A stretch of DNA of 64,000 nt from an uncultured Caulobacterales bacterium (lineage in GTDB: Bacteria; Pseudomonadota; Alphaproteobacteria; Caulobacterales; Maricaulaceae): contig CALLIK010000004.1 in the NCBI GenBank assembly GCA_938009235.1, forward strand, positions 186,001-250,000, given 5' to 3'. A program made the position numbers and the translations under genes. Of this stretch, positions 1 through 64,000 are shown one piece after another; position 1 is the stretch's first letter; each line of letters starts with the position of its first letter. The notes under the pieces were generated by a model. That model was given only the letters and a program-made list of their open reading frames with translations, had not been told where the DNA came from and did not search any database.

Positions 1-386
1 TCATGGTCTATTGTACGGATGATCCCGTCTATTGCCAAAAGCTACAAGACGCAGGTGCCGCCGCGGTCATGCCATTGGCCGCGCCGATTGGCTCTGGCCT
101 CGGATTGCTGAACCCTACGAATATCCGCCTCGTGCGCGAAGCCGTCACGGTCCCAGTCATTGTCGACGCAGGACTAGGCACAGCGTCCGAAGCGGCTGCC
201 GCAATGGAACTTGGCGTTGACGGGATTATTGCGAACACTGCTATTGCAGGCGCACAAGACCCGATCCGCATGGCACGTGCGTTTAAACACGCTGTCATCG
301 CAGGGCGCGAAGCGTTTCTGGCGGGCCGCATAACGCCCAAGCAATATGCAGTGCCAAGCTCGCCGATTACTGGATTGATCAAATAA
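1..386 (+). CDS. thiG: Thiazole synthase ThiG, C-terminal part (5' end outside window)
   Basis: The frame is open from the left edge, so only about the last 128 residues are present. ThiG builds the thiazole phosphate half of thiamine in the cytoplasm from 1-deoxy-D-xylulose 5-phosphate, ThiS thiocarboxylate and a glycine-derived imine. The visible part is the second half of the TIM barrel: [10 protein letters not shown], the strand and loop [16 protein letters not shown], and the phosphate-binding [11 protein letters not shown]. It ends in the usual AxPSSPxxGLI tail. The thiamine genes expected upstream lie outside the window. A direct repeat TTGATCAAATA overlaps the stop codon and recurs 21 bases later; its meaning is unknown. 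Confidence 0.95.
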
Positions 387-522
387 ACTGGGGGTTTGAT
401 CAAATAGCTGAATTAGAATAAATTTAGTGTCGGGGTTCTCTTTAGCTCCCACTTGTAAATCCCTCTAGCCATACCGACCTGTTTGGTCTAATCGCCGCGC
501 GAATGCTTCTAGGGACCGCCTC

Positions 523-945
523 ATGTCTACCGTTCTGCTTATAATCCAACTTATCATCAGTATCATCCTGACAGGGCTGATCCTGATTCAACGCTCAGAG
601 GGTGGCGCTTTGGGTATTGGCGGCGGTGGAGGCGGTGGAGGCGGCGGATTGATGTCTGGTCGCTCTGCAGCCACGTCAATTGTACGTATGACGGCTATTT
701 TGGGCGCGCTCTTCATTATCAACTGTTTGGCTTTGTCGGTCGTCTATCAGATCGAAAACCGCGACAACTCTGTTCTCGATGATACGCCTGCTGAAGTTAC
801 TCAGAGCGAAACTGCACCTCTTGTGGATGAAACTGCCACAGAGGTATTGACCTCACCCGATGATTCGTCCGAAACGTCAGTCCCGTCAGCCGAGGAAACT
901 CTGGCCGAAGACGCGGGCCCTAAACAGGGCGAGAAAGACGAGTAA
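523..945 (+). CDS. secG: Preprotein translocase subunit SecG
   Basis: Small inner-membrane subunit that assists the SecYE channel and SecA. Two hydrophobic segments (about residues 3-23 and 55-75) flank a cytoplasmic loop with a run of ten glycines (33-42) and the conserved LMSGRSA motif. The tail after the second segment is longer than in E. coli SecG and is acidic and rich in Ser/Thr/Glu, probably disordered; this is common in alphaproteobacteria. It lies 44 bases upstream of pyrG on the same strand, so the two are probably cotranscribed. The only full-length ATG start was used. Confidence 0.95.
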   Translation: MSTVLLIIQLIISIILTGLILIQRSEGGALGIGGGGGGGGGGLMSGRSAATSIVRMTAILGALFIINCLALSVVYQIENRDNSVLDDTPAEVTQSETAPLVDETATEVLTSPDDSSETSVPSAEETLAEDAGPKQGEKDE

Positions 946-953
946 TCGTCTGA

Positions 954-2621
<1,668 letters not shown>

Positions 2622-2622
2622 A

Positions 2623-3072
2623 ATGGTCAGTAAATACGACGACGCTAGCTGGCACTTCGACGGAGATTTCCCTGAAACATCACCGATAGAGTATGGTGGT
2701 ACGCATATAGCTTTGTTTTTGAAGTGGTGTTTTGTTAAAGGTTGGGCTGGCGAAGCTGATGATGAAAATCATAAAGCTGATATCGCTCTCGTTGTCGTGG
2801 GCGAAAAAACTGCTACAGAATTCCTCTTCGAATACTGCGACGGTAAGCTGACTAGTGAAGATTTAAACGACGCGGGCAACCAATTTGCTACAAAGTATTA
2901 TGGCAATAAGGGGCGGTATTTTAACGACTATGTCGAGCTATTCGGTGATCTCATGTATGTTAAACCTGAGAAGGACCATGATTTTGAAAAATTGTCCGAA
3001 CTTATGGAAAGCAGGCTGAAATCAGGCAATCTAACTAAGAATCCATTCTGGAAATTTTGGGCAAAAACTTAA
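2623..3072 (+). CDS. Hypothetical protein, KYDDASWH(x)GDFP family (DUF7832-like)
   Basis: A 149-residue soluble protein without signal peptide or membrane segment. Its opening KYDDASWHFDGDFPE resembles a family of about 150-residue bacterial proteins that I recall as DUF7832; the assignment is from memory. It is acidic and rich in aromatic residues, with a C-terminal NPFWKFW patch. It starts two bases after the pyrG stop, and its stop overlaps that of the converging Fe-S carrier gene by three bases. Base composition looks more A+T-rich than pyrG, which would fit a later insertion. Related small proteins often occur near toxin/immunity loci, but nothing here supports such a role. Function unknown. 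Confidence 0.75.
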   Translation: MVSKYDDASWHFDGDFPETSPIEYGGTHIALFLKWCFVKGWAGEADDENHKADIALVVVGEKTATEFLFEYCDGKLTSEDLNDAGNQFATKYYGNKGRYFNDYVELFGDLMYVKPEKDHDFEKLSELMESRLKSGNLTKNPFWKFWAKT

Positions 3073-3413
3073 ATCGAGAAACTCGTCCCGCAGCCGCAAT
3101 TCGCTGTCGCATTTGGATTGACGATTTTAAACGCTGAGCCGATCAGCTCATTGGCGTAGTCGATCTCTGATCCGCTTAGGAATTCTAAGCTTATTTCGTC
3201 AATCACAACTGTCGCGCCGTCGCGGGTGATCACGAGATCATCGTCATTGGCGGCATCTGCGAAGTCGAACTTATATGAGAAGCCCGAACAGCCTCCGCCT
3301 TCGACGGCGACGCGCAGGAAATCCTGCTTGCCCATCTTCTTCATAATCGCGTTAATCTGCGTTGCGGCAGAAGCGGATAATGTGACGGGAGTTTCGGTAG
3401 CAATATCAGACAT
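3069..3413 (-). CDS. erpA: A-type iron-sulfur cluster carrier (ErpA/IscA family)
   Basis: Binds a [2Fe-2S] or [4Fe-4S] cluster and passes it to apo-enzymes in the cytoplasm. The 114-residue HesB-like fold shows the three ligand cysteines: C42 in GGGCSGFSY, and C106 and C108 in NCGCGTSF. The sequence between them (SEIDYANELIGSAFKIVNPNA) is typical of ErpA rather than IscA, though the two are hard to separate by eye. It is read divergently from the dGTPase-like gene, as in many alphaproteobacteria, and is not next to isc or suf genes. The 44-base intergenic region must hold both promoters. Confidence 0.9.
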   Translation of the reverse strand: MSDIATETPVTLSASAATQINAIMKKMGKQDFLRVAVEGGGCSGFSYKFDFADAANDDDLVITRDGATVVIDEISLEFLSGSEIDYANELIGSAFKIVNPNATANCGCGTSFSI

Positions 3414-3457
3414 AGAATCTATATAGGGGCGAATTCTTAAATTGGAAACAAAACACT

Positions 3458-4648
3458 GTGGTCAAATATCCTTCCGTGCGTCCGCTCGCGATTTATGCCT
3501 CTGATCCGAATAATGCGCGGGGGCGGGCGATTGCCCAGCCGAGCGCGTCAGAACGTAGCCCGTTTCAGCGCGATAAAGACCGTATCGTTCATTCATCGGC
3601 CTTTCGCCGCCTTAAAGGGAAAACGCAGGTTTTTGTTGCGCATGAGGGCGATTATTACCGCACGCGCCTAACCCATAGTTTGGAAGTCTCGCAAATCGCG
3701 CGCTCTATAGCGCGGGTGTTGGGGCTGGACGAGGACTTGGCAGAATGTCTCGCGCTGGCTCATGATCTGGGTCATCCGCCCTTTGGTCATTCTGGCGAAG
3801 ATGCTCTGGCAGCGTGCATGGAGCCCTATGCTGGCTTTGATCATAATGCGCAGACCTTGCGTATCGTCACGCATCTTGAGGGTCGTTATGCTGAGTTTGA
3901 TGGTCTGAACCTGACGTGGGAGACCCTTGAGGGGATTGCAAAACATAATGGGCCGTTGGTCACAAAGACCTCTGGCGTAGATAAATTACCTTGGGCGATG
4001 ACGGCTATTCCGAACTGGGAAGGCCTAGAGCTGTCAACATTTGCGGGACCTGAAGCCCAAGTTGCGGCGCTGGCGGATGACATTGCCTATAACAACCATG
4101 ATCTTGATGATGGGTTGAGCGCAGGCTTGTTCTCGGTTGAGGATGTTTGCCAAGTCCCATTCGTGGGCGAGATGTTTGCGGATGTCCGTCGCCGTTATCC
4201 TGATATTTCAGAAAGCCGCTTAATCCACGAAGCTGTGCGTGACATGATTGGATATATGGTTGCTGATGTTTTGGCGGAAACGCGCCGTCGTCTAAAAGCC
4301 GCTGATCCTAAGAGCGCCGACGATATACGTCAGCTCGATCACGCAGTTGTCGCGTTTTCAGAAGAGTTCCGCGCCAAGGAAAAGCCTCTGCGGGCGTTTT
4401 TGTATGAGAACATGTATAAGCATTATAAGGTCAATCGTATGATGAGTACGGCGGGACGCGTGGTGCGGGAGCTGTTCGAGTTGTTCATTGTCGAGCCTGA
4501 GCTCTTGCCGACACACATCTTTGCCAAGACGGATGGTCCAGAGACTTCGATTACTGCGCGCGTTGTTTGCGACCATATTGCTGCTATGACGGATACATTT
4601 GCGATTTCAGAGCATAAAAAGCTCTATCAACCGACGGGTTATTTCTAG
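3458..4648 (+). CDS. dgt: Deoxyguanosinetriphosphate triphosphohydrolase-like protein (HD domain)
   Basis: Metal-dependent hydrolase of the HD superfamily; relatives cleave dNTPs to the nucleoside and triphosphate and help balance dNTP pools. The 396 residues carry the HD metal site: H73 in RLTHSLEVSQIARSIA, and H102-D103 in AHDLGHPPFGH, followed by FDHNAQTLRI. The length matches the short, type 2 dGTPase-like proteins rather than the 505-residue E. coli Dgt. The start is GTG, chosen because it gives the usual N terminus and no upstream ATG is in frame. In many alphaproteobacteria argS lies between dgt and the SPOR gene; here it is absent. Confidence 0.93.
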   Translation: MVKYPSVRPLAIYASDPNNARGRAIAQPSASERSPFQRDKDRIVHSSAFRRLKGKTQVFVAHEGDYYRTRLTHSLEVSQIARSIARVLGLDEDLAECLALAHDLGHPPFGHSGEDALAACMEPYAGFDHNAQTLRIVTHLEGRYAEFDGLNLTWETLEGIAKHNGPLVTKTSGVDKLPWAMTAIPNWEGLELSTFAGPEAQVAALADDIAYNNHDLDDGLSAGLFSVEDVCQVPFVGEMFADVRRRYPDISESRLIHEAVRDMIGYMVADVLAETRRRLKAADPKSADDIRQLDHAVVAFSEEFRAKEKPLRAFLYENMYKHYKVNRMMSTAGRVVRELFELFIVEPELLPTHIFAKTDGPETSITARVVCDHIAAMTDTFAISEHKKLYQPTGYF

Positions 4649-4765
4649 GCGCGGGGGGATTTATACATTCGGTAGGGAATTCTTAACCTTGTTCTCTATG
4701 CTGAAGTCCACACTATTTTCCACGCTCGAGTTGCGATAGTACGGCTCAAATCATACGAGTTTACG

Positions 4766-5509
4766 ATGTCAAAAGTACCACCAGAGTTTTCACCTCAGTT
4801 TGAAGCAGGGCACGAGACCCTTCAGCCTTTTGACGTGCGAGATCGTGAAGGCCTTAACCCGATGATCAAGTTGGCTTTGGTTTTTGGCGGCCTTCTGCTT
4901 GCTGCTCTCATTGTCATGAAGCTTTACACGCCAGGTGTACGCGACAGGTCAGATCCGCCGCGCATCACTGCGGATAATACACCCTTTAAAGTTAAACCTG
5001 TTGATGGGGGTGGAGCGCAAACGCCGAACCAAGACAAAGTCGTGTTTGACGTCATGGATGGGCAGTCCCCAAATTCAAATGCGATACCAACACCGCGCCC
5101 TGAGCAGCCGATCAAAATAGAAGCGCCCCTGCCAATCGTGAAAACGCCTTCTGAGACTGTGGTTCGCGCCAACCCGGCACGAGTCGAAACCCGCCCTGCG
5201 CCGCGCCCAAGTGTGACTGCGCCTGCGCGTCCAACGGCGTCCGCTCCAGCTAGGGGGACTTCGGAGTGGGTCGTGCAAGTCGCCTCAACGCGGTCTCAAG
5301 ATGATGCCGCGAATATTTGGGCTGGTATTCAAAAGAAATTTCCGAATTTAGTTTTTGGAGCTTATTCTGATATTGTACGTGCAGATTTGGGCGACAAAGG
5401 TATTTACTACCGAACACGCGTTGCTGGCCTAGCGGACAAGTCCGCTGCGCAATCATTGTGCACGTCCTTCAAGGCTGCTGGCCAACCCTGTTTTGTAGCA
5501 AAGCGCTAG
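4766..5509 (+). CDS. SPOR-domain membrane protein
   Basis: Probable inner-membrane protein whose periplasmic SPOR domain binds denuded glycan strands at the division site. It has a short cytoplasmic N terminus, one membrane segment (about residues 33-53), a long Pro/Ala/Thr-rich linker and a C-terminal SPOR domain (about 165-247) starting at SEWVVQVASTRSQDDA and ending GLADKSAAQSLCTSFKAAGQPCFV. The two cysteines in the SPOR domain could form a disulfide. The gene lies directly upstream of nagZ, a conserved alphaproteobacterial arrangement that links it to peptidoglycan turnover. No catalytic domain is present. Confidence 0.9.
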   Translation: MSKVPPEFSPQFEAGHETLQPFDVRDREGLNPMIKLALVFGGLLLAALIVMKLYTPGVRDRSDPPRITADNTPFKVKPVDGGGAQTPNQDKVVFDVMDGQSPNSNAIPTPRPEQPIKIEAPLPIVKTPSETVVRANPARVETRPAPRPSVTAPARPTASAPARGTSEWVVQVASTRSQDDAANIWAGIQKKFPNLVFGAYSDIVRADLGDKGIYYRTRVAGLADKSAAQSLCTSFKAAGQPCFVAKR

Positions 5510-5511
5510 AC

Positions 5512-6528
5512 ATGTCTGCCCCACTGTCTTGTATTATCGGGCTATCTGGCAAGCGTTTGAAGAAGACAGAGTCTGTCTTTTTGCGCGATGCTAATCCTTG
5601 GGGCGTTATACTATTTGCTCGTAACGTAGGCGCGCCCGATGAGCTCAAGAAACTGACGAGTGATATTCGTGATACTATGGGGCGAGACACACTAATTTTT
5701 GTCGATCAAGAAGGTGGACGCGTACAGCGCTTACGCGCTCCACATTGGAGAGCCTATCCGTCTGGTGATGCCTATGCTTGGATTTATCGTCAGGATCGCG
5801 AGAGAGGTCTTCGAGCGTGTTATTTAGGGCATAGGTTAATTGCTGATGATCTGCGCGCAGTAGGTATTACGTCTGATTGCGCCCCTGTTTTGGACTTGCC
5901 GCAACCTGGGGCCGATCCGATCATTTCTGATCGCGCGCTAGGCAATACAGTCGATGACATTATCGACATGGCTCATGCGGCTATGTCAGGCTTGATGATG
6001 GGCGGCGTTGCTCCTGTCGTGAAACATATTCCGGGTCACGGGCGAGCGACAGTCGATAGTCACAAATCTCTACCAAAAATTGATGCAGACCGTGAAACCT
6101 TGGAATCGTCTGATTTTCTTCCGTTTCGACGGTTTAGCGACGCGCCGATGGCGATGACAGCCCATGCCGTTTACACACATAATTCGCGATCGGCCGTTAC
6201 TGTTTCGCGTAAATCCCTGACGGAACTTATTCGGGCGGCTATCGGTTTTGATGGTTTGTTGATGAGTGATGATCTCGACATGAGGGCTTTATCTGGAAGT
6301 CTAACGCGTAAAACCGAACGGGCTTTGAATGCTGGTTGTGATATTGCGTTGCAATGCTCTGGGAATTTAGCTGATAGTGTTCATGTTATAAAAGGGTCTC
6401 GAGCCTTGTCGGGTCGCTCGCTTGCTCGTGCGCAGATTGCCGAAAATTGCACAGATACTGTGGACTGGTTTGACCGCAAAGTGGCTGAGGCTGAATTTGA
6501 CGCGCTCATGGCCGGTGGATCGGTATGA
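5512..6528 (+). CDS. nagZ: Beta-N-acetylhexosaminidase NagZ (glycoside hydrolase family 3)
   Basis: Cytoplasmic enzyme that removes N-acetylglucosamine from recycled muropeptides. The GH3 hallmarks are VDQEGGRVQRL (from D65), KHIPGHG (from K171) followed by DSH (182-184) on the flexible catalytic loop, and the nucleophile region LLMSDDLDM. The frame is open upstream, but the ATG two bases after the SPOR stop gives the normal 338-residue protein, so it was taken as the start. Its stop overlaps the scpA start by four bases (ATGA), implying translational coupling. Confidence 0.93.
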   Translation: MSAPLSCIIGLSGKRLKKTESVFLRDANPWGVILFARNVGAPDELKKLTSDIRDTMGRDTLIFVDQEGGRVQRLRAPHWRAYPSGDAYAWIYRQDRERGLRACYLGHRLIADDLRAVGITSDCAPVLDLPQPGADPIISDRALGNTVDDIIDMAHAAMSGLMMGGVAPVVKHIPGHGRATVDSHKSLPKIDADRETLESSDFLPFRRFSDAPMAMTAHAVYTHNSRSAVTVSRKSLTELIRAAIGFDGLLMSDDLDMRALSGSLTRKTERALNAGCDIALQCSGNLADSVHVIKGSRALSGRSLARAQIAENCTDTVDWFDRKVAEAEFDALMAGGSV

Positions 6529-7346
6529 ACGAAGACTTTCAGGAAGATCTATCTTTTGAAGCTGCGTCTGAAGCGGCAGACGAGGGCGAAGGTCTTGTCC
6601 TTGATCTAGATGGCTATGGCGGACCGCTTCATCTTTTGCTTGAGTTGGCGCGCAAGCAGAAGGTTGATCTGGCGAAATTGTCTATTCTTGAACTCGCCGA
6701 GCAATATATTGCCTTTATCAAATCTGCTCAGGACTTACGTATTGAACTGGCAGCGGACTATCTGGTTATGGCGGCGTGGCTCGCCTATTTGAAATCCCGC
6801 CTGATTCTGCCACGGGAGGCTGGAGACGAAGAGCCTGAAGTTGAAGAATTGGCTGCGCATCTCGCGTTTCGCCTTGAGCGTTTGGAGGCTATGCGCCGAG
6901 CCGTTGAGGGTCTTCACGCCTTGCCTGTTACGGGGTCGGCTGTCCATGTAAGGGGCGCGCCAGAAGGATTACGCAGCCGTACGTCTCCAATTTTTGATGC
7001 CGAAATTTTTGATCTTCTCAAGGCTTATGGCACCACGCGGTCACGGGCTGCTATCCGTAATCATAAATTGCCTCGGCCGCGCGTGATGAGTTTGGATGAT
7101 GCTCGCAATCGATTGCGCCGCGCACTTGCTGCGACAGGTATCGATGTATCGGACTGGGTGTCATTGGATGGGCTTTTGCCTGATGGGGCTGATGTGGGCG
7201 TGTACGGTGTTCCTCAGGCCTCTGTTAGAGCCAGTTCGCTTTTGGCGGGCTTGGAGTTAGCCAAAGAGGGGCAAATTGAATTGCGGCAGCTAAAGGCGTT
7301 CGCGCCAATCTTCCTGCGCGGGCGTGAAAAAGAGGCTGAAGCATGA
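6525..7346 (+). CDS. scpA: Segregation and condensation protein A
   Basis: Kleisin subunit of the Smc-ScpA-ScpB condensin, needed for chromosome compaction and segregation. The 273 residues show the ScpA signatures: DGYGGPLHLLLELARKQKVDL near the N terminus, the helix LAADYLVMAAWLAYLKSRLILP, and a C-terminal winged-helix region ending FAPIFLRGRE. It is joined by four-base overlaps both to nagZ upstream and to scpB downstream, so the three are almost certainly one transcript. smc itself is not in the window. Confidence 0.95.
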   Translation: MNEDFQEDLSFEAASEAADEGEGLVLDLDGYGGPLHLLLELARKQKVDLAKLSILELAEQYIAFIKSAQDLRIELAADYLVMAAWLAYLKSRLILPREAGDEEPEVEELAAHLAFRLERLEAMRRAVEGLHALPVTGSAVHVRGAPEGLRSRTSPIFDAEIFDLLKAYGTTRSRAAIRNHKLPRPRVMSLDDARNRLRRALAATGIDVSDWVSLDGLLPDGADVGVYGVPQASVRASSLLAGLELAKEGQIELRQLKAFAPIFLRGREKEAEA

Positions 7347-8086
7347 GCAAGACATCAGACCGAATCAATAAAGTGACAGCCGCCATTCAAGAGGATGTCG
7401 TAACACTTACAGATCGCCTGCAAACGGCAGGTGATATTGATTCTAATTTACGTCTCCTAGAAGCGCTACTATTTGCGGCTGTTGAGCCGATTGACGTGCA
7501 AACTTTGCGTGAACGTATGCCAGAGGATGTAGATGTGGGGGCGCTATTGGCGCGTCTGGTTCGTGATTATGAAGGCCGCGGTGTAAATCTTGTGCGTGTT
7601 GCGGATCGCTGGCGCTTTCAGACTGCACCAGACTTAGCGCCTAATTTGACTGACGTAAAAGAAGCGCGGCGGAAACTGTCGAATGCGGCGTTAGAAACGC
7701 TTGCTATTGTTGCCTATCATCAGCCTGTTACGCGCGCCGAAGTTGAAGATGTACGTGGTGTGGCTGTCTCTAAAGGGACGCTCGATGTTCTCATGGAGCT
7801 AGGGTGGCTGCGGTTACGAGGACGCCGCCGTACACCAGGACGTCCTGTGACCTATGGAACGACACATGCGTTTTTGGCGCATTTCAATTTGGAAACGATT
7901 TCTGACTTGCCAGGTCGTGATGATCTGAAAGCGGCAGGTTTGCTTGATCCACGACTACCCAAAGATTTTGAAATGCCAGAACCAATGATGGTTGATGACC
8001 TTCGCGGGGATGAAGACCCGCTCGAGGATGAAGAAGAACCTGCGTTCTTCGAAGATTTTTTAGATGAAGTTGACCCTGATGCGTAA
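7343..8086 (+). CDS. scpB: Segregation and condensation protein B
   Basis: ScpB dimers bind the ScpA kleisin and complete the condensin. Two winged-helix domains are visible: LRLLEALLFAAVEPIDVQTL to about residue 105, then LSNAALETLAIVAYHQPVTRAEVEDVRGV with the recognition helix continuing to GRRRTPGRPVTYGTT. The last 40 residues are acidic (DEDPLEDEEEPAFFEDF) and probably disordered. The start overlaps scpA by four bases. tatA follows after 62 bases. Confidence 0.95.
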   Translation: MSKTSDRINKVTAAIQEDVVTLTDRLQTAGDIDSNLRLLEALLFAAVEPIDVQTLRERMPEDVDVGALLARLVRDYEGRGVNLVRVADRWRFQTAPDLAPNLTDVKEARRKLSNAALETLAIVAYHQPVTRAEVEDVRGVAVSKGTLDVLMELGWLRLRGRRRTPGRPVTYGTTHAFLAHFNLETISDLPGRDDLKAAGLLDPRLPKDFEMPEPMMVDDLRGDEDPLEDEEEPAFFEDFLDEVDPDA

Positions 8087-8148
8087 AGCAGGGTTGAAGA
8101 TTTGAGCGTGGCTCTGTATCTTTGAGTATAAGTTAAAGGAAAAATTCC

Positions 8149-8367
8149 ATGCCACATTGGTCAGGACTTCTCATTATTGCTGTTGTTGCTTTGCTGATTT
8201 TCGGCAGAGGCGGAAAAATTTCGTCTATCATGGGCGATATGGGCAAGGGCATCAGCTCTTTCCGTAAGGGCCTGAAAGACAATGTTGAAGACATGTCTGA
8301 TGCAGCTGATGACGCACTTGATGTCACACCAAAGGCGGAAGACGTTAAAGTAAAGAAAAAGCGCTAA
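8149..8367 (+). CDS. tatA: Sec-independent translocase subunit TatA
   Basis: Pore- or patch-forming subunit of the twin-arginine export system. The 72 residues comprise one N-terminal membrane helix, the FGRGG hinge, the amphipathic helix ([18 protein letters not shown]) and a charged tail ending KKKR. The start is supported by AAAGGA seven bases upstream. It leads a tatABC cluster; the same scpB-tatABC order is common in Caulobacterales and relatives. Confidence 0.95.
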
Positions 8368-8395
8368 GCTGACGTTGATAGAGGGCTGAGAGCCC

Positions 8396-8767
8396 ATGCT
8401 TCCTTCAATCGGATTTCCGGAGATGTTGGTGATTGTCCTTTTGGCGATCATCTTTGTCGGTCCTAAAGACTTGCCTTCCCTCATGCGGACCATGGGGCAA
8501 TGGATGGCACGTGTTCGTTCCTTGGGGAATGAATTTAAATCCGCATTTGATGACATGGATGTTGACGGTGAAGTCGCAGCTATTCGACGTGAAATCGAGC
8601 AAATGAAAGATCTTGGCAAGCTTGACCCTGAGCTGGATAGTGAAATGAAAGCCTTGAATGCTGAATTGCGCGAGGCCACGGATATGTCGTCGCCTCATAC
8701 GCCAAGTGCACCTAAGTCAGATAAACATAAGCCTCATGCATCCAAAGGTGACGTAGCGGATGACTGA
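8396..8767 (+). CDS. tatB: Sec-independent translocase subunit TatB
   Basis: With TatC forms the receptor that recognises twin-arginine signal peptides. It has the TatB N terminus (MLPSIGFPEMLVIVLLAIIFVGP), the Pro-Glu pair typical of TatB, a long amphipathic helix and a Ser/Pro/His-rich disordered tail. Its 123 residues and this N terminus separate it from TatA. Its stop overlaps the tatC start by eight bases, so translation is probably coupled. Confidence 0.94.
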   Translation: MLPSIGFPEMLVIVLLAIIFVGPKDLPSLMRTMGQWMARVRSLGNEFKSAFDDMDVDGEVAAIRREIEQMKDLGKLDPELDSEMKALNAELREATDMSSPHTPSAPKSDKHKPHASKGDVADD

Positions 8768-9593
8768 AAAACTTGAACAAGCAGATGAAGTATCGTCAAG
8801 TGAGGCTCCGCTGCTGGATCACTTGCTAGAGCTACGAACTCGCCTGATAAAAATGTGCGTGGCTTTACTGGTGGGTTGCATTGTCTGTGCGCCATTCTTG
8901 CGCCAAATTATTGCCTTTCTCATGCGTCCTTTTGAAGTCGCGCTGATTCGGTACAATATTGGCCTGGCTGAAAAGGGTCTGACACCTATCGATTTGGGAT
9001 TAATTGCAACGCATCCGCTTGAGACATTTTTTGTCAAAATGAAAATTGCGCTTTTTGGCGGTGTGATTTTGGCATTCCCAATTATTGCCTACCAGCTCTA
9101 CAGATTTATCGCGCCAGGCCTTTATAAGACTGAGCGCGGCGTTTTCTTACCTTACTTGATCCTTTCACCCGTTCTATTCGTCATGGGGTCTACTCTCGTT
9201 TTTCTGTTTGTTTTCCCTTTTGTGATGGAGTTCGCGCTGAACCAACAAAGTTTAGGGTCGGGCGGCGAAACAATTGAATTGATGACGAAGGTGAGTGATT
9301 ATTTATCTCTCTCTATGGTGTTGTTTTTAGCGTTTGGTCTCGCATTTCAGTTGCCAGTAGTGCTGACGCTGCTCGCGAGAATTGGGATTGTGACAGCGCA
9401 GGGGCTGAAAAACAGCCGGAAGTATGCTGTGTTAGGAATTGCTGTTTTTGCAGCCTTCGCCACGCCGCCTGATCCGATAACGCAGTTCATTTTGGGCGGG
9501 GCGATTTATCTACTCTATGAGATTTCAATCTTGGCGGTTGTTGTGTTGCAACGGCCAAAGGTAAAAGTGCAGCCCAAAAGCGAAGAGCTATAA
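8760..9593 (+). CDS. tatC: Sec-independent translocase subunit TatC
   Basis: Polytopic core of the twin-arginine receptor. Six membrane helices can be traced. Conserved signatures include LLDHLLELRTRLI at the N terminus, ETFFVKMKIALFGG, the segment FIAPGLYKTER, and FATPPDPITQFILGGAIYLLYE near the C terminus; acidic residues at the signal-peptide site (the E of HLLELR) are retained. The 277 residues are normal. A likely client in this window is the M48 lipoprotein near 40.5 kb, which carries an RR-containing signal. Confidence 0.96.
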   Translation: MTEKLEQADEVSSSEAPLLDHLLELRTRLIKMCVALLVGCIVCAPFLRQIIAFLMRPFEVALIRYNIGLAEKGLTPIDLGLIATHPLETFFVKMKIALFGGVILAFPIIAYQLYRFIAPGLYKTERGVFLPYLILSPVLFVMGSTLVFLFVFPFVMEFALNQQSLGSGGETIELMTKVSDYLSLSMVLFLAFGLAFQLPVVLTLLARIGIVTAQGLKNSRKYAVLGIAVFAAFATPPDPITQFILGGAIYLLYEISILAVVVLQRPKVKVQPKSEEL

Positions 9594-9693
9594 GTTAGAG
9601 TTAAGTTTTGTATTAAAAGGGTTTTGGCTTAGGCTTTCATTAATCACGTTCGTTCATAATGCTGTCAACTTTGACCGCGACAGGACCGACCCC

Positions 9694-10572
9694 ATGCGTG
9701 CTACGACACTACTTCTAACAGCCGCTTTGACACTCACGAGTACGGCTGTGTTTGCACAATCCAGCTATAATGTTGTTGTTGAGCCTGTCTCGCAGACAGT
9801 TGATGCGATTATCAATGCGCCGATCGAATATAATGATCAGGGCATCGTTAAGGCTCAGCATTTTAATGCGGACAACTTGACAGATGCTCAATATCAAGAG
9901 CTACTAGACGAAGCCGATCGTATTCGCGCATATCGCACAGCAAATGGTATGGATTTCGAAAACGATTATATTGAAACTGAAGTCGTTCAGGGCAGCTATA
10001 CTGAATACACGCCAGCTAACACGACGTCTAGCTATGAGTATGTTCCTGAGACCGCTTCGACTTACCAAATTGAGTTGTTTGCGCCAGAATCGTCATCAAC
10101 CTCTTACACAGGGTCCGTTTCAAGCATTCAGTCCCACACGGTCTCCAAAGGCGATACACTTTACAATATTTCTAAGCGTTACGACACTAGCGTTTCTGCG
10201 ATCCAATCTGAAAATGGATTTTATGGGACTGCCTTGTCGATCGGTCAGCAAATTCGTATTCCAGGCACTCGCTTTGATGCGAACAATTCAGTGGCTCAGC
10301 GGACATATGCAAGTACGCCAATGAATGATTCTTATGTAACTCGCCGTATTGTCGAGCCAACACCACAATCAATTTCACCGCGTTTCGAGCAAGCGACAGC
10401 CGCTTCAGAAGCCGTTTATGCTGTTCTCCCTAAAGATACATTGTACTCGATTTCCCGCCGCACATGTGTTGGTGTGAGCGATATTGTTTCGCGTAATTCA
10501 ATCAATAACCCGAATGCTTTAACCCCTGGTCAGCGCCTCACGCTTCCAGCAGGTCACTGCCTCACGCGTTAA
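9694..10572 (+). CDS. Secreted protein with two LysM domains
   Basis: A cleavable Sec signal (about residues 1-21, ending VFAQ) precedes an acidic, Tyr/Ser/Thr-rich region and two LysM peptidoglycan-binding domains, one around residues 147-190 (HTVSKGDTLYNISKRY) and one at the C terminus (YAVLPKDTLYSISRRT). No M23 peptidase, amidase or other catalytic domain follows, unlike the NlpD-type proteins found at similar places. It is probably a periplasmic wall-binding or adaptor protein. The C-terminal domain has two cysteines that could pair. It stands alone, with 100-base gaps on both sides. Confidence 0.88.
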   Translation: MRATTLLLTAALTLTSTAVFAQSSYNVVVEPVSQTVDAIINAPIEYNDQGIVKAQHFNADNLTDAQYQELLDEADRIRAYRTANGMDFENDYIETEVVQGSYTEYTPANTTSSYEYVPETASTYQIELFAPESSSTSYTGSVSSIQSHTVSKGDTLYNISKRYDTSVSAIQSENGFYGTALSIGQQIRIPGTRFDANNSVAQRTYASTPMNDSYVTRRIVEPTPQSISPRFEQATAASEAVYAVLPKDTLYSISRRTCVGVSDIVSRNSINNPNALTPGQRLTLPAGHCLTR

Positions 10573-10689
10573 CCTGTTAACTATACCGCCTTTGCGCGTT
10601 GCAATGGCGGGTTTGCTCCCTATATAGCGTTTTAATTCAATCGGTCGGGGAAACTCGGCAAGATTTACATTATACGCGGGGACATCGTT

Positions 10690-11013
10690 ATGATCACTCT
10701 TATCCAACAAACTGCACCAAGCGCTAGTGGTTCTATTATGAACTCGTTGCTGCTCTTTGGTCCGCTGATCCTTATCTTTTATTTTTTGATCCTGCGTCCA
10801 CAAAGCCAACAGGCTAAGAAGCACAAGACTATGGTCGCCGAACTTCAAAAAAATGACGAGATCATCACGCGCGGCGGCATTATTGGTAAAATCAAAAAAG
10901 TTAGCGAAGACGAGCTAACGATTACGTCCGGTACATCCGAAATCAAAGTGGCGCGGTCCATGGTTGCGGCCAAGCATGATCGTACAGCTGCAAATGATGC
11001 AGGCAAAGCCTAG
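10690..11013 (+). CDS. yajC: Preprotein translocase subunit YajC
   Basis: Small accessory membrane protein of the SecDF complex. The 107 residues contain one membrane segment (SLLLFGPLILIFYFLILRP), then the conserved RPQSQQAKKHKTMVAEL and DEIITRGGIIGKI. It is first in a yajC-secD-secF cluster, with secD 39 bases downstream. A pair of GTTAAC hexamers lies just after the LysM gene stop in the preceding gap; no promoter could be assigned with confidence. Confidence 0.96.
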   Translation: MITLIQQTAPSASGSIMNSLLLFGPLILIFYFLILRPQSQQAKKHKTMVAELQKNDEIITRGGIIGKIKKVSEDELTITSGTSEIKVARSMVAAKHDRTAANDAGKA

Positions 11014-11052
11014 TTCCTAACCTCTTAAACCCTCGCCTAAAGGCTAGAGTAT

Positions 11053-12684
11053 ATGCTGTTCTTCTCTCGATCTAAGATTTTCATGATTTTCGGTGCAGTC
11101 TTTTTGGGACTGCTCCTCGCCATTCCAAATGTGCTGAGCGAAGAGCAGCGCGAGAATATGCCAGGTGCGTTCTCGCGGTCCATTAACTTGGGTCTCGATC
11201 TTCAAGGTGGCGCACATATGCTCCTCGAGGTCGATCTATCCTCCATCCTTAGTCAAGCTTTGGTGAATGAGCGTACAGGGATTAATGATGCGTTCCGCCG
11301 TGCTGATGATCGCCCGAGAACAGAATTTGTACGCGTGGATGGTAACTCCATTTTGGCGCGTATGCGGTCCAAAGAAGATGCAGATAAGGCGCTTCCGCTT
11401 CTTCAAGGGCTCTCTCAACCTATCGACCCGAGCCAGTTCGGCTCTTCAAATACAACGAAGGTATCACGCGAATCAGACCGCAATCTTCGCGTTATGATTA
11501 CGGATGAGAACATCGAATTCATAAGGAAGCAAACAATTGAAAAATCGATTGGTGTGCTACGTCGACGGATTGACCCAAATGGTAACCTTGAACTTACGCT
11601 AGCACCTGAAGGCGATAAGCGTATTTTGCTTCAAGTGCCTGGCGCGCAAAACATCGATGACATCAAAGACCGTATTAATAAATCGGCGAACCTCTCATTC
11701 CATCTTGTGAATGAGAAGGATTCTACGAATGAGCAAGCCATGAGCGTGGCGTATGAAACAGGCCGGGTGGCTGCGGGCGATACCTATTTTCCTTTTGCTG
11801 AAGCTAGTGGCCGTCGTGGTGGTTTGATTGTGACCGAGCGCACGCGAATAACGGGTGACTGTTTGAAAAATTCCTCAGCGGGGCCGCATCCAGAATCTAG
11901 CGGTGCGATTGTGAACTTTTCCTTCAACGTGGCCTGCGCCACGGAATTTGGCCGTATGACGGCTAGAAACATCAACAAGCGCTTTGCGGTTGTGTTGGAT
12001 AAAGAGATTGTTACGGCACCGAATATTAGGTCTGCTATTACGGGCGGCTCTGGATATATTGAAGGAGGCTTCACGATGGAGTCAGCCCGCGATTTGTCCC
12101 TTCTTTTGAATGCAGGTGCATTGCCTGCTAAATTGACGATTGTCGAAGAACGCACAGTCGACCCATCTCTTGGTGCTGACTCGATCCGCGCAGGTAAGGT
12201 GGCTTCGGGTATTGGCCTTCTAGGTGTCGCGATCTTCATGTGGCTGAGTTATGGGTTGCGTTTTGGTACAATAGCTAACTTGGCGCTGTCTACGAACATC
12301 ATTCTTATCGCGGCGGCCTTGTCGCTGTTCGGTTCAACGCTGACACTTCCGGGTATTGCGGGTATCATCCTTACGATTGGTATGGCGGTTGATGCCAATG
12401 TGCTGATCTTCGAACGTATTCGGGAAGAAACTTATAATGGGAAGACGCCGATCAATGCGATTGAGACAGGCTATAAGCTCTCAATGGCGCCTATCCTTGA
12501 TGCGAACATCACGACGATGATCGCGGCGATTACGCTATACTTTGTTGGGTCAGGTCCTGTTCGCGGCTTTGCGGTGACATTGGCCATTGGTATTGTTATG
12601 TCGGTCTTCACCGCTGTGATCTTTGCTCGCTTGCTGACAGCCACATGGCTGCGCGGTAAACGCCCTAAAACACTTCCGATTTAG
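11053..12684 (+). CDS. secD: Protein translocase subunit SecD
   Basis: Inner-membrane RND-type subunit that uses the proton motive force to pull proteins through the Sec channel. One N-terminal membrane helix precedes the motif GLDLQGGAHMLLEVD, a large periplasmic P1 domain, and five C-terminal helices containing GIAGIILTIGMAVDANVLIFERIREE. The 543 residues agree with alphaproteobacterial SecD. secF follows after 13 bases, so they form one operon with yajC. Confidence 0.97.
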   Translation: MLFFSRSKIFMIFGAVFLGLLLAIPNVLSEEQRENMPGAFSRSINLGLDLQGGAHMLLEVDLSSILSQALVNERTGINDAFRRADDRPRTEFVRVDGNSILARMRSKEDADKALPLLQGLSQPIDPSQFGSSNTTKVSRESDRNLRVMITDENIEFIRKQTIEKSIGVLRRRIDPNGNLELTLAPEGDKRILLQVPGAQNIDDIKDRINKSANLSFHLVNEKDSTNEQAMSVAYETGRVAAGDTYFPFAEASGRRGGLIVTERTRITGDCLKNSSAGPHPESSGAIVNFSFNVACATEFGRMTARNINKRFAVVLDKEIVTAPNIRSAITGGSGYIEGGFTMESARDLSLLLNAGALPAKLTIVEERTVDPSLGADSIRAGKVASGIGLLGVAIFMWLSYGLRFGTIANLALSTNIILIAAALSLFGSTLTLPGIAGIILTIGMAVDANVLIFERIREETYNGKTPINAIETGYKLSMAPILDANITTMIAAITLYFVGSGPVRGFAVTLAIGIVMSVFTAVIFARLLTATWLRGKRPKTLPI

Positions 12685-12697
12685 TAGGACTGATAAG

Positions 12698-13693
12698 ATG
12701 AAAGATATCTCACTCGTCCGCATCCTGCCACAGGAACCGCGCGTCCCCTTTATCAAACTCCGCGTCATTGCTGCGATCTTGTCCGTCATTGCGGTCATCG
12801 CATCGGCTGTCTTGTTTTCGACAAAGGGCTTGAATTACGGCATCGACTTTACGGGCGGTACAGTGATCGAAATCGGTTCTGTGACGCAAGAATTGGATGA
12901 CGCCGAAATTCGTTCTGCACTCAAGGAAATGGGATATGCCAGCGCAACAGTTCAAGGTATTCAACCGCCAGAAGGGTCTAAGACCAAAGAGGGCGTCCCG
13001 ATTGAGAACCGTTTGATCCGTATCGGTCTGCAATTGCAGGACGAGTCTGGTGAAGAAGGTCAAGGCGCACAACAAGCGGCGCTGATTAAAGTGAAAACTG
13101 AGCTCACAACACGTATAGGCGATTACTTCGTGCGAAATACAGAAGTCGTCGGGTCACAAGTCTCTGGAGAACTTCGTAAGAAGGGTCTTATGTCTGTTGG
13201 TTTGGCGCTATTCTTTGTATTGGCATATATCTGGTTCCGATTTGAATGGCAGTTTGGCATGGGCGCAGTTTTGGCCTTGGCGCATGACGTGGTCTTGACC
13301 ATTGGTGTGTTCAGCCTGACGGGGATCGAATTTAACTTAACGATTATAGCGGCTATTTTGACCATAGTGGGCTACTCGCTGAACGATACAGTGATTGTTT
13401 ATGACCGTATTCGCGAGAACCTGCGGAAGTTTAAGCGCAAGCCTTTGGGTGAAGTTCTGAATATCTCGATCAATGATACATTGTCTCGGACAATTTTGAC
13501 ATCTGTGACTACGCTTTTGGCGTTGGTTGCGCTTTATGTCCTCGGCGGATCTGCCTTGAAAGGCTTCTCTTTCGCGATGATCTGGGGCGTATTTGTTGGG
13601 ACCTATTCCTCCATCTTCGTGGCTTCGCCATTGCTGATGGCGCTTAAACTTAAGCGCGGTGCGAATACAGGCGGCGAACGCGCAGACGCTTAA
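12698..13693 (+). CDS. secF: Protein translocase subunit SecF
   Basis: Partner of SecD. The family motif GIDFTGGTVIE follows the first membrane helix; the transmembrane core contains VGYSLNDTVIVYDRIREN, with the Asp used in proton coupling. 331 residues, separate from SecD rather than fused. In many relatives a Mth938-like gene and a squalene/phytoene synthase gene follow secF; here a reverse-strand nickel superoxide dismutase operon lies between secF and the synthase-like gene. Confidence 0.97.
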   Translation: MKDISLVRILPQEPRVPFIKLRVIAAILSVIAVIASAVLFSTKGLNYGIDFTGGTVIEIGSVTQELDDAEIRSALKEMGYASATVQGIQPPEGSKTKEGVPIENRLIRIGLQLQDESGEEGQGAQQAALIKVKTELTTRIGDYFVRNTEVVGSQVSGELRKKGLMSVGLALFFVLAYIWFRFEWQFGMGAVLALAHDVVLTIGVFSLTGIEFNLTIIAAILTIVGYSLNDTVIVYDRIRENLRKFKRKPLGEVLNISINDTLSRTILTSVTTLLALVALYVLGGSALKGFSFAMIWGVFVGTYSSIFVASPLLMALKLKRGANTGGERADA

Positions 13694-13714
13694 TTGCGGT
13701 CTGCCTATTTTAAG

Positions 13715-14020
13715 CTACAGCCGTTTTACGCCCTTGGGCGTAATGGCGAACCTCGCGCGGCCTTTTACTAAGGCTAATGGAACATCGCCCATTGCGGCGG
13801 TGTCTGTGCTCTCAGGGCCATCACCTTCCAATTGTAAGCTATCGCCGTTTATGGATTTGACGCGTTTGACGATCACGCCAAACTTTGGGTGATCTACCAC
13901 AACGACAAAGCCCGACCGCAGAGACTGACTCCACGACCGGGCTTTGGTAAGTATCAGATAATCGCCAGGTGACAGCGTAGGGCGCATAGACGCCCCACGT
14001 ATCTTGACAATTTTAATCAC
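13715..14020 (-). CDS. sodX: Nickel-type superoxide dismutase maturation protease
   Basis: Small signal-peptidase-like (S24/S26) enzyme that removes the SodN propeptide so that the new N-terminal histidine can bind nickel. The 101 residues show the Ser/Lys dyad: S11 in GASMRPTLSPGD and K52 in GVIVKRV, followed by the substrate-groove strand and EGDGPESTDT. Unlike leader peptidase it has no membrane anchor, as expected for a cytoplasmic maturase. The GTG start shares one base with the sodN stop (TAGTG), so the two are translationally coupled. Assignment rests on the motif plus position next to sodN. Confidence 0.92.
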   Translation of the reverse strand: MIKIVKIRGASMRPTLSPGDYLILTKARSWSQSLRSGFVVVVDHPKFGVIVKRVKSINGDSLQLEGDGPESTDTAAMGDVPLALVKGRARFAITPKGVKRL

Positions 14021-14511
14021 TATAGAACAGGTTCAACAACTTCGACGTTTGGCGCGTAAGGTGTTGTGACTTTTTTCGTCTTCACGCCTTTTGACGCCCA
14101 GAACATTTCTGCGAACTGGTTGGCTAGGTCGACAAGTTTGAGGCCGTCTTCACGGTGCAAGTCTTGCTTTACCGCAGAACCCGCAAGCATGATGCCATGT
14201 GCAAGGTCATGTGCTTTGGCCATGTCTTCTTGGTTCTTTGGCTTCATGAAGTCGCCCCAGATGATGCGAGTTTCGTGCTTACACTTTTCAGCCATTTCTT
14301 CTTTTTTGGCTGTGTTACGTGCGACCTGCATGGCGAACCCTGTTTCGGATAGGCCTTTGTCTTTTAGGCTAAGCAGGATGTCCATTTGGCGAAGCGCAGA
14401 GACGGCGTAGTAAGTTACGACGCGAGCGTCATAGATACCGCAAGGGATGTCGCAATGCGCGTCAACGGTTTCAATTTTAGAATCGAAGCTAGAGAGTAGT
14501 GTATGTAACAT
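14020..14511 (-). CDS. sodN: Nickel superoxide dismutase (pro-form)
   Basis: Converts superoxide to peroxide and oxygen with a nickel centre, in the cytoplasm. The diagnostic nickel hook HCDIPCGIY begins at H19, giving His1, Cys2, Cys6 and Tyr9 of the mature enzyme after removal of an 18-residue propeptide. The rest is the expected four-helix bundle (RQMDILLSLKDKGL, ETRIIWGDFMKP, DLAHGIMLAGSAVKQD). The mature chain is about 145 residues, longer at the C terminus than the 117 of Streptomyces. The frame is open upstream, but the ATG after AAGGA, nine bases beyond the preceding stop, is the natural start. sodX follows with a one-base overlap. Confidence 0.96.
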   Translation of the reverse strand: MLHTLLSSFDSKIETVDAHCDIPCGIYDARVVTYYAVSALRQMDILLSLKDKGLSETGFAMQVARNTAKKEEMAEKCKHETRIIWGDFMKPKNQEDMAKAHDLAHGIMLAGSAVKQDLHREDGLKLVDLANQFAEMFWASKGVKTKKVTTPYAPNVEVVEPVL

Positions 14512-14521
14512 GGTGTGTTCC

Positions 14522-14719
14522 TTAAGCTTTGCGACGACGAAAATAGACAGCAGCGCCAACAACAGCTGCAAGCGCGATAAATGTACCTGCGCTATGGACT
14601 GGGCTGGAGAGCCAATGTGCGATTTCTGTCATAACGCTTTGGCCATGCGCGCCAGTGTGAGCAGACGCAGTGCCTGCGAGGAGTAGGGCCGCGGCCCCAG
14701 TGAGAAGTGTACGTGTCAT
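14522..14719 (-). CDS. Small membrane protein with His-containing exported segment, first gene of sodN-sodX operon
   Basis: A 65-residue protein: a clear Sec signal (TRTLLTGAAALLLAGTASA), a short exported segment with four histidines (HTGAHGQ, AHW, PVHSAG), one membrane helix (GTFIALAAVVGAAVYF) and an RRRKA end. The frame is open further upstream, but this ATG places the signal at the N terminus. The stop lies ten bases before the sodN ATG, so the three genes look like one transcript. The H-x-G-x-H start after the signal recalls the N terminus of HupE/UreJ nickel permeases and of DUF6732-type small proteins, but the rest of a permease is missing. A metal-related role is an inference from context only. 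Confidence 0.75.
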   Translation of the reverse strand: MTRTLLTGAAALLLAGTASAHTGAHGQSVMTEIAHWLSSPVHSAGTFIALAAVVGAAVYFRRRKA

Positions 14720-14837
14720 AAGACGACCTTTCGTCAACTTGGTTAAAGGATTTCTAGTAAGCATGGGCATAAGCACATTGCCAAAGCGGGGCAAGCCGCG
14801 CAAAGACGCGTTCAATCGAAAAACTTAAACGGCGACT

Positions 14838-15596
14838 ATGTCTGAGCTTAATTTAACTACGCGCGACGCCTTAAAACAGGCTGATCCTGATCGCTATCGG
14901 GCGGCTTTAATGTCTAATGCGCAAGGACGGGCTGATCTTCTGATTCTCTATGCCTTTCATTACGAGCTCGCCAAAGTGCCTGAAGTCACCAGCGAGCCAA
15001 TGTTAGGCCAGATCCGGTATGAGTGGTGGCGCGAGGCGATTGACGAAATTTACAGCGGCAAAGACGTGCGTCGTCACGAAATTTCGACGCCGCTCTCCGA
15101 AATGCTCTTGCGTACTGAAGTGCCACGTTTCTGGATTGATCGCCTGATTGACGGCCGCGCCCGTGATCTGGACCCGCAGCCTTTTAATGATCTTAAAGAC
15201 GCGCTGACCTATTGCCGACAAACATCTGGCACATTGATGCAGATTGCTGTGAAGGTGTTGGGCGGTAATCCAGACGAGGGCGTGTTGCAGGCAGGCGAAG
15301 CGTGGGGCCTGACGGGCTTGGCGCGATCTTACGGCTATTACCATGACCGCATTTTGCAGAACATCACCTTCGAGGCTTTGGTCAACGCGGCGCGCGAAAC
15401 TCATACTGCTGCTAAGGTTGGATTGAAGGATAGCCCAGCCCCAGTTTTCCCAGCTCTGAGCTATGCCGCTTTGGTGACGGGGTTTTTGAAACGGATGACC
15501 AAAACGGGGTTTGATCCGTTGGAGAGTAAGGTCGCTTACGGCCCATTGTCGAAACAGCTACGATTGATAATGGCCGCGCTAAAAGGGCAGGTGTAA
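14838..15596 (+). CDS. Squalene/phytoene synthase family protein
   Basis: 252-residue all-helical trans-isoprenyl diphosphate synthase fold. Visible signatures are RADLLILYAFHYELAKVP, LGQIRYEWWREAID and AWGLTGLARSYGYYH. The two DxxxD metal motifs of true squalene or phytoene synthases are degenerate: the first is replaced by YAFHYELAKV. This fits the NDUFAF6-like branch, found downstream of secDF in many alphaproteobacteria and linked in mitochondria to complex I assembly. An enzymatic role in isoprenoids is therefore doubtful. Divergent from the NiSOD operon; converges with trmFO. Confidence 0.85.
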   Translation: MSELNLTTRDALKQADPDRYRAALMSNAQGRADLLILYAFHYELAKVPEVTSEPMLGQIRYEWWREAIDEIYSGKDVRRHEISTPLSEMLLRTEVPRFWIDRLIDGRARDLDPQPFNDLKDALTYCRQTSGTLMQIAVKVLGGNPDEGVLQAGEAWGLTGLARSYGYYHDRILQNITFEALVNAARETHTAAKVGLKDSPAPVFPALSYAALVTGFLKRMTKTGFDPLESKVAYGPLSKQLRLIMAALKGQV

Positions 15597-15607
15597 AGCT
15601 GCCGTTA

Positions 15608-17002
15608 TTAGGATTTAGCCCACGGCAGGATATCTTCCAAAGCCCGCGCTGCGAGTAAACTCTTGCGGTAGCGGGTTTTGTCTTTTCCGCGGCGGCGTTT
15701 GCCGTCTTTTTTGGGGTAGATGATCTCTTCTGTTAGGGGTGGGAAGAGGCCAAAGTTCACATTCATCGGTTGGAACTTCGCTTTTGGTCCCGTCATATAA
15801 CCACCTGTGACATGTTCAACCAATGCGCCCAATGCCGTCGTGAGCGGCGGAGCGTCATATTTATTACCATGGGCTTGCGCTGCGGCCATGCGGCCCGCGA
15901 TGAGGCCGAGTGCGGCGCTTTCGATATAGCCTTCAACGCCCATAATCTGACCCGCAAAGCGAATGTCCGGGCGGGATTTGAGTTGAAGCTGCGGGTTTAG
16001 CAAAACGGGCGAGTTGATGAAGGTGTTGCGATGAATACCCCCAAGCCGTGCGAAGACAGCCTTTTCTAGTCCGGGAATTGTCCGCAAAATGTCAGCTTGT
16101 GCACCATATTTCATTTTCGTCTGGAACCCGACCATATTGTAGAGAGTACCGAGGGAATTGTCCTGACGGAGCTGCACGATGGCATGTGATTTCACCGTTG
16201 GGTCATGCGGGTTGGTCAAGCCAACGGGCTTCATTGGACCCCAACGCAATGTCTCTGCGCCGCGTTCGGCCATAACTTCAATCGGTAGACAGCTCTCGAA
16301 ATAGGGCGTGTCTTTTTCGAAGTCTTTAAACTCGGTTTTGTCAGATGCGACGAGTGCCTCGATGAAGGTGTGATATTGTTCCTTATTGAGCGGGCAGTTG
16401 ATGTAGTCTGCGCCGTCGCCACCAGGGCCTTTTTTGTCGTAGCGCGATTGCATCCAAGCTGTGTCGAAATCGATGCTGTCTTTGTAGATGATGGGCGCGA
16501 TGGCATCGAAGAAAGCAAGGCTGTCTTCGCCAGTCTCTTTGAGGATGGCTTGCGCCAAAGACGGTGCGGTGAGGGGGCCAGTCGCAATAATCGTGTTGCC
16601 CCATTCTACAGGCGGCAAGCCTTTGACTTCGCCATATTCGACAGTGACTAAAGGGTGTTGCTGCAAGATCATTGTGACGGCTTGAGAGAACTCATCACGG
16701 TCAACTGCAAGTGCGCCGCCCGCAGGGAGTTTCGTCATGTCGCCCATGCCCAAAATCAGTGAGTTAGAGAGACGCATTTCTTCATGCAACACGCCAACGG
16801 CATTGCCTGTTTTATCGTCTGACCGAAATGAGTTGGAACAAACGAGTTCTGCGAATCCATCTGTCTCATGTGCATCTGTCATACGTTCAGGGCGCATCTC
16901 ATGAAGGATGACGGGAACGCCGCGCGAGACGCATTGCCACGCGGCCTCTGAGCCAGCCATTCCGGCGCCAATGATGTGTACGGGTTTGATCTGTTTTGAC
17001 AT
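15608..17002 (-). CDS. trmFO: Methylenetetrahydrofolate-tRNA-(uracil-5-)-methyltransferase TrmFO
   Basis: FAD- and folate-dependent enzyme that makes m5U54 (T54) in the T-loop of tRNAs. The N terminus has the FAD-binding Rossmann motif [15 protein letters not shown]; family signatures [20 protein letters not shown] and GLTNPHDP follow, and [19 protein letters not shown] near the C terminus. The ATG beginning [12 protein letters not shown] yields the normal 464 residues; an upstream in-frame extension is not conserved-looking. Alphaproteobacteria commonly use TrmFO rather than TrmA. The gene converges with the synthase-like gene, leaving 11 bases between stops. Confidence 0.96.
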
Positions 17003-17093
17003 GTTCGGGCATGTAGTCCCGCAGCCCCATAACCACAAGAGCGGGGTTGAATAGGCCGCAGTTCGCATCTAGCCATATATCAGGGAGAGATGT

Positions 17094-18119
17094 ATGGTGG
17101 AAGTTGAGAACAAAGCGGCAGTTGAAGTAGACCTGTTCGCGCCACCAAGCTCATTTGATTTCGGGGCGGCAACGACTCAGGGGTTTAATCTGCCGGGCGG
17201 TAAAGGATACCTTATCCGCGTTGCGGGGTTTACGGCACTGTTCGTGACCCTCATTTATGTGTTGCTCGGCGGGCCAGTTATATCGGCCTATATAGAGCTT
17301 TTCAAAAACATGTTCGAGATGGAGTTCAACCTTGATGGGGCGGACCATGACCCTGCTGTTATGCTTGCTGCTATGGGGCCGATTTTCAAAGCCATGGGTT
17401 TGATTGTTTTAATCTCCCTGTTTCAAATGTTTGTCATGGCCTCAGCGGAAAGCGCGATTTACCGCAATCTTTTTTACAGCGAAGATAAAGGGGTTATGCC
17501 GTTGCGGATGGGCACGGATGAGTGGCGCGTTTTGGGTACACGTATCGTGGTTGGCTTAATCCTCGGAGGGGCTTATTTGGGTCTCTATTTCGTGGGGGCT
17601 ATTATTGCACTGCTCCTCATAGGTCTTGCAAGCGTGCTAGGTTCAGGTGTTGCCGCCGCATTGGGAGGTATCGTTATTTTCTTTCTTATTGTTGCTGCGA
17701 TTGCTGCCTTCATTTGGGGCGCGGTGAGGCTCGCGCCTGCTTCGGCTTATTCTTCGCGTAACAAGGAGTTTAATCCGTTCGCATCATGGCATGCAATGAA
17801 GGGTCGTGTTTGGCCCGCCATTGGCGGGTTTTTAATCCTGTATCTGGTCGGTTACTTTATCATTAGTTTTGTTCTTGGGCTTGTTTTCATGGTTCTATTT
17901 TTTTCGAGCGGCATTCTTAAAGTTCTCACGCAGATCGATGTTGATTCCAGCGATATGCCCGACTTTACGCCCGTTTGGGATCACATGACATCAGCAGGGT
18001 TTATGATCCCGCTCGTTCTGGCTATTTTCTTTTCGATGTTTCTAACTACGCTTTGGTACGGAACGATTTGGTCGATGTGGGGATATTTTGCTAAGACAGA
18101 TCAAACGGTCCAAGACTGA
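17094..18119 (+). CDS. Polytopic membrane protein of unknown function
   Basis: 341 residues with a soluble N terminus of about 40 residues and roughly six membrane segments, some long and rich in Gly/Ala/Ile/Phe. The start is supported by AGGGAGA seven bases upstream. The arrangement (hydrophilic start, paired helices, amphipathic stretch WHAMKGRVWPAIGGFL before another helix pair) recalls the YciC/GlpPDE-membrane-domain type of integral proteins, but no catalytic motif is recognisable and I do not assign a family. It is divergent from trmFO with a 91-base intergenic region. Confidence 0.8.
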   Translation: MVEVENKAAVEVDLFAPPSSFDFGAATTQGFNLPGGKGYLIRVAGFTALFVTLIYVLLGGPVISAYIELFKNMFEMEFNLDGADHDPAVMLAAMGPIFKAMGLIVLISLFQMFVMASAESAIYRNLFYSEDKGVMPLRMGTDEWRVLGTRIVVGLILGGAYLGLYFVGAIIALLLIGLASVLGSGVAAALGGIVIFFLIVAAIAAFIWGAVRLAPASAYSSRNKEFNPFASWHAMKGRVWPAIGGFLILYLVGYFIISFVLGLVFMVLFFSSGILKVLTQIDVDSSDMPDFTPVWDHMTSAGFMIPLVLAIFFSMFLTTLWYGTIWSMWGYFAKTDQTVQD

Positions 18120-18201
18120 AATGTTAGTGTTGGAATGCAGTGATGGGCTTGCAAATGGGTGAAACGGGTGGCAAGCCAATTGCAGCTATTGAGGGATAAT
18201 T

Positions 18202-19287
18202 ATGAAACGCACGTTTTTGGCTATTTGGTTGGCACTGTCATTTGGCCTGACTGCGGCAATCCCCGCAGCCGCAAAAACTCCACCAGAAGTGCTGAAACCA
18301 TACAAAGCGTATAGAGTAGCTCTGAAAGCGGATCAGAAAAAAGAAGCGGCTGATTATGCTTATGAAGCTTGGATGGCGGCTGAAAAAGTTATGGGCGATT
18401 CTAAAACGACGGGTGATTTGGCCGCTAACTTTGCAGAGTTAAGCCCCGCATATATTAATGAAAAACGCGCTTGGAGAAAAGTGATGAAGGCGCACAAGCG
18501 TTCGATAGAACTCGCCGCCCTTCATTCAGACAATGCAGCTGACCTTGAAATCGAACGGCGCATAAAATACCAGGCTTGGGTTATCCCAACGGTTTCCCGA
18601 AGTGTAGCCAGTGCACGCGACAAAAAATATGATGCAAAACGCCTTCAAGAACGTATTGTTGAACTTGGCTTTAAAGGCTCAGTTTACGAGGCTGAAGCTA
18701 TGGCGTTTCGGGCTCAAACCGCGATGATTGGAAAAGACTGGAAAGAGGTTGTTACGACATCCGAGGCGGCAATTGATCTGTTTGACAAGAGAACGGATAG
18801 AGTTGTTTCCGTTTATGAGTATGCGGTTCCGCTATATTTAGCGCGCGCGCATTCAGCGAAAAATCAGCCTATTGATGCAGCGCTAACATATCAAAATTTG
18901 ATGGATAAATTAGAAGTCCATAATGCGCATGACAACGCCATCAGCAGCGGTGCTTATGGTGAATGGATACGTCTTCGCGATATTGTCGCTGAAATGAAGT
19001 CAGATGACCCACGCGCCCAGAAAGTCGTCAGCTATACGGTTCCTGACGGGAGAGCGGCCGAGTTGTCACCGTTAATTCGGAAGCCACCTGTATTTCCAAG
19101 CTCTTTTTTACGTGGCAATAAATCTGGGTGGGTGAAGCTTAAATTTTCAGTTGATGAAAACGGGTTCGTGACTAACCCTACTGTGGTCGATTCTTCGGCA
19201 AAATCTCTTCAAAAGGCGAGCTTAGAGTGCGTAAAAGAGTGGCGGTATTCCCCGAATGCGGATCCAGAAAAACGTGAAAATCTTTAA
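18202..19287 (+). CDS. Secreted protein with C-terminal TonB-like domain, probably truncated by a stop codon
   Basis: Sec signal peptide (about residues 1-24, ending PAAAK), a helical repeat region of TPR character, and a C-terminal TonB domain recognised by SGWVKLKFSVDENGFVTNPTVVDSS and ECVKEWRYSP. Proteins of this layout are common in Hyphomonadaceae-like bacteria and lack the N-terminal TonB membrane anchor, so they are not classical energy transducers. The domain stops at KRENL, before its last beta strand; the same frame continues after the TAA with SIIRFDLMN, which looks like that missing strand. The reported end is the first stop; see findings. Confidence 0.85.
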   Translation: MKRTFLAIWLALSFGLTAAIPAAAKTPPEVLKPYKAYRVALKADQKKEAADYAYEAWMAAEKVMGDSKTTGDLAANFAELSPAYINEKRAWRKVMKAHKRSIELAALHSDNAADLEIERRIKYQAWVIPTVSRSVASARDKKYDAKRLQERIVELGFKGSVYEAEAMAFRAQTAMIGKDWKEVVTTSEAAIDLFDKRTDRVVSVYEYAVPLYLARAHSAKNQPIDAALTYQNLMDKLEVHNAHDNAISSGAYGEWIRLRDIVAEMKSDDPRAQKVVSYTVPDGRAAELSPLIRKPPVFPSSFLRGNKSGWVKLKFSVDENGFVTNPTVVDSSAKSLQKASLECVKEWRYSPNADPEKRENL

Positions 19288-19320
19288 TCAATCATTCGTT
19301 TTGATTTGATGAACCAAAGC

Positions 19321-19341
19321 GGAAGACGGTTTGCGTCTTCC
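19321..19341. terminator. Hairpin between convergent genes, possible terminator
   Basis: Perfect 8-bp stem GGAAGACG/CGTCTTCC with a 5-base loop, in the 80-base gap between the TonB-domain gene and uvrA, which converge. Neither side has a strong U-tract, so efficiency is uncertain. Confidence 0.45.
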
Positions 19342-19367
19342 AAACCTGTTCCAGAGTTTGATTAGGC

Positions 19368-22226
19368 TTAGCTTGTTTTCGCCCGCGCCTTCGCTCGCTC
19401 TAACATCGGTTTCAGGAAACGCCCCGTCCAGCTTTCTTCAATCGCAGCGATGTCTTCTGGTGTGCCTGATCCAACGATCTGGCCGCCGCCATCTCCGCCT
19501 TCTGGACCAATGTCGATGACGTAGTCTGCGGTTTTAACGACATCGAGGTTGTGTTCGATGATGACCATCGTATTGCCTGTGCCAACAAGCTCGTTGAGGA
19601 CTGTTAGCAGCTTATTTACATCTTCAAAATGCAAACCTGTTGTTGGCTCATCTAGAATATAGAGCGTGCGGCCCGTTGCGCGTTTCGCGAGTTCTTTCGC
19701 AAGTTTGACGCGTTGCGCTTCGCCGCCCGAAAGCGTTGTCGCTTGCTGTCCGACTTTCAAATAACCGAGGCCGACGCGTTGCAGCGTGACCATTTTATCG
19801 CGAATGGTTGGCACAGCTTTGAAGAAGTCAGCGCCTTCATCCACATCCATGTCCAAGATGTCGGCAATTGATTTGCCTTTGAACCTGATTTCAAGCGTTT
19901 CGCGGTTATAGCGCGCGCCTTTGCAAACATCACATTCAACATAGATGTCAGGCAGAAAGTGCATTTCAATTTTGATAACGCCGCCGCCTTGGCAAGCTTC
20001 GCAGCGTCCGCCTTTGACGTTGAATGAAAAACGCCCAGGCTTGTAACCGCGCGTCTTGGCTTCTGGTAAGCCAGCGAACCACTCACGGATTGGCGTGAAC
20101 GCGCCAGTATAGGTCGCCGGATTAGAGCGGGGTGTTCGGCCAATCGGGGATTGATCGATGTTAATGATTTTGTCGAGTTGCTCGAGACCTTCGATGGAAT
20201 CATGCGCCATTGGTTGCTTGGATGATTTGTTCAATGTGCGCGAAGCCGCTTTATAAAGCGTTTCCATCGTCAGGGTCGATTTACCGCCGCCCGAAACACC
20301 TGTCACGCAAGTCATCAGGCCCAATGGAAATTCTGCCGTGACGTTCTTTAGATTGTTCCCGCGTGCGCCTGTTATCTTGATCGTGCGTTTTGGGTCGAAG
20401 GTGCGGCGTGTCGCAGGGATTTCGATTTCGCGTTTGCCCGTCAGATATTGGCCTGTGATGGACTTTTTGGACTTCATGATCTTGGCGGGCGTGCCTTCGG
20501 CAATCACTTCTCCGCCGTGGATACCGGCTTTGGGGCCCATATCGACAACGTAATCTGCCCGAAGGATCGCTTCTTCGTCATGCTCGACGACGATAACTGT
20601 GTTGCCAAGGTCACGCAGGTTTTCGAGTGTCTCTAAGAGGCGTTCATTGTCGCGTTGATGCAGGCCGATGGACGGCTCATCGAGAACATAGAGAACACCC
20701 GTGAGGCCGGAACCAATTTGAGAGGCCAGACGAATACGTTGGCTCTCTCCGCCAGACAAAGACCCAGACCCACGGCCGAGACTGAGGTAATCAAGACCAA
20801 CGGCGTTTAGAAATTTCAAACGGTCGAGAATTTCTTTGAGGATACGTTCCGCGATTTCCATATCTTTTGAGGATAAGGTCGTCCGTAGTTGGTCAAATCG
20901 CGCATAGGCATCTTTGATCGACAGCTCACCAGGAATAGAAATGTCCATATCCGCGACACGCACAGAGAGGGCTTCGGCACGTAAGCGTTTGCCGTCACAG
21001 CTTTCGCAACGCGCATCTGACATATATTTGGACAGTTCTTCGCGCATCCATGTGCTGTCAGTTTCGCGGTAACGGCGATCTAGGTTAGGAACGACGCCTT
21101 CAAATGACTTCGTGGTTTTGTAACTACGCGTACCATCTTTATATTCGAATTTGATTTGCTCGTTGCCTGTGCCGTAGAGCACGACAAATTTCGCATCATC
21201 CGAGAGTTTCGACCACGGCTTATCGACGCTGAATTTATAATGTTTCGACAAGGCCTTTAGCGTTTGCATATAAAGGCTGCTCGGTGTTTTGGACCACGGC
21301 ACGATTGCGCCGCCGCCAAGGCTTTTGGATGTATCTTGAACAATCAGACCTTCGTCAAATTTCATTTCTTTTCCGAGACCATCGCACGTCGGGCAGGCGC
21401 CTTGGGGGTTGTTGAATGAGAAGAGGCGCGGTTCGATTTCTGCCAATGTAAAGCCAGAGACAGGGCAGGCGAATTTCTCGGAGAATAATTCACGCTCACC
21501 TGATGTCGCATCTTCGGCCACGGCTAAACCATCGGCGAGGCGTAGGGCTTGTTCGATACTATCGGCTAGGCGCGTTTCTAGGCCTTCACGAATGACAACG
21601 CGGTCTACGACGACATCTATGTCGTGTTTGAACTTCTTGTCGAGATCTGGCGCGTCTTCGATCCTAACGATTTCGCCGTTGATCTTGGCCCGTTGGAACC
21701 CAAGCCGCATATATTCGGCCAAGTCCTTTTTGAACTCACCCTTACGATTGCGAACGACGGGCGCGAGGACATAGACCTTTGTGTCTTTGGGCAGCAACAT
21801 GGCGCGGTCGACCATTTGGCTAACAGTCTGACTTTCAATCGGCAGGCCTGTTGCGGGCGAGTAGGGGATACCGACGCGCGCCCATAGTAGCCGCATGTAG
21901 TCATAAATTTCTGTGACGGTGCCAACTGTCGAGCGGGGGTTCTTTGAGGTCGTCTTCTGTTCAATAGAAATCGCAGGCGATAGGCCTTCGATAGAATCTA
22001 CGTCGGGTTTGGATTGTAGCTCTAGGAACTGACGGGCATAGGCCGAGAGGCTTTCAACATAACGTCGCTGACCCTCTGCGTAGATCGTATCAAAGGCGAG
22101 AGAGGATTTGCCTGAACCAGATAGACCCGTGATCACAATCAACTTGTCTCGGGGTAGATCAATATCCACACCCTTGAGGTTATGTTCGCGCGCGCCGCGG
22201 ACTTCGATATTTTTTAACATGGCCAT
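19368..22226 (-). CDS. uvrA: Excinuclease ABC subunit A
   Basis: ATP-driven damage sensor that loads UvrB in nucleotide excision repair. The 952 residues hold two ABC modules: Walker A sequences [12 protein letters not shown] near the N terminus and [12 protein letters not shown] in the middle, each with an LSGGE signature. The C-terminal zinc module [19 protein letters not shown] is intact. The first zinc module reads CPVSG, missing one of the four cysteines seen in E. coli; I recall the same in other alphaproteobacteria. Two ATGs six bases apart could start it. Divergent from ssb, with LexA-type boxes between them. Confidence 0.97.
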
Positions 22227-22241
22227 GAAGGATTGGTCTCG

Positions 22242-22256
22242 GTTCTTAACAGGTTA
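22242..22256. promoter_or_regulatory. Possible second LexA (SOS) box close to uvrA
   Basis: GTTC-TTAACAG-GTTA matches the alphaproteobacterial LexA pattern GTTC-N7-GTTC in seven of eight defined positions. It lies 16 bases upstream of the uvrA start. One mismatch makes it weaker than the site at 22345. Confidence 0.4.
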
Positions 22257-22344
22257 TGTACGGCTGGGCGTGGACTTAGATGTCGGCCCGACCCAAAACA
22301 AGTTGAATGAAGCCGATCCTTGCAGCGAAGCTGTGAGTCGGCTA

Positions 22345-22359
22345 GAACATAATAAGAAC
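22345..22359. promoter_or_regulatory. LexA (SOS) box in the uvrA-ssb intergenic region
   Basis: GAAC-ATAATAA-GAAC is a perfect match to the alphaproteobacterial LexA site (GTTC-N7-GTTC on the other strand), including the flanking A on both sides. It ends 21 bases before the ssb start and about 120 bases from uvrA, so it probably controls ssb and perhaps both divergent genes. Confidence 0.82.
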
Positions 22360-22380
22360 AAAGACGCAATAGGTGGCAAA

Positions 22381-22929
22381 ATGGCAGGCTCAGTCAATAA
22401 AGTAATTCTCATTGGTAATTTGGGCAAAGACCCAGAAATCCGCACATTCGGGAATGGTGGCAAAGTCGCCAACTTCTCAATCGCGACGTCAGAGAGCTGG
22501 CGCGATAAGCAATCAGGCGAGAAACGCGAAAAGACAGAATGGCATAATATCGCCGTTTTCGGTGAGGGCCTTGTCGGCGTCATTGAACGGTACGTCAAAA
22601 AAGGCTCCAAGCTTTACATCGAAGGCAAGCTACAAACACGTAAGTGGCAGGACCGTGACGGCAACGATAAATATACGACAGAAATCGTACTTCAGGGCCC
22701 AGGGACTACATTGACGATGCTTGACAGCCCAGGCGGCGGTGGCGGACGTTCAGGTGGCGGCAATCAAGGCGGCGGAGGTGGCGGTGGCTACAACCAAGAT
22801 CGCGGTGGATACGGTAACATGGACCAAGGCGGCCAAGGCGGTGGAAATCAGGGCGGCGGCTCTCGCAGTGCGTCCACGATGGAAGGCCCAAAAGGCGACT
22901 TTGATCTGGATGACGAAATCCCGTTTTAG
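22381..22929 (+). CDS. ssb: Single-stranded DNA-binding protein
   Basis: Homotetrameric OB-fold protein that coats single-stranded DNA. The OB fold spans about residues 1-112 ([21 protein letters not shown] at the N terminus, [17 protein letters not shown] later), followed by a Gly-rich disordered linker with repeated GGGG, GGGNQGG and GYN elements, and the acidic tip DLDDEIPF that binds partner proteins. The ATG at the start of MAGSVNK gives the family N terminus; the longer open frame overlaps uvrA and is not plausible. 182 residues. Likely SOS-regulated through the adjacent box. Confidence 0.97.
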
Positions 22930-22960
22930 GCGCATCTACTCCTACTTATTTGAAATTCAA

Positions 22961-22982
22961 CTGCCGCAAACCGCTGCGGCAG
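22961..22982 (+). terminator. Hairpin after ssb, probable terminator
   Basis: Perfect 8-bp stem CTGCCGCA/TGCGGCAG with a 6-base loop, 31 bases after the ssb stop, followed by a T-rich but broken stretch (TCTGTCCGTTTGTT). Likely ends the ssb transcript. Confidence 0.6.
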
Positions 22983-23067
22983 TCTGTCCGTTTGTTAATA
23001 TGCCTGCCATAGACTGGCCTTAATTTCCCCCTCATAGTTATGTTGTAACGCAGCGTTGGAGACTTGG

Positions 23068-23940
23068 GTGGATCAAGAGGTAAGGACAGGGACGCGAGGT
23101 GGCCGTTTGAGCCGCCTATTCGCTGACCCTCGGAATTACCAAATCTCGGTTCTCTCTAGCCTCATTCTCCTCGGATTGTTCCATTATAGTTTTCACTTGC
23201 CGTGGTGGCATGTTGTCGGATGTATCGGCGCAACCCTGACAACGCAGGCCGTTGCAGATAAAATTATCAAACGACCCTTCGATCCCCGCAGTCCTCTGAT
23301 CTCAGCGCTGTCTTTGACATTGCTCCTCAGGACAGGTTCTGTGACATTGTCGATTGCGGCGGGCGTGATTGCGATTGCCTCCAAATACCTCATTCGTTGG
23401 CATGGGAAGCACATCTTCAATCCTGCAAATTTTGGCCTCGTCATTATGTCGCTCGTGTTTGGCGCAGCGTGGATTTCACCAGGGCAGTGGGGGCAAGCCA
23501 CTTTGTTTGCATTGCTATTGCTCGCGCTAGGCGGCGTCGTGACAGGGAAAGCTAAACGCTGGGATGTATCACTGTCGCTGCTAGGGTTTTACTCAGCATT
23601 GGTTTTTGGCCGCGCGCTCTGGCTCGGCGACCCGCTTGGCATACCTGTTCACCAGATGCAGTCGGGCGCATTGTTGATCTTTGCCTTCTTTATGATTTCT
23701 GACCCGAAGACGACGCCTGACTCGCGGTTGGGCCGTGTGTTGTTTGCGGCGCTCGTCGCGACGGTCGGATTTTCCATTCAATTCGCGATGTATAATGCTG
23801 CGGGCATTATCCTCGCTTTGATCCTCTGCGCGCCGATTGTGCCGCTGATTGATCGCTTACTCCCCGCTGGCCGCTATCAATGGCCTACTATGTTCACTCT
23901 TAAAGGAGACTCTCATGAAACTCTCACACCTGCTGAGTAG
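23068..23940 (+). CDS. Orphan RnfD/NqrB-like membrane protein
   Basis: About 290 residues with roughly nine membrane helices, related to the RnfD/NqrB subunits of ion-pumping redox complexes. Family landmarks are KHIFNPANFGLV and FFMISDPKTTPDSRLGR, the latter matching the FMATDPVTSP region of RnfD/NqrB. The SGAT motif whose Thr carries covalent FMN is not visible, and no other rnf or nqr gene is nearby. GTG was chosen as start because GGAG sits six bases upstream; a TTG four codons earlier is possible. Its 3' end overlaps the DUF2330 gene by 26 bases, so the pair are coupled. Confidence 0.85.
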   Translation: MDQEVRTGTRGGRLSRLFADPRNYQISVLSSLILLGLFHYSFHLPWWHVVGCIGATLTTQAVADKIIKRPFDPRSPLISALSLTLLLRTGSVTLSIAAGVIAIASKYLIRWHGKHIFNPANFGLVIMSLVFGAAWISPGQWGQATLFALLLLALGGVVTGKAKRWDVSLSLLGFYSALVFGRALWLGDPLGIPVHQMQSGALLIFAFFMISDPKTTPDSRLGRVLFAALVATVGFSIQFAMYNAAGIILALILCAPIVPLIDRLLPAGRYQWPTMFTLKGDSHETLTPAE

Positions 23941-25300
23941 CGCGCTCGCGCTTGGAGTTATTGCAACGGCGTCGACGGCCAATGCGTTCTGTGGCTTCTA
24001 TGTTGCCAAAGCTGGCACAGACCTCTTTAATGAGTCCTCTAAAGTTGCGTTAGTGCGCGATGGCGACCGCACAGTCATCACAATGGCGAATGATTATCAG
24101 GGCGACCTAACAGAGTTCGCGATGGTCATTCCTGTTCCGACCGCGATCACGCGCGAACAAGTCCATATCTCTGACCCAGCCCTACTAAAACATTTGGACG
24201 CCTATACCGCGCCGCGCTTAGTTGAGTATTTCGATAAAGATCCGTGTTCGCCCCAAATTATGTATAAAAACATGAGAATGAGGGGTGCTGTTCCTGCGCC
24301 AGTTGCTGAAATGATGATGACAGATCGCGCTGAATCCCTCGGCGTCACCATCGAAGATGAATTCACCGTCGGTGAATATGACATCCAATTGCTCTCTGCG
24401 ACGCAATCTGACGGCTTGATGACCTATCTGGACGAGAACGGATACCAAGTGCCTGAGGGCGCTAACCGTATCCTTGGCAGCTATATAAAGCAGGATATGA
24501 AATTCTTCATCGCCAAGGTGAACCTCGAGGAACAATCCAAGACGGGCAATGAATATCTGCGTCCTATCGCTGTGGCCTTCGAGTCGCCGAAATTCATGCT
24601 GCCTATTCGCTTGGGGACATTGAATGCGCGCGGTGATCAGGACTTGTTCGTTTATGCGCTGACGCGTGAAGGGCAGGTCGAAACGACCAATTACCGCACG
24701 CAGAAAATCCCGACAGGCCAAGAGCTACCTGTCTACATAAAGGATGAGTTCCCAGATTTCTATAAGAGCATGTATAAAACCGCTGCCAAACGGGACGGTG
24801 GCCATGGTGTGTTCATGGAATATGCGTGGAATATGGGCTGGTGTGATCCATGCGCTGCGGACCCATTGAGCCGTGAGGAATTACAAGAGCTTGGCGTATT
24901 TTGGCTAGACCAAAACGGTAATGAGACACGAAAAATGCGCCGCCCATCACCTGCGCAGAATGTCTTCGTGACCCGTCTGCATGTACGGTACGACGCCAAA
25001 AGTTTCCCTGAGGACCTCAAGTTCAAGACCACAGGCAATACCGAAAATTATCAGGGTCGCTATGTTCTACGTCACGCATTTGATGGCGAGATGAAATGTG
25101 AAGCCGCGAAGGACTATAAGGCCATGGTCAACGAACGTTTAGATAAAGAGGTCAAAACCCTCGCCAATCTGACGGATTGGGATCGCAAGGATATTTGGGA
25201 TGATATTGAGGATGCGGGCGTTGGGACCAAGTTCGAAATCAAAGACAAATCCGATGATCGCGGCCCAACGTGGTGGAAAGACATGTGGGGCGACAAATAA
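23915..25300 (+). CDS. Secreted DUF2330 protein
   Basis: 461 residues beginning with a Sec signal (MKLSHLLSSALALGVIATASTANA) directly followed by FCGFYVAKAG, the typical DUF2330 opening, then a conserved core (TVITMANDY, FAMVIPVPT). Extra cysteines occur at DPCSP and in WCDPCAADPLS. Biochemical function is unknown. The start follows AAAGGAG with good spacing and lies inside the end of the RnfD-like gene; this pairing recurs, as I recall, in other bacteria and suggests a periplasmic partner for the membrane protein. A good terminator follows. Confidence 0.88.
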   Translation: MKLSHLLSSALALGVIATASTANAFCGFYVAKAGTDLFNESSKVALVRDGDRTVITMANDYQGDLTEFAMVIPVPTAITREQVHISDPALLKHLDAYTAPRLVEYFDKDPCSPQIMYKNMRMRGAVPAPVAEMMMTDRAESLGVTIEDEFTVGEYDIQLLSATQSDGLMTYLDENGYQVPEGANRILGSYIKQDMKFFIAKVNLEEQSKTGNEYLRPIAVAFESPKFMLPIRLGTLNARGDQDLFVYALTREGQVETTNYRTQKIPTGQELPVYIKDEFPDFYKSMYKTAAKRDGGHGVFMEYAWNMGWCDPCAADPLSREELQELGVFWLDQNGNETRKMRRPSPAQNVFVTRLHVRYDAKSFPEDLKFKTTGNTENYQGRYVLRHAFDGEMKCEAAKDYKAMVNERLDKEVKTLANLTDWDRKDIWDDIEDAGVGTKFEIKDKSDDRGPTWWKDMWGDK

Positions 25301-25336
25301 TTTGGCGCTTCCACATTTAAGGCCTCTATGATTTTT

Positions 25337-25375
25337 AAACCCAGATGGTTTCAAGTCGATCTGGGTTTAATTTTT
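25337..25375 (+). terminator. Rho-independent terminator after DUF2330 gene
   Basis: Perfect 10-bp stem AAACCCAGAT/ATCTGGGTTT with a 12-base loop, followed by AATTTTT. The tail works only in the forward direction; sodC converges from the other side. Confidence 0.8.
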
Positions 25376-25381
25376 GCTGTT

Positions 25382-25915
25382 CTATTGGGCTGAGATGACC
25401 GCACAGGCCACGCGTGGTCCCGCTGCGCCACTTGGTTGGCTTATGTAATCATCGGCCTTGTCGTGGATCACAAGGGCGCTGCCGTCGGCATCAAAGAGGG
25501 AATTTGTATCGCCAACAATCAAATTGACCTTTTCATTCGTGACGTTGAATGTGCCTTTGCCATCTGCGCCAACTTCAATATTCATCATGTCGCCAGCGTG
25601 CGGGCCGCCTTCGACTTGTCCATGTGCCGCGCCCGCAGGGTTGAAATGCCCACCAGAGCTTTTGAAGTCAGGCGCGTCGCAACGACCAATCGCGTGGAAA
25701 TGCATAGCGTGAATTCCTGTCGTGAGGCCTTCAACCTTGACTGTTATGTCTACGCCGCCGCCTGTATGAGATTTAAGCTCTAATGTGCCAATGGAGGCTT
25801 TGTCGACGTTCTGAATCGGAAAGCTGGCTGTGTGGATATCGGCGTTTGAGCCTCCGCACGCGGACAAGAGAACTGATGCGCTCGCAAGTATTGAAATCAT
25901 TGTAATTTTTGGCAC
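25382..25915 (-). CDS. sodC: Copper/zinc superoxide dismutase, lipoprotein
   Basis: Envelope enzyme that dismutates superoxide. A lipoprotein signal with lipobox LLSAC-GG precedes the SodC domain. Copper and zinc ligands are recognisable in HAMHFHAIGRCD, SSGGHFNPAGAAHG, GPHAGDMMN and ALVIHDKADD; the structural disulfide would join C of GRCDAP to C of RVACAVI. GTG was chosen as start because GGAG lies seven bases upstream; an ATG five codons in also gives a full signal. With sodN this gives the cell superoxide defence on both sides of the inner membrane. Confidence 0.94.
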   Translation of the reverse strand: MPKITMISILASASVLLSACGGSNADIHTASFPIQNVDKASIGTLELKSHTGGGVDITVKVEGLTTGIHAMHFHAIGRCDAPDFKSSGGHFNPAGAAHGQVEGGPHAGDMMNIEVGADGKGTFNVTNEKVNLIVGDTNSLFDADGSALVIHDKADDYISQPSGAAGPRVACAVISAQ

Positions 25916-26011
25916 GTAAGGGCTCCAGTAATTTAGCTGTCAGAATTGTATACGTGCAGATGAAGTGCTAGGTTTAGCATAATAATTCAACCCTGCCGAA
26001 TCGAGTGCTGA

Positions 26012-28828
26012 ATGGCCGACGAAACCGACATTCCTGATGACGAAAACGAAGGTGTGAACCCACCTGAAAATCCGCCCATGGAGATGGGCGTTTCGCCGAT
26101 CACAATCGAAGAAGAGATGAAACGCTCTTACCTCGATTACGCGATGAGCGTGATTGTCTCTAGGGCGATCCCAGATGTGCGTGACGGATTAAAACCTGTT
26201 CATCGCCGTATTTTATTTTCGATGCATGAAAACGGTTTCACGCGGGAAAAAGCCTTTCGTAAATCTGCGCGTGTCGTGGGTGATGTGATCGGTAAGTATC
26301 ATCCTCATGGTGATACAGCGGTTTATGACGCTCTTGTGCGTATGGCGCAGGATTTTTCAATGCGTCTGCCATTGCTCGACGGGCAGGGTAACTTTGGCTC
26401 TGTTGATGGTGATCCACCTGCGGCGATGAGATATACCGAAGTTCGGATGGACCGCCCTGCGGCGTCCTTGCTGGCGGATATTGAGAAGAACACGGTCAAC
26501 TTCCAAGACAACTACGATTCCTCTGAACGTGAGCCTGTAGTTCTGCCTGCGCGTTATCCGAACATCCTCGTCAATGGTGCGGGCGGTATTGCCGTTGGTA
26601 TGGCGACGAATATTGCGCCGCATAACTTAGGCGAAGTGATCGACGCGACATTGGCTTTGATGGCAAATGGTCAGCTGACAGATGATGAGCTGCTAGAGAT
26701 CATTCCTGGCCCTGACTTCCCAACAGGCGGCGAGATCATGGGCCGCTCTGGTGCGCGCCAAGGCGTGATGACGGGCCGTGGTTCTGTGACAGTTCGTGCG
26801 CAAACAACAATCGAAGAAATCCGCAAGGATCGCTTTGCCATCATTACAACCGAATTGCCATTTCAGGTCAATAAAGCGAACCTTCAGAAGAAAATTGTCT
26901 ATTTGGTCAATGACAAGAAAATCGAAGGCGTTTCGGCGGTTCGGGATGAATCTGATCGCGTGGGTATGCGCCTCGTTGTTGAACTTAAGCGTGACGCCGT
27001 CCCAGAGGTCGTGCTGAACCAGCTCTTCCGTTATACGCCAATGCAACAGAATTTCAGCTCGAATATGCTCGCCCTAAATGGTGGTAAGCCTGAGCAAATG
27101 AGCGTTCGTCAAATGCTTGAAGCGTTCCTGAGCTTCCGTGAAGATGTGATTGCACGACGCACAAAATTCGAACTCGCCAAAGCGCGTGACCGTGCGCATA
27201 TCCTTGTGGGTCTAGCAACAGCCGTTGCTAATATTGACGAAATCATTCGCATTATCCGTTCGTCTGCGAATCCAAAAGATGCCCGAGAGAACTTGTTGGC
27301 GCGTACATGGGACGCGCAGGATATGGGTCCACTTATCAAATTGATTGCTGATCCACGCTCTAAATTGATGGCTGATGGCACGATTCAATTGACGGAGGAG
27401 CAGGCCCGGGCAATCCTTGATTTGCGCCTTCTTAAGCTAACCGCTCTAGGTATGGATGAGATCACTGAGGAAGCTGAAAAGCTCGCTGCGACAATCACAG
27501 ACTTACTAGATATCTTACGTAGCCGCGCACGCGTTCAGTCTATCATTTCATCAGAACTTACTGAAATTAAAGACAAGTTTGCAACACCACGTCGCTCTAT
27601 CTTTGTCGAAGGCGGCATGGACTTTGATGACGAAGATCTAATTGCTGTGGCCGATATGGTCGTGACGGTTACGGCTGCGGGCTATGTGAAGCGTACTCCG
27701 CTCGATACATATCGTGCGCAACGTCGCGGCGGTAAAGGCCGTGCGGGTATGTCGATGAAAGACGAAGATTACGTCACAACTGTATTCGTCGCGACGACGC
27801 ATACGCCAGTCCTATTCTTCTCCTCGACAGGCATGGCTTACAAACTCAAAGTCTGGAAGTTGCCTCCTGGTGGACCAAATACACGTGGTAAGGCTCTCGT
27901 GAATTTGCTGCCACTCGCGCAGGATGAAAAAATAAACTCGATCATGGCCCTGCCAGAGAATGAGGAAGATTGGGGCGATCTCGATATTATGTTCGCGTCT
28001 CGCTCTGGCGGTGTACGCCGCAACAGCTTGTCTGATTTCACCCGCGTCAACCGCAATGGTAAAATCGCGATGAAACCAGACGCGGGCGACGGCATTGTTG
28101 ATGTGCGTCTTTGTTCTCTCGATGATGATGTGATGCTGACAACGGCGAATGGGAAATCTATTCGCTTCAAGGCGACTGATGTTCGCCGCTTTGTTGGGCG
28201 AACGTCATCCGGCGTGCGTGGTATCCGATTGAAAGATTTTGGTGTCGAAGGCGGCGACGAAGTGATTTCAATGGCGGTATTGCGCCACGTAGAAATCGAA
28301 ACCGACGAAGCTCGTGCTTATATGAAGCACGCGAATGCGATGCGCCGTGCTTTGGGTGATGACTCTGAAGATGATACAGATGATGTTAGTGGCGAAACTT
28401 CAGGTGTCGAAACGACAATTGACTCAGAACGTCTCGGCTTCTTACAAGCGAATGAGCAGTTCCTTCTCACTCTAGCAGATGATGGTATGGGCAAACGTAG
28501 CTCGTCTTATGACTATCGTTGTATGAATCGCGGCGGGCAAGGCGTTACGGCTCAGTCTCTCGAGCGCAAAGGCCGCGATGACGCTAAACTTGTACGTTGC
28601 ATGAGTATTGAAGATGATAATCAGTTGATGATCGTGACGGATGGCGGCCAACTTATCCGCTGTCCTGTCGGTAACATCTCTATTGTCTCTCGTAGTGCGC
28701 GTGGGGTCACTGTTATTCGTGTCAATGATCAAGAACGCGTCGTATCTGTTGGTCGCATTGAAGAAACGGAAGACGAAGAAGAGGGCGGCGAGGCCACGAC
28801 TACGCCGGAAGTACCAGAGAATTCTTAG
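26012..28828 (+). CDS. gyrA: DNA gyrase subunit A
   Basis: Breakage-reunion subunit of the type II topoisomerase that introduces negative supercoils. The catalytic tyrosine is in [10 protein letters not shown]. The quinolone-determining region reads [18 protein letters not shown], with Thr at the place of E. coli Ser83 and Asp at that of Asp87. The C-terminal pinwheel has the GyrA box QRRGGKG. At 938 residues it is longer than E. coli GyrA (875), partly through an acidic insertion in the pinwheel ([16 protein letters not shown]) and an acidic tail ([10 protein letters not shown]). Its partner gyrB is outside the window. Confidence 0.97.
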
Positions 28829-28932
28829 TAGCTTTAATCGGCCTATGTTCAGGTCGAGCTATACCCTTCTATCGTAAGGTGGAGGCGATTGCGGTTTATC
28901 GCTATCGTATGACGCCTAAAGGGAGAGTGAGC

Positions 28933-29574
28933 ATGATTAAGGTTTTAACGGGTTTAGCTTTAGCGGTGTTAGTGTCTGGTTGTGCGACAACGAGTTCTTC
29001 CGATAGCAAGACTAATGAGGTCTATTATTCAGGGTTTTCACCAACGACTGATGGCGGCTTTGTTCATGGCGGAACGGGACTTGTTTGCCCACCGACTTTG
29101 CTTGGGTTGTTGCCGACTGCACAGCGTGAGTATGGCGATCAACACAAAGATGCGTCTTGCGGTTATAAAAGAGACAAGATTTTTGCCACTGTTTACCTGA
29201 GTGAGCTGAACTATAGTTTCGATGAAATGTTTCAAAGCTCGGTCGCTTCGATTTATCAAGGCTCATTCGGTGAAGGTGCTAAGGTTGACGAAGAGGCTAG
29301 TCAGGCTTGCACTTTGAGTGGGTTGTTAGTGGGGGCGTCCAGTGAAAACCAAAGTCAAACCCCATATAAGTTTCAGCCCGCTGTTCTGTATAGCCCAGAC
29401 TTTTTGACTATGGTTCAACTTACCGAAATTGACGGTAAGTTTTTGAAATTAAGATACACTTTGAAGTGGGAGCCCAAGGAGCATGGACTTGATTTATGTA
29501 TGCAGGGCAGCGAAGCTCTGAGAGAAGTATATGACCTTTCAACAGCGACAAGTCGACGAGCGGCCCTAAATTAG
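28933..29574 (+). CDS. Lipoprotein of unknown function
   Basis: 213 residues with a classic lipoprotein signal (MIKVLTGLALAVLVSGC; lipobox VSGC). The open frame extends 18 codons further upstream, but this ATG begins the signal and follows GGGAGAG. The mature part has four further cysteines (VCPP, DASCGY, QACTL, LDLCMQ) that could form two disulfides. I recognise no family. The gene sits between gyrA and coaD on the same strand, with gaps of 104 and 63 bases. Confidence 0.75.
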   Translation: MIKVLTGLALAVLVSGCATTSSSDSKTNEVYYSGFSPTTDGGFVHGGTGLVCPPTLLGLLPTAQREYGDQHKDASCGYKRDKIFATVYLSELNYSFDEMFQSSVASIYQGSFGEGAKVDEEASQACTLSGLLVGASSENQSQTPYKFQPAVLYSPDFLTMVQLTEIDGKFLKLRYTLKWEPKEHGLDLCMQGSEALREVYDLSTATSRRAALN

Positions 29575-29637
29575 CTGAACGTCATGATTGGAAACAAATT
29601 CTAGCAAAGCCGTTCTGACGCCTTATAAGCTCGACTT

Positions 29638-30129
29638 ATGATAAAACGTACAGCGCTATACCCGGGCACTTTCGATCCCATGACCTTGGGCCATTTAGAT
29701 ATTATGAAACGCGCATCGGGTTTGTGCGATAGGCTCATCATTGGTGTGGCTATAAATAATGCCAAGAACCCACTCTTTGACCTCGATGACCGAGTTGAAA
29801 TGGTGGAGCATGTCGTTGCACCCTTTCGGGACCGCATCGAAGTCGAGGTGCTACCTTTCGAAGGTTTACTGATACAATTCGTTGAAAACTGTGGGGCCTC
29901 AATGATAGTACGAGGACTGCGAGCTGTCAGTGATTTTGAATATGAGTTTCAGATGGCCGGTATGAACGATCGTTTAAATCCGGACATTGAGACTGTGTTC
30001 TTGATGGCAGACCCGCAATACCAGACGATCGCAAGTCGTTTGGTCAAAGAAATCGCTAGGTTAGGCGGAGATGTGTCGCAGTTTGTGACCCCCGAAGTTG
30101 ACGCCCGTTTGAAGGATAAATTCTCATGA
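29638..30129 (+). CDS. coaD: Phosphopantetheine adenylyltransferase
   Basis: Penultimate step of coenzyme A synthesis: ATP plus 4'-phosphopantetheine to dephospho-CoA. The 163-residue nucleotidyltransferase has the TxGH signature in YPGTFDPMTLGHLDIM, the substrate loop VRGLRAVSDFEYEFQM and the C-terminal SRLVKEIARLGGDVS. Where most members have FISSS the sequence reads TIASR, a minor change. Its stop overlaps the start of the following cyclophilin gene by four bases (ATGA). Confidence 0.96.
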   Translation: MIKRTALYPGTFDPMTLGHLDIMKRASGLCDRLIIGVAINNAKNPLFDLDDRVEMVEHVVAPFRDRIEVEVLPFEGLLIQFVENCGASMIVRGLRAVSDFEYEFQMAGMNDRLNPDIETVFLMADPQYQTIASRLVKEIARLGGDVSQFVTPEVDARLKDKFS

Positions 30130-31043
30130 GCCACCGTATGTTCTTGGCCCTTGCTCTCTCAACCGCATTGGTTGGCAATGCCTGCGCCGCCGAAAATGCT
30201 GAAGCCACATCTAATGAGGCGACACAAGTTGCTGGAGCCGTTGCAGCGGAATTTTCTGCCCCTGACGAAGCTTGGCGAACTGTTGATCCTGAAAACCTCA
30301 TGGTCATTGATACGAAATACGGCAAAATTGGGGTTGAGCTTTACCCTGAAATCGCACCCAAGCACGTTGCTCAAGTTAAGGCGCTTACACGTCAGGATTT
30401 CTACAATGATGTTGTGTTCCATCGCGTCATCGACGGTTTCATGAACCAGACAGGTGATGGCTCCGAAGGCAACGGAACAGGCAATTCTGAGCTACCTGAC
30501 ATCGAAGGTGAGTTCACATTTAAGCGTGGCCTAGATATGCCTTTCACAATGGTTTCAGCCAAAAAGTCTGGAAAAGGTGAAATCGGCGTAGGCTTTTATA
30601 AATCCCTACCCATTGCGAGCCAGCCGTCCAGCCAAGCTATGTTCACGAAGGATGGTAAAGTCGATGCATTTGGCTTGCACTGTAAAGGCGTAACCTCAAT
30701 GGCGCGCGCGAGTGATCCGAACAGCGCGAACAGCCAGTTCTTTTTGATGCGCGCAGAATATGCGAGCTTGGACACGAAATACTCAATCTGGGGCAACACA
30801 GTTATGGGATATGAATTCCTTGAAAGCCCTCAAGTCGGCGTAATTGGCGAAGTCCCAGGTTGGATTCCAGATCGTATGAATGAAGTTAAAATCGCATCTG
30901 ATATGCCAGAGGCCGAGCGCCCAACGGTTGAGGTCCTCAAAACGGACCATCCTGCATTCAAAAACTGGCTTCGAACACAGAAAAATGAAGATGGAACGTT
31001 TCCGAGTGTTTGCGAGTTGAATGTACCGACCCGCTTGCGCTAA
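30126..31043 (+). CDS. Exported peptidyl-prolyl cis-trans isomerase (cyclophilin type)
   Basis: A Sec signal (MSHRMFLALALSTALVGNACAAE) exports a 305-residue cyclophilin. The fold's signatures are visible as VVFHRVIDGFMNQTGDG and SMARASDPNSANSQFFLM. Compared with minimal cyclophilins there is an insertion around residues 135-185 and a C-terminal extension of about 55 residues. Presumed periplasmic folding helper. It is coupled to coaD by overlap and followed by a second, cytoplasmic cyclophilin gene. Confidence 0.92.
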   Translation: MSHRMFLALALSTALVGNACAAENAEATSNEATQVAGAVAAEFSAPDEAWRTVDPENLMVIDTKYGKIGVELYPEIAPKHVAQVKALTRQDFYNDVVFHRVIDGFMNQTGDGSEGNGTGNSELPDIEGEFTFKRGLDMPFTMVSAKKSGKGEIGVGFYKSLPIASQPSSQAMFTKDGKVDAFGLHCKGVTSMARASDPNSANSQFFLMRAEYASLDTKYSIWGNTVMGYEFLESPQVGVIGEVPGWIPDRMNEVKIASDMPEAERPTVEVLKTDHPAFKNWLRTQKNEDGTFPSVCELNVPTRLR

Positions 31044-31099
31044 GGCACGCACTTGAATTCCAAACCTCAATTTAGACTTACTAATGAATGGACGTTTTA

Positions 31100-31558
31100 A
31101 TGACTGAAAAACTCATCATAACTGTTGATAATAACAAGGGTGACACTGGCGATGTTACGATTTTGCTTCGCGCTGATCTTGCGCCTTTGCATGTCGAACA
31201 AATCACGCGTTTGGCTAAAGAAGGTTTCTACGACGGTTTAGAATTTCATCGCGTTATTGATGGTTTCATGGCTCAAGGTGGATGTCCTAATGGCACAGGC
31301 ATGGGCGGCGCTGACAAGCAGATTAAAGCTGAATTTAGCCGTCATCCACATGTTGAAGGTGTCTGTTCTATGGCGCGCTCGCAAAACCCAAACTCGGCTT
31401 CTAGCCAGTTCTTCATCTGTTTGGATGAAGCTGGTTTCTTAGACAATCAGTATACTGTTTGGGGCGAAGTTGAGAGCGGCATGGAATTGGTACATGCGCT
31501 ACCAAAAGGCGAACCACCGCGTATGCCAGGTAAAATCGTCAAAATGACGGTCGCTTAA
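31100..31558 (+). CDS. Cytoplasmic peptidyl-prolyl cis-trans isomerase (cyclophilin type)
   Basis: A minimal cyclophilin of about 152 residues without signal peptide. Signatures: LEFHRVIDGFMAQGGCPNGTGMGG and CSMARSQNPNSASSQFFICLD, then QYTVWGEV. An in-frame ATG twelve bases upstream is an alternative start; the later one was preferred because a GGA element precedes it and the chain then begins as in other cyclophilins. It catalyses proline isomerisation in the cytoplasm and probably shares a transcript with coaD and the exported paralogue. Confidence 0.92.
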   Translation: MTEKLIITVDNNKGDTGDVTILLRADLAPLHVEQITRLAKEGFYDGLEFHRVIDGFMAQGGCPNGTGMGGADKQIKAEFSRHPHVEGVCSMARSQNPNSASSQFFICLDEAGFLDNQYTVWGEVESGMELVHALPKGEPPRMPGKIVKMTVA

Positions 31559-31579
31559 TTCCAGAATAGGACTGTCCAT

Positions 31580-32638
31580 ATGGACGTCTCTCTTTTTGAT
31601 TTTGAATTGCCGGAGGGTGCTATCGCGCTCCGGCCAGCAACCCCGCGCGACAGCGCGAGGCTTTTGCATGTTCCATCGTCAGATGGACTTGAACACAAAA
31701 ACGTCTTCGATTTGCCTAATCTTCTACGGGCAGGCGATGTCCTAGTTTTTAATGAAACACGTGTCTTTCCTGCGGCTTTGAGAGCAACACGTCCTGCGCG
31801 TGCACAGGGCGGCGGCGGAGATGTCACGGTCACGGTGAACCTTCATAAAAATTCTGGCGACGGCGTATGGCAAGCTTTCTGTCGTCCCGCCAAGCGTTTA
31901 CGTCTTGGCGATACACTCCATTTTGACGAGGCTCTCTCGGCAACAGTTCAGGAAAAACGCGATGGAGGTGATGTTTCGCTTTGCTTCAATGTCGTGGGCG
32001 AGGATTTGCAGACAGGCTTTGATAGATGCGGCGCGCCGCCTCTGCCGCCTTATATAGCGCGTAAGCGTGCGCCTGATGCCCAAGACATTTCCGATTATCA
32101 AACTATATATGCTAAATCCCGCGGCTCTGTTGCTGCGCCTACGGCGGGATTGCATTTTACACCTGAGCTATTGGCAGCTCTTGATACGGCTGGCGTGCAG
32201 CGCGAAACGCTTGTTTTGCACGTTGGAGCAGGCACGTTCTTACCTGTTAAGTCGGATAATACTGACGATCATGATATGCACAGCGAGTGGTTCACAATCG
32301 ATCCTGATACCGCAGAGCGACTGAATACTGCGAAAGCCGAAGGCCGCCGCATCATTGGCGTCGGCACAACCTCTTTGAGGGCGTTAGAGTCTGCGGCCAA
32401 GGACGGTAAGGTTGTCGCGCAATCGCGTGACACTGATATTTTTATCACACCTGGTTATAAATTTCAAATCATCGATGGGCTGATGACGAATTTCCATCTC
32501 CCGAAATCCACTCTATTTATGTTGGTGAGCGCGCTAGCCGGTCTTGAAACCATGCAGACTGCATATCGTACAGCTATCGACTCTGATTATCGCTTCTATT
32601 CATATGGCGATAGCTCGCTCATCTGGAAAAACACCTAA
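31580..32638 (+). CDS. queA: S-adenosylmethionine:tRNA ribosyltransferase-isomerase
   Basis: Converts 7-aminomethyl-7-deazaguanine-34 in tRNA to epoxyqueuosine by transferring the ribosyl part of SAM. The 352 residues show the family signatures FDFELPEGAIALRP, LVFNETRVFPA, PTAGLHFTPELL, HVGAGTFLPV and TNFHLPKSTLFMLVSA. Its TAA stop overlaps the tgt ATG by one base (TAATG), so the two queuosine genes are coupled. 21 bases separate it from the cyclophilin gene. Confidence 0.97.
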   Translation: MDVSLFDFELPEGAIALRPATPRDSARLLHVPSSDGLEHKNVFDLPNLLRAGDVLVFNETRVFPAALRATRPARAQGGGGDVTVTVNLHKNSGDGVWQAFCRPAKRLRLGDTLHFDEALSATVQEKRDGGDVSLCFNVVGEDLQTGFDRCGAPPLPPYIARKRAPDAQDISDYQTIYAKSRGSVAAPTAGLHFTPELLAALDTAGVQRETLVLHVGAGTFLPVKSDNTDDHDMHSEWFTIDPDTAERLNTAKAEGRRIIGVGTTSLRALESAAKDGKVVAQSRDTDIFITPGYKFQIIDGLMTNFHLPKSTLFMLVSALAGLETMQTAYRTAIDSDYRFYSYGDSSLIWKNT

Positions 32639-33771
32639 TGGCCAAGTTTCCTTTCGATATTCATGCCAGTGAAGGCGAGGCCAGAACAGGAGTTCTGCGC
32701 ACGCCGCGCGGTGATATCAGAACGCCTGCTTTTATGCCTGTCGGAACCGCGGGCACCGTCAAAGGTGTCTATATGGATCAAGTGAAGCAGGCGGGTGCGG
32801 ATATCATTCTCGGTAACACCTATCACCTCATGTTACGCCCAGGTGCAGAGCGTATTGCGCGCATGGGTGGCCTGCATAAGTTTGGAGGATGGGGCGGCCC
32901 AATTTTAACGGATTCTGGCGGTTTCCAAGTTTGGTCATTGTCCAAGCTCAGGAAAATGACTGAGGAGGGCGTTGCCTTCCAAAGCCACCTAGATGGGTCT
33001 AAACATATGTTGTCGCCTGAACGCTCTATTGAAATTCAGGCTGACCTATTGGGCGCTGATATTTCCATGCAGTTGGACGAGTGCACAGACTTCCCTGTGA
33101 CCTATGACAAAGCAGCGAAATCAATGGAGCTGTCCTTGCGTTGGGGTCAACGATCTCTTGCCGCCTTTGGTGAGCGCGAAGGGCAAACGCTTTTCGCTAT
33201 TGTGCAAGGTTCGAACTTTGCTGAACTGCGTAAGCTCTCCGCAGAAGCCTCTATCGCTGAAAATACGGCGGGCGGCTATGGCGGCTTTGCAATTGGCGGC
33301 TTGGCTGTAGGTGAGGGGCATGCCGCGATGTGCGAGACCCTGTCGGTCACGACGCCGCATCTGCCAAAGGATCGCCCTCGCTATTTGATGGGTGTCGGGA
33401 AGCCGATTGATATCGTTGAGGCGGTCTACCGCGGTGTCGATATGTTTGATTGCGTTATTCCGACTCGGTCAGGACGACATGGTCAGGTTTGGACGGATAA
33501 AGGGCCTTACAATATAAAGCGGGCTGAATTCGCTGAAAACCAAACGCCTTTGGATCCTGAAATTCAATGCCCTGCCTCGCAAGACTACACCAAAGCCTAT
33601 GTCCATCATTTGATCCGTTCAGGGGAACTCTTGGGCGCTATGATTCTATCTTGGCACAATATTGCGTATTTTGAGGATTTAATGGCCAGAATACGGGCTT
33701 CTATCGCTGCAGGGACGTTTGAAACCTTCGTAACTGAATTCCGAGCGAACTGGTCAAAGCCAACAACATGA
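32638..33771 (+). CDS. tgt: tRNA-guanine transglycosylase with altered zinc site
   Basis: Exchanges guanine-34 of tRNAs for Asn, Asp, His and Tyr with the queuosine precursor preQ1. The TIM-barrel catalytic residues are present: Asp in LTDSGGFQVWSL and the nucleophile Asp of FDCVIPTRSGRHGQ. The family's zinc motif C-x-C-x2-C near the C terminus reads IQCPASQDYTKAYVHH: the first and third Cys are Ile and Ser, leaving one Cys and the His. The rest of the protein, including RSGELLGAMILSWHN, is well kept, so activity is plausible but zinc binding doubtful. Coupled to queA; a tRNA-Lys gene follows. Confidence 0.95.
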   Translation: MAKFPFDIHASEGEARTGVLRTPRGDIRTPAFMPVGTAGTVKGVYMDQVKQAGADIILGNTYHLMLRPGAERIARMGGLHKFGGWGGPILTDSGGFQVWSLSKLRKMTEEGVAFQSHLDGSKHMLSPERSIEIQADLLGADISMQLDECTDFPVTYDKAAKSMELSLRWGQRSLAAFGEREGQTLFAIVQGSNFAELRKLSAEASIAENTAGGYGGFAIGGLAVGEGHAAMCETLSVTTPHLPKDRPRYLMGVGKPIDIVEAVYRGVDMFDCVIPTRSGRHGQVWTDKGPYNIKRAEFAENQTPLDPEIQCPASQDYTKAYVHHLIRSGELLGAMILSWHNIAYFEDLMARIRASIAAGTFETFVTEFRANWSKPTT

Positions 33772-33837
33772 GATTAGGGGTTTTTTCGGGTTGACGACTC
33801 CGCAAGCCAACACTAGGTAGCCCCCAGCTTTTGATAA

Positions 33838-33914
33838 GCGCCCTTAGCTCAGTTGGTTAGAGCGCCTCACTTTTAATGAGGATGTCCCCGGTTCGAATCC
33901 GGGAGGGCGTACCA
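33838..33914 (+). tRNA. tRNA-Lys (anticodon UUU)
   Basis: 77 bases including an encoded CCA. Acceptor stem GCGCCCT/AGGGCGT (G1 opposite U72), D arm GCTC/GAGC, anticodon arm CCTCA-CTTTTAA-TGAGG with UUU at 34-36, T arm CCCGG-TTCGAAT-CCGGG, discriminator A. It lies between tgt and the porin gene. Confidence 0.97.
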
Positions 33915-34205
33915 AGCTTTTTCTATTTCAAATAAAATGCTACCGCCATTTTGCCTGACATGGATTGCTAAGGCATAATTTTTTGTGATTTGATGCCTTA
34001 TCAAGGGGTTAGATGGTGATGGTATTTGAAAGTGATGCAAAAAAGCAACTTTTAACCAGAAAGCTTCCAATTCGAACTCTAAGTTAGTAAATCTTCTTGG
34101 CTTTACGGCGCGTATCCGTATAGACACGCAGGAACACCATAGAACCATTTCTGGGTTTTGGGTTTATTTATGTTAAATGGCACAGCCATTAATGGAGGAA
34201 ATCTC
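33915..34205. other. Leader region upstream of the OmpA-family gene
   Basis: 291 bases without a gene. A 7-bp inverted repeat AAGGCAT/ATGCCTT (33970-33976 and 33993-33999) follows the tRNA but lacks a T tail. The last 60 bases hold the AATGGAGGAAAT ribosome site of the porin gene. The length suggests a promoter and a long leader, but no promoter boxes could be fixed. Confidence 0.5.
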
Positions 34206-35603
34206 ATGAAGCAGAAGCTTCTTATCGCAGCCGCCGCATTGGCCATGGTGGCCACACCATCTTTCGCCGTAGCTCAAGACTCATCAGACGGATCTGGTTG
34301 GTACCTTAAGGGTGCAGCAGGTTACGGCGCTCACACTGATCTGGACATTACTGGCCAAATCGTTGGTGATGTAGAGTCCGAAGGTAATGGCGCACTAAAC
34401 GCTGGTCTTGGTTATGACTTTGGTGAAAGCTGGCGTCTAGAACTAGACGGCACAACAATGCTTACTGACAATGGCGCCGTTTCTCAGGTCCCAAGTTCTT
34501 TTGCTAAACTTCGCACAGATGCAGTTATGTTGAATGCTATATATGACTTCAGCGACTTCGGTAAATTTGCACCATATGTAGGCGCAGGCGTTGGTATCAT
34601 CAGTGCTGATGCATCTATCGCGTCACATGATTTTCCAAATGTAGATGGTACAGGTCAAATCACTAACCCTACGTGTGTCGGTGAACGCTCTGGAATTGAA
34701 GGTTATTCTTGTAATGTGGATGACAGCGATATTGGTGTTGGTTGGCAGCTTCTTGCAGGTCTTGGTTATGATATCACTGATAACCTAACTTGGGATACAA
34801 ACTACCGTTACCTTCAAACATCAGACATGGATTTTGATAGCGCATTCACTAATGCTGCAACTGGAGCGGCTACAGTTGGCCAAACTAAACTTGACGGTGT
34901 TGGCGCTCATCAGATCTTGACTGGTTTCCGTTATCGCTTTGGCCAAAGCGCTGCTCCAGCAATCGTAAAGCCAGCAATGGTTGAGCCTGCGCGTGTTGCT
35001 CCAACAGCTGATTTCAAATGTTGGGATGGCTCAATGGTCTTCAACTCTGGTGAATGTCCTGTTGAAGCACCTGCTGTTGTTGAAGCTCAGCCTGAGTACA
35101 CATGTTGGGATGGCACAATGGTCTTCACTGCAGGCGAGTGTACTGCTCAGCCAGAAGTCTATAACTGTCCAGACGGATCTTTGGTCTATGATAAGAACCA
35201 ATGTCCAACAACTGATCGTTCAACAACAATCGGTGATCTTTGTGGTGAAACATATCGCCAAGAAATCATCTATTATGAGTTCAACAAAGGTGCATCTGCT
35301 GAAACACGTAACACAATTTCTCGCATCCTTGATGCTGGTGAGTTCTGTGATATCGCAAACGTACGCGTAGTTGGTCATACTGACACATCTGGAGCAGCAT
35401 CATACAACTTGGCACTTTCCAAGCGCCGTGCATCTGATGCACTAAATGAGCTTGTTCGTCAGGGTCTAGATCGCTCTAAAATCACATCTGAAGGTAAAGG
35501 CGAAACAGAAAACTTCGTCCAAACTGGCGATGGTGTTAAAGAGCAGCTTAACCGCCGTACAGAAGTTCTAATTACACTTGGTTCCGTTGGTGCCATTAAC
35601 TAG
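34206..35603 (+). CDS. OmpA-family outer membrane protein with CWDG repeats
   Basis: Probably an abundant porin-like protein tying the outer membrane to peptidoglycan. Signal peptide (MKQKLLIAAAALAMVATPSFAVA), an eight-strand beta barrel to about residue 250, a Pro/Ala-rich linker with three short repeats (KCWDGSMVFNSGECP, TCWDGTMVFTAGECT, NCPDGSLVYDKNQCP), then an OmpA C-terminal domain (IIYYEFNKGA, VVGHTDTSG, NLALSKRRASDAL). The ATG after GGAGG was chosen; the open frame upstream is shorter-coded and unsupported. Codon use is skewed (GTT, CTT, ACA), as in highly expressed genes. A strong terminator follows. Confidence 0.93.
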   Translation: MKQKLLIAAAALAMVATPSFAVAQDSSDGSGWYLKGAAGYGAHTDLDITGQIVGDVESEGNGALNAGLGYDFGESWRLELDGTTMLTDNGAVSQVPSSFAKLRTDAVMLNAIYDFSDFGKFAPYVGAGVGIISADASIASHDFPNVDGTGQITNPTCVGERSGIEGYSCNVDDSDIGVGWQLLAGLGYDITDNLTWDTNYRYLQTSDMDFDSAFTNAATGAATVGQTKLDGVGAHQILTGFRYRFGQSAAPAIVKPAMVEPARVAPTADFKCWDGSMVFNSGECPVEAPAVVEAQPEYTCWDGTMVFTAGECTAQPEVYNCPDGSLVYDKNQCPTTDRSTTIGDLCGETYRQEIIYYEFNKGASAETRNTISRILDAGEFCDIANVRVVGHTDTSGAASYNLALSKRRASDALNELVRQGLDRSKITSEGKGETENFVQTGDGVKEQLNRRTEVLITLGSVGAIN

Positions 35604-35628
35604 GTCTTTTACCTAGTTTAAGAATTTA

Positions 35629-35654
35629 GCCCGGTCTTAGGACCGGGCTTTTTT
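35629..35654 (+). terminator. Rho-independent terminator of the OmpA-family gene
   Basis: Perfect 8-bp stem GCCCGGTC/GACCGGGC with loop TTAG and a run of six T's, 25 bases after the stop codon. A textbook intrinsic terminator. Confidence 0.95.
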
Positions 35655-36000
35655 ATGCTCAAATTTTGTAGTGGGTGGGTTCTTGTCATTTAGTCTGTGC
35701 CGCTGATTGGGACGAGGTTGTGTCCGACGCGGAAAAATCCATTAAAACATGGAGGTTCGGCAAGTGACTCTTAAGAGTCCCTATAGGTGTATAGTAGTTT
35801 TTCTATTTAAGATTATGAGGGGCGTGCGTGCGTTAAATAACGATCGTTTTACAGTATGTTAGTTCGCTTATTTGATCTGTTAAGACGCCTCAAGATGGGC
35901 TCTGTTTGGATATCGAAATCTAATCGATCTCAAATTCTATTACCCTAAGTAGTCAGCAAGACCGTCACCTAGTTAGATAGCCTAAATTGACTGTGTGACC
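35655..36000. other. Intergenic region between porin terminator and phhA
   Basis: 346 bases between two convergent genes with no credible coding frame. It holds a perfect 14-bp palindrome GACTCTTAAGAGTC (35766-35779) that contains two GANTC sequences, the CcrM methylation site of alphaproteobacteria. No tRNA-like or other RNA structure was recognised. Confidence 0.5.
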
Positions 36001-36843
36001 TCAGTCAATCGGGACTGGCGTGTCGCCATCAACCTTGTCATGCGTTCCAAAAACGGTTTTATCGGCTGTCAGACACTCATATATTGGACCAAAGTCCTGC
36101 TGTGTCGCGTCAAACAGCTGTTTGTAATCATCGATAACGAAGTAGATTTTTTGGAAAATGTCGATTTCATATTGCGTTCGCATAATACGTTCTAAGTCGA
36201 AGCCTATTCGTAGTGGTTCATCGTTTTCCAGAGAATATCGTGTTTCACCAGCGGAGGATAAAATTCCGGCACCATAAATACGTAACCCATCAGGGCTATT
36301 GATCAGGCCAAATTCTACGGTGTACCAGTAAAGTCTTGCAAGGTTGTCGAGTGTCCCGTGTTTCAATGCGCGCAAACCACCTTGCCCATAGGCTTGCATG
36401 TAATCCGCAAAAACGGGATGCGCCAGCATCGGCACATGGCCAAAAATATCATGGAAGACATCAGGTTCTTGTAGATAATCAATCTGACTACGGTTTCGAA
36501 TAAACCGTCCCGCTGGGAACCGCCGATTTGCAAGATGTGTGAAAAATACATCATCTGGTACGAGGTGAGGGACCATGACGATCTCCCAGCCTGTCAGAGC
36601 CTTCAAGGCTGGGTTAAGGCGCTCCAGATTAGGTATTCCAGACCGACTAAGTTCGAGTCGTTTCAATCCAGACAGGAACTCATCGGCTGCACGCCCCTCC
36701 AATAACTCAGACTGCCTCGCATAGAGGAGGTCCCATATGGCATGCTCCTCTGGGGTGTACTCATCCCAGCACTGATCAATGGTAAAGTCAGCATTAGGGG
36801 TTTGGCGCGCAACTATAGGGTCGTGAATTTTCATATCGGTCAT
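36001..36843 (-). CDS. phhA: Phenylalanine 4-monooxygenase
   Basis: Iron- and pterin-dependent hydroxylase that makes tyrosine from phenylalanine. The 280 residues belong to the short monomeric bacterial form without regulatory ACT domain. The iron site is seen in DVFHDIFGHVPML (two His) and the Glu of YWYTVEFGLI; substrate loop RRFPAGRFIRNRSQIDYLQEPD is normal. No pterin-4a-carbinolamine dehydratase gene is adjacent. It is probably transcribed alone or with the asmA-like gene 49 bases upstream. A second Met three codons in is an alternative start. Confidence 0.95.
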   Translation of the reverse strand: MTDMKIHDPIVARQTPNADFTIDQCWDEYTPEEHAIWDLLYARQSELLEGRAADEFLSGLKRLELSRSGIPNLERLNPALKALTGWEIVMVPHLVPDDVFFTHLANRRFPAGRFIRNRSQIDYLQEPDVFHDIFGHVPMLAHPVFADYMQAYGQGGLRALKHGTLDNLARLYWYTVEFGLINSPDGLRIYGAGILSSAGETRYSLENDEPLRIGFDLERIMRTQYEIDIFQKIYFVIDDYKQLFDATQQDFGPIYECLTADKTVFGTHDKVDGDTPVPID

Positions 36844-36892
36844 AGCTGTCTTTTATGCAGCTTAGAATATAAAATTCTTGCAATTATTCTGT

Positions 36893-39800
36893 CTATTCCC
36901 CCTTCTTTTTCTTGCCGAATAGGCTTTTCAAGCCATTAATTGCCTCTTCCTCTAGGTCGATTGGAGCAGGGGCTTCTGTTTCGGGCGCAGCTTCAGCTTT
37001 TGGTTCTAATTCCGTGGTAGATTCTGATTCTGCGGGCTGTGTACCTTGTTGGTTTGTCGATTGTTGCGAACCACCTAGAACGCCACCCAGAATGCTTGTG
37101 ATTGAGCTGGATTCCGAGTTGCCGCCAACGACGCCGCCAATAACATTTCCTAAAGCGCTTCCGCCTAACTGATCTGTGATTACCCTGGCCGCTTTCGCGC
37201 GGGCGCGTTCCGCAATTATGTCGCCGAGAACACTTGTGTCTAGGCCGATCTTAACATCACCGAAATCACCTTTGGCTTGGATTGGGATTCCAAATGAAGC
37301 GATATCGCTCGCGCTTTTTCCTGTTAAACGTGGGCGTATACTAAAGTCGACATATTGGTTGCCAAGGTCAATTTTACCGCTTCCTTCCGCCAAAACGCCT
37401 GCGCCGCTTAAGGAAAATTCATTTACACTCGCGACACCATTCGTAATCGTAAATAGACCTAATATGTCTTTAAATGTGGTGACGTGTGATGCACCGATAC
37501 CGCTAGGGACAGCTCGACTGCTGATGGCTTGGTCAAGCCCTGAGAGTAACGATTCTAAATCAACACCCAAGATTTGGCCATCTAACAGTCTGAAATCTCC
37601 ACTGCCTGAAAGCGATTTCATGATGTCCGCTTGTGATTGTCCACTACCTTCAATTTTAAAGGCACTGCCGACTTCGCCTGTTGCATTTGTAAAGCCCGCC
37701 GCGGCATCAAAAAGATCAGCTGAATTTACTTTTTTGAGTCCCATGTCGAGCGACACAGATGGTACAGACCCTGACCCATCCAAGACCGCGTTCATTCTGC
37801 CATTACCGCCGTATAATGTCATATTGGGTAGGTCTGCGACCATTACGCCATCGCTAAGTGTGGCGCTGATCGTGGTTTGCCCTAGTGCCATACGGTTCGT
37901 CACGACATCTGGGGTGTTGAATGTGAAATTGCCATTGAACGTGCGCAAAGGCGCCGTATCTATAGGGGCTTCACTCCAAGGCTGAATTTCGCCTGTTGGT
38001 CTTTGTGCTGAATAAGCTGCCATATAGGGCCGAATATCCAAACCATTCATATTCATGGTCGCGTTCATTTCAGGCGTGCCGTTTTTAAGGTCGATCGTAA
38101 AGTCACCCGTGCCTTTTAAAGCGTCGAGTTCGATTGTAGCTGATTTGAAGGTGATTTCTGCGGGGTTACCTTTGACTTTGCCTGAAACTGTAAAGCGCTC
38201 ATAAATGGGACCCGTATTTGTGCTCGGAGGTAGGCTGTTAGTCCCCGTTGTGGCTGCAAGGTTACGCAGGGAAGGGATGTCCGCAGACAGATTGCCGTCT
38301 AGATCAAAGCCGTCATTCATCGAGGCGGCACCCGTGAATTTACCATTGATCTGGCCGTCTGTTAAAGAGGCGTCCAGAGATGATAATCTGAGAGTTTCGC
38401 CTTGGCCCGAGATATTGCCTTCAACATTTATGGTGCCCACCGTATTAGCAAATGGCACTACGATATTAGAACGGTTAGAAATTTCGTTTAAAGAGCTTAG
38501 CGATGCTGTAAAGTTGCCATCATAGCCAACAATGTCGCCAAGTTTGGCGCTGCCGTTATATTCACCATTGATGATATCCCCTTGTGTTTTTGCAGTGATA
38601 TTCGTGATCGAAATATTTTTTCCAGCCAGATTGACGCGGCCCGATGCGTTGAGGTTTCCAACTAGATTGGCCGCATCTATTTTCAAATCAGCTATTTTAT
38701 TGGCCTCTGCAACAGAGGGAATGTCGACAGAAAATTGTCCGTCAAGGGCAGGTTCGCCGTCGATAAGCTTTACATCGCCGGTATATGAGCCCGTTACTGC
38801 CCCGCCATTTGTCTTTATATCCAATGCGCTTAAGGAGATGAGGTCGTCACTATAATTCAGGTTACCTTTCGCGCTTAGGCTTTCAACGAGTGTCGCTTGT
38901 GGAATGTCCATTTCAAGGGATTTGAGTAGGCTAGGAACAGATGCAGTTTCAGCTGAGAATAACCCAGTCGCTGTGATGTTTTCACTAATGATGGCCGACC
39001 CAGTATATTCCGCCTTTAAACCGTCGCCTTGAATGGATGCATCAATGTTATTCGCGGCAAAGCCTTTATCCTGGGCTTTCAGATCAGCCACAAATTTTGC
39101 AGTCTGTATGAGTTCTAAAGCTTTGATATCTTGGTCTAGGGCTTTCGCGAGGGTTTGTACGTCTCTTGCATCCAATGTGACACGGCCGTCAAAAACGGGA
39201 GGTTGAGCCAGTGTGGCTTGGCCTTTAAACCCTGCGTCAAAACCTGACCCTGCCAATGCGATGTCGGCATTGTTTACGCTTAGGGTTTTTCCATCAAAGT
39301 TATAATTCCCAGAAATTTTGACCGCATTGGCGAGGTCCGAATAGGGGACTTCGACAGGAGAGAAGCTAAGCAGTTTAGCGACATCTGAGATGTCAGCATC
39401 TAGATCCAGATTAAATTGAATGTCTTCGCCTGCTAAAATTTTACCTTTGCTCGAAATATCTGCAAACTCAGTTTTAAGCGAAAGAGAAACGGGGGCTTCT
39501 TCACCGTCAAGAAAAGCACGAATACTATTAAGTTTTAAATTAAGTTTTGCAGGTATCTCTTTGTAAACAAAGCCTCCATTGACATCTAAAGGCGCAGATA
39601 GACTTGCCAAGGAGAGGTCGAGGTTTACGGCGTTCAAGGTATGGCTTTCGCCTTTTACTGCATCTGAATATTTTATTGTTCCATTCTCAATAGAGAAATT
39701 ACCTATTGATGGGTCTAGTTCAACGTATCTGCCATCGCGTTTAAACGGGCCTTCATCTGTTTTTACGGGTTTGCTCTCCGGATCGCCAAAAGCCCAATTC

Positions 39801-40168
39801 ATATCGCCTGTCGAATTTTTCTCTAAACTGATGATCGGGTTTTTTAATGTGAAGGCAGCAATCTCTACTTGTTTGGAAAGCAAAGGCAGAAGTTTCACGC
39901 GCGCGCTCATCCCGTCCATCGAGGCAAATTGTGCGTCCTTAAATCCTTCGGGGTTGTCAATTTCAACGCGGCCTGCATTCGCCTTGATCAAGGGGAAGAC
40001 GCTAAGTTTGATCTCTCCGATTACACGAACATCGCGCTCTAATTCCTTGGAAAGTTGGGTCTCAATTTTCTCTTTATAGACTTCGGAGGGTACAAGAGAG
40101 GGAAGTGCGACTGTGCCAATGATGAGTACAACAGCGAGACCGCTGACACCGACTAGAAGCTTTTTCAT
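36893..40168 (-). CDS. AsmA-family protein, very large
   Basis: 1091 residues anchored by one N-terminal membrane segment (about residues 4-24) with the rest in the periplasm. AsmA-like proteins are bridge-like beta-groove proteins implicated in lipid transport between membranes. The N-terminal signature (LPSLVPSEVYKEKIETQLSKE, DNPEGF) and the C-terminal AsmA domain (SGSGDFRLLDGQILGVDLESLL; SGAGVLAEGSGKIDLGN) are clear; between them lies a long series of similar beta-strand repeats with VxGN/LSAKGN motifs. The tail is Ser/Thr/Glu/Pro-rich, ending in KKKKGE. Its start is divergent from the M48 lipoprotein gene. Confidence 0.9.
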   Translation of the reverse strand: MKKLLVGVSGLAVVLIIGTVALPSLVPSEVYKEKIETQLSKELERDVRVIGEIKLSVFPLIKANAGRVEIDNPEGFKDAQFASMDGMSARVKLLPLLSKQVEIAAFTLKNPIISLEKNSTGDMNWAFGDPESKPVKTDEGPFKRDGRYVELDPSIGNFSIENGTIKYSDAVKGESHTLNAVNLDLSLASLSAPLDVNGGFVYKEIPAKLNLKLNSIRAFLDGEEAPVSLSLKTEFADISSKGKILAGEDIQFNLDLDADISDVAKLLSFSPVEVPYSDLANAVKISGNYNFDGKTLSVNNADIALAGSGFDAGFKGQATLAQPPVFDGRVTLDARDVQTLAKALDQDIKALELIQTAKFVADLKAQDKGFAANNIDASIQGDGLKAEYTGSAIISENITATGLFSAETASVPSLLKSLEMDIPQATLVESLSAKGNLNYSDDLISLSALDIKTNGGAVTGSYTGDVKLIDGEPALDGQFSVDIPSVAEANKIADLKIDAANLVGNLNASGRVNLAGKNISITNITAKTQGDIINGEYNGSAKLGDIVGYDGNFTASLSSLNEISNRSNIVVPFANTVGTINVEGNISGQGETLRLSSLDASLTDGQINGKFTGAASMNDGFDLDGNLSADIPSLRNLAATTGTNSLPPSTNTGPIYERFTVSGKVKGNPAEITFKSATIELDALKGTGDFTIDLKNGTPEMNATMNMNGLDIRPYMAAYSAQRPTGEIQPWSEAPIDTAPLRTFNGNFTFNTPDVVTNRMALGQTTISATLSDGVMVADLPNMTLYGGNGRMNAVLDGSGSVPSVSLDMGLKKVNSADLFDAAAGFTNATGEVGSAFKIEGSGQSQADIMKSLSGSGDFRLLDGQILGVDLESLLSGLDQAISSRAVPSGIGASHVTTFKDILGLFTITNGVASVNEFSLSGAGVLAEGSGKIDLGNQYVDFSIRPRLTGKSASDIASFGIPIQAKGDFGDVKIGLDTSVLGDIIAERARAKAARVITDQLGGSALGNVIGGVVGGNSESSSITSILGGVLGGSQQSTNQQGTQPAESESTTELEPKAEAAPETEAPAPIDLEEEAINGLKSLFGKKKKGE

Positions 40169-40477
40169 TGGGATCTCCGTGTGCGCCCAAATTATTTGTA
40201 ATCGGGCTCAATAATTAGGCCGTTAGGCCTCAAAGGTATTCGTGTAATTTTGACTGTGTTTGATAATCAAACGGATATGAACCCCACCAAAACATTGGAG
40301 TACCGCGTGTGATTTTCTTTAACACAGCATGAACGCTAGTCTTAATTGTTAGAGTTGACCAATTTTAAATTTGATCATTTGCCCAAAATAGGTGTTAATG
40401 ACATAGTTAATACCGCCATTGAGTTCATTTTTTTGTTAAATGTGGGCGAGGCTGCGGTTACTTGAGCGGAGACTATT
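40169..40477. other. Divergent intergenic region, asmA-like gene and M48 gene
   Basis: 309 bases that must hold both promoters. An imperfect inverted repeat TGACCAA/TTGATCA (40356-40377) around a TTTAAA core could be an operator. A TTAA-N8-TTAA pair (40395-40410) resembles a CtrA box but has one base too many between the halves. No coding frame or RNA was recognised. Confidence 0.4.
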
Positions 40478-41386
40478 ATGTGTAATCATCACCATCATGC
40501 CCACTGTGAAACCGAGGCCCCGCATGAAAAGTTCATGCCGCGTCGAAAGCTGCTACAAACGCTAACTGCGGGCGGCGCCGCTGCGGCTGTCGCGGGCTGC
40601 ACAACTAACCCTTATACAGGGAGTAAGCAGTTTACAGCTTTTGCGCCTAAGGATCTCTCAGGGGCGGCAGAGTCCTCTTGGGCTGAAATGAAGGAAAAAA
40701 TTCCGACGTCAAGCGATCCGCGCTACACATCACGCCTTAGTAATATTGGTAACCGCATTTCGCGTGTGTCGCCTTACGCTAATGAGGCTTGGGATTATCA
40801 AGTCTTCGACGAAGATACGAAAAATGCTTTCGTGTTGCCTGGTAACCGAGTTGGATTTTATACAGGTATGATGGATTTTGCTGAATCGGATGACGCCATC
40901 GCAGGAATCATGGGTCATGAAGTCGGACATGTTGCAGGTGATCATGCACGTGCACGTATGTCTACTCAGATGGCAAGTCAGTTGGCTGTTGTCGGTGGTA
41001 CTGTTCTTGGTGGTGTTGCTATGTCCAAAGGGTGCAATGACAAACCCGTAAATGAACAGGCTGCATGTAGCGCAAAGGCGAGCCAAAATACGTCGCGGCT
41101 CCAGCAGGCACTAGGGCTTGGCGTGTTATTGGGTGTCACGCTTCCATATTCTCGCCGCCACGAAGCAGAATCAGACCTGCTTGGTGCCAACTATGCGCAA
41201 CGTGCGGGTTATGACCCTTATCAATCCGTCAAGTTGTGGGAAAAAATGGCGGCGAACTCTACATCGAGTCAGCCGACATTTATGTCTACGCATCCTGATC
41301 CTGCTTGGCGGGCTAGTAATTTGGACGCTTATATCAGGCGTCAAGAAAAACTGGGGTCCCAAGGATTCCAGAATATTCGCACCTAA
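40478..41386 (+). CDS. M48-family metalloprotease, predicted Tat lipoprotein
   Basis: 302 residues. Zinc site H147-E148-V-G-H151 and the downstream Glu in RHEAESDLLGA identify an M48 peptidase; the TFMSTHPDPAWRASNL motif is typical of the periplasmic LoiP/YcaL-like group. The signal region reads PRRKLLQTLTAGGAAAAVAGC, with paired arginines and lipobox VAGC (Cys41), suggesting Tat export and lipidation. Before it stand 20 unusual residues opening MCNHHHHAHC. The ATG used has GGAG upstream; a start at Met20 would remove the His cluster. Single TPR-less domain, unlike the second M48 protein in the window. Confidence 0.9.
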   Translation: MCNHHHHAHCETEAPHEKFMPRRKLLQTLTAGGAAAAVAGCTTNPYTGSKQFTAFAPKDLSGAAESSWAEMKEKIPTSSDPRYTSRLSNIGNRISRVSPYANEAWDYQVFDEDTKNAFVLPGNRVGFYTGMMDFAESDDAIAGIMGHEVGHVAGDHARARMSTQMASQLAVVGGTVLGGVAMSKGCNDKPVNEQAACSAKASQNTSRLQQALGLGVLLGVTLPYSRRHEAESDLLGANYAQRAGYDPYQSVKLWEKMAANSTSSQPTFMSTHPDPAWRASNLDAYIRRQEKLGSQGFQNIRT

Positions 41387-41454
41387 TGTAATTTCGACGG
41401 GAAAAGGACTTGCACCTTTTTCCCGTCTGCCCTAATCGGGCGCTCCCAACGGAT

Positions 41455-41531
41455 GCCGCCTTAGCTCAGTTGGTTAGAGCGCTGGCTTGTGGAGCCAGAG
41501 GTCCTTGGTTCGAGACCAAGAGGCGGTACCA
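41455..41531 (+). tRNA. tRNA-His (anticodon GUG), alphaproteobacterial type without G-1
   Basis: 77 bases including CCA. Acceptor stem GCCGCCT/AGGCGGT, D arm GCTC/GAGC, anticodon arm CTGGC-TTGTGGA-GCCAG with GUG at 34-36, T arm CTTGG-TTCGAGA-CCAAG. The base before G1 is T, not G, the discriminator is A73, and G1 faces U72. This is the aberrant form described for a group of alphaproteobacteria that lost the otherwise universal G-1:C73 pair. Confidence 0.96.
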
Positions 41532-41578
41532 TTTTTTCTTCATAATTTTACAGTTTACTGCATTTCGCGAACGTATGG

Positions 41579-41593
41579 TTAACTCACAGTTAA
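41579..41593. promoter_or_regulatory. CtrA-type binding site upstream of the DUF2336 gene
   Basis: TTAA-CTCACAG-TTAA matches the full CtrA site TTAA-N7-TTAA; read on the other strand, the second half extends to TTAACCAT, the complete consensus half-site. It lies 47 bases upstream of the gene start, where it could overlap a promoter. A further GTTAAG occurs at 41609. Confidence 0.65.
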
Positions 41594-41640
41594 GGCTGAT
41601 CCTGCACAGTTAAGTGGGTGGGTCTAAGTGTGGAAATATT

Positions 41641-42777
41641 ATGTCGACTATTTCAGGATTTGTAGAGCGCCTCGGTAAGGGGACAATTCGTCAGGCGTTG
41701 CAGGGCGTAACGGCAGAAAAACGTGCGAATGCCGTGCAGAAAATCGGCCGCGACATTCGATCAACTAATATGACATCCGCAGAGCGTGCTTTTGCGGTCA
41801 CTCTACTGGACCGTATTTGTTTAGATGTTTCGGACCTTGTCAGACGCGCATTGGCTGTGACCTTACAAAATTCTATAAACCTGCCTCACAGCATTGCGCG
41901 AACGTTGATAAATGACATTGATTCGATTGCTGTGCCTATTCTGTCGTCTTCACCTGTTTTAACGGATGACGACCTCATAGATGTTTTGAATTCTAAGGCG
42001 GCTGAGAAAATACGGGCGATTGCTCAGCGCAAAACCCTCAATCTACATATCTCTCATGCGATTGTCAGTTTTGGCGACGGCGCAGCGACGGCGCGATTGG
42101 CCGCCAATGACGGCGCACTTATTTCGCATGAAACAGCTGAGGTGATTGCCGCCCTTCATGTGGATGACGATCTCATACGCGAAGCCGCTTTATCACGCCA
42201 TGATATGCCGCCTGCTGTTATCGCAAAATTGATTGCCTATAGTACTGATAAAATTGAGTCGGTCTTGAAAACTTACCCGGGCGTAAGTGATAGCCGAGCG
42301 ACTGCCATCAGTCGGAATACGCGCGAACGTGCGCAAAGCTTTGTCATCGGAGATGGGTGGCCAGCCGAGCGTTTGCGTGAATATGCGCGCGCGCTTGATA
42401 AATCTGGAAAATTGACGCCCCGCCTTATCCTACGGTCTGCGGGTCGTGGAGATATGCGATTCGTAACGGCGTCATTGTCGATCCTTGCAGGCCAATCTAT
42501 AGAGAAAACACGCCTTATGGTTCTGTCTTCAGCAGGGCTTGGGGTTAAAGCTGTCGCCTTACGGGCGCGATTTAGTGGATCGCAAGTCGAACTTTTGACG
42601 GCTTGTATTAAAACTTACCTGACTGTTGAGCAAGAAAACAGAGCCCCGACGCCTGCACATTTTCAAATGATGGTGGCCGAGAGGCTATTAACTCTAGAGC
42701 TAGATCTACCCGAAGAGGTAACGACGGACTTACTGGACATACTGGACGCCCATGCGGGGCTTCGTAGCGTCTCTTAG
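41641..42777 (+). CDS. DUF2336 protein
   Basis: 378-residue soluble, helical, HEAT-like protein of a family largely confined to alphaproteobacteria. The DUF2336 core is seen in VRRALAVTLQNS, IAVPILSSSPVLTDDDLIDVL and KTLNLHISHAIVSFGD, followed by a second repeat-like half (IREAALSRHDMPPAVIAKLI). Biochemical role unknown. The ATG chosen begins MSTISGFVERL; the frame is open nine codons further. The upstream CtrA-type box suggests cell-cycle or motility-linked expression. The stop overlaps the end of the converging nadK gene by four bases. Confidence 0.88.
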   Translation: MSTISGFVERLGKGTIRQALQGVTAEKRANAVQKIGRDIRSTNMTSAERAFAVTLLDRICLDVSDLVRRALAVTLQNSINLPHSIARTLINDIDSIAVPILSSSPVLTDDDLIDVLNSKAAEKIRAIAQRKTLNLHISHAIVSFGDGAATARLAANDGALISHETAEVIAALHVDDDLIREAALSRHDMPPAVIAKLIAYSTDKIESVLKTYPGVSDSRATAISRNTRERAQSFVIGDGWPAERLREYARALDKSGKLTPRLILRSAGRGDMRFVTASLSILAGQSIEKTRLMVLSSAGLGVKAVALRARFSGSQVELLTACIKTYLTVEQENRAPTPAHFQMMVAERLLTLELDLPEEVTTDLLDILDAHAGLRSVS

Positions 42778-43556
42778 GTCGCGAATTGCTCTTGCAGTAT
42801 TTTTTCCGCTAAACCGTGACCTTCATCGAAGAGCAGATTTAGTGTTGTCGCCATATCCTGCTCAATTTCAATTGAGAACAGGTCCTGAATTTCTGAATTA
42901 TCGGCGGACGCAGAGACAGGCCGTTTTTCTGGGTTGATAACCTCAAAGCGAACCTTCGCCTGACCTGAAAGCAATGCTCCCCGCCACCGGCGCGGGCGAA
43001 AGGCGCTGATCGGTGTTAAAGCCAAAATATCTGCCCCTAGCGGAATAACGGGGCCATGCGCTGATAGATTATACGCCGTCGAACCAACAGGTGTGGATAG
43101 CATTACACCGTCCGCCACCAAACGTTCCAGCCGTTCTTTGCCGTCTACACTCACGCGAATATGGGCGGCTTGCTGTGATTGACGGAATACTGACACCTCA
43201 TTGAACGCTAAGTCTGTAAATGTACCACTTGCGGCTTCGGCTTTCATTTTGAGGGGGTGAACAGGTGTTTCCGTTGCGTTGATTAGCCGGTCTTTAAGAT
43301 CTTCAGCCATGAATTGGTTCATAAGGAAGCCGACTGTGCCTTTGTTCATGCCGTAAACTGGAAGCCCGCGTCTTACGAGGGGGAGGTAACGTCGTAACGT
43401 CTCCAGCATAAAGCCATCACCGCCCAATGGTATGATTGCATCAGCATCAGCAGCATCCACATTCCCGTACATGGACGTGAGTTCGGCCAAGGCCTCTTTC
43501 GCCGATGGGCGCGCCGATGATACAAAGGCCAATTTTTCAAAAGTTTTCTGGGTCAT
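42774..43556 (-). CDS. nadK: NAD kinase
   Basis: Phosphorylates NAD to NADP with ATP or polyphosphate. The 260-residue protein has the GGDG motif in IIPLGGDGFMLETL, the NxGxxG-like loop GMNKGTVGFLMN, and the substrate region LVADGVMLSTPVGSTAYNLSAHGP. Typical of the short alphaproteobacterial NadK. It converges with the DUF2336 gene (stops overlap) and is divergent from the outer-membrane-like gene with only about 50 bases between starts. Confidence 0.96.
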   Translation of the reverse strand: MTQKTFEKLAFVSSARPSAKEALAELTSMYGNVDAADADAIIPLGGDGFMLETLRRYLPLVRRGLPVYGMNKGTVGFLMNQFMAEDLKDRLINATETPVHPLKMKAEAASGTFTDLAFNEVSVFRQSQQAAHIRVSVDGKERLERLVADGVMLSTPVGSTAYNLSAHGPVIPLGADILALTPISAFRPRRWRGALLSGQAKVRFEVINPEKRPVSASADNSEIQDLFSIEIEQDMATTLNLLFDEGHGLAEKILQEQFAT

Positions 43557-43609
43557 TGTTCATCGCTTTATATTTGACTGCGGGGCAGGGCAAAGACTAT
43601 TCACTCAAC

Positions 43610-44416
43610 GTGTCAGGGAATTTCTATAAAGTTATCGTGTCTGTCTGTGGCCTCTTTGGGATAGGAGAGGCTGCATTTGCAGGCGCTTGGAACCAGAGAG
43701 CTGGTGAAGGACAGGTGATTTCTACAAGTTCTTGGACGCATGCAGGCCGAATTTTTAATGATGAGTTTGAGGCTGTGGACCTGCAAGGTTTTACCAAAAC
43801 TGAGACGCGGCTCTATTTGGAGCAAGGCGTAACGGATTGGCTGACGCTTGTTGGGAACGGGGGTTTGCAGACTTTAAACTTTAGGGACGCTGACTCTAGC
43901 TTTGATTTTGATGGCTTGGATGATGTAGAGCTGGGTGTGCAAGTTAAAACTCACGCGCGGGAAGGCCTCGCCACGTCTGTGAGGCTAAGTTATATTGTAG
44001 ATAGCCAATTGGAAAACCGAGCTGTTGACGTTATCGGCGGCGGGGACCTCATCGAACTACGGGGGTTGATTGGACAAAGCCGAGAGACATTACTCGGGGA
44101 TGTTTTCTATGATGCGCAAGTGGCGCTACGAAGCGAGTCTTTAGATGAATTGGATGGTGCGCAAGCCGCTCTGACTATGGGATACAGGCCCACATCGCGT
44201 TGGCTGACGATGATGCAAAGTTATGCGAATTATTCAAAAGCCGAGGAGGTTGAGGGTAATCCTGCGCCCGAGCAGTTTCAGTTTAATGTCAATCTATCCC
44301 TTGCGCGGGAATATAAGCCTGGGCGATATATTCAGGTCGGGGCTGGTCAAACGTTTGCGGGAAAAAATATCGTCCAAGAACGTAGTGTTTTCATGGCGCT
44401 ATGGGTTGAGTATTAA
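43610..44416 (+). CDS. Probable outer-membrane beta-barrel protein of unknown function
   Basis: About 268 residues after a GTG start that places a signal-like stretch (YKVIVSVCGLFGIGEAAFAGA) at the N terminus; the start is uncertain because no clear ribosome site precedes it and the frame is open back into nadK. The mature part alternates polar and aromatic residues in strand-like runs (TETRLYLEQGVTDWLTLVG, VELGVQVKTHA, ATSVRLSYIVD) and ends in MALWVEY, with a terminal aromatic as in outer-membrane barrels. I recognise no family. Its stop overlaps the converging cytochrome c gene by four bases. Confidence 0.7.
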   Translation: MSGNFYKVIVSVCGLFGIGEAAFAGAWNQRAGEGQVISTSSWTHAGRIFNDEFEAVDLQGFTKTETRLYLEQGVTDWLTLVGNGGLQTLNFRDADSSFDFDGLDDVELGVQVKTHAREGLATSVRLSYIVDSQLENRAVDVIGGGDLIELRGLIGQSRETLLGDVFYDAQVALRSESLDELDGAQAALTMGYRPTSRWLTMMQSYANYSKAEEVEGNPAPEQFQFNVNLSLAREYKPGRYIQVGAGQTFAGKNIVQERSVFMALWVEY

Positions 44417-44841
44417 GGCGTAGTCTTGCTCTTTATGTAAGCTTGTACGGCGTCGCGGTCTTGTTGCTTTTTTAGACCAATGAAGGTCATTTTTGTACCG
44501 GGCATATATTTCGCAGGTTTGGTCAAATAGGCATCCATGGTGGTTTCATCCCAGACTAGGCCTGAAGCTTTCATCGCCTTGGAATACGCAAATTGTTCTT
44601 TTGCAGCGGCTTGAGCGCCGTAAATATTCCAGAGGTTCGGTCCAAGCTTGTTTCGGCCGCCATCATTTAGAGTGTGGCAGGCTTGGCATCGTGTGAATAT
44701 TTTTGCACCCCGTTCAACCGGGTCCATTTGAGCGGCAGGCTTAGTTTCAGCGGGTTTCAACTCTACCGTCTTTGTTGCTGTTTTATCACCGCAAGCTGAT
44801 AGAGTAAGCGCGGTTGCGAATGTAGCTATATATTTTTTCAT
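44413..44841 (-). CDS. Class I cytochrome c, lipoprotein
   Basis: 142 residues with a lipoprotein signal (lipobox LSAC, Cys17), a short Lys/Pro/Ala linker and one haem domain: CQACH covalent haem site, KLGPNLWNIYG after it, and the distal ligand Met in PGTKMTF. This is the cytochrome c2/c550-like fold, probably an envelope-tethered electron shuttle to a terminal oxidase or from a dehydrogenase. No oxidase genes are nearby. The 146-base gap to the divergent acyl-CoA dehydrogenase gene holds both promoters. Confidence 0.93.
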   Translation of the reverse strand: MKKYIATFATALTLSACGDKTATKTVELKPAETKPAAQMDPVERGAKIFTRCQACHTLNDGGRNKLGPNLWNIYGAQAAAKEQFAYSKAMKASGLVWDETTMDAYLTKPAKYMPGTKMTFIGLKKQQDRDAVQAYIKSKTTP

Positions 44842-44987
44842 AGTCCGTTTCTGCGTTAAACTTTACAGTTTCGCAAGGGCTGCACGTCAAATCTGTGCTG
44901 TAGTCATTCAATAGGCGTGGCAACTTGGCTCTTAAAAATTAGCTTAGGGCGTGCCATACCAATACCGAACTTAACAATGAGACGAAT

Positions 44988-46724
44988 ATGACCTTCCTAC
45001 CTCCCGTGAATGCGATGCATTTCCTGCTCCGTCACGGAGTCGACATGGACAAAATTACCGCTTTACCTAAATTCGCTGAAACCAATGATGAGTTGATTGG
45101 CGATATTCTCAATGGCGCAGCCGTTTTTGCACGCGATATAGTGGCTCCTACGAATTGGGATGGCGATCAAACGCCTGCCGCTTTAAACGGAAAAGACGTT
45201 ACCGCTTCGCCAGGGTTTAAAGAGGCGTATCAATCTTTTGTTGAGGCAGGCTGGCAGAGCCTCGCGATGAATCCCGATATTGGCGGAATGGGCTTGCCGA
45301 CAGTTGTGTCTGTCGCGACAAATGAAATGATTTACGGCGCAAATATGGCGCTCGGCTTATGTCCGATGCTAACAAGTTCCGCGTCAAAAGCCATCGAGGC
45401 CCATGCCTCTGAGTCCTTGAAAGAGACCTATATACCGAAAATGGTTACAGGTGAGTGGACAGGCGCAATGTGCTTGACGGAACCTCAAGCGGGGTCAGAC
45501 CTTGGCCCTGTTCGCACAAAGGCGGTCGACAATGGTGACGGGACATATTCCATCACAGGTCAGAAGATTTATATCACATGGGGTGATCATGACTGCGCGG
45601 ATAATATTATCCATCTTGTCTTGGCGCGACTGCCTGACAGTCCCGAAGGCTCGCGCGGCATTAGTCTTTTCATCTGTCCAAAATATTTTGTGGCAGAGGA
45701 TGGTTCGCTCGGGGATCGAAATGAGTTCTACCCGATTGGCCTTGAGCATAAGCTCGGCATTCACGGTAGCCCGACCTGCGTCATGGAATTCAATGAAGCT
45801 AAAGGTTGGCTCGTTGGGGAGGTCAATCGCGGCCTGTCCTGTATGTTTACAATGATGAATGAAGCGCGTTTGTTCGTAGGTGTCCAAGGTGTTGCAATCG
45901 GAGAGCGCGCGTACCAAACGGCTCTTCAATATGCGCATGACCGCGTTCAAGGTGTCCCTCCAGGGCAAGAACCCGGTGCGCCAATCGTCCATCATCCTGA
46001 TGTTCGCCGTATGCTGATTGATATGAAAACGAGGCTGATGGGCGCGCGCGCTATTGCAATGGCTACTGCCGCGGCTGATGATCTGGGGGATCACACGCGA
46101 GCAGGCCTTTTGACGCCAATCACAAAGTCCTACGGGTCTGATATGGGCGTTGATGTCGCCTCTATTGGTGTGCAAATTCACGGCGGTATGGGCTATGTTG
46201 AAGAAACAGGCGCGGCGCAGCATTTGCGCGACTCGCGGATTGCGCCGATTTATGAAGGCACAAATGGCATTCAAGCTATGGACCTCGTGGGCCGTAAACT
46301 CCGCCGTGACGGCGGGGAGGCCATGCGCGCTTTGATCTCTGATATTAAAGATATCAAAGCTTTAGCCGAAGCTAACTCAGGTAAAGGTGATGCGGATCTA
46401 ACCGTCTGTGTCCGCGCTTTGGGTGTTGGCCTTGAAACGCTGACGACAGCCACTGATATTTTATTGAATGCAAAAGACGAAGATGCGCTATCCGTCGCAA
46501 CGCCTTATCTATCGCTTTGCGGCGAGATTTTATCTGGCGCGCTCTTGATTAAAGCCGTCGCGAATGGCCTGTCTGTAGGTGATACGCAGGCGGGTTCAAT
46601 GGCAAGTTTGGCGCGGTATCATGCGCTGTCCGTCATGCCGCGTGCCGCAGCGCAGCTTGACTTTATTCGCTCAGGCGCAACGCCAGTGTTTGATTTTCCA
46701 ATTGCGCAGCTTGCAGACCTGTAA
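44988..46724 (+). CDS. Acyl-CoA dehydrogenase, long DmdC-like type
   Basis: Flavin-dependent acyl-CoA dehydrogenase of 578 residues. Landmarks: MCLTEPQAGSDLGPVRTKA, ITGQKIYITWGDHD, the arginine-containing GVQIHGGMGYVEETGAAQHLRDSRI and the catalytic Glu in IAPIYEGTNGIQAMDLVGRK. The C-terminal extension beyond a standard 380-residue enzyme puts it in the group that includes 3-methylmercaptopropionyl-CoA dehydrogenase (DmdC) and FadE-like paralogues. DMSP use is not proven: no dmdA, dmdB or dmdD is here. panB follows after 22 bases. Confidence 0.9.
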   Translation: MTFLPPVNAMHFLLRHGVDMDKITALPKFAETNDELIGDILNGAAVFARDIVAPTNWDGDQTPAALNGKDVTASPGFKEAYQSFVEAGWQSLAMNPDIGGMGLPTVVSVATNEMIYGANMALGLCPMLTSSASKAIEAHASESLKETYIPKMVTGEWTGAMCLTEPQAGSDLGPVRTKAVDNGDGTYSITGQKIYITWGDHDCADNIIHLVLARLPDSPEGSRGISLFICPKYFVAEDGSLGDRNEFYPIGLEHKLGIHGSPTCVMEFNEAKGWLVGEVNRGLSCMFTMMNEARLFVGVQGVAIGERAYQTALQYAHDRVQGVPPGQEPGAPIVHHPDVRRMLIDMKTRLMGARAIAMATAAADDLGDHTRAGLLTPITKSYGSDMGVDVASIGVQIHGGMGYVEETGAAQHLRDSRIAPIYEGTNGIQAMDLVGRKLRRDGGEAMRALISDIKDIKALAEANSGKGDADLTVCVRALGVGLETLTTATDILLNAKDEDALSVATPYLSLCGEILSGALLIKAVANGLSVGDTQAGSMASLARYHALSVMPRAAAQLDFIRSGATPVFDFPIAQLADL

Positions 46725-46746
46725 GGTTCTGATTTAAGGAAATCTA

Positions 46747-47574
46747 ATGTCAGCTCAAAACCAAATTCGCCGCATGACGGCCCCGCAAATTACCGCTCGC
46801 AAGGGAGGTGACCCTGTCGTCTGCCTCACGGCCTATGATGCGCCCACCGCTGCCATAGTGGATGAGTTCTGCGATTTGATCCTTGTGGGTGATAGTTTGG
46901 GGATGGTTGTTCATGGCCTGACGAGTACCGTTGGCGTGACCCTTGAGATGATGATTTTACATGGTCAAGCCGTTATGCGCGCTTCGCGCAAAGCCCTCGT
47001 GGTCGTGGATCTTCCATTCGGTAGCTATGAAGACAGCGTTGAGACTGCATTTCGTAATGCGTCTCGGGTGATGATTGAAACTGGATGCCAAGCCGTGAAA
47101 ATCGAAAGCGGCTCTTACGCGGCTGAAACCATCTCATATCTCGTTGAACGCGGTATTCCAGTCATGAGCCATGTTGGTCTGCGTCCGCAGAGCATGCATG
47201 TTTTTGGCGGTTTCAAGGCGAGGGGCCGTAGCACAGACATCGCAGATGAAATCCTCGCGAATGCAAAGGCGGCTTCCGAAGCGGGTAGTTTCGCAGTAGT
47301 CGTTGAGGGCGTGTCCGAAGCGCTCGCCAATGAAGTGACCGCGGCTGTCGATATTCCAACGATCGGAATCGGGGCGTCCGCGCAATGTGATGGCCAAATT
47401 TTGGTCACGCCAGACATGCTGGGCCAATTTGATCGTGTGCCTAAATTTGTGAAAAAATACGGCAATCAAATGGACGCGACGCGCGATGCGGTGGCGAAAT
47501 ACACCGAAGAGGTCAAAGCCCGATCATTTCCAGGGTCAGACAATCTCTATCACTTTAAAAAACCCGCTACCTGA
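46747..47574 (+). CDS. panB: 3-methyl-2-oxobutanoate hydroxymethyltransferase
   Basis: Adds a hydroxymethyl group from methylenetetrahydrofolate to alpha-ketoisovalerate, the first step towards pantothenate and coenzyme A. The 275-residue TIM barrel carries VCLTAYDAPTAAIVDE, the metal site LVGDSLGMVVHG, VMSHVGLRPQS and the catalytic Glu region VVVEGVSEALA, then IGIGASAQCDGQILV. The start follows a TAAGGA element. It is cotranscribed with the acyl-CoA dehydrogenase gene by spacing, though the pathway link is unclear; coaD elsewhere in the window serves the same pathway. Confidence 0.96.
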   Translation: MSAQNQIRRMTAPQITARKGGDPVVCLTAYDAPTAAIVDEFCDLILVGDSLGMVVHGLTSTVGVTLEMMILHGQAVMRASRKALVVVDLPFGSYEDSVETAFRNASRVMIETGCQAVKIESGSYAAETISYLVERGIPVMSHVGLRPQSMHVFGGFKARGRSTDIADEILANAKAASEAGSFAVVVEGVSEALANEVTAAVDIPTIGIGASAQCDGQILVTPDMLGQFDRVPKFVKKYGNQMDATRDAVAKYTEEVKARSFPGSDNLYHFKKPAT

Positions 47575-47677
47575 TCAATCCGTAATGCCGATAGCTGTTG
47601 TATAGTCTTTGGTGCGGCGTTAGGTTCCACCCAACTTTCAGGTGCTTAGCACCGCCCATGATTCAAGGACCGAAACC

Positions 47678-48406
47678 GTGGTCGACTTTATCAATGAGGT
47701 GGAAGAGGAACTCCGCAAGGACGACTATAACCGCCTACTTAAAAAATATGGCCCTGCAATTGGGGCTGTCCTGTTTCTGATTGTAGCAGGAACGGGTTTC
47801 CTTGAGTTCAGGAAATCTTCGGGCGAAAAAAAGGCGCAAGCCGTTTCAGCTATCTATACGGCGGCTGACAAACAGCTCGATGCTGGCGATCAAGACGCCG
47901 CTGTGATGGCTTTTTCTAAGCTAGGCCAGACGGGTCCAGAGGGATATGCTGGTCTTGCGCTCATGCGCGCTGCCGCAATTCGGCAAGACCAGGGCGACAC
48001 AACGGCCGCGGTTGAATTTTTTGATCAAGCTGCAGACAAATTTACGACGGCTCGTCACAAGCAACTTGCGCAATTGAAAGCGGCTTATTTGTTGGCGGAT
48101 CAGGGTGCTTATTCAGATGTTATTGGGCGTCTAGGCCCATTGGCAGAGTCAGAGGCTCCCTATGAGTTTCTCGCACGCGAGCTTCTGGGGTTTGCACATT
48201 CTGAAGCTGGAAACGAATCGTCAGCACGCGAGCAATTTGCTTATCTAACGTCTGTGCCGGGCGTTCCGGCGACAGTTAAACAACGTGCAGAGCAATCTAT
48301 GGCTCTCATGAATTCAAAAACGGGTTTGTTGGCACCTGCATCCATCGTACCCGCTGCCACTACGGCTGATGACACACCGGAAACGGATACGACCAATGAA
48401 GACTAG
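47678..48406 (+). CDS. YfgM-like periplasmic TPR protein with membrane anchor
   Basis: 242 residues: a short cytoplasmic segment (VDFINEVEEELRKDDYNRLLKKYG), one membrane helix (about 24-42), and a periplasmic alpha-helical TPR-like domain, the UPF0070/YfgM layout. In E. coli YfgM works with PpiD at the Sec translocon as a chaperone. GTG was chosen as start because the family begins exactly here; a longer open frame upstream lacks similarity. The gene overlaps bamB by eleven bases, an arrangement shared with the E. coli yfgM-bamB-der cluster. Confidence 0.9.
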   Translation: MVDFINEVEEELRKDDYNRLLKKYGPAIGAVLFLIVAGTGFLEFRKSSGEKKAQAVSAIYTAADKQLDAGDQDAAVMAFSKLGQTGPEGYAGLALMRAAAIRQDQGDTTAAVEFFDQAADKFTTARHKQLAQLKAAYLLADQGAYSDVIGRLGPLAESEAPYEFLARELLGFAHSEAGNESSAREQFAYLTSVPGVPATVKQRAEQSMALMNSKTGLLAPASIVPAATTADDTPETDTTNED

Positions 48407-49832
48407 AACCTTACTCCTAACGGTTGCCGCTGCGTCCTTGTTACAAGGCTGTGCTATGCTTAGCGGGCTGAACCCATTTGATAAAACCGAAGCAGACAAA
48501 CGCGCGGAACAGGGTGAAGTTGCTGGCGAAGATCAACGTATCTCGATCCTAGAGCTCACGCAAACACTCAAGGTTGTTACACCGACAGAGCCAGAGTCTA
48601 TCATCTTACCAGAGCCTTATGTGAATGCGGATTGGCCACAAGTTGGTGGTAATGTTCAGCATGTCGTTCAACATACAAATGCGACGGGACCTTTGAATAA
48701 AACGTGGTCCGTTGATGTCGGTGATGGTTCAGGCCGAAAAGGCCGCATTGTTGCGCCGCCAGTAATTGCAAATGGAACGATTTATACTGTCGACGCTCGT
48801 TACAATGTTCGCGCTTCCGATGAAGCGACAGGCAAACGTAAATGGGGCTTCAAGGTTGAAGCCGTGCAACGGGAATCAACGCGCGAAGGTAAAATTAGCC
48901 TCATCGATAGAATTAAAGACCCGCTAACATTCGCCGATGGTGATGGTAGCGATAAAGAGGGCGTCGGCGGCGGTGCAGCATTTGCTGATGGTGTGCTATA
49001 TGTAGCCTCTGGCCTCGGTAAAATGGTCGCACTGGATGCGGAAACAGGCGTGTTATTATGGGCACGTCAAACCCGCGTTCCGTTGAATTCTGTCCCGACT
49101 GTCCACAATGGGCGTATTTTTGTTATCTCTGATGACAATGAACTCTTTGCGCTGGATACAAATACAGGTGAAGTGCTTTGGTCCTATCAGGCTATCATCG
49201 AAGAAGCGTCTATGCTGACTGCGCCGGCGCCAGCCGTGATTGACGATGTTGTTTTAGCGCCATTCTCTTCGGGTGAACTTGTGGCTCTACGGGTGCAAAA
49301 TGGCGGCGTTCTTTGGCAAGACTCCTTGTCTTCAACAGCGCGTTTAACGCCGCTTGCTTCATTGAATGATATTTCTGGCGGTCCCGCTGTGGCGGATGGC
49401 TATGTTGTCACAACCGCGCAAAGCGGCGTCATGACAGCCTTTGATTTACGTACGGGTCAACGTGTTTGGTCTATACCTGCGGGCTCTCTTGGTATTCCTT
49501 TGATCGCGGGAGATGTTGTCTTTACCGTGACGACAACAGGCCAAGTTGCGGCTTTGTCTAAGCTCGACGGCACAGTGTTGTGGATACAGCAGCTTGAGAG
49601 TTTCAAGAATGAGAAAAAACGTAAAGAGCGAACTGTTTGGGCGGGGCCAATCCTCGCTGGCAACCGTTTGCTTGTTGTTGGCTCTCGGGGTGATGTCATC
49701 ACTCTAGACCCACGTTCAGGTGAAATCTTGAGAGAGATTGATGTGAAGTCCTCCGTTTTTGTGTCGCCTGTGATTGCGAATGAAACCGTTTATATTCTAA
49801 CCGACGATGCTAAACTCATCGCACTGAAATAA
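48396..49832 (+). CDS. bamB: Outer membrane protein assembly factor BamB family lipoprotein
   Basis: Lipoprotein of the BAM complex that helps insert beta barrels. Signal MKTRTLLLTVAAASLLQGC ends in a lipobox; the mature part is a beta propeller of PQQ-like repeats (IYTVDARYNVRASDEATGKRKWG, VALDAETGVLLWARQT, LFALDTNTGEVLWSYQ, VITLDPRSGEIL). At 478 residues it is longer than E. coli BamB, mostly in an N-terminal region of about 90 residues before the propeller. The ATG at the signal was taken as start. der follows after three bases. Confidence 0.92.
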   Translation: MKTRTLLLTVAAASLLQGCAMLSGLNPFDKTEADKRAEQGEVAGEDQRISILELTQTLKVVTPTEPESIILPEPYVNADWPQVGGNVQHVVQHTNATGPLNKTWSVDVGDGSGRKGRIVAPPVIANGTIYTVDARYNVRASDEATGKRKWGFKVEAVQRESTREGKISLIDRIKDPLTFADGDGSDKEGVGGGAAFADGVLYVASGLGKMVALDAETGVLLWARQTRVPLNSVPTVHNGRIFVISDDNELFALDTNTGEVLWSYQAIIEEASMLTAPAPAVIDDVVLAPFSSGELVALRVQNGGVLWQDSLSSTARLTPLASLNDISGGPAVADGYVVTTAQSGVMTAFDLRTGQRVWSIPAGSLGIPLIAGDVVFTVTTTGQVAALSKLDGTVLWIQQLESFKNEKKRKERTVWAGPILAGNRLLVVGSRGDVITLDPRSGEILREIDVKSSVFVSPVIANETVYILTDDAKLIALK

Positions 49833-49835
49833 ATT

Positions 49836-51359
49836 ATGGCCCGTAAACGTCGCTTTGAAGAAGATGAAGAAGAGGTCGTTGATAACAAACGCCCCGCTAG
49901 GATCGCTGTTATTGGTCGACCTAATGTTGGCAAGTCGACATTATTCAACCGAATTGCGGGCAAGAAACTCGCGATTGTAAACGACCAACCTGGCGTGACG
50001 CGTGATGTGCGCGAGACGAAGTCCCGTGTGCGCGGTCATGACATGACCTTGATGGACACAGCGGGTTTTGAAAATGCAACGGGTGATAAATTAGAAGCCC
50101 GCATGCGCGCGCAAACTGAAGCCGCAGTTATGCACGCTGATGTACTCTTATTCGTTTATGATGCCCGCGAAGGTGTCACGCAACTCGACCGTATTTTTGC
50201 TAATTTTGTACGCAAACAAAGCAAGCCAACCGTATTGGTCGCAAATAAATGCGAAAGTAGCGCAAGCGACGCAGGCATTAATGAGGGCTATTCACTCGGC
50301 ATGGGCGACCCTGTTGAGGTTGCGGCTGAACATAATATCGGCATGCCTGACCTCGATGACGCAATCGAATTGGCGTTGCGCGAAGTTAAGCTAGAGATCG
50401 ACCCTGATCCGATTGATACAACCGAAGCCCCTGTTAGGATCGCCATTGTTGGCCGCCCGAATGCAGGTAAGTCGACTTTGATCAACACGCTGATCGGTGA
50501 AGACCGTTTGCTGACGGGCCCTGAAGCGGGTGTGACGCGCGACAGCATCACGATTGACTTTGTCTGGCAAGACCGCCGCGTTCAATTCCACGACACGGCT
50601 GGGATGCGCAAAAAAGCCAAAGTCCACGAAACACTCGAAGTCATGAGCGTACAGGACACATTGCGCGCGATTAACTTCGCGCAAGTCGTCGTGCTTCTTA
50701 TGGATGCGACATCACCGTTCGATAAACAGGACTTACAAATTGCTTCACTTTGCGAACGCGAAGGTCGCGCGATGGTCATTGGCGTGACCAAATGGGACCT
50801 CGTCGAGAACAAGTCTGAGATGACCAAAGCCCTGCGCGAAACTGCGACTCGCTTGCTGCCGCAAGTCAGAGGCGTCCCCGTTGTTATGTTCTCTGGACTG
50901 ACAGGGAAGTCTGTTGACCGTCTTCTGCCTGCGATTGAACGCGTACAGGTCGATTGGTCCGCCAAGGTTAAAACGTCTGAATTGAATGACTGGCTGATTG
51001 AGAAAGTCGCCCGCCATCCACCGCCAGTCGTGAATGGGCGTCATATCAAACCGAAATATATCAGCCAGACAAAAACACGTCCGCCGACATTTGTTCTCAA
51101 ATGCTCCCGCGCGACGAAATTGCCTGAGAGCTATAAGCGTTACTTGGTTAACGGATTGCGCGAAGACTTTGATTTATGGGGTATTCCTATTCGGATTAAC
51201 GTCAAAGCGGATAGTAATCCATATGATACAATTAAGCGTAAGCAGGGCTTTGAGCCGCTGAATAAAATGGTCAAAGGCCGCGCCGTTGCGGGTCGTGTGA
51301 AAAAGCATAAGCCCGGAAAAAACGCTAAACCCGAAGTTAAAGCCAAACCTGAAGAGTAA
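49836..51359 (+). CDS. der: Ribosome biogenesis GTPase Der (EngA)
   Basis: Essential GTPase with two tandem G domains that acts in 50S subunit assembly. G1 motifs are GRPNVGKST (about residue 28) and GRPNAGKST (about 208); G3 motifs DTAG appear in LMDTAGFEN and FHDTAGMRK, and G4 motifs in VANKCES and VTKWDL. A KH-like C-terminal domain follows (PPVVNGRHIKPKYISQTKTRPPTF). Unusual is an acidic-basic N-terminal extension (MARKRRFEEDEEEVVDNKR). Same order yfgM-bamB-der as in gammaproteobacteria. Confidence 0.97.
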   Translation: MARKRRFEEDEEEVVDNKRPARIAVIGRPNVGKSTLFNRIAGKKLAIVNDQPGVTRDVRETKSRVRGHDMTLMDTAGFENATGDKLEARMRAQTEAAVMHADVLLFVYDAREGVTQLDRIFANFVRKQSKPTVLVANKCESSASDAGINEGYSLGMGDPVEVAAEHNIGMPDLDDAIELALREVKLEIDPDPIDTTEAPVRIAIVGRPNAGKSTLINTLIGEDRLLTGPEAGVTRDSITIDFVWQDRRVQFHDTAGMRKKAKVHETLEVMSVQDTLRAINFAQVVVLLMDATSPFDKQDLQIASLCEREGRAMVIGVTKWDLVENKSEMTKALRETATRLLPQVRGVPVVMFSGLTGKSVDRLLPAIERVQVDWSAKVKTSELNDWLIEKVARHPPPVVNGRHIKPKYISQTKTRPPTFVLKCSRATKLPESYKRYLVNGLREDFDLWGIPIRINVKADSNPYDTIKRKQGFEPLNKMVKGRAVAGRVKKHKPGKNAKPEVKAKPEE

Positions 51360-51361
51360 AT

Positions 51362-52372
51362 ATGTCAAATATCAATGCGTTCGCGGCCCTCGAAGCGGGC
51401 GGTTCACTCGAAGCTTATAGCTATGATCCGGGCCCCTTGGCCGCGCATGATGTTGAGATTGACGTTGTCGCTTGCGGCGTCTGTCACTCTGATCTTTCCA
51501 TGATCAATAACGACTGGCGCGCCAGTCGCTACCCACTCATCCCTGGACATGAAGCCGTTGGCCGTATCCGCGCCAAGGGCGCATCTGTGACAACACTCGA
51601 AGTCGGCCAAATGGTTGGCGTCGGTTGGAGTGCACAGTCCTGTCAGGCCTGTCAGCCGTGTTTGTCGGGGACGCAACAACGCTGTCTGAGCGGCGTCACC
51701 ACGATTCGTGCCAATGGCGGTTTTGCGGATCGTCTCCGCGTTCAAGATATTTGGGCCGTTCCCATTCCAGAGGGCGTTGACCCTGTCTCTGCGGGGCCAT
51801 TGTTCTGCGGCGGTATCACAGTGTTCTCGCCTTTCGTGAATTACGGCCTCAAGCCAACAGACCGCGTTGGGGTGATCGGGATTGGCGGTTTGGGTCACCT
51901 CGCGCTACAATTTGCAAAGGCGTGGGGCTGTGAGGTAACGGCCTTTACAAGCTCGCTAGATAAGATGGACGAGCTAACCGAAATGGGCGCACACCGCGTT
52001 GTTAACAGCCGCGATAAAGACGCGCTCAAAGCCGAACGCGGTCACTTTGACTTCATCATTTCCACGGTCAATGTGACTCTGGATTGGCCTGCTTATCTCG
52101 CCGCTTTGCGCCCGAATGGGCAGTTGATCACGGTAGGTATTGTCGGAGAGCCTATGGGCATTCCTGCTGGTCAATTGGTTGCGGGCGGCAAGTCCGTCGG
52201 CGGCTCTGATACTGGCGCGCCCCACGAGGTCGCAACGATGCTCGAATTTTGCGCGCGTCACGACATCAAACCAATGGTGGAAACCTTCCCAATGACCGAC
52301 GTGAATGACGCGATCAAACATCTGAAATCAGGCAAAGCGCGCTACCGCATTGTTCTAACGAACGAGGAATAA
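51362..52372 (+). CDS. Zinc-dependent alcohol dehydrogenase (CAD/Ahr-like)
   Basis: 336-residue medium-chain dehydrogenase reducing aldehydes, probably with NADPH. Catalytic zinc ligands are in ACGVCHSDLS and PGHEAVG; the structural zinc is held by four Cys in SCQACQPCLSGTQQRC. The nucleotide-binding motif is GVIGIGGLGHLALQFAKA. It resembles the cinnamyl-alcohol/YahK/Ahr group; the physiological substrate cannot be told. It begins two bases after der, and downstream begins the accessory stretch. Confidence 0.9.
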   Translation: MSNINAFAALEAGGSLEAYSYDPGPLAAHDVEIDVVACGVCHSDLSMINNDWRASRYPLIPGHEAVGRIRAKGASVTTLEVGQMVGVGWSAQSCQACQPCLSGTQQRCLSGVTTIRANGGFADRLRVQDIWAVPIPEGVDPVSAGPLFCGGITVFSPFVNYGLKPTDRVGVIGIGGLGHLALQFAKAWGCEVTAFTSSLDKMDELTEMGAHRVVNSRDKDALKAERGHFDFIISTVNVTLDWPAYLAALRPNGQLITVGIVGEPMGIPAGQLVAGGKSVGGSDTGAPHEVATMLEFCARHDIKPMVETFPMTDVNDAIKHLKSGKARYRIVLTNEE

Positions 52373-52550
52373 TCTCTCTGTTTTAGAATAATCCGTGTTT
52401 TATGAATTAATTTTTCTCACGGTTTCAACGGCCTGTATCTAATTTCAGGAGATGCGTCCGTGGAGCCAAAAGCTGCGTCATTCTAGGCCTGTCTTATTTT
52501 AACGGGCGGTCATGTGCACATTGATTAAGTTCAATTCTGTTTGATGAAGT

Positions 52551-52792
52551 ATCGAAAACTTGGTGACGTTTACCCATTTTTTGATACTCACATGCTTTCA
52601 GCAAAACAGAAATGCATGGATCGGAAAGAAGTGACGCTTGTCGTTGGAGTTTTGGGTGTAATGTCCCAAAATTTGGGCGGCTGATTGAGAGCTGTTGTAA
52701 CCTCGACTGTTATGCTCGGCCGATTTGTGCATTTCTGTTTACACATAGCGTGTGGTTATCGAAAATTGGTCAACCTTCGCCCAATTTTCGAT
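52551..52792. repeat. Two diverged inverted copies of a 73-base element (MITE-like)
   Basis: Bases 52551-52624 and the reverse complement of 52720-52792 align along their length: both begin ATCGAAAA, both contain the same 13-mer AAACAGAAATGCA (52604-52616; complement at 52728-52740), and both end ATCGG. The right copy folds by itself into a perfect 12-bp hairpin, ATCGAAAATTGG (52758-52769) with its complement (52781-52792); the left copy has a decayed version. The two flank 95 unrelated bases. No transposase is present. Confidence 0.65.
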
Positions 52793-53006
52793 TCCGAATT
52801 AACAGAATTGCACGAGGAAAAAGTGTTATCGTGAGGGTCCCCTCTGGGGCCAAAAACACACTTACTATTCCGGTTCCACCGGGTCCTGAAATACCCTCGC
52901 GAACATCCCGTAACTGGGAATTTTCCTAAAATAAGAGATACAGGAACTGAAGTAGTTCCGAGGAAATGCAGAAGGATAGCTTAAACAATCCATCTCTCCT
53001 TTCGTC

Positions 53007-53029
53007 ATCACAAGACCTGTTCTTGTGAT
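53007..53029. other. 9-bp perfect hairpin of unknown role
   Basis: ATCACAAGA/TCTTGTGAT with a 5-base loop. No T run follows on either strand, so it is not an obvious intrinsic terminator; it could be part of a transcribed leader or of the neighbouring repeat element. Confidence 0.45.
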
Positions 53030-53109
53030 CCATCGGGAATTATATACGTAACTAGACAGTCAGTACCTAGCTTTGCATCTTATGCGCGAATCCCTTTAGG
53101 GATTTGAGT

Positions 53110-53724
53110 ATGAATATATTCAACTACATTAAGAAATTTTCTAAAACCCCGACAGGACCATTCGTAGGCTTGTTTTCAATGATTGCTGTATTTTTGGCAT
53201 TCAAAGCGAAGGTTGATGATGGCACGACATTGCTTGACGCATTCACATCGACCGTCACTAGTCCCTTTTGGTTTTGTGTTCTTTTGTTAGCTATTTTTAT
53301 CTCTATGGTTTGGGGTGGCTGCAATCAGCTGTCCAAAATCGAGGCCGCTAAGCAGGAGGCGCTTGACGAAGTTTTAGAGTACATTGAAGTCAATAAAAAA
53401 CTTGTCAGGGCTATAAAGGAAAAAGAAAAAGCTGACAGATTTCTTACTGGAATGAGAAGATTTAAAAAAAGCGCCGCAAGAAACGTTGATACACTAGGAA
53501 TTGACTCCCCATTTTTGCAATATTCAGACGGCTATGGTGAAGAAATAGCGCGCCTGAGCCCAAGTTCATTTTTGACTATTGAATGTCCACAATCTGTTAG
53601 CCAAGGAAATAGGGAGTATTACCAGAGATGTATGAAAGAGGCTGAAATTGTTGAAGAAAATTGTAGGCAAAAGTGCCAACAGTTGGCACTACAAATAAGA
53701 GAGCTGACTAATTACGGAACATAA
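53110..53724 (+). CDS. Hypothetical membrane protein with coiled coil
   Basis: 204 residues, no recognised family. Two membrane segments near the N terminus (about residues 16-32 and 56-75) are followed by a charged helical region with coiled-coil character (KIEAAKQEALDEVLEYIEV, KAIKEKEKADRF) and a C-terminal part with four cysteines. ATG is preferred over a TTG two codons upstream. The ribosome site AGGGA lies in the right arm of a 6-bp inverted repeat AATCCC/GGGATT (53089-53104) that could mask it. It is A+T-rich compared with its neighbours and isolated, so probably acquired. Confidence 0.65.
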   Translation: MNIFNYIKKFSKTPTGPFVGLFSMIAVFLAFKAKVDDGTTLLDAFTSTVTSPFWFCVLLLAIFISMVWGGCNQLSKIEAAKQEALDEVLEYIEVNKKLVRAIKEKEKADRFLTGMRRFKKSAARNVDTLGIDSPFLQYSDGYGEEIARLSPSSFLTIECPQSVSQGNREYYQRCMKEAEIVEENCRQKCQQLALQIRELTNYGT

Positions 53725-53794
53725 CATTTCGCATGTGTTGGGTGAGCGTGTGGACGAATTATTCGTTTTTACGCCAGAGTGGAAGTGAAGCGAC

Positions 53795-54502
53795 CTAGCC
53801 CCTAAACCGAACCAACTCGCGTGTTCCATCGTGTCCTGCGCTGAGGAGTTCCGACAGTTTGTTCCAATGTTCAACTGGGTCAGGTAGCACGCTTGGGTCT
53901 TCGCCTGGCACTGCTTTGGCGCGCATCGCTGTGCGGGTTGCGCCTGGATCGTATGTGTTGACGCGGACTTTGGTGATCGCGGTTTCATCAGCGTAGATAT
54001 TGGCCATCGCTTCGAGGCCAGCTTTGGAGATCGCATAGGCACCCCAATAGGCGCGGTGGCTCTGCGCGACGGAACTTGTGATCGCAACAACGCGTCCCGC
54101 ATCAGAGGCCCGGAGCAGCGGGTCGAGCGCGCGGATGAGGCGGTAATTGGCGGTCAGATTGACAGCCATAACGCTGTCCCAATCCTTGGGTGTCGTATGC
54201 GGCATCGGGGTAATGCTACCCAGTTGCGCTGCGTTCAGTAGGAGGCCGTCGATATGTCCGAAGCGTTCATGCAGAGCCGCGCCGAGGCGATCAATTGAGT
54301 CGCCGTCCTTGATGTCCATCGGGACGAGGGTGCAGTGCCCGCCCGCGGATTTGATTTCGTCGTCGAGGTCTTCGAGGCCGCCTTGCGTGCGCGCAATCGC
54401 GATGATGTGCGCACCTTCAGCCGCGAGGCGTTTGGCCATCGCATAGCCAATACCGCGCGAAGCCCCAGTGACGAGGATAATGCGTCCGTCATGATCAGAC
54501 AT
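53795..54502 (-). CDS. Short-chain dehydrogenase/reductase
   Basis: 235-residue classical SDR with the cofactor motif VTGASRGIGYAM, the NAA motif in LLLNAAQLG, and catalytic Tyr-Lys in YAISK, with Ser in ITSSVAQS. It resembles small SDRs annotated as oxidoreductases of unknown substrate, often found beside purF in Caulobacterales-like genomes. It is five bases downstream of purF on the same strand and probably cotranscribed with purF and cvpA. Confidence 0.9.
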   Translation of the reverse strand: MSDHDGRIILVTGASRGIGYAMAKRLAAEGAHIIAIARTQGGLEDLDDEIKSAGGHCTLVPMDIKDGDSIDRLGAALHERFGHIDGLLLNAAQLGSITPMPHTTPKDWDSVMAVNLTANYRLIRALDPLLRASDAGRVVAITSSVAQSHRAYWGAYAISKAGLEAMANIYADETAITKVRVNTYDPGATRTAMRAKAVPGEDPSVLPDPVEHWNKLSELLSAGHDGTRELVRFRG

Positions 54503-54507
54503 GGCGC

Positions 54508-55974
54508 TTACGCAACTTCCACGAGGAAGGAGAGTTGATTACCGCCAAGAAGTTTACGGTCGCGATCAATCAGCGGTGTCGGGTAGCAACCCGTGAAACA
54601 ATGGTCCGTATATTGCGGCGTATCTTCATCACGGAGCTTTTCGCCCATCGCCCAATAGAGGCCTTCGACGGAGAGGAAGCCAAGGCTGTCGACTTCGAGC
54701 ATGGAGGTCATCTCTTCTAGCGAGTAATTCGCCGCGATGAGTTTCTCTTTAGTCGGCATGTCGATGCCGTAATGATCTGGAAATTTGATTGGCGGGGAGG
54801 CCGAGCGGAAGTGAACTTCCTTGGCGCCTGCAGCTTTGATCATGCGAACGATCTTGGTTGAGGTCGTTCCGCGCACTATGGAATCATCTACGAGCAAGAC
54901 GCGCTTGCCTTCGATCATAGAGCGGTTGGCGGAATGCTTGAGCTTCACGCCCATGTCGCGAATTTGCTGTGTCGGTTGAATGAAGGTCCGTCCTACATAA
55001 TGGTTTCGGATGATGCCCAATTCGAATGGGATGCCTGTCGCTTGGGAGAAACCGAGCGCAGCGGGGACGCCACTATCTGGGACGGGGATGATGACATCGA
55101 CGTCGGCAGGTGTTTCTTCGGCCAGTCTTTGGCCCATCCGCTTACGGACCTCATAGACGGACTTGCCGTCGACGATGCTGTCTGGGCGGGCGAAGTAGAC
55201 GAATTCGAAGATGCAAGGACGGGATTTCGCGTTCGGGTAAGCGATGAAGCTGCGGATGCCGTCTTCATTTATGACGACGACTTCGCCAGGTTGAACTTCG
55301 CGGATGAATTCTGCGTCGATCATATCGAAGGCGCAACTTTCCGAGGCGAGGACATAGCTGTCGCCGATGCGGCCAATCAGGAGCGGGCGAATGCCGAAGC
55401 GGTCGCGTGCGCCGATGAGCATGTTTTCTGTCATGCCGACGAAAGCATAGCCGCCGTCGACTTGGCGAATAGCGCCGACGAGACGGTCAATAAATTCGCC
55501 TTCTTCGGCACGGGCGATCAAATGGATAACGACTTCGGTGTCTGATGTGGACTGGAAGATCGCGCCTTTTTTGACGAGCTGTTCACGTAATGTGTAGGCG
55601 TTCGTGATATGGCCATTATGGGCGAGGGCAAAGCCGCCTGTGTGAAGCTCTGAGAAGAGTGGTTGCACGTTACGAAGGACGGTTTGTCCCGCAGTTGAAT
55701 ATCGCACGTGACCAATGGACAAATTGCCTGGCAGGCGTTGTGATGGATCATCGCCTGTGAAGCTGTCGCCAACGAGGCCGAGGTGGCGTTCGGTGCGGAA
55801 TTGTTGGCCGTCATAGGCCGCGATGCCGCAAGCTTCTTGCCCGCGATGTTGGAGCGCGTGGAGGCCGAGCGCCGTTAAGGAGGCAGCGTTATCAATGCCG
55901 AAGATCCCGAAGACTCCGCATTCTTCGCGGATTTTATCTTCGTTTTGATCAAGTTCGCAACTAGGGTTCGTCAT
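54508..55974 (-). CDS. purF: Amidophosphoribosyltransferase
   Basis: First committed step of purine synthesis: glutamine plus PRPP to phosphoribosylamine. An 18-residue propeptide precedes the N-terminal nucleophile Cys19 (REECGVFGIFG), so self-processing is expected. The Ntn glutaminase half contains IGHVRYSTAG and LAHNGHITNA; the phosphoribosyltransferase half has the PRPP loop VLLVDDSIVRGTTS. 488 residues. The cysteines of the Bacillus-type iron-sulfur site are only partly present (HCFTGC remains, but the one after FP is Asp-His), so a cluster is doubtful. Overlaps cvpA by four bases. Confidence 0.96.
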   Translation of the reverse strand: MTNPSCELDQNEDKIREECGVFGIFGIDNAASLTALGLHALQHRGQEACGIAAYDGQQFRTERHLGLVGDSFTGDDPSQRLPGNLSIGHVRYSTAGQTVLRNVQPLFSELHTGGFALAHNGHITNAYTLREQLVKKGAIFQSTSDTEVVIHLIARAEEGEFIDRLVGAIRQVDGGYAFVGMTENMLIGARDRFGIRPLLIGRIGDSYVLASESCAFDMIDAEFIREVQPGEVVVINEDGIRSFIAYPNAKSRPCIFEFVYFARPDSIVDGKSVYEVRKRMGQRLAEETPADVDVIIPVPDSGVPAALGFSQATGIPFELGIIRNHYVGRTFIQPTQQIRDMGVKLKHSANRSMIEGKRVLLVDDSIVRGTTSTKIVRMIKAAGAKEVHFRSASPPIKFPDHYGIDMPTKEKLIAANYSLEEMTSMLEVDSLGFLSVEGLYWAMGEKLRDEDTPQYTDHCFTGCYPTPLIDRDRKLLGGNQLSFLVEVA

Positions 55975-56672
55975 TTTCCGGACTCCAATAGGTCTTCCGA
56001 TAGGCCATCTATGTCGCCGTCTTTAATACGTTCGGCATAGGTTTTGACTTTAGCAAAGGGTAGGGCGCGTAGTCCCGCACCAATTCTATCCAGCAGTGGA
56101 TAGAAGGTTGAATCCGCAAGCATATCAGGCACTGGCTTTGGATCTGATTCCATCTGTTCGCGCATGGACTTTGGCATTTTGTTGAGGACTTCATTGTAGA
56201 TGCCCTGCTCAATGAGAGTTTTCTTATAGTCTTGGGCTTCTGTGGAGGCGCGGTTGCCCGCTGTGAGCAACATAACGCCGAGGGCTGCGATGATTAAGCC
56301 GCGGGCAATACCAAAGCCTGCGCCGAGGATACGGTCGATGAAACCTGACTCTTTGCCTGCAATGGCCTTGCCAATTTTTGACATGATCATGACCATAATC
56401 AGATAGGTGATGAAGAATGTGCCTACAAGAAGCGCACCATCGGCTAACCAAGGCGGGGAAATAAAGTCTTGCGCGGCAAAGCGAAATTGCCCCCAAAGAA
56501 AAAGTGTCAGAACGGCAGCAACCAAGAGGGCGCCAATGGAAATGACTTCACGCAATAGACCACGTGAGGCAGCGTAAAGCATAGAAATGAGAAGGATGAT
56601 GAGCACGACGACATCGAAGCCGTTTAGTTCCCAAGGCCCGATTGTTACAAGTTGCATCAGTTGGGCGGTCAT
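55971..56672 (-). CDS. cvpA: CvpA family membrane protein
   Basis: 233 residues with four membrane helices in the first 160 positions and a soluble C terminus. CvpA was named for colicin V production in E. coli, where it also lies beside purF; newer work links the family to envelope stress resistance. The ATG of MTAQLMQLVTI was chosen over an upstream one because the membrane-proximal N terminus then matches the family. Sequence ELNGFDVVVLIILLISMLYAASRGLLREV is typical. Between radA and purF, all reverse. Confidence 0.9.
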   Translation of the reverse strand: MTAQLMQLVTIGPWELNGFDVVVLIILLISMLYAASRGLLREVISIGALLVAAVLTLFLWGQFRFAAQDFISPPWLADGALLVGTFFITYLIMVMIMSKIGKAIAGKESGFIDRILGAGFGIARGLIIAALGVMLLTAGNRASTEAQDYKKTLIEQGIYNEVLNKMPKSMREQMESDPKPVPDMLADSTFYPLLDRIGAGLRALPFAKVKTYAERIKDGDIDGLSEDLLESGK

Positions 56673-56686
56673 GGGGGGAACTCCAG

Positions 56687-58102
56687 TTAGGTGGCCCAAC
56701 TCGTTGGATGATCTAGGCCGCTTTCTACACTGGCCTCTACACGTCGAATGAGGTCGGGCAAAGCCTTGATTGCAATGATTGGCAGGGCCGAATTTCCAAT
56801 TTTGTCTCGCCCGTCTTTTCGTTTCTGTGGTTTTGCCGTGATTGCGCGATGGAATCCTAATTTAGCTGCCTCTTTGAGGCGGGCATCTGCGCGTCCAACG
56901 GGACGAACATCGCCAGAGAGACTAATTTCACCAAAGACAACCGAATCTGATGGCAAAGGTATATCAAAGGCAGAACTTGCAATTGCGGCTGCAACGGCAA
57001 GGTCTGCGGCAGGTTCATTGATACGTAATCCACCCGCGACGTTTAGATAGACATCTTTGCCTGCAAAACTGAGACCGCACCGTGTTTCCAAAACGGCCAA
57101 GACCATCGCCAAACGACTTGTGTCCCAGCCAACGACAGACCTTCTCGGCGTGCCAAAGGCGGCAGGGGCCACAAGGGCTTGGATTTCGGTGAGAACAGGC
57201 CTTGAGCCTTCTAGTCCTGCAAAGACCGCCGCGCCTGATGAGGATACGCCGCGTCCATCGAGAAAGAGTGCCGATGGATTCGGTACTTCGGCTAATCCGA
57301 ACTCGCGCATCTCAAAGACGCCGATTTCATCAGTCGCGCCGAAACGGTTTTTGTGGGCGCGTAGAATACGGAATTGATGGGCGCGATCGCCTTCGAAATA
57401 CAGAACTGCATCGACCATATGCTCGACAACTCGCGGCCCAGCAATTTGCCCGTCTTTGGTAACGTGACCGACAAGTATGACGCAAGCGCCGCTTTTCTTG
57501 GCGTAACGTGTAAGCTCTTGCGAGCAGGCGCGGACTTGCGCGACTGTTCCTGGGGCTGCGCCAAGCTGATCCGTCCATAGAGTTTGGATCGAGTCAATAA
57601 TAACGACATCAGGTTTGGTTTCCATCAACCCTTCGAGGATTGGTCCGAGAGATGTTTCGGATGCGAGGCTGACGGGTTGATCTGACACTTCAAGACGTTT
57701 GGCGCGGCGGCGTACCTGACCTGTTGATTCTTCGCCCGAAATATAGGCAGTCTTATATCCGTTCGCCGCAAGCTTACCTGTCGCTTGTAGAAGCAACGTT
57801 GATTTACCAATCCCAGGGTCACCGCCAACAAGGAGCGCCGAGCCAGGCACGAGGCCGCCTCCCGTTACGCGGTCTAGCTCCGCTATTCCCGTTTTCAGGC
57901 GAGGGACATCGCGAGACTCGCCTCCCAAGTCGACAAATTCTAGGCCTCTGCCTTTGCGGCGCTTATGCGCAGGTTTAGCGTTCTGAGCTTTGATTTCCTC
58001 AATTAGGGTGTTCCACTCACCGCATGAATCACAGCGGCCCGCCCATTTTCCATGGACGCTCCCGCAGGATTGACAAACGAAGATAGTAGACGGCTTTGGC
58101 AT
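56687..58102 (-). CDS. radA: DNA repair protein RadA
   Basis: RecA-like helicase that promotes branch migration during homologous recombination. An N-terminal C4 zinc finger (CQSCG, then CDSCG), a RecA-type ATPase with Walker A GGDPGIGKST (93-102), the family-specific HKNRFGATDEIGVFEM motif, and a C-terminal Lon-protease-like domain (AGGLRINEPAADLAVAAAIAS, VVFGEISLSGDVRPV). The 471 residues are slightly longer than E. coli RadA. It is followed by cvpA after 14 bases. Confidence 0.96.
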   Translation of the reverse strand: MPKPSTIFVCQSCGSVHGKWAGRCDSCGEWNTLIEEIKAQNAKPAHKRRKGRGLEFVDLGGESRDVPRLKTGIAELDRVTGGGLVPGSALLVGGDPGIGKSTLLLQATGKLAANGYKTAYISGEESTGQVRRRAKRLEVSDQPVSLASETSLGPILEGLMETKPDVVIIDSIQTLWTDQLGAAPGTVAQVRACSQELTRYAKKSGACVILVGHVTKDGQIAGPRVVEHMVDAVLYFEGDRAHQFRILRAHKNRFGATDEIGVFEMREFGLAEVPNPSALFLDGRGVSSSGAAVFAGLEGSRPVLTEIQALVAPAAFGTPRRSVVGWDTSRLAMVLAVLETRCGLSFAGKDVYLNVAGGLRINEPAADLAVAAAIASSAFDIPLPSDSVVFGEISLSGDVRPVGRADARLKEAAKLGFHRAITAKPQKRKDGRDKIGNSALPIIAIKALPDLIRRVEASVESGLDHPTSWAT

Positions 58103-58252
58103 GGGCGCTGTTTCCCATAACTCAAAGCCCTTGTCAAAGTTTGTTTATGCTTTGTTCCATTTAGTGCAGCGCTAAGAATTCGCTATAGTAAGTTAAATTC
58201 GGCTGTAGAGCTGATTTTAAATAAAGTGATTGAGCCAAATAGGTTTGGCATC

Positions 58253-58274
58253 GACAGCGCAGAAGTGCGCTGTC
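58253..58274 (-). terminator. Strong hairpin after the DsbA-like gene, possible terminator
   Basis: Perfect 9-bp stem GACAGCGCA/TGCGCTGTC with a four-base loop, 18 bases beyond the stop of the DsbA-like gene. The T tail on the reverse strand is poor, so function as an intrinsic terminator is uncertain. Confidence 0.5.
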
Positions 58275-58292
58275 TGAGTTGGCGCTGCTTGC

Positions 58293-59036
58293 TTAGCCTT
58301 TTAAGGCGTTTTCAACCATTCGCTCTAAACGCGCTGTATCCGCGCCTGAAACATACTCACCGCCAACGATAAAGAACGGCGTTCCTGTCAAAGCGGGGAG
58401 ACGATCGGCGAGTGCTAACGTGTCATTGATATGTTGATCAATAGAGGCATCCGCGAGGTCTGCGTCATATTTGCGCATATCGAGGCCGATGTCCTCGGCC
58501 GTTTGGCGGATGATATCTCCGCTCAACCGTTTCTTTTCCATCAGGGCGAAATGCATCTTGGCATATTCACCTTGGTAGCCTGCCGCTAATGCGGCCCGAG
58601 ACGCTAAGCGCGATGTTTTAGTGCGATCATCGAGAATCGGAAGCTCTTTGAAAACAACTCGGACGTTGTCGCCATATTTTTCAACTGCCTTTTCGACCCA
58701 AGGCGTCGCGCGTTTACAGTATCCGCAATTGTAATCGAAGAATTCGACAATTGTTACTTTTGCATCTTGAGGTCCAATGGACGGATCGCGCGGGTCATTT
58801 TCTAAAGCGTCTTTCGCGGCAATAATAGATTCGCGATTGAGCTCTTGCTCTTGCACGACTTCTTTTTCTTGCAATTTGATAATGGCCTCTCGGATGATCT
58901 CAGGATTATCCAGAATATAGGCTCTTACGAGTTCTTCGATTTCAGCTTTGCTCATGTCTGTTGTCGGGCCTGCTTGGGCGCAAGACGAGGTCATCAAAGC
59001 GACCGAAGCGATGGTCGTCATTAAGAAAATTTTCAT
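58293..59036 (-). CDS. DsbA-family thiol oxidoreductase, exported
   Basis: 247 residues: signal sequence ending near SSCAQAG, a helical N-terminal segment (EIEELVRAYILDNPEIIREAI) as in ScsC/Com1-like proteins, then a thioredoxin fold with active site CGYC (104-107) and cis-Pro loop TGTPFF. The N-terminal helix often mediates oligomerisation and goes with disulfide isomerase activity. A cysteine at the end of the signal might be lipidated, but the lipobox is poor. Located between radA and the M48-TPR gene, on the same strand as both. Confidence 0.92.
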   Translation of the reverse strand: MKIFLMTTIASVALMTSSCAQAGPTTDMSKAEIEELVRAYILDNPEIIREAIIKLQEKEVVQEQELNRESIIAAKDALENDPRDPSIGPQDAKVTIVEFFDYNCGYCKRATPWVEKAVEKYGDNVRVVFKELPILDDRTKTSRLASRAALAAGYQGEYAKMHFALMEKKRLSGDIIRQTAEDIGLDMRKYDADLADASIDQHINDTLALADRLPALTGTPFFIVGGEYVSGADTARLERMVENALKG

Positions 59037-59120
59037 ATCAAAACTCTGCTATATTTATCACGTAATCTGTAACGTGATTCAAGGCGTACATATATATTAC
59101 TATCGCTTATGGCGATAACA

Positions 59121-60527
59121 TCAACGTGAGCGGAGGCTAACCAAGGGTTTAGGGCCGCGGTTTCTGCCATTCTTTTTGATGATTTGCGTGTCAGCCACAA
59201 TAATGATGTCTGAGGCACGTCTCCATTGGGGCAATGTGCGAGATAGTTCCTCTTGAGCACGTTGCGCAAATGACCGAGCACTCTGCATGTTGCCAACCGC
59301 GTAAAACCGCTCTGCTGTTGCGTATTTCGCTAATGATGTTTCGCCTTGTCGTTCGTAGATGTCAGCCAAAAGATACCAAGCAAATGAATTTGTTGGCTCG
59401 CTTCGTAGGGCGGATTTAATAAGGTCTTGCGCCTTACTGTAATCGCCAGAGTCGCGTGTTTCTAATATGGCTTGCGCGAGGGCGATCTGAAGCAGAGCGG
59501 AGTCTGGTTTCAATTCTAGTGCGCGGCGCGCTGGGGCTATGGATTCAACACCTTGTCCCGATTCGTAGAGGATTTGAGCTTTGAGCTCGTGAAAATATGG
59601 GTTTTGTGGTTCTTCCTCAATCAAGCTGTCGATTTCTTTAATTGCGTTTTTAAGATCGGCTTGTTTGAAGTTGGCAACAGCCCGTGCATATCGCGCAGGT
59701 TGGGATTGATCCTCTTTTGGAAAGCGGCCGTAAATTTGTGCAGGTCCGTCAAGAAACCCACGAAGCTTGGCCTGAACCATTTTAAGTTTGTGTATTTCTT
59801 CATCAGTGTCTTTTTTGTCGCTATGTTCAGAATCCCGAACACGTTCCCGCAAGGCACCAATGCGGTCAGACGAGAGCGGGTGTCCGCGAAAATAAGGGTA
59901 ACGACGGGCTTGGCTTATGACTTCTTGAGCGCGGAATTTTTCGAAAAATTGAATGAGACCAGCGCTGCTTTGCCCCGTTCTGTCCATATATTCAAAAGCA
60001 TATTGGTCGGCAGCAGACTCGTTTACGCGGGAGTAAGATAGAGCTTCTAGGGCGCCAAATTGTTGTGACCCACCAAGAACTAGTGCGCCAGCTTCTGCTT
60101 CACCCGCAAGGATGGCCGCGAGACCAATACCGGCTGCGATTAACATTGCTCCATAGGCGCTTCGGTTACCATAATCAGAGCGAACAATATGTCCGCCAGT
60201 GATGTGCCCTGTTTCGTGTGCAATTACGCCCTTGAGCTGATTGGGTGTGTCTGCCCTGAGAATAAGGCCTGAATGTAAGAAGATGTTTTGGCCACGTGTT
60301 ACAAAGGCATTCAACGATGAGTCATTCACAATGTAAATGTCAACGGAAGAGGGCGTTAAGCCGCCCGCACGCAAAATAGGGTCTGTGAACTCTCGGAGTG
60401 TTTCTTCAATTTCTGTGTCACGTAGAAGCGATTGCGCATTGGCTTGTGCGGCATTGAAGGCCACGCATAGAAAAGCTATCGCGAGTGCTCTTAAAGAGGA
60501 CAACCAAGGTTTAGATAATGTATTCAT
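59121..60527 (-). CDS. M48-family metalloprotease with TPR domain (BepA-like)
   Basis: 468 residues: Sec signal (ending AQANAQ), M48 catalytic domain with HETGHITGGH zinc motif and the third ligand in NESAADQYAFEYM, the HPLSSDRIGALRERV motif, then TPR repeats in the C-terminal half (NPYFHELKAQILYESGQG, LKPDSALLQIALAQAILET, FAWYLLADIYERQG). This is the layout of BepA/YfgC, a periplasmic protease and chaperone for outer-membrane protein assembly. It is followed by the DsbA-like gene after 84 bases. Confidence 0.94.
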   Translation of the reverse strand: MNTLSKPWLSSLRALAIAFLCVAFNAAQANAQSLLRDTEIEETLREFTDPILRAGGLTPSSVDIYIVNDSSLNAFVTRGQNIFLHSGLILRADTPNQLKGVIAHETGHITGGHIVRSDYGNRSAYGAMLIAAGIGLAAILAGEAEAGALVLGGSQQFGALEALSYSRVNESAADQYAFEYMDRTGQSSAGLIQFFEKFRAQEVISQARRYPYFRGHPLSSDRIGALRERVRDSEHSDKKDTDEEIHKLKMVQAKLRGFLDGPAQIYGRFPKEDQSQPARYARAVANFKQADLKNAIKEIDSLIEEEPQNPYFHELKAQILYESGQGVESIAPARRALELKPDSALLQIALAQAILETRDSGDYSKAQDLIKSALRSEPTNSFAWYLLADIYERQGETSLAKYATAERFYAVGNMQSARSFAQRAQEELSRTLPQWRRASDIIIVADTQIIKKNGRNRGPKPLVSLRSR

Positions 60528-60630
60528 ACGGTTAGTTTGGAACCTCTCGTAAAGGCCGTCAAGTTACGCCCTTGTTAGACAAGATAATATTTACGAGAGC
60601 CAAACTGAATGAAGGCTGAGCGTTTCAGAT

Positions 60631-60663
60631 ATAAAATGGCCGAGGTCGTTTCCAACCTCGGCC
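60631..60663 (-). terminator. Rho-independent terminator of rne
   Basis: On the reverse strand the rne stop is followed by a perfect 9-bp stem GGCCGAGGT/ACCTCGGCC with an 8-base loop and then ATTTTAT. Position directly after rne and the T-rich tail support termination of rne transcripts. Confidence 0.85.
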
Positions 60664-60669
60664 TAATTT

Positions 60670-63600
60670 TTAATCTTTCTTGCGGCGGTTCCACCACCCA
60701 AGCTTACTCTTCTTTTGAGGAGCCGCAGGTGTTGTGTCCTTCGGTGCAGCTGCCTTGATCGGAGCTGGAACCGCTAGAGCTGGTTTAACCGGAGCTGACG
60801 TCGTTGCGACAGGCTTAGGTTCAGCTTTCGTAGCAGGCTTAGCTTTCGAAGGGGCCTTCCGTGTTGAGGCAGGTTTCACCTTAGTTTCAGCTTTTGTGGC
60901 CTTAACTGGCGCTTTACGCGTAGCTTTTGGTTTAGCTACAGACGTTACCTTTGCTGGAGCTTTGCGAGTCGCCTTTGGTTTCTCAGGTGCCTTTTTCTCT
61001 GCGGCTGTTTTAGTCGCAGATTTAGCGGGCGCCTTAGCTGTCTTTGCAGGAGCTTTGCGCGTGCGTTTTGGCGTTTCAGTTTCTGCCGCAGCTTTTTTTA
61101 CAGGTGCCTTGCGTGTCCGCTTAGGCTTTTCCTCAGATGTGGCCTCGACTTTAGTTTTGGTCGGGGCGCGACGTTTGCGGGCAGGCTTTGGTGCATCAGA
61201 ATCAGCAGATGTTTCAGCCGCCTTTTTGACAGGCGCTTTACGCGTCCGCTTTGGCTTCGTCTCTGCTTTTACATCAGAGGCTTTAGACTCTTCAGCTTTT
61301 GCTTTGGTAGGCGCGCGGCGCTTACGAGAGGACTTTGGTGCATCTGATGATGTGTCACTGTCTGTCTTCGTTGGCGCTTTGCGTGTCCGCTTTGGCTTTT
61401 CTGCCGCGTCAGTCGTGACCTCAGGCTCTTTGTTCCGAGTAGGGGCTTTGCGGCGTGTTGTAGAGCGGCTCTTGCGGGCCTCTTTTTCAACAGGCGCTGT
61501 TTCTACTGGCGCGTCTTGAACAGGCGCGTCCTTAGTTTTCGAAGGAGCACGCCGCCGACGCCCCCGACTTGGAGCCTCATCTTTGGCCACAGTCTCTTTG
61601 GATTGCGTCTCTTCAGAGCGTGTGTCCTCGGACTTTTGACCGTCTTCTGATTTGTTGTTGCGTCCACCACGGCGACGACGGCTGCGCTTTGGCTTGTTGT
61701 CTTCACCATCTGCTTTAGGCGAGTCGGTTTCAGTCGACCCTGTTTCAGATGTTTCGCCATCTTCTGACTTTGGCTTTTCATCACGACGACCACGTCCGCG
61801 TCCGCCACGGCGACCACGGCGGGAGCGCTTGCGTCCCGACTTACGGTTTTCGTCATCAACATCTTCTTCAGAGGACGGCGCGTCAGTCTGATCTGTATCA
61901 TCTTCTGTTGGCTCGGCTTTTACCTTCTTAGGCTTTGGCTTGCGCTTGGCGGCTTCTTGTTCTTTCTTGAAGTCACGTTCGATTTTAAGGAGCGGATCAG
62001 CGCGCTTATCTTCGCGCTTTTCAATGACTTCCAGGTCATAATGCGGGCGGATAAAGGTATCGTCTCCGACAACTTCTGTGAACACGTCAGCAACTTGGTC
62101 GACTTGTGTCAACAGGTCACGCTTTTCATTCAGCAGATATAGCGCCACATCAGGTGATGTCTTGAGGCGGATGCGCTTGGCTTTGCCGCGGACAGCAAAT
62201 TCTTCAACCGCGCGAATGGCGGCAAGAGCCGAGCTTTCAACTGTACGTTTACGCCCAACACCCGAACAATGCGGGCAAGATGTTGTGGAGCCCTCAAGCA
62301 ATGAACGGCGACGGCGTTGACGGCTAATTTCCATCAGGCCGAACTGGCTAATGCGTGACGTTTGAATGCGAGCGCGATCTTGCGTCAGCATCTCTTTCAT
62401 CTTGCGTTCAACGGCTTTGTTGTTCTTGTTCTCGTCCATGTCGATGAAGTCGACAACGATAAGACCGGCAAGATCACGTAGACGCATTTGGCGCGCAAGC
62501 TCTTCTGCAGCTTCAAGGTTGGTCCGCAAAGCTGTGCGCTCAATATTACGTTCCTTAGTGGATCGGCCTGAGTTTACGTCAACAGAGACAAGGGCTTCTG
62601 TTGGATGAATAACGAGGTATCCGCCAGATTTGAGCTGAACGGTTGCGTCGAGAGAGTTCTCAATCTGCTTCTCTGCGCCATAGCGAAGGAAGAGCGGGAT
62701 TTCTTCGTCGTAGTGTTTCACATTCTCGGCATGGCTCGGCATGAGCATGTCGATGAAGCCCTTGGCGGTCTTATAGGCGTCGTCGCCCTGTACGAGGACT
62801 TCTTCGATATCTTTATTATAGAGGTCACGGATAGAGCGTTTAACCAGATTGCCTTCCTCATGTATGAGGGCCGGCGCAGAGGACTCCATCGTGGTTTCAC
62901 GAATTTCGGACCATAGGCGGGAGAGGTAGTCATAGTCCCGTTCGATTTCAGTCTTGGTTTGCTTGGCACCCGCAGTCCGAACGATCACGCCCATACCTTT
63001 TGGAACCTCTAGTCCATTCATGATTGTCTTGAGGCGCTTGCGATCCGACCCATTGGCAATCTTACGAGAAATGCCGCCACCGCGAGGTGTGTTAGGCATG
63101 AGGACACAGTAACGTCCCGCGAGCGACAAATATGTCGTCATAGCGGCACCTTTATTGCCGCGCTCTTCTTTGACGGCTTGTACGAGTAGGATTTGGCCGC
63201 GCTTGACGACTTCCTGAATTTTGTAACGACGGCGAGAGATGCGCTTACGGCGTTTGACCGCGACATTTACTTGCTCGTCAGCAATTTCTGCATCGCTTGC
63301 GTCGGTCGCGTCATCATCGTCTGGGTCTAGGTTTTCGTCGCGTTCGTCTTCTTCCTCGTCTTCAACATCTGAATCAGAATCAAGATCGTCTTCTTCGTCA
63401 TCGGAGTCTTCATCTGTCTTCGTACGTGTTTTACGTTTCGCTGATGCAGCTTTTCGTTTTTCGTCATCTTCTTCAGCTTGACGAGAATCTTCCTCTTCCT
63501 GTTCTTTCAGGGCGAGCTTGTCTGCTTCAGGAATACGGTAGTAATCAGGATGGATTTCAGAAAACGCGAGGAAACCATGACGATTGCCGCCATATTCAAT

Positions 63601-63774
63601 GAATGCGGCCTGTAGGCTGGGTTCAACACGTGTAACGCGGGCAAGATATACATTGCCGCGGAGTTGCCGCTTGTGACGGCTTTCGAAATCTAGTTCTTCA
63701 ACACGATTTGAATCGACGATGACGACCCGAGTTTCTTCCGGGTGGGCGGCATCTATAAGCATACGTTTGGTCAT
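60670..63774 (-). CDS. rne: Ribonuclease E
   Basis: Essential endoribonuclease and scaffold of the RNA degradosome, 1034 residues. The S1 domain is split by a long acidic and basic insertion (about residues 90-180, rich in Asp/Glu), typical of alphaproteobacteria. Catalytic aspartates lie in VSVDVNSGRS and VVDFIDMDENKN; the zinc-link CPHC dimerises the enzyme. From about residue 590 the chain is low-complexity, with Arg-rich RGGRGRGRR blocks and many repeats of KRTRKAP and RKRRAPTK. The tail LGWWNRRKKD matches the GWW motif that binds PNPase in Caulobacter. ATG preceded by GGAG. Confidence 0.96.
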   Translation of the reverse strand: MTKRMLIDAAHPEETRVVIVDSNRVEELDFESRHKRQLRGNVYLARVTRVEPSLQAAFIEYGGNRHGFLAFSEIHPDYYRIPEADKLALKEQEEEDSRQAEEDDEKRKAASAKRKTRTKTDEDSDDEEDDLDSDSDVEDEEEDERDENLDPDDDDATDASDAEIADEQVNVAVKRRKRISRRRYKIQEVVKRGQILLVQAVKEERGNKGAAMTTYLSLAGRYCVLMPNTPRGGGISRKIANGSDRKRLKTIMNGLEVPKGMGVIVRTAGAKQTKTEIERDYDYLSRLWSEIRETTMESSAPALIHEEGNLVKRSIRDLYNKDIEEVLVQGDDAYKTAKGFIDMLMPSHAENVKHYDEEIPLFLRYGAEKQIENSLDATVQLKSGGYLVIHPTEALVSVDVNSGRSTKERNIERTALRTNLEAAEELARQMRLRDLAGLIVVDFIDMDENKNNKAVERKMKEMLTQDRARIQTSRISQFGLMEISRQRRRRSLLEGSTTSCPHCSGVGRKRTVESSALAAIRAVEEFAVRGKAKRIRLKTSPDVALYLLNEKRDLLTQVDQVADVFTEVVGDDTFIRPHYDLEVIEKREDKRADPLLKIERDFKKEQEAAKRKPKPKKVKAEPTEDDTDQTDAPSSEEDVDDENRKSGRKRSRRGRRGGRGRGRRDEKPKSEDGETSETGSTETDSPKADGEDNKPKRSRRRRGGRNNKSEDGQKSEDTRSEETQSKETVAKDEAPSRGRRRRAPSKTKDAPVQDAPVETAPVEKEARKSRSTTRRKAPTRNKEPEVTTDAAEKPKRTRKAPTKTDSDTSSDAPKSSRKRRAPTKAKAEESKASDVKAETKPKRTRKAPVKKAAETSADSDAPKPARKRRAPTKTKVEATSEEKPKRTRKAPVKKAAAETETPKRTRKAPAKTAKAPAKSATKTAAEKKAPEKPKATRKAPAKVTSVAKPKATRKAPVKATKAETKVKPASTRKAPSKAKPATKAEPKPVATTSAPVKPALAVPAPIKAAAPKDTTPAAPQKKSKLGWWNRRKKD
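60830..61560 (-). repeat. Tandem Lys/Arg/Ala/Pro repeats inside rne
   Basis: The last third of RNase E consists of imperfect repeats of about 20-35 residues built on KPKRTRKAPVKK and RKRRAPTK, alternating with Ser/Thr/Glu/Asp spacers. The same DNA gives long low-complexity open frames on the forward strand, which are not genes. Confidence 0.8.
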
Positions 63775-64000
63775 GGTATTCTCCAGGTGCTCGCGCGGAT
63801 CTCCGAACTAAGGCTGTGCCTTGTGTCGGTCGCTGCGAGACAAAATAGGGTGAAATAAGGTTCAGGGCCGCCAAACCAGCATGATCAGCCGTATGTACGG
63901 GCCTTTCGATCATAACATTTGGGTATGTGGCGTGCATAAAAACTTTCGAGGTGCGGTGCCGACAAAATGTCTAACACTGCGCAGAAGCGTCGAGGGGGCG
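63775..64000. other. Leader and upstream region of rne
   Basis: 226 bases to the window edge with no gene. Only the ribosome site GGAGAATACC before the rne ATG is clear. RNase E genes often have long structured leaders used for autoregulation; no specific structure could be assigned here. Confidence 0.45.

Follow-up and report, generated by a model that had tools for sequence, protein, structure and literature searches.

A small single-helix protein encoded directly before sodN has homologues at hydrogenase and urease genes and may assist nickel supply

We analysed a 64,000-nucleotide stretch of DNA from an uncultured bacterium of the Caulobacterales (hereafter, the window), in which the genes for nickel superoxide dismutase (NiSOD) and its maturation protease, sodN and sodX, are preceded by a small open reading frame (ORF). 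This ORF encodes 65 amino acids without an internal stop, and its product reads MTRTLLTGAAALLLAGTASA followed by HTGAHGQSVMTEIAHWLSSPVHSAGTFIALAAVVGAAVYFRRRKA. As shown in Table 1, the protein consists of a signal peptide, a short exported segment, one membrane helix and a basic end; all four histidines (residues 21, 25, 35 and 42) are located in the exported segment. The cleavage site and the topology were assigned by inspection, and the basic end was placed in the cytoplasm according to the positive-inside rule. An AlphaFold2 model based on an alignment of 25 sequences (mean pLDDT 75.9, pTM 0.43) contains helices at residues 2-22, 29-38 and 40-64. Therefore, H35 and H42 are predicted to flank a Ser39-Pro40 break where the membrane helix starts. 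The first-pass annotation of this DNA had described the same anatomy, ten bases between the stop codon and the sodN ATG, and an overlap of sodN with sodX. Translation and inspection confirmed these points, and the overlap is a single base (14020).

Table 1. Features of the sodN locus in the window (positions are those of the window)
Feature	Position	Strand	Basis
Small-protein gene (65 aa)	14522..14719	-	Translation; A1 profile E 1.1e-26 (the window copy is itself a row of A1); dN/dS
Stop codon of the small gene	14522-14524	-	Sequence
Signal peptide, codons 1-20, end A-S-A	14660..14719	-	Inspection; AlphaFold2 helix 2-22
Exported segment HTGAHGQSVMTEIAHWLSSPVH, codons 21-42, with H21, H25, H35 and H42	14594..14659	-	Alignments A1 and A4
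Membrane helix, codons 43-60	14540..14593	-	Hydrophobicity by inspection; AlphaFold2 helix 40-64
Basic end RRRKA, codons 61-65, probably cytoplasmic	14525..14539	-	Sequence; positive-inside rule
10-base gap between the small gene and sodN	14512..14521	-	Inspection
sodN, Ni superoxide dismutase precursor	14020..14511 (ATG 14509-14511)	-	PF09055, TIGR02753
sodX, NiSOD maturation protease, GTG start	13715..14020	-	PF10502 and PF00717 over cut-off; TIGR02754 below cut-off

SodN has an 18-residue pro-peptide followed by HCDIPCG, and it matches PF09055 (E 2.3e-30) and TIGR02753 (112.4 bits, cut-off 90). By inspection, sodN has an AAGGA-like ribosome-binding site that shares bases with the stop codon of the preceding gene. 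SodX matches the Peptidase_S26/S24 models over their cut-offs and scores 52.2 bits against TIGR02754, under the cut-off of 63.25. SodX has only 101 amino acids and no obvious membrane anchor, and with these features automatic annotation would probably leave it unnamed. From their spacing alone, we infer that the small gene, sodN and sodX are co-transcribed. Beyond sodX, at 8149-9593 and 10690-13693, there are genes that read as tatA, tatB, tatC, yajC and secD, together with secF (PF02355). Their proximity is probably a coincidence, though it is of note for the idea of an export-linked leader (see below).

The small protein is under protein-level selection. When the window copy was compared with those of four relatives, dN/dS was 0.043-0.209, and the comparison with Litorimonas gave 29 synonymous and 6 non-synonymous changes. 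The four histidines are constant across these five sequences, and their codons switch between CAC and CAT. We also defined a rule for the locus, namely an ORF directly before sodN that encodes a signal peptide, one transmembrane segment, a basic tail and at least two histidines, and applied it to 80 named sodN loci, the best among at least 566 confirmed ones, with 14,562 positions within those loci as controls. Such an ORF was found at 34 of these best 80 of at least 566 loci and at 16 of the 14,562 control positions; when the histidine condition was omitted, the numbers were 38 of the 80 and 143 of 14,562, respectively. Four of the positives (L175, L183, L196 and L221) are spurious or of different architecture, and one true member (L160, profile E 4e-16) is missed by the rule and counted among the 46 of the best 80 loci that fail it.

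These results bear on the reading that the gene is a chance ORF or a TrbC/VirB2-type pilin (PF04956), which we regard as hardly credible. The chance ORF was rejected on the basis of dN/dS (0.04-0.21), the fixed place before sodN and the rule test against controls. As for the pilin, 11 of 29 family members match PF04956 at E 0.01 (best 1.5e-5), and the window protein scores 17.4 bits; two members scored singly (17.4 and 23.2 bits) stay under the cut-off of 27.9. The pilin was rejected because the scores are weak and there is no such gene context in the window.

Linkage to sodN was examined in a sample of 137 genomes from 19 genera of the window's taxonomic family, 46 of which contain sodN. Profile A1, composed of 15 sodN-linked rows that all come from this family, gave 64 match rows, 41 of them strong (E up to 1.9e-10); among the 23 weaker rows, the context was read for G527 and G533. 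All 41 strong matches abut sodN, an adjacency that holds by construction for 15 of them, while the other 26 come from genomes that gave no row to A1. They occur once per genome, in 41 of the 46 sodN genomes, and 39-76 bases separate the matched stretches of the small gene and sodN. The possibility, raised by the first-pass annotation, that homologues would lie mostly away from sodN is thus not borne out within the family. Five sodN genomes gave no strong match. Three of them (L131, L141 and L143) carry a divergent ORF for a signal peptide and a helix, 7 bp before sodN. In the other two, which belong to the same genus (L006 and L137), a larger gene, AlkB-like by reading, replaces the small ORF.

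Positives by the rule or the profiles include Hellea, Litorimonas, Algimonas and Robiginitomaculum; Marinomonas, Psychromonas, Hahella, Oceanobacter, Methylophaga and SAR86 among the gammaproteobacteria, where the small gene also lies before sodN, and Pseudobacteriovorax. Among the best 80 of at least 566 sodN loci, no ORF satisfying the rule was found at those from Chloroflexi, cyanobacteria, Sulfurospirillum, Sulfurovum and Arcobacter, or at several from alphaproteobacteria, such as Henriciella and Rhodovibrionaceae. Because 46 of these 80 loci fail the rule, NiSOD has no general need of the small protein. At four loci from SAR86 and an uncultured gammaproteobacterium (L202, L207, L209 and L227), a divergent version, SAHGEGI...HIHGES, is encoded directly before sodN; it is near or under the limit of profile detection.

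Outside sodN loci, relatives of the small protein were found mainly at other nickel enzymes. In the window's taxonomic family, genomes without sodN gave two weak A1 matches (E 6e-5 and 1e-3): one copy lies 6 bases after the gene for a [NiFe]-hydrogenase large subunit (L147, PF00374 E 9e-235), and the other is beside the corresponding gene (L148). A search of 385 alphaproteobacterial genomes with A1 gave 34 rows, and six matches besides the window's own lie in open frames shorter than 110 amino acids. Their contexts were read for G246, G391, G154 and G184, with G188 and one of G087 left out. Three of these best four small matches are in urease clusters, between ureA and ureB (L150 and L152) or directly after ureG (L153); UreA, UreC and UreG were identified by Pfam and UreB by reading. 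The fourth (L151) has no known nickel neighbour. At this locus (L151:2984-3728), the small gene overlaps the end of a gene for an unnamed histidine-rich protein of 174 amino acids, which has no Pfam match over cut-off, and it faces a gene that reads as hemN-like.

We then used profile A4, whose 29 rows comprise 24 sodN-linked, three urease-linked, one hydrogenase-linked and one other sequence. Over 398 genomes of the phylum, A4 gave 91 rows, 16 in frames shorter than 110 amino acids, all of which were read, and 75 in longer ones. By raw counts, the 16 small matches are at sodN (four), urease (three; L269 and L276 are urease-linked copies), hydrogenase (one, L274) and cobalt- or B12-related genes (two), and the remainder are five from one genus and one judged false (G888). 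The context of G246 was taken from the alphaproteobacterial search above. The cobalt- or B12-related pair consists of a DUF6732 protein next to cbiX (L278) and a copy that lies, more loosely, near a B12-dependent ribonucleotide reductase. Four of the five one-genus copies (AHSGHGH...HWLLEFDH) directly follow tatC (L268, L270, L272 and L273; TatC by Pfam in L268), and no nickel enzyme was found within about 4 kb of these four; the fifth was assigned no place.

Over 248 gammaproteobacterial genomes, of which at least three are common to the phylum set (G676, G546 and G558), A4 gave 28 rows; 12 are small, one (G1039, 44 amino acids, stops inside) was set aside, and 15 long ones are outside the context count. 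By raw counts, three of the 12 small matches are at sodN, eight at [NiFe]-hydrogenase genes and one elsewhere. Six of the eight directly follow the large-subunit gene, one is beside hypC and hypA, and one follows a HycI-type protease gene with a HypB-type gene nearby. Large subunits were identified by Pfam in L147, L342 and L351 and otherwise by BLAST to L147. The sodN-linked matches in this set depend on A4, which contains eight gammaproteobacterial sodN-linked rows; the hydrogenase matches are nearly independent of it, since its one hydrogenase-linked row is alphaproteobacterial.

In a search of 23 sequences (L148 and L269 were outside the file), profiles built from sodN-linked copies alone still matched ten hydrogenase-linked and four urease-linked copies, with E values of 6e-4 to 7e-15 for A1 and 4e-7 to 3e-15 for A6. 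Thus, the nickel link is independent of the four such rows in A4. With the signal peptide removed, the sodN-linked and the other small proteins align at E 1e-15 with a score of 69.0, and the best of 100 column shuffles scored 16.1; they are clearly one family. H35 and H42 are invariant in all 29 rows of A4. The N-terminal histidine (H21) is variable (present in 12 of 15 A1 rows), and the H-x6-H spacing is missing in three members of the window's taxonomic family (L131, L141 and L143). In the wider searches many homologues are found outside sodN loci, most of them beside other nickel enzymes. This strengthens the nickel link and shows that the protein is not confined to sodN.

The genomic contexts can be weighed against a CutF/CruR-like leader, in which the nascent exported protein would sense periplasmic metal and its translation or stalling would control the translation of sodN. 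A short exported metal-motif protein encoded directly before its target, with the ribosome-binding site of sodN at its stop codon, is what such a leader would look like, and histidine-only CutF-like proteins with HupE/UreJ neighbours are described in the CutF paper (PMC9973294). At the start of sodN, however, no consistent stem-loop was found (26 sequences with a mean z of +0.56; a single one reached -2.4). The protein has no proline-rich end, is under protein-level selection, and gave no DUF2946 match (window protein at E 1, 29 members at E 0.01). Moreover, three copies are operon-terminal, L153 and L276 behind ureG and L351 behind the gene for a hydrogenase large subunit; the next gene is on the opposite strand, and thus these copies have nothing to lead. 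We consider the leader the serious rival, yet less likely than nickel capture and, on its own account, rather improbable.

When the longer A4 matches from the phylum were examined, HupE was the next family after the small proteins. Among the 48 best of the 75 long rows (E up to 8.5e-5; the other 27 lie outside the check), 43 are HupE, whose body was recognized in 41 by an HMM without the N terminus and in two by eye. Five have no HupE body (L245, with an unclear reading frame, L297, L298, L306 and L309). These are mostly other exported proteins matched through their signal peptide, and weak A4 matches therefore need care. Some alphaproteobacterial A1 matches were also read as HupE (G322, G320, G092, G220 and G100). 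The region matched in HupE comprises the signal peptide, the N-terminal histidine and the start of helix 1, and the H35-x6-H42 spacing of the window protein equals that of H36-H43 in the HupE alignment A5. The Asp of the helix-1 motif H-x5-D-H is absent from the window protein and present in 10 of 18 small relatives that are not linked to sodN.

At full length with the signal peptide, the small proteins align with HupE at E 2.3e-9. For the mature part, the set not linked to sodN gave E 1.3e-4 (score 27.4, best shuffle 19.1), the sodN-linked A1 was slightly above shuffles (15.4 versus 13.05), and the sodN-linked A6 was not above them (17.25 versus 17.27). PF04955 gave no match at E 1 for the window protein and matched one of 29 members (E 0.0059). 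A HupE motif was reportedly described by Brito et al. in 2010; the second motif, FHGxAHGxE, is found in A5 and is missing from the window protein, which has 65 amino acids and one helix after the signal peptide. The first-pass annotation had suggested that the protein resembles only the N terminus of HupE. This likeness was seen in the genome searches, but it is moderate without the signal peptide and, for the sodN-linked A6, at the level of shuffles. We use "mini-HupE" for this likeness, with common descent probable from the sequence comparisons; the small protein is not itself such a permease. At five other loci (L183, L193, L194, L231 and L050), the one-helix protein is replaced by ORFs of 123-141 amino acids with more hydrophobic stretches, located immediately ahead of sodN or close to it, and those of L183 and L050 start with the same AHPGH and H-x6-H. 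They are perhaps intermediates between mini-HupE and HupE.

HupE/UreJ proteins are encoded alongside nickel enzymes, and one HupE gene in our data (L063) adjoins a gene that reads as a HycI-like protease. The window genome itself encodes a HupE_UreJ_2 permease on contig C7 (L149:1658-2647, PF13795 E 2.7e-41); the N-terminal domain of this permease is exported and, in the predicted mature form, begins with His. With both Pfam families counted, HupE is over cut-off in 12 of 17 sodN-positive and 20 of 43 sodN-negative relatives. Its presence does not track sodN, and HupE as an obligate partner is not supported. In five genomes with both sodN and the small protein (G001, G003, G011, G016 and G022), no HupE or NicO was found; two of the five are 70-91% complete and two more 91-96%. 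Either another importer works there, or the small protein is more than an assistant. Five of the 46 sodN genomes, which belong to a single genus, have NicO over cut-off: the two without the small ORF and three of the other 44. Calculated by hand with kinship ignored, the probability of this coincidence is 5 x 4/(46 x 45), about 0.01. NicO as a replacement for the small protein is suggestive only.

These distributions could also be explained if single helices of the small protein assembled into an oligomer that is itself a minimal nickel channel and needs no permease partner. In NiSOD lineages without HupE and NicO, such an oligomer of N-terminal-His helices would be an ancestor or a descendant of HupE and would serve NiSOD, [NiFe]-hydrogenase and urease alike. 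The five genomes above, the NicO of both sodN genomes that lack such an ORF, and the resemblance of H-x6-H to HupE helix 1 are consistent with a channel, but four of those five genomes have the limited completeness just given. We regard this reading as very unlikely.

A further alternative is that the small protein does not aid import but buffers nickel in the periplasm or membrane or helps to assemble the enzymes, or that it handles Co, Cu or Zn besides Ni. The cobalt- and B12-related copies (one of them a DUF6732 protein at 80 bits) point in this direction, as do the sodN genomes that have the small protein and neither HupE nor NicO. The Ang-1 domain, with an N-terminal His, prefers Cu2+ over Ni2+ (73.6 versus 220 nM; PMC12537917). 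On the other side, the contexts of the small protein are mostly nickel enzymes. NiSOD and urease mature in the cytoplasm, which periplasmic nickel is unable to reach without import. This alternative is unlikely as well, though we would not dismiss it lightly.

The anatomy of the small protein, the selection on its amino acid sequence, its constant position before sodN and the homologues at other nickel enzymes are best explained if it is a stand-alone single-helix protein, like the N-terminal end of HupE/UreJ, that is made with NiSOD to secure its nickel. From the comparative sequence data we lean towards this reading, with somewhat better than even confidence. The small protein probably catches nickel outside the inner membrane and helps to feed NiSOD, hydrogenase and urease. 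A nickel-binding or import accessory, as previously suggested, fits the abutment to sodN and the hydrogenase and urease contexts. We propose that the precursor would be exported by Sec and cut by signal peptidase before His21, and that the mature protein of 45 amino acids would stay in the inner membrane with its N terminus outside and its C terminus inside. The free amino-terminal His and H25 may bind periplasmic Ni2+, and H35 and H42, on both sides of the Ser-Pro break at the helix mouth, may relay it to a permease such as the HupE_UreJ_2 of the window genome. Where neither HupE nor NicO was found, Ni2+ might instead be handed to a different importer, or it might pass through an oligomer that the small protein forms. 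Nickel would then reach cytoplasmic pro-SodN or, in other organisms, hydrogenase or urease. Against this reading speak the variable N-terminal His, the loss of H-x6-H in three members, the four tatC-linked copies and the confinement of the NicO pattern to one genus.

To our knowledge, no nickel chaperone that would deliver the metal to SodN is known. In many alpha- and gammaproteobacteria, the gene immediately ahead of sodN encodes this small conserved protein, which also has homologues at hydrogenase and urease genes. We read it as a stand-alone piece of HupE type that occupies a position of its own within the operons of nickel enzymes. We found no description of the small protein or of DUF6732 in the open-access literature, in agreement with its having been called undescribed. 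Pfam and NCBIfam scans of 29 members gave no model that clearly covers the family and no consistent NCBIfam match. Five matches to solved structures (PDB; E 0.14-0.62) were not meaningful, and a search of plasmids gave no match for either of two members, a sodN-linked one from a gammaproteobacterium and a urease-linked one.

Several known systems can be compared with the small protein. HupE/UreJ (PF04955) shares the signal peptide, a mature N terminus of His-x-Gly and, where helix 1 begins, a pair of histidines spaced by seven residues, but it has about 190 amino acids and six to eight helices, as against 65 and one, and most sodN-linked small copies have no Asp before the second His. DUF6732 (PF20506) is likewise a small protein with a signal peptide, HxGH and a helix. 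The cbiX-linked copy (L278:3884-4114) matches it at 80 bits (cut-off 27), directly before cbiX in an apparent cobalamin-synthesis cluster; the window protein gave no match to it at E 1, and weak matches were found for three of the 29 members (best E 2.4e-4). It seems that DUF6732 is a sister type of the small protein, and its neighbourhood suggests that it handles cobalt. CbtB, a small subunit with one helix that belongs to a predicted cobalt importer, has a C-terminal His cluster and no signal peptide. It resembles the small protein in being small and single-helical, with a His cluster, and in working with a permease; its Pfam model matched none of the 29 members.

In cyanobacteria, the nickel-supply gene beside sodN, in the sodN-sodX cluster, is SodT/UreH (NicO) (PMC4284471), a six-helix permease unrelated to the small protein by length and sequence. 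The exported leaders of the CutF/CruR/CopL type are also small metal-motif proteins encoded directly upstream of a metal gene (PMC9973294), but the small protein has a membrane helix and lacks the Cys motif, the proline-rich end and a DUF2946 match, and no stem-loop was found. The Ang-1 "anglerase" HupE_UreJ_2 proteins have an exported N-terminal His as a metal ligand tied to a nickel permease (PMC12537917), and the permease of the window genome has a similar exported, His-starting N-terminal domain. In Ang-1 the domain is folded and forms one chain with the permease (PMC12537917), whereas the small protein carries its short flexible segment on a lone helix and is encoded with the enzyme.
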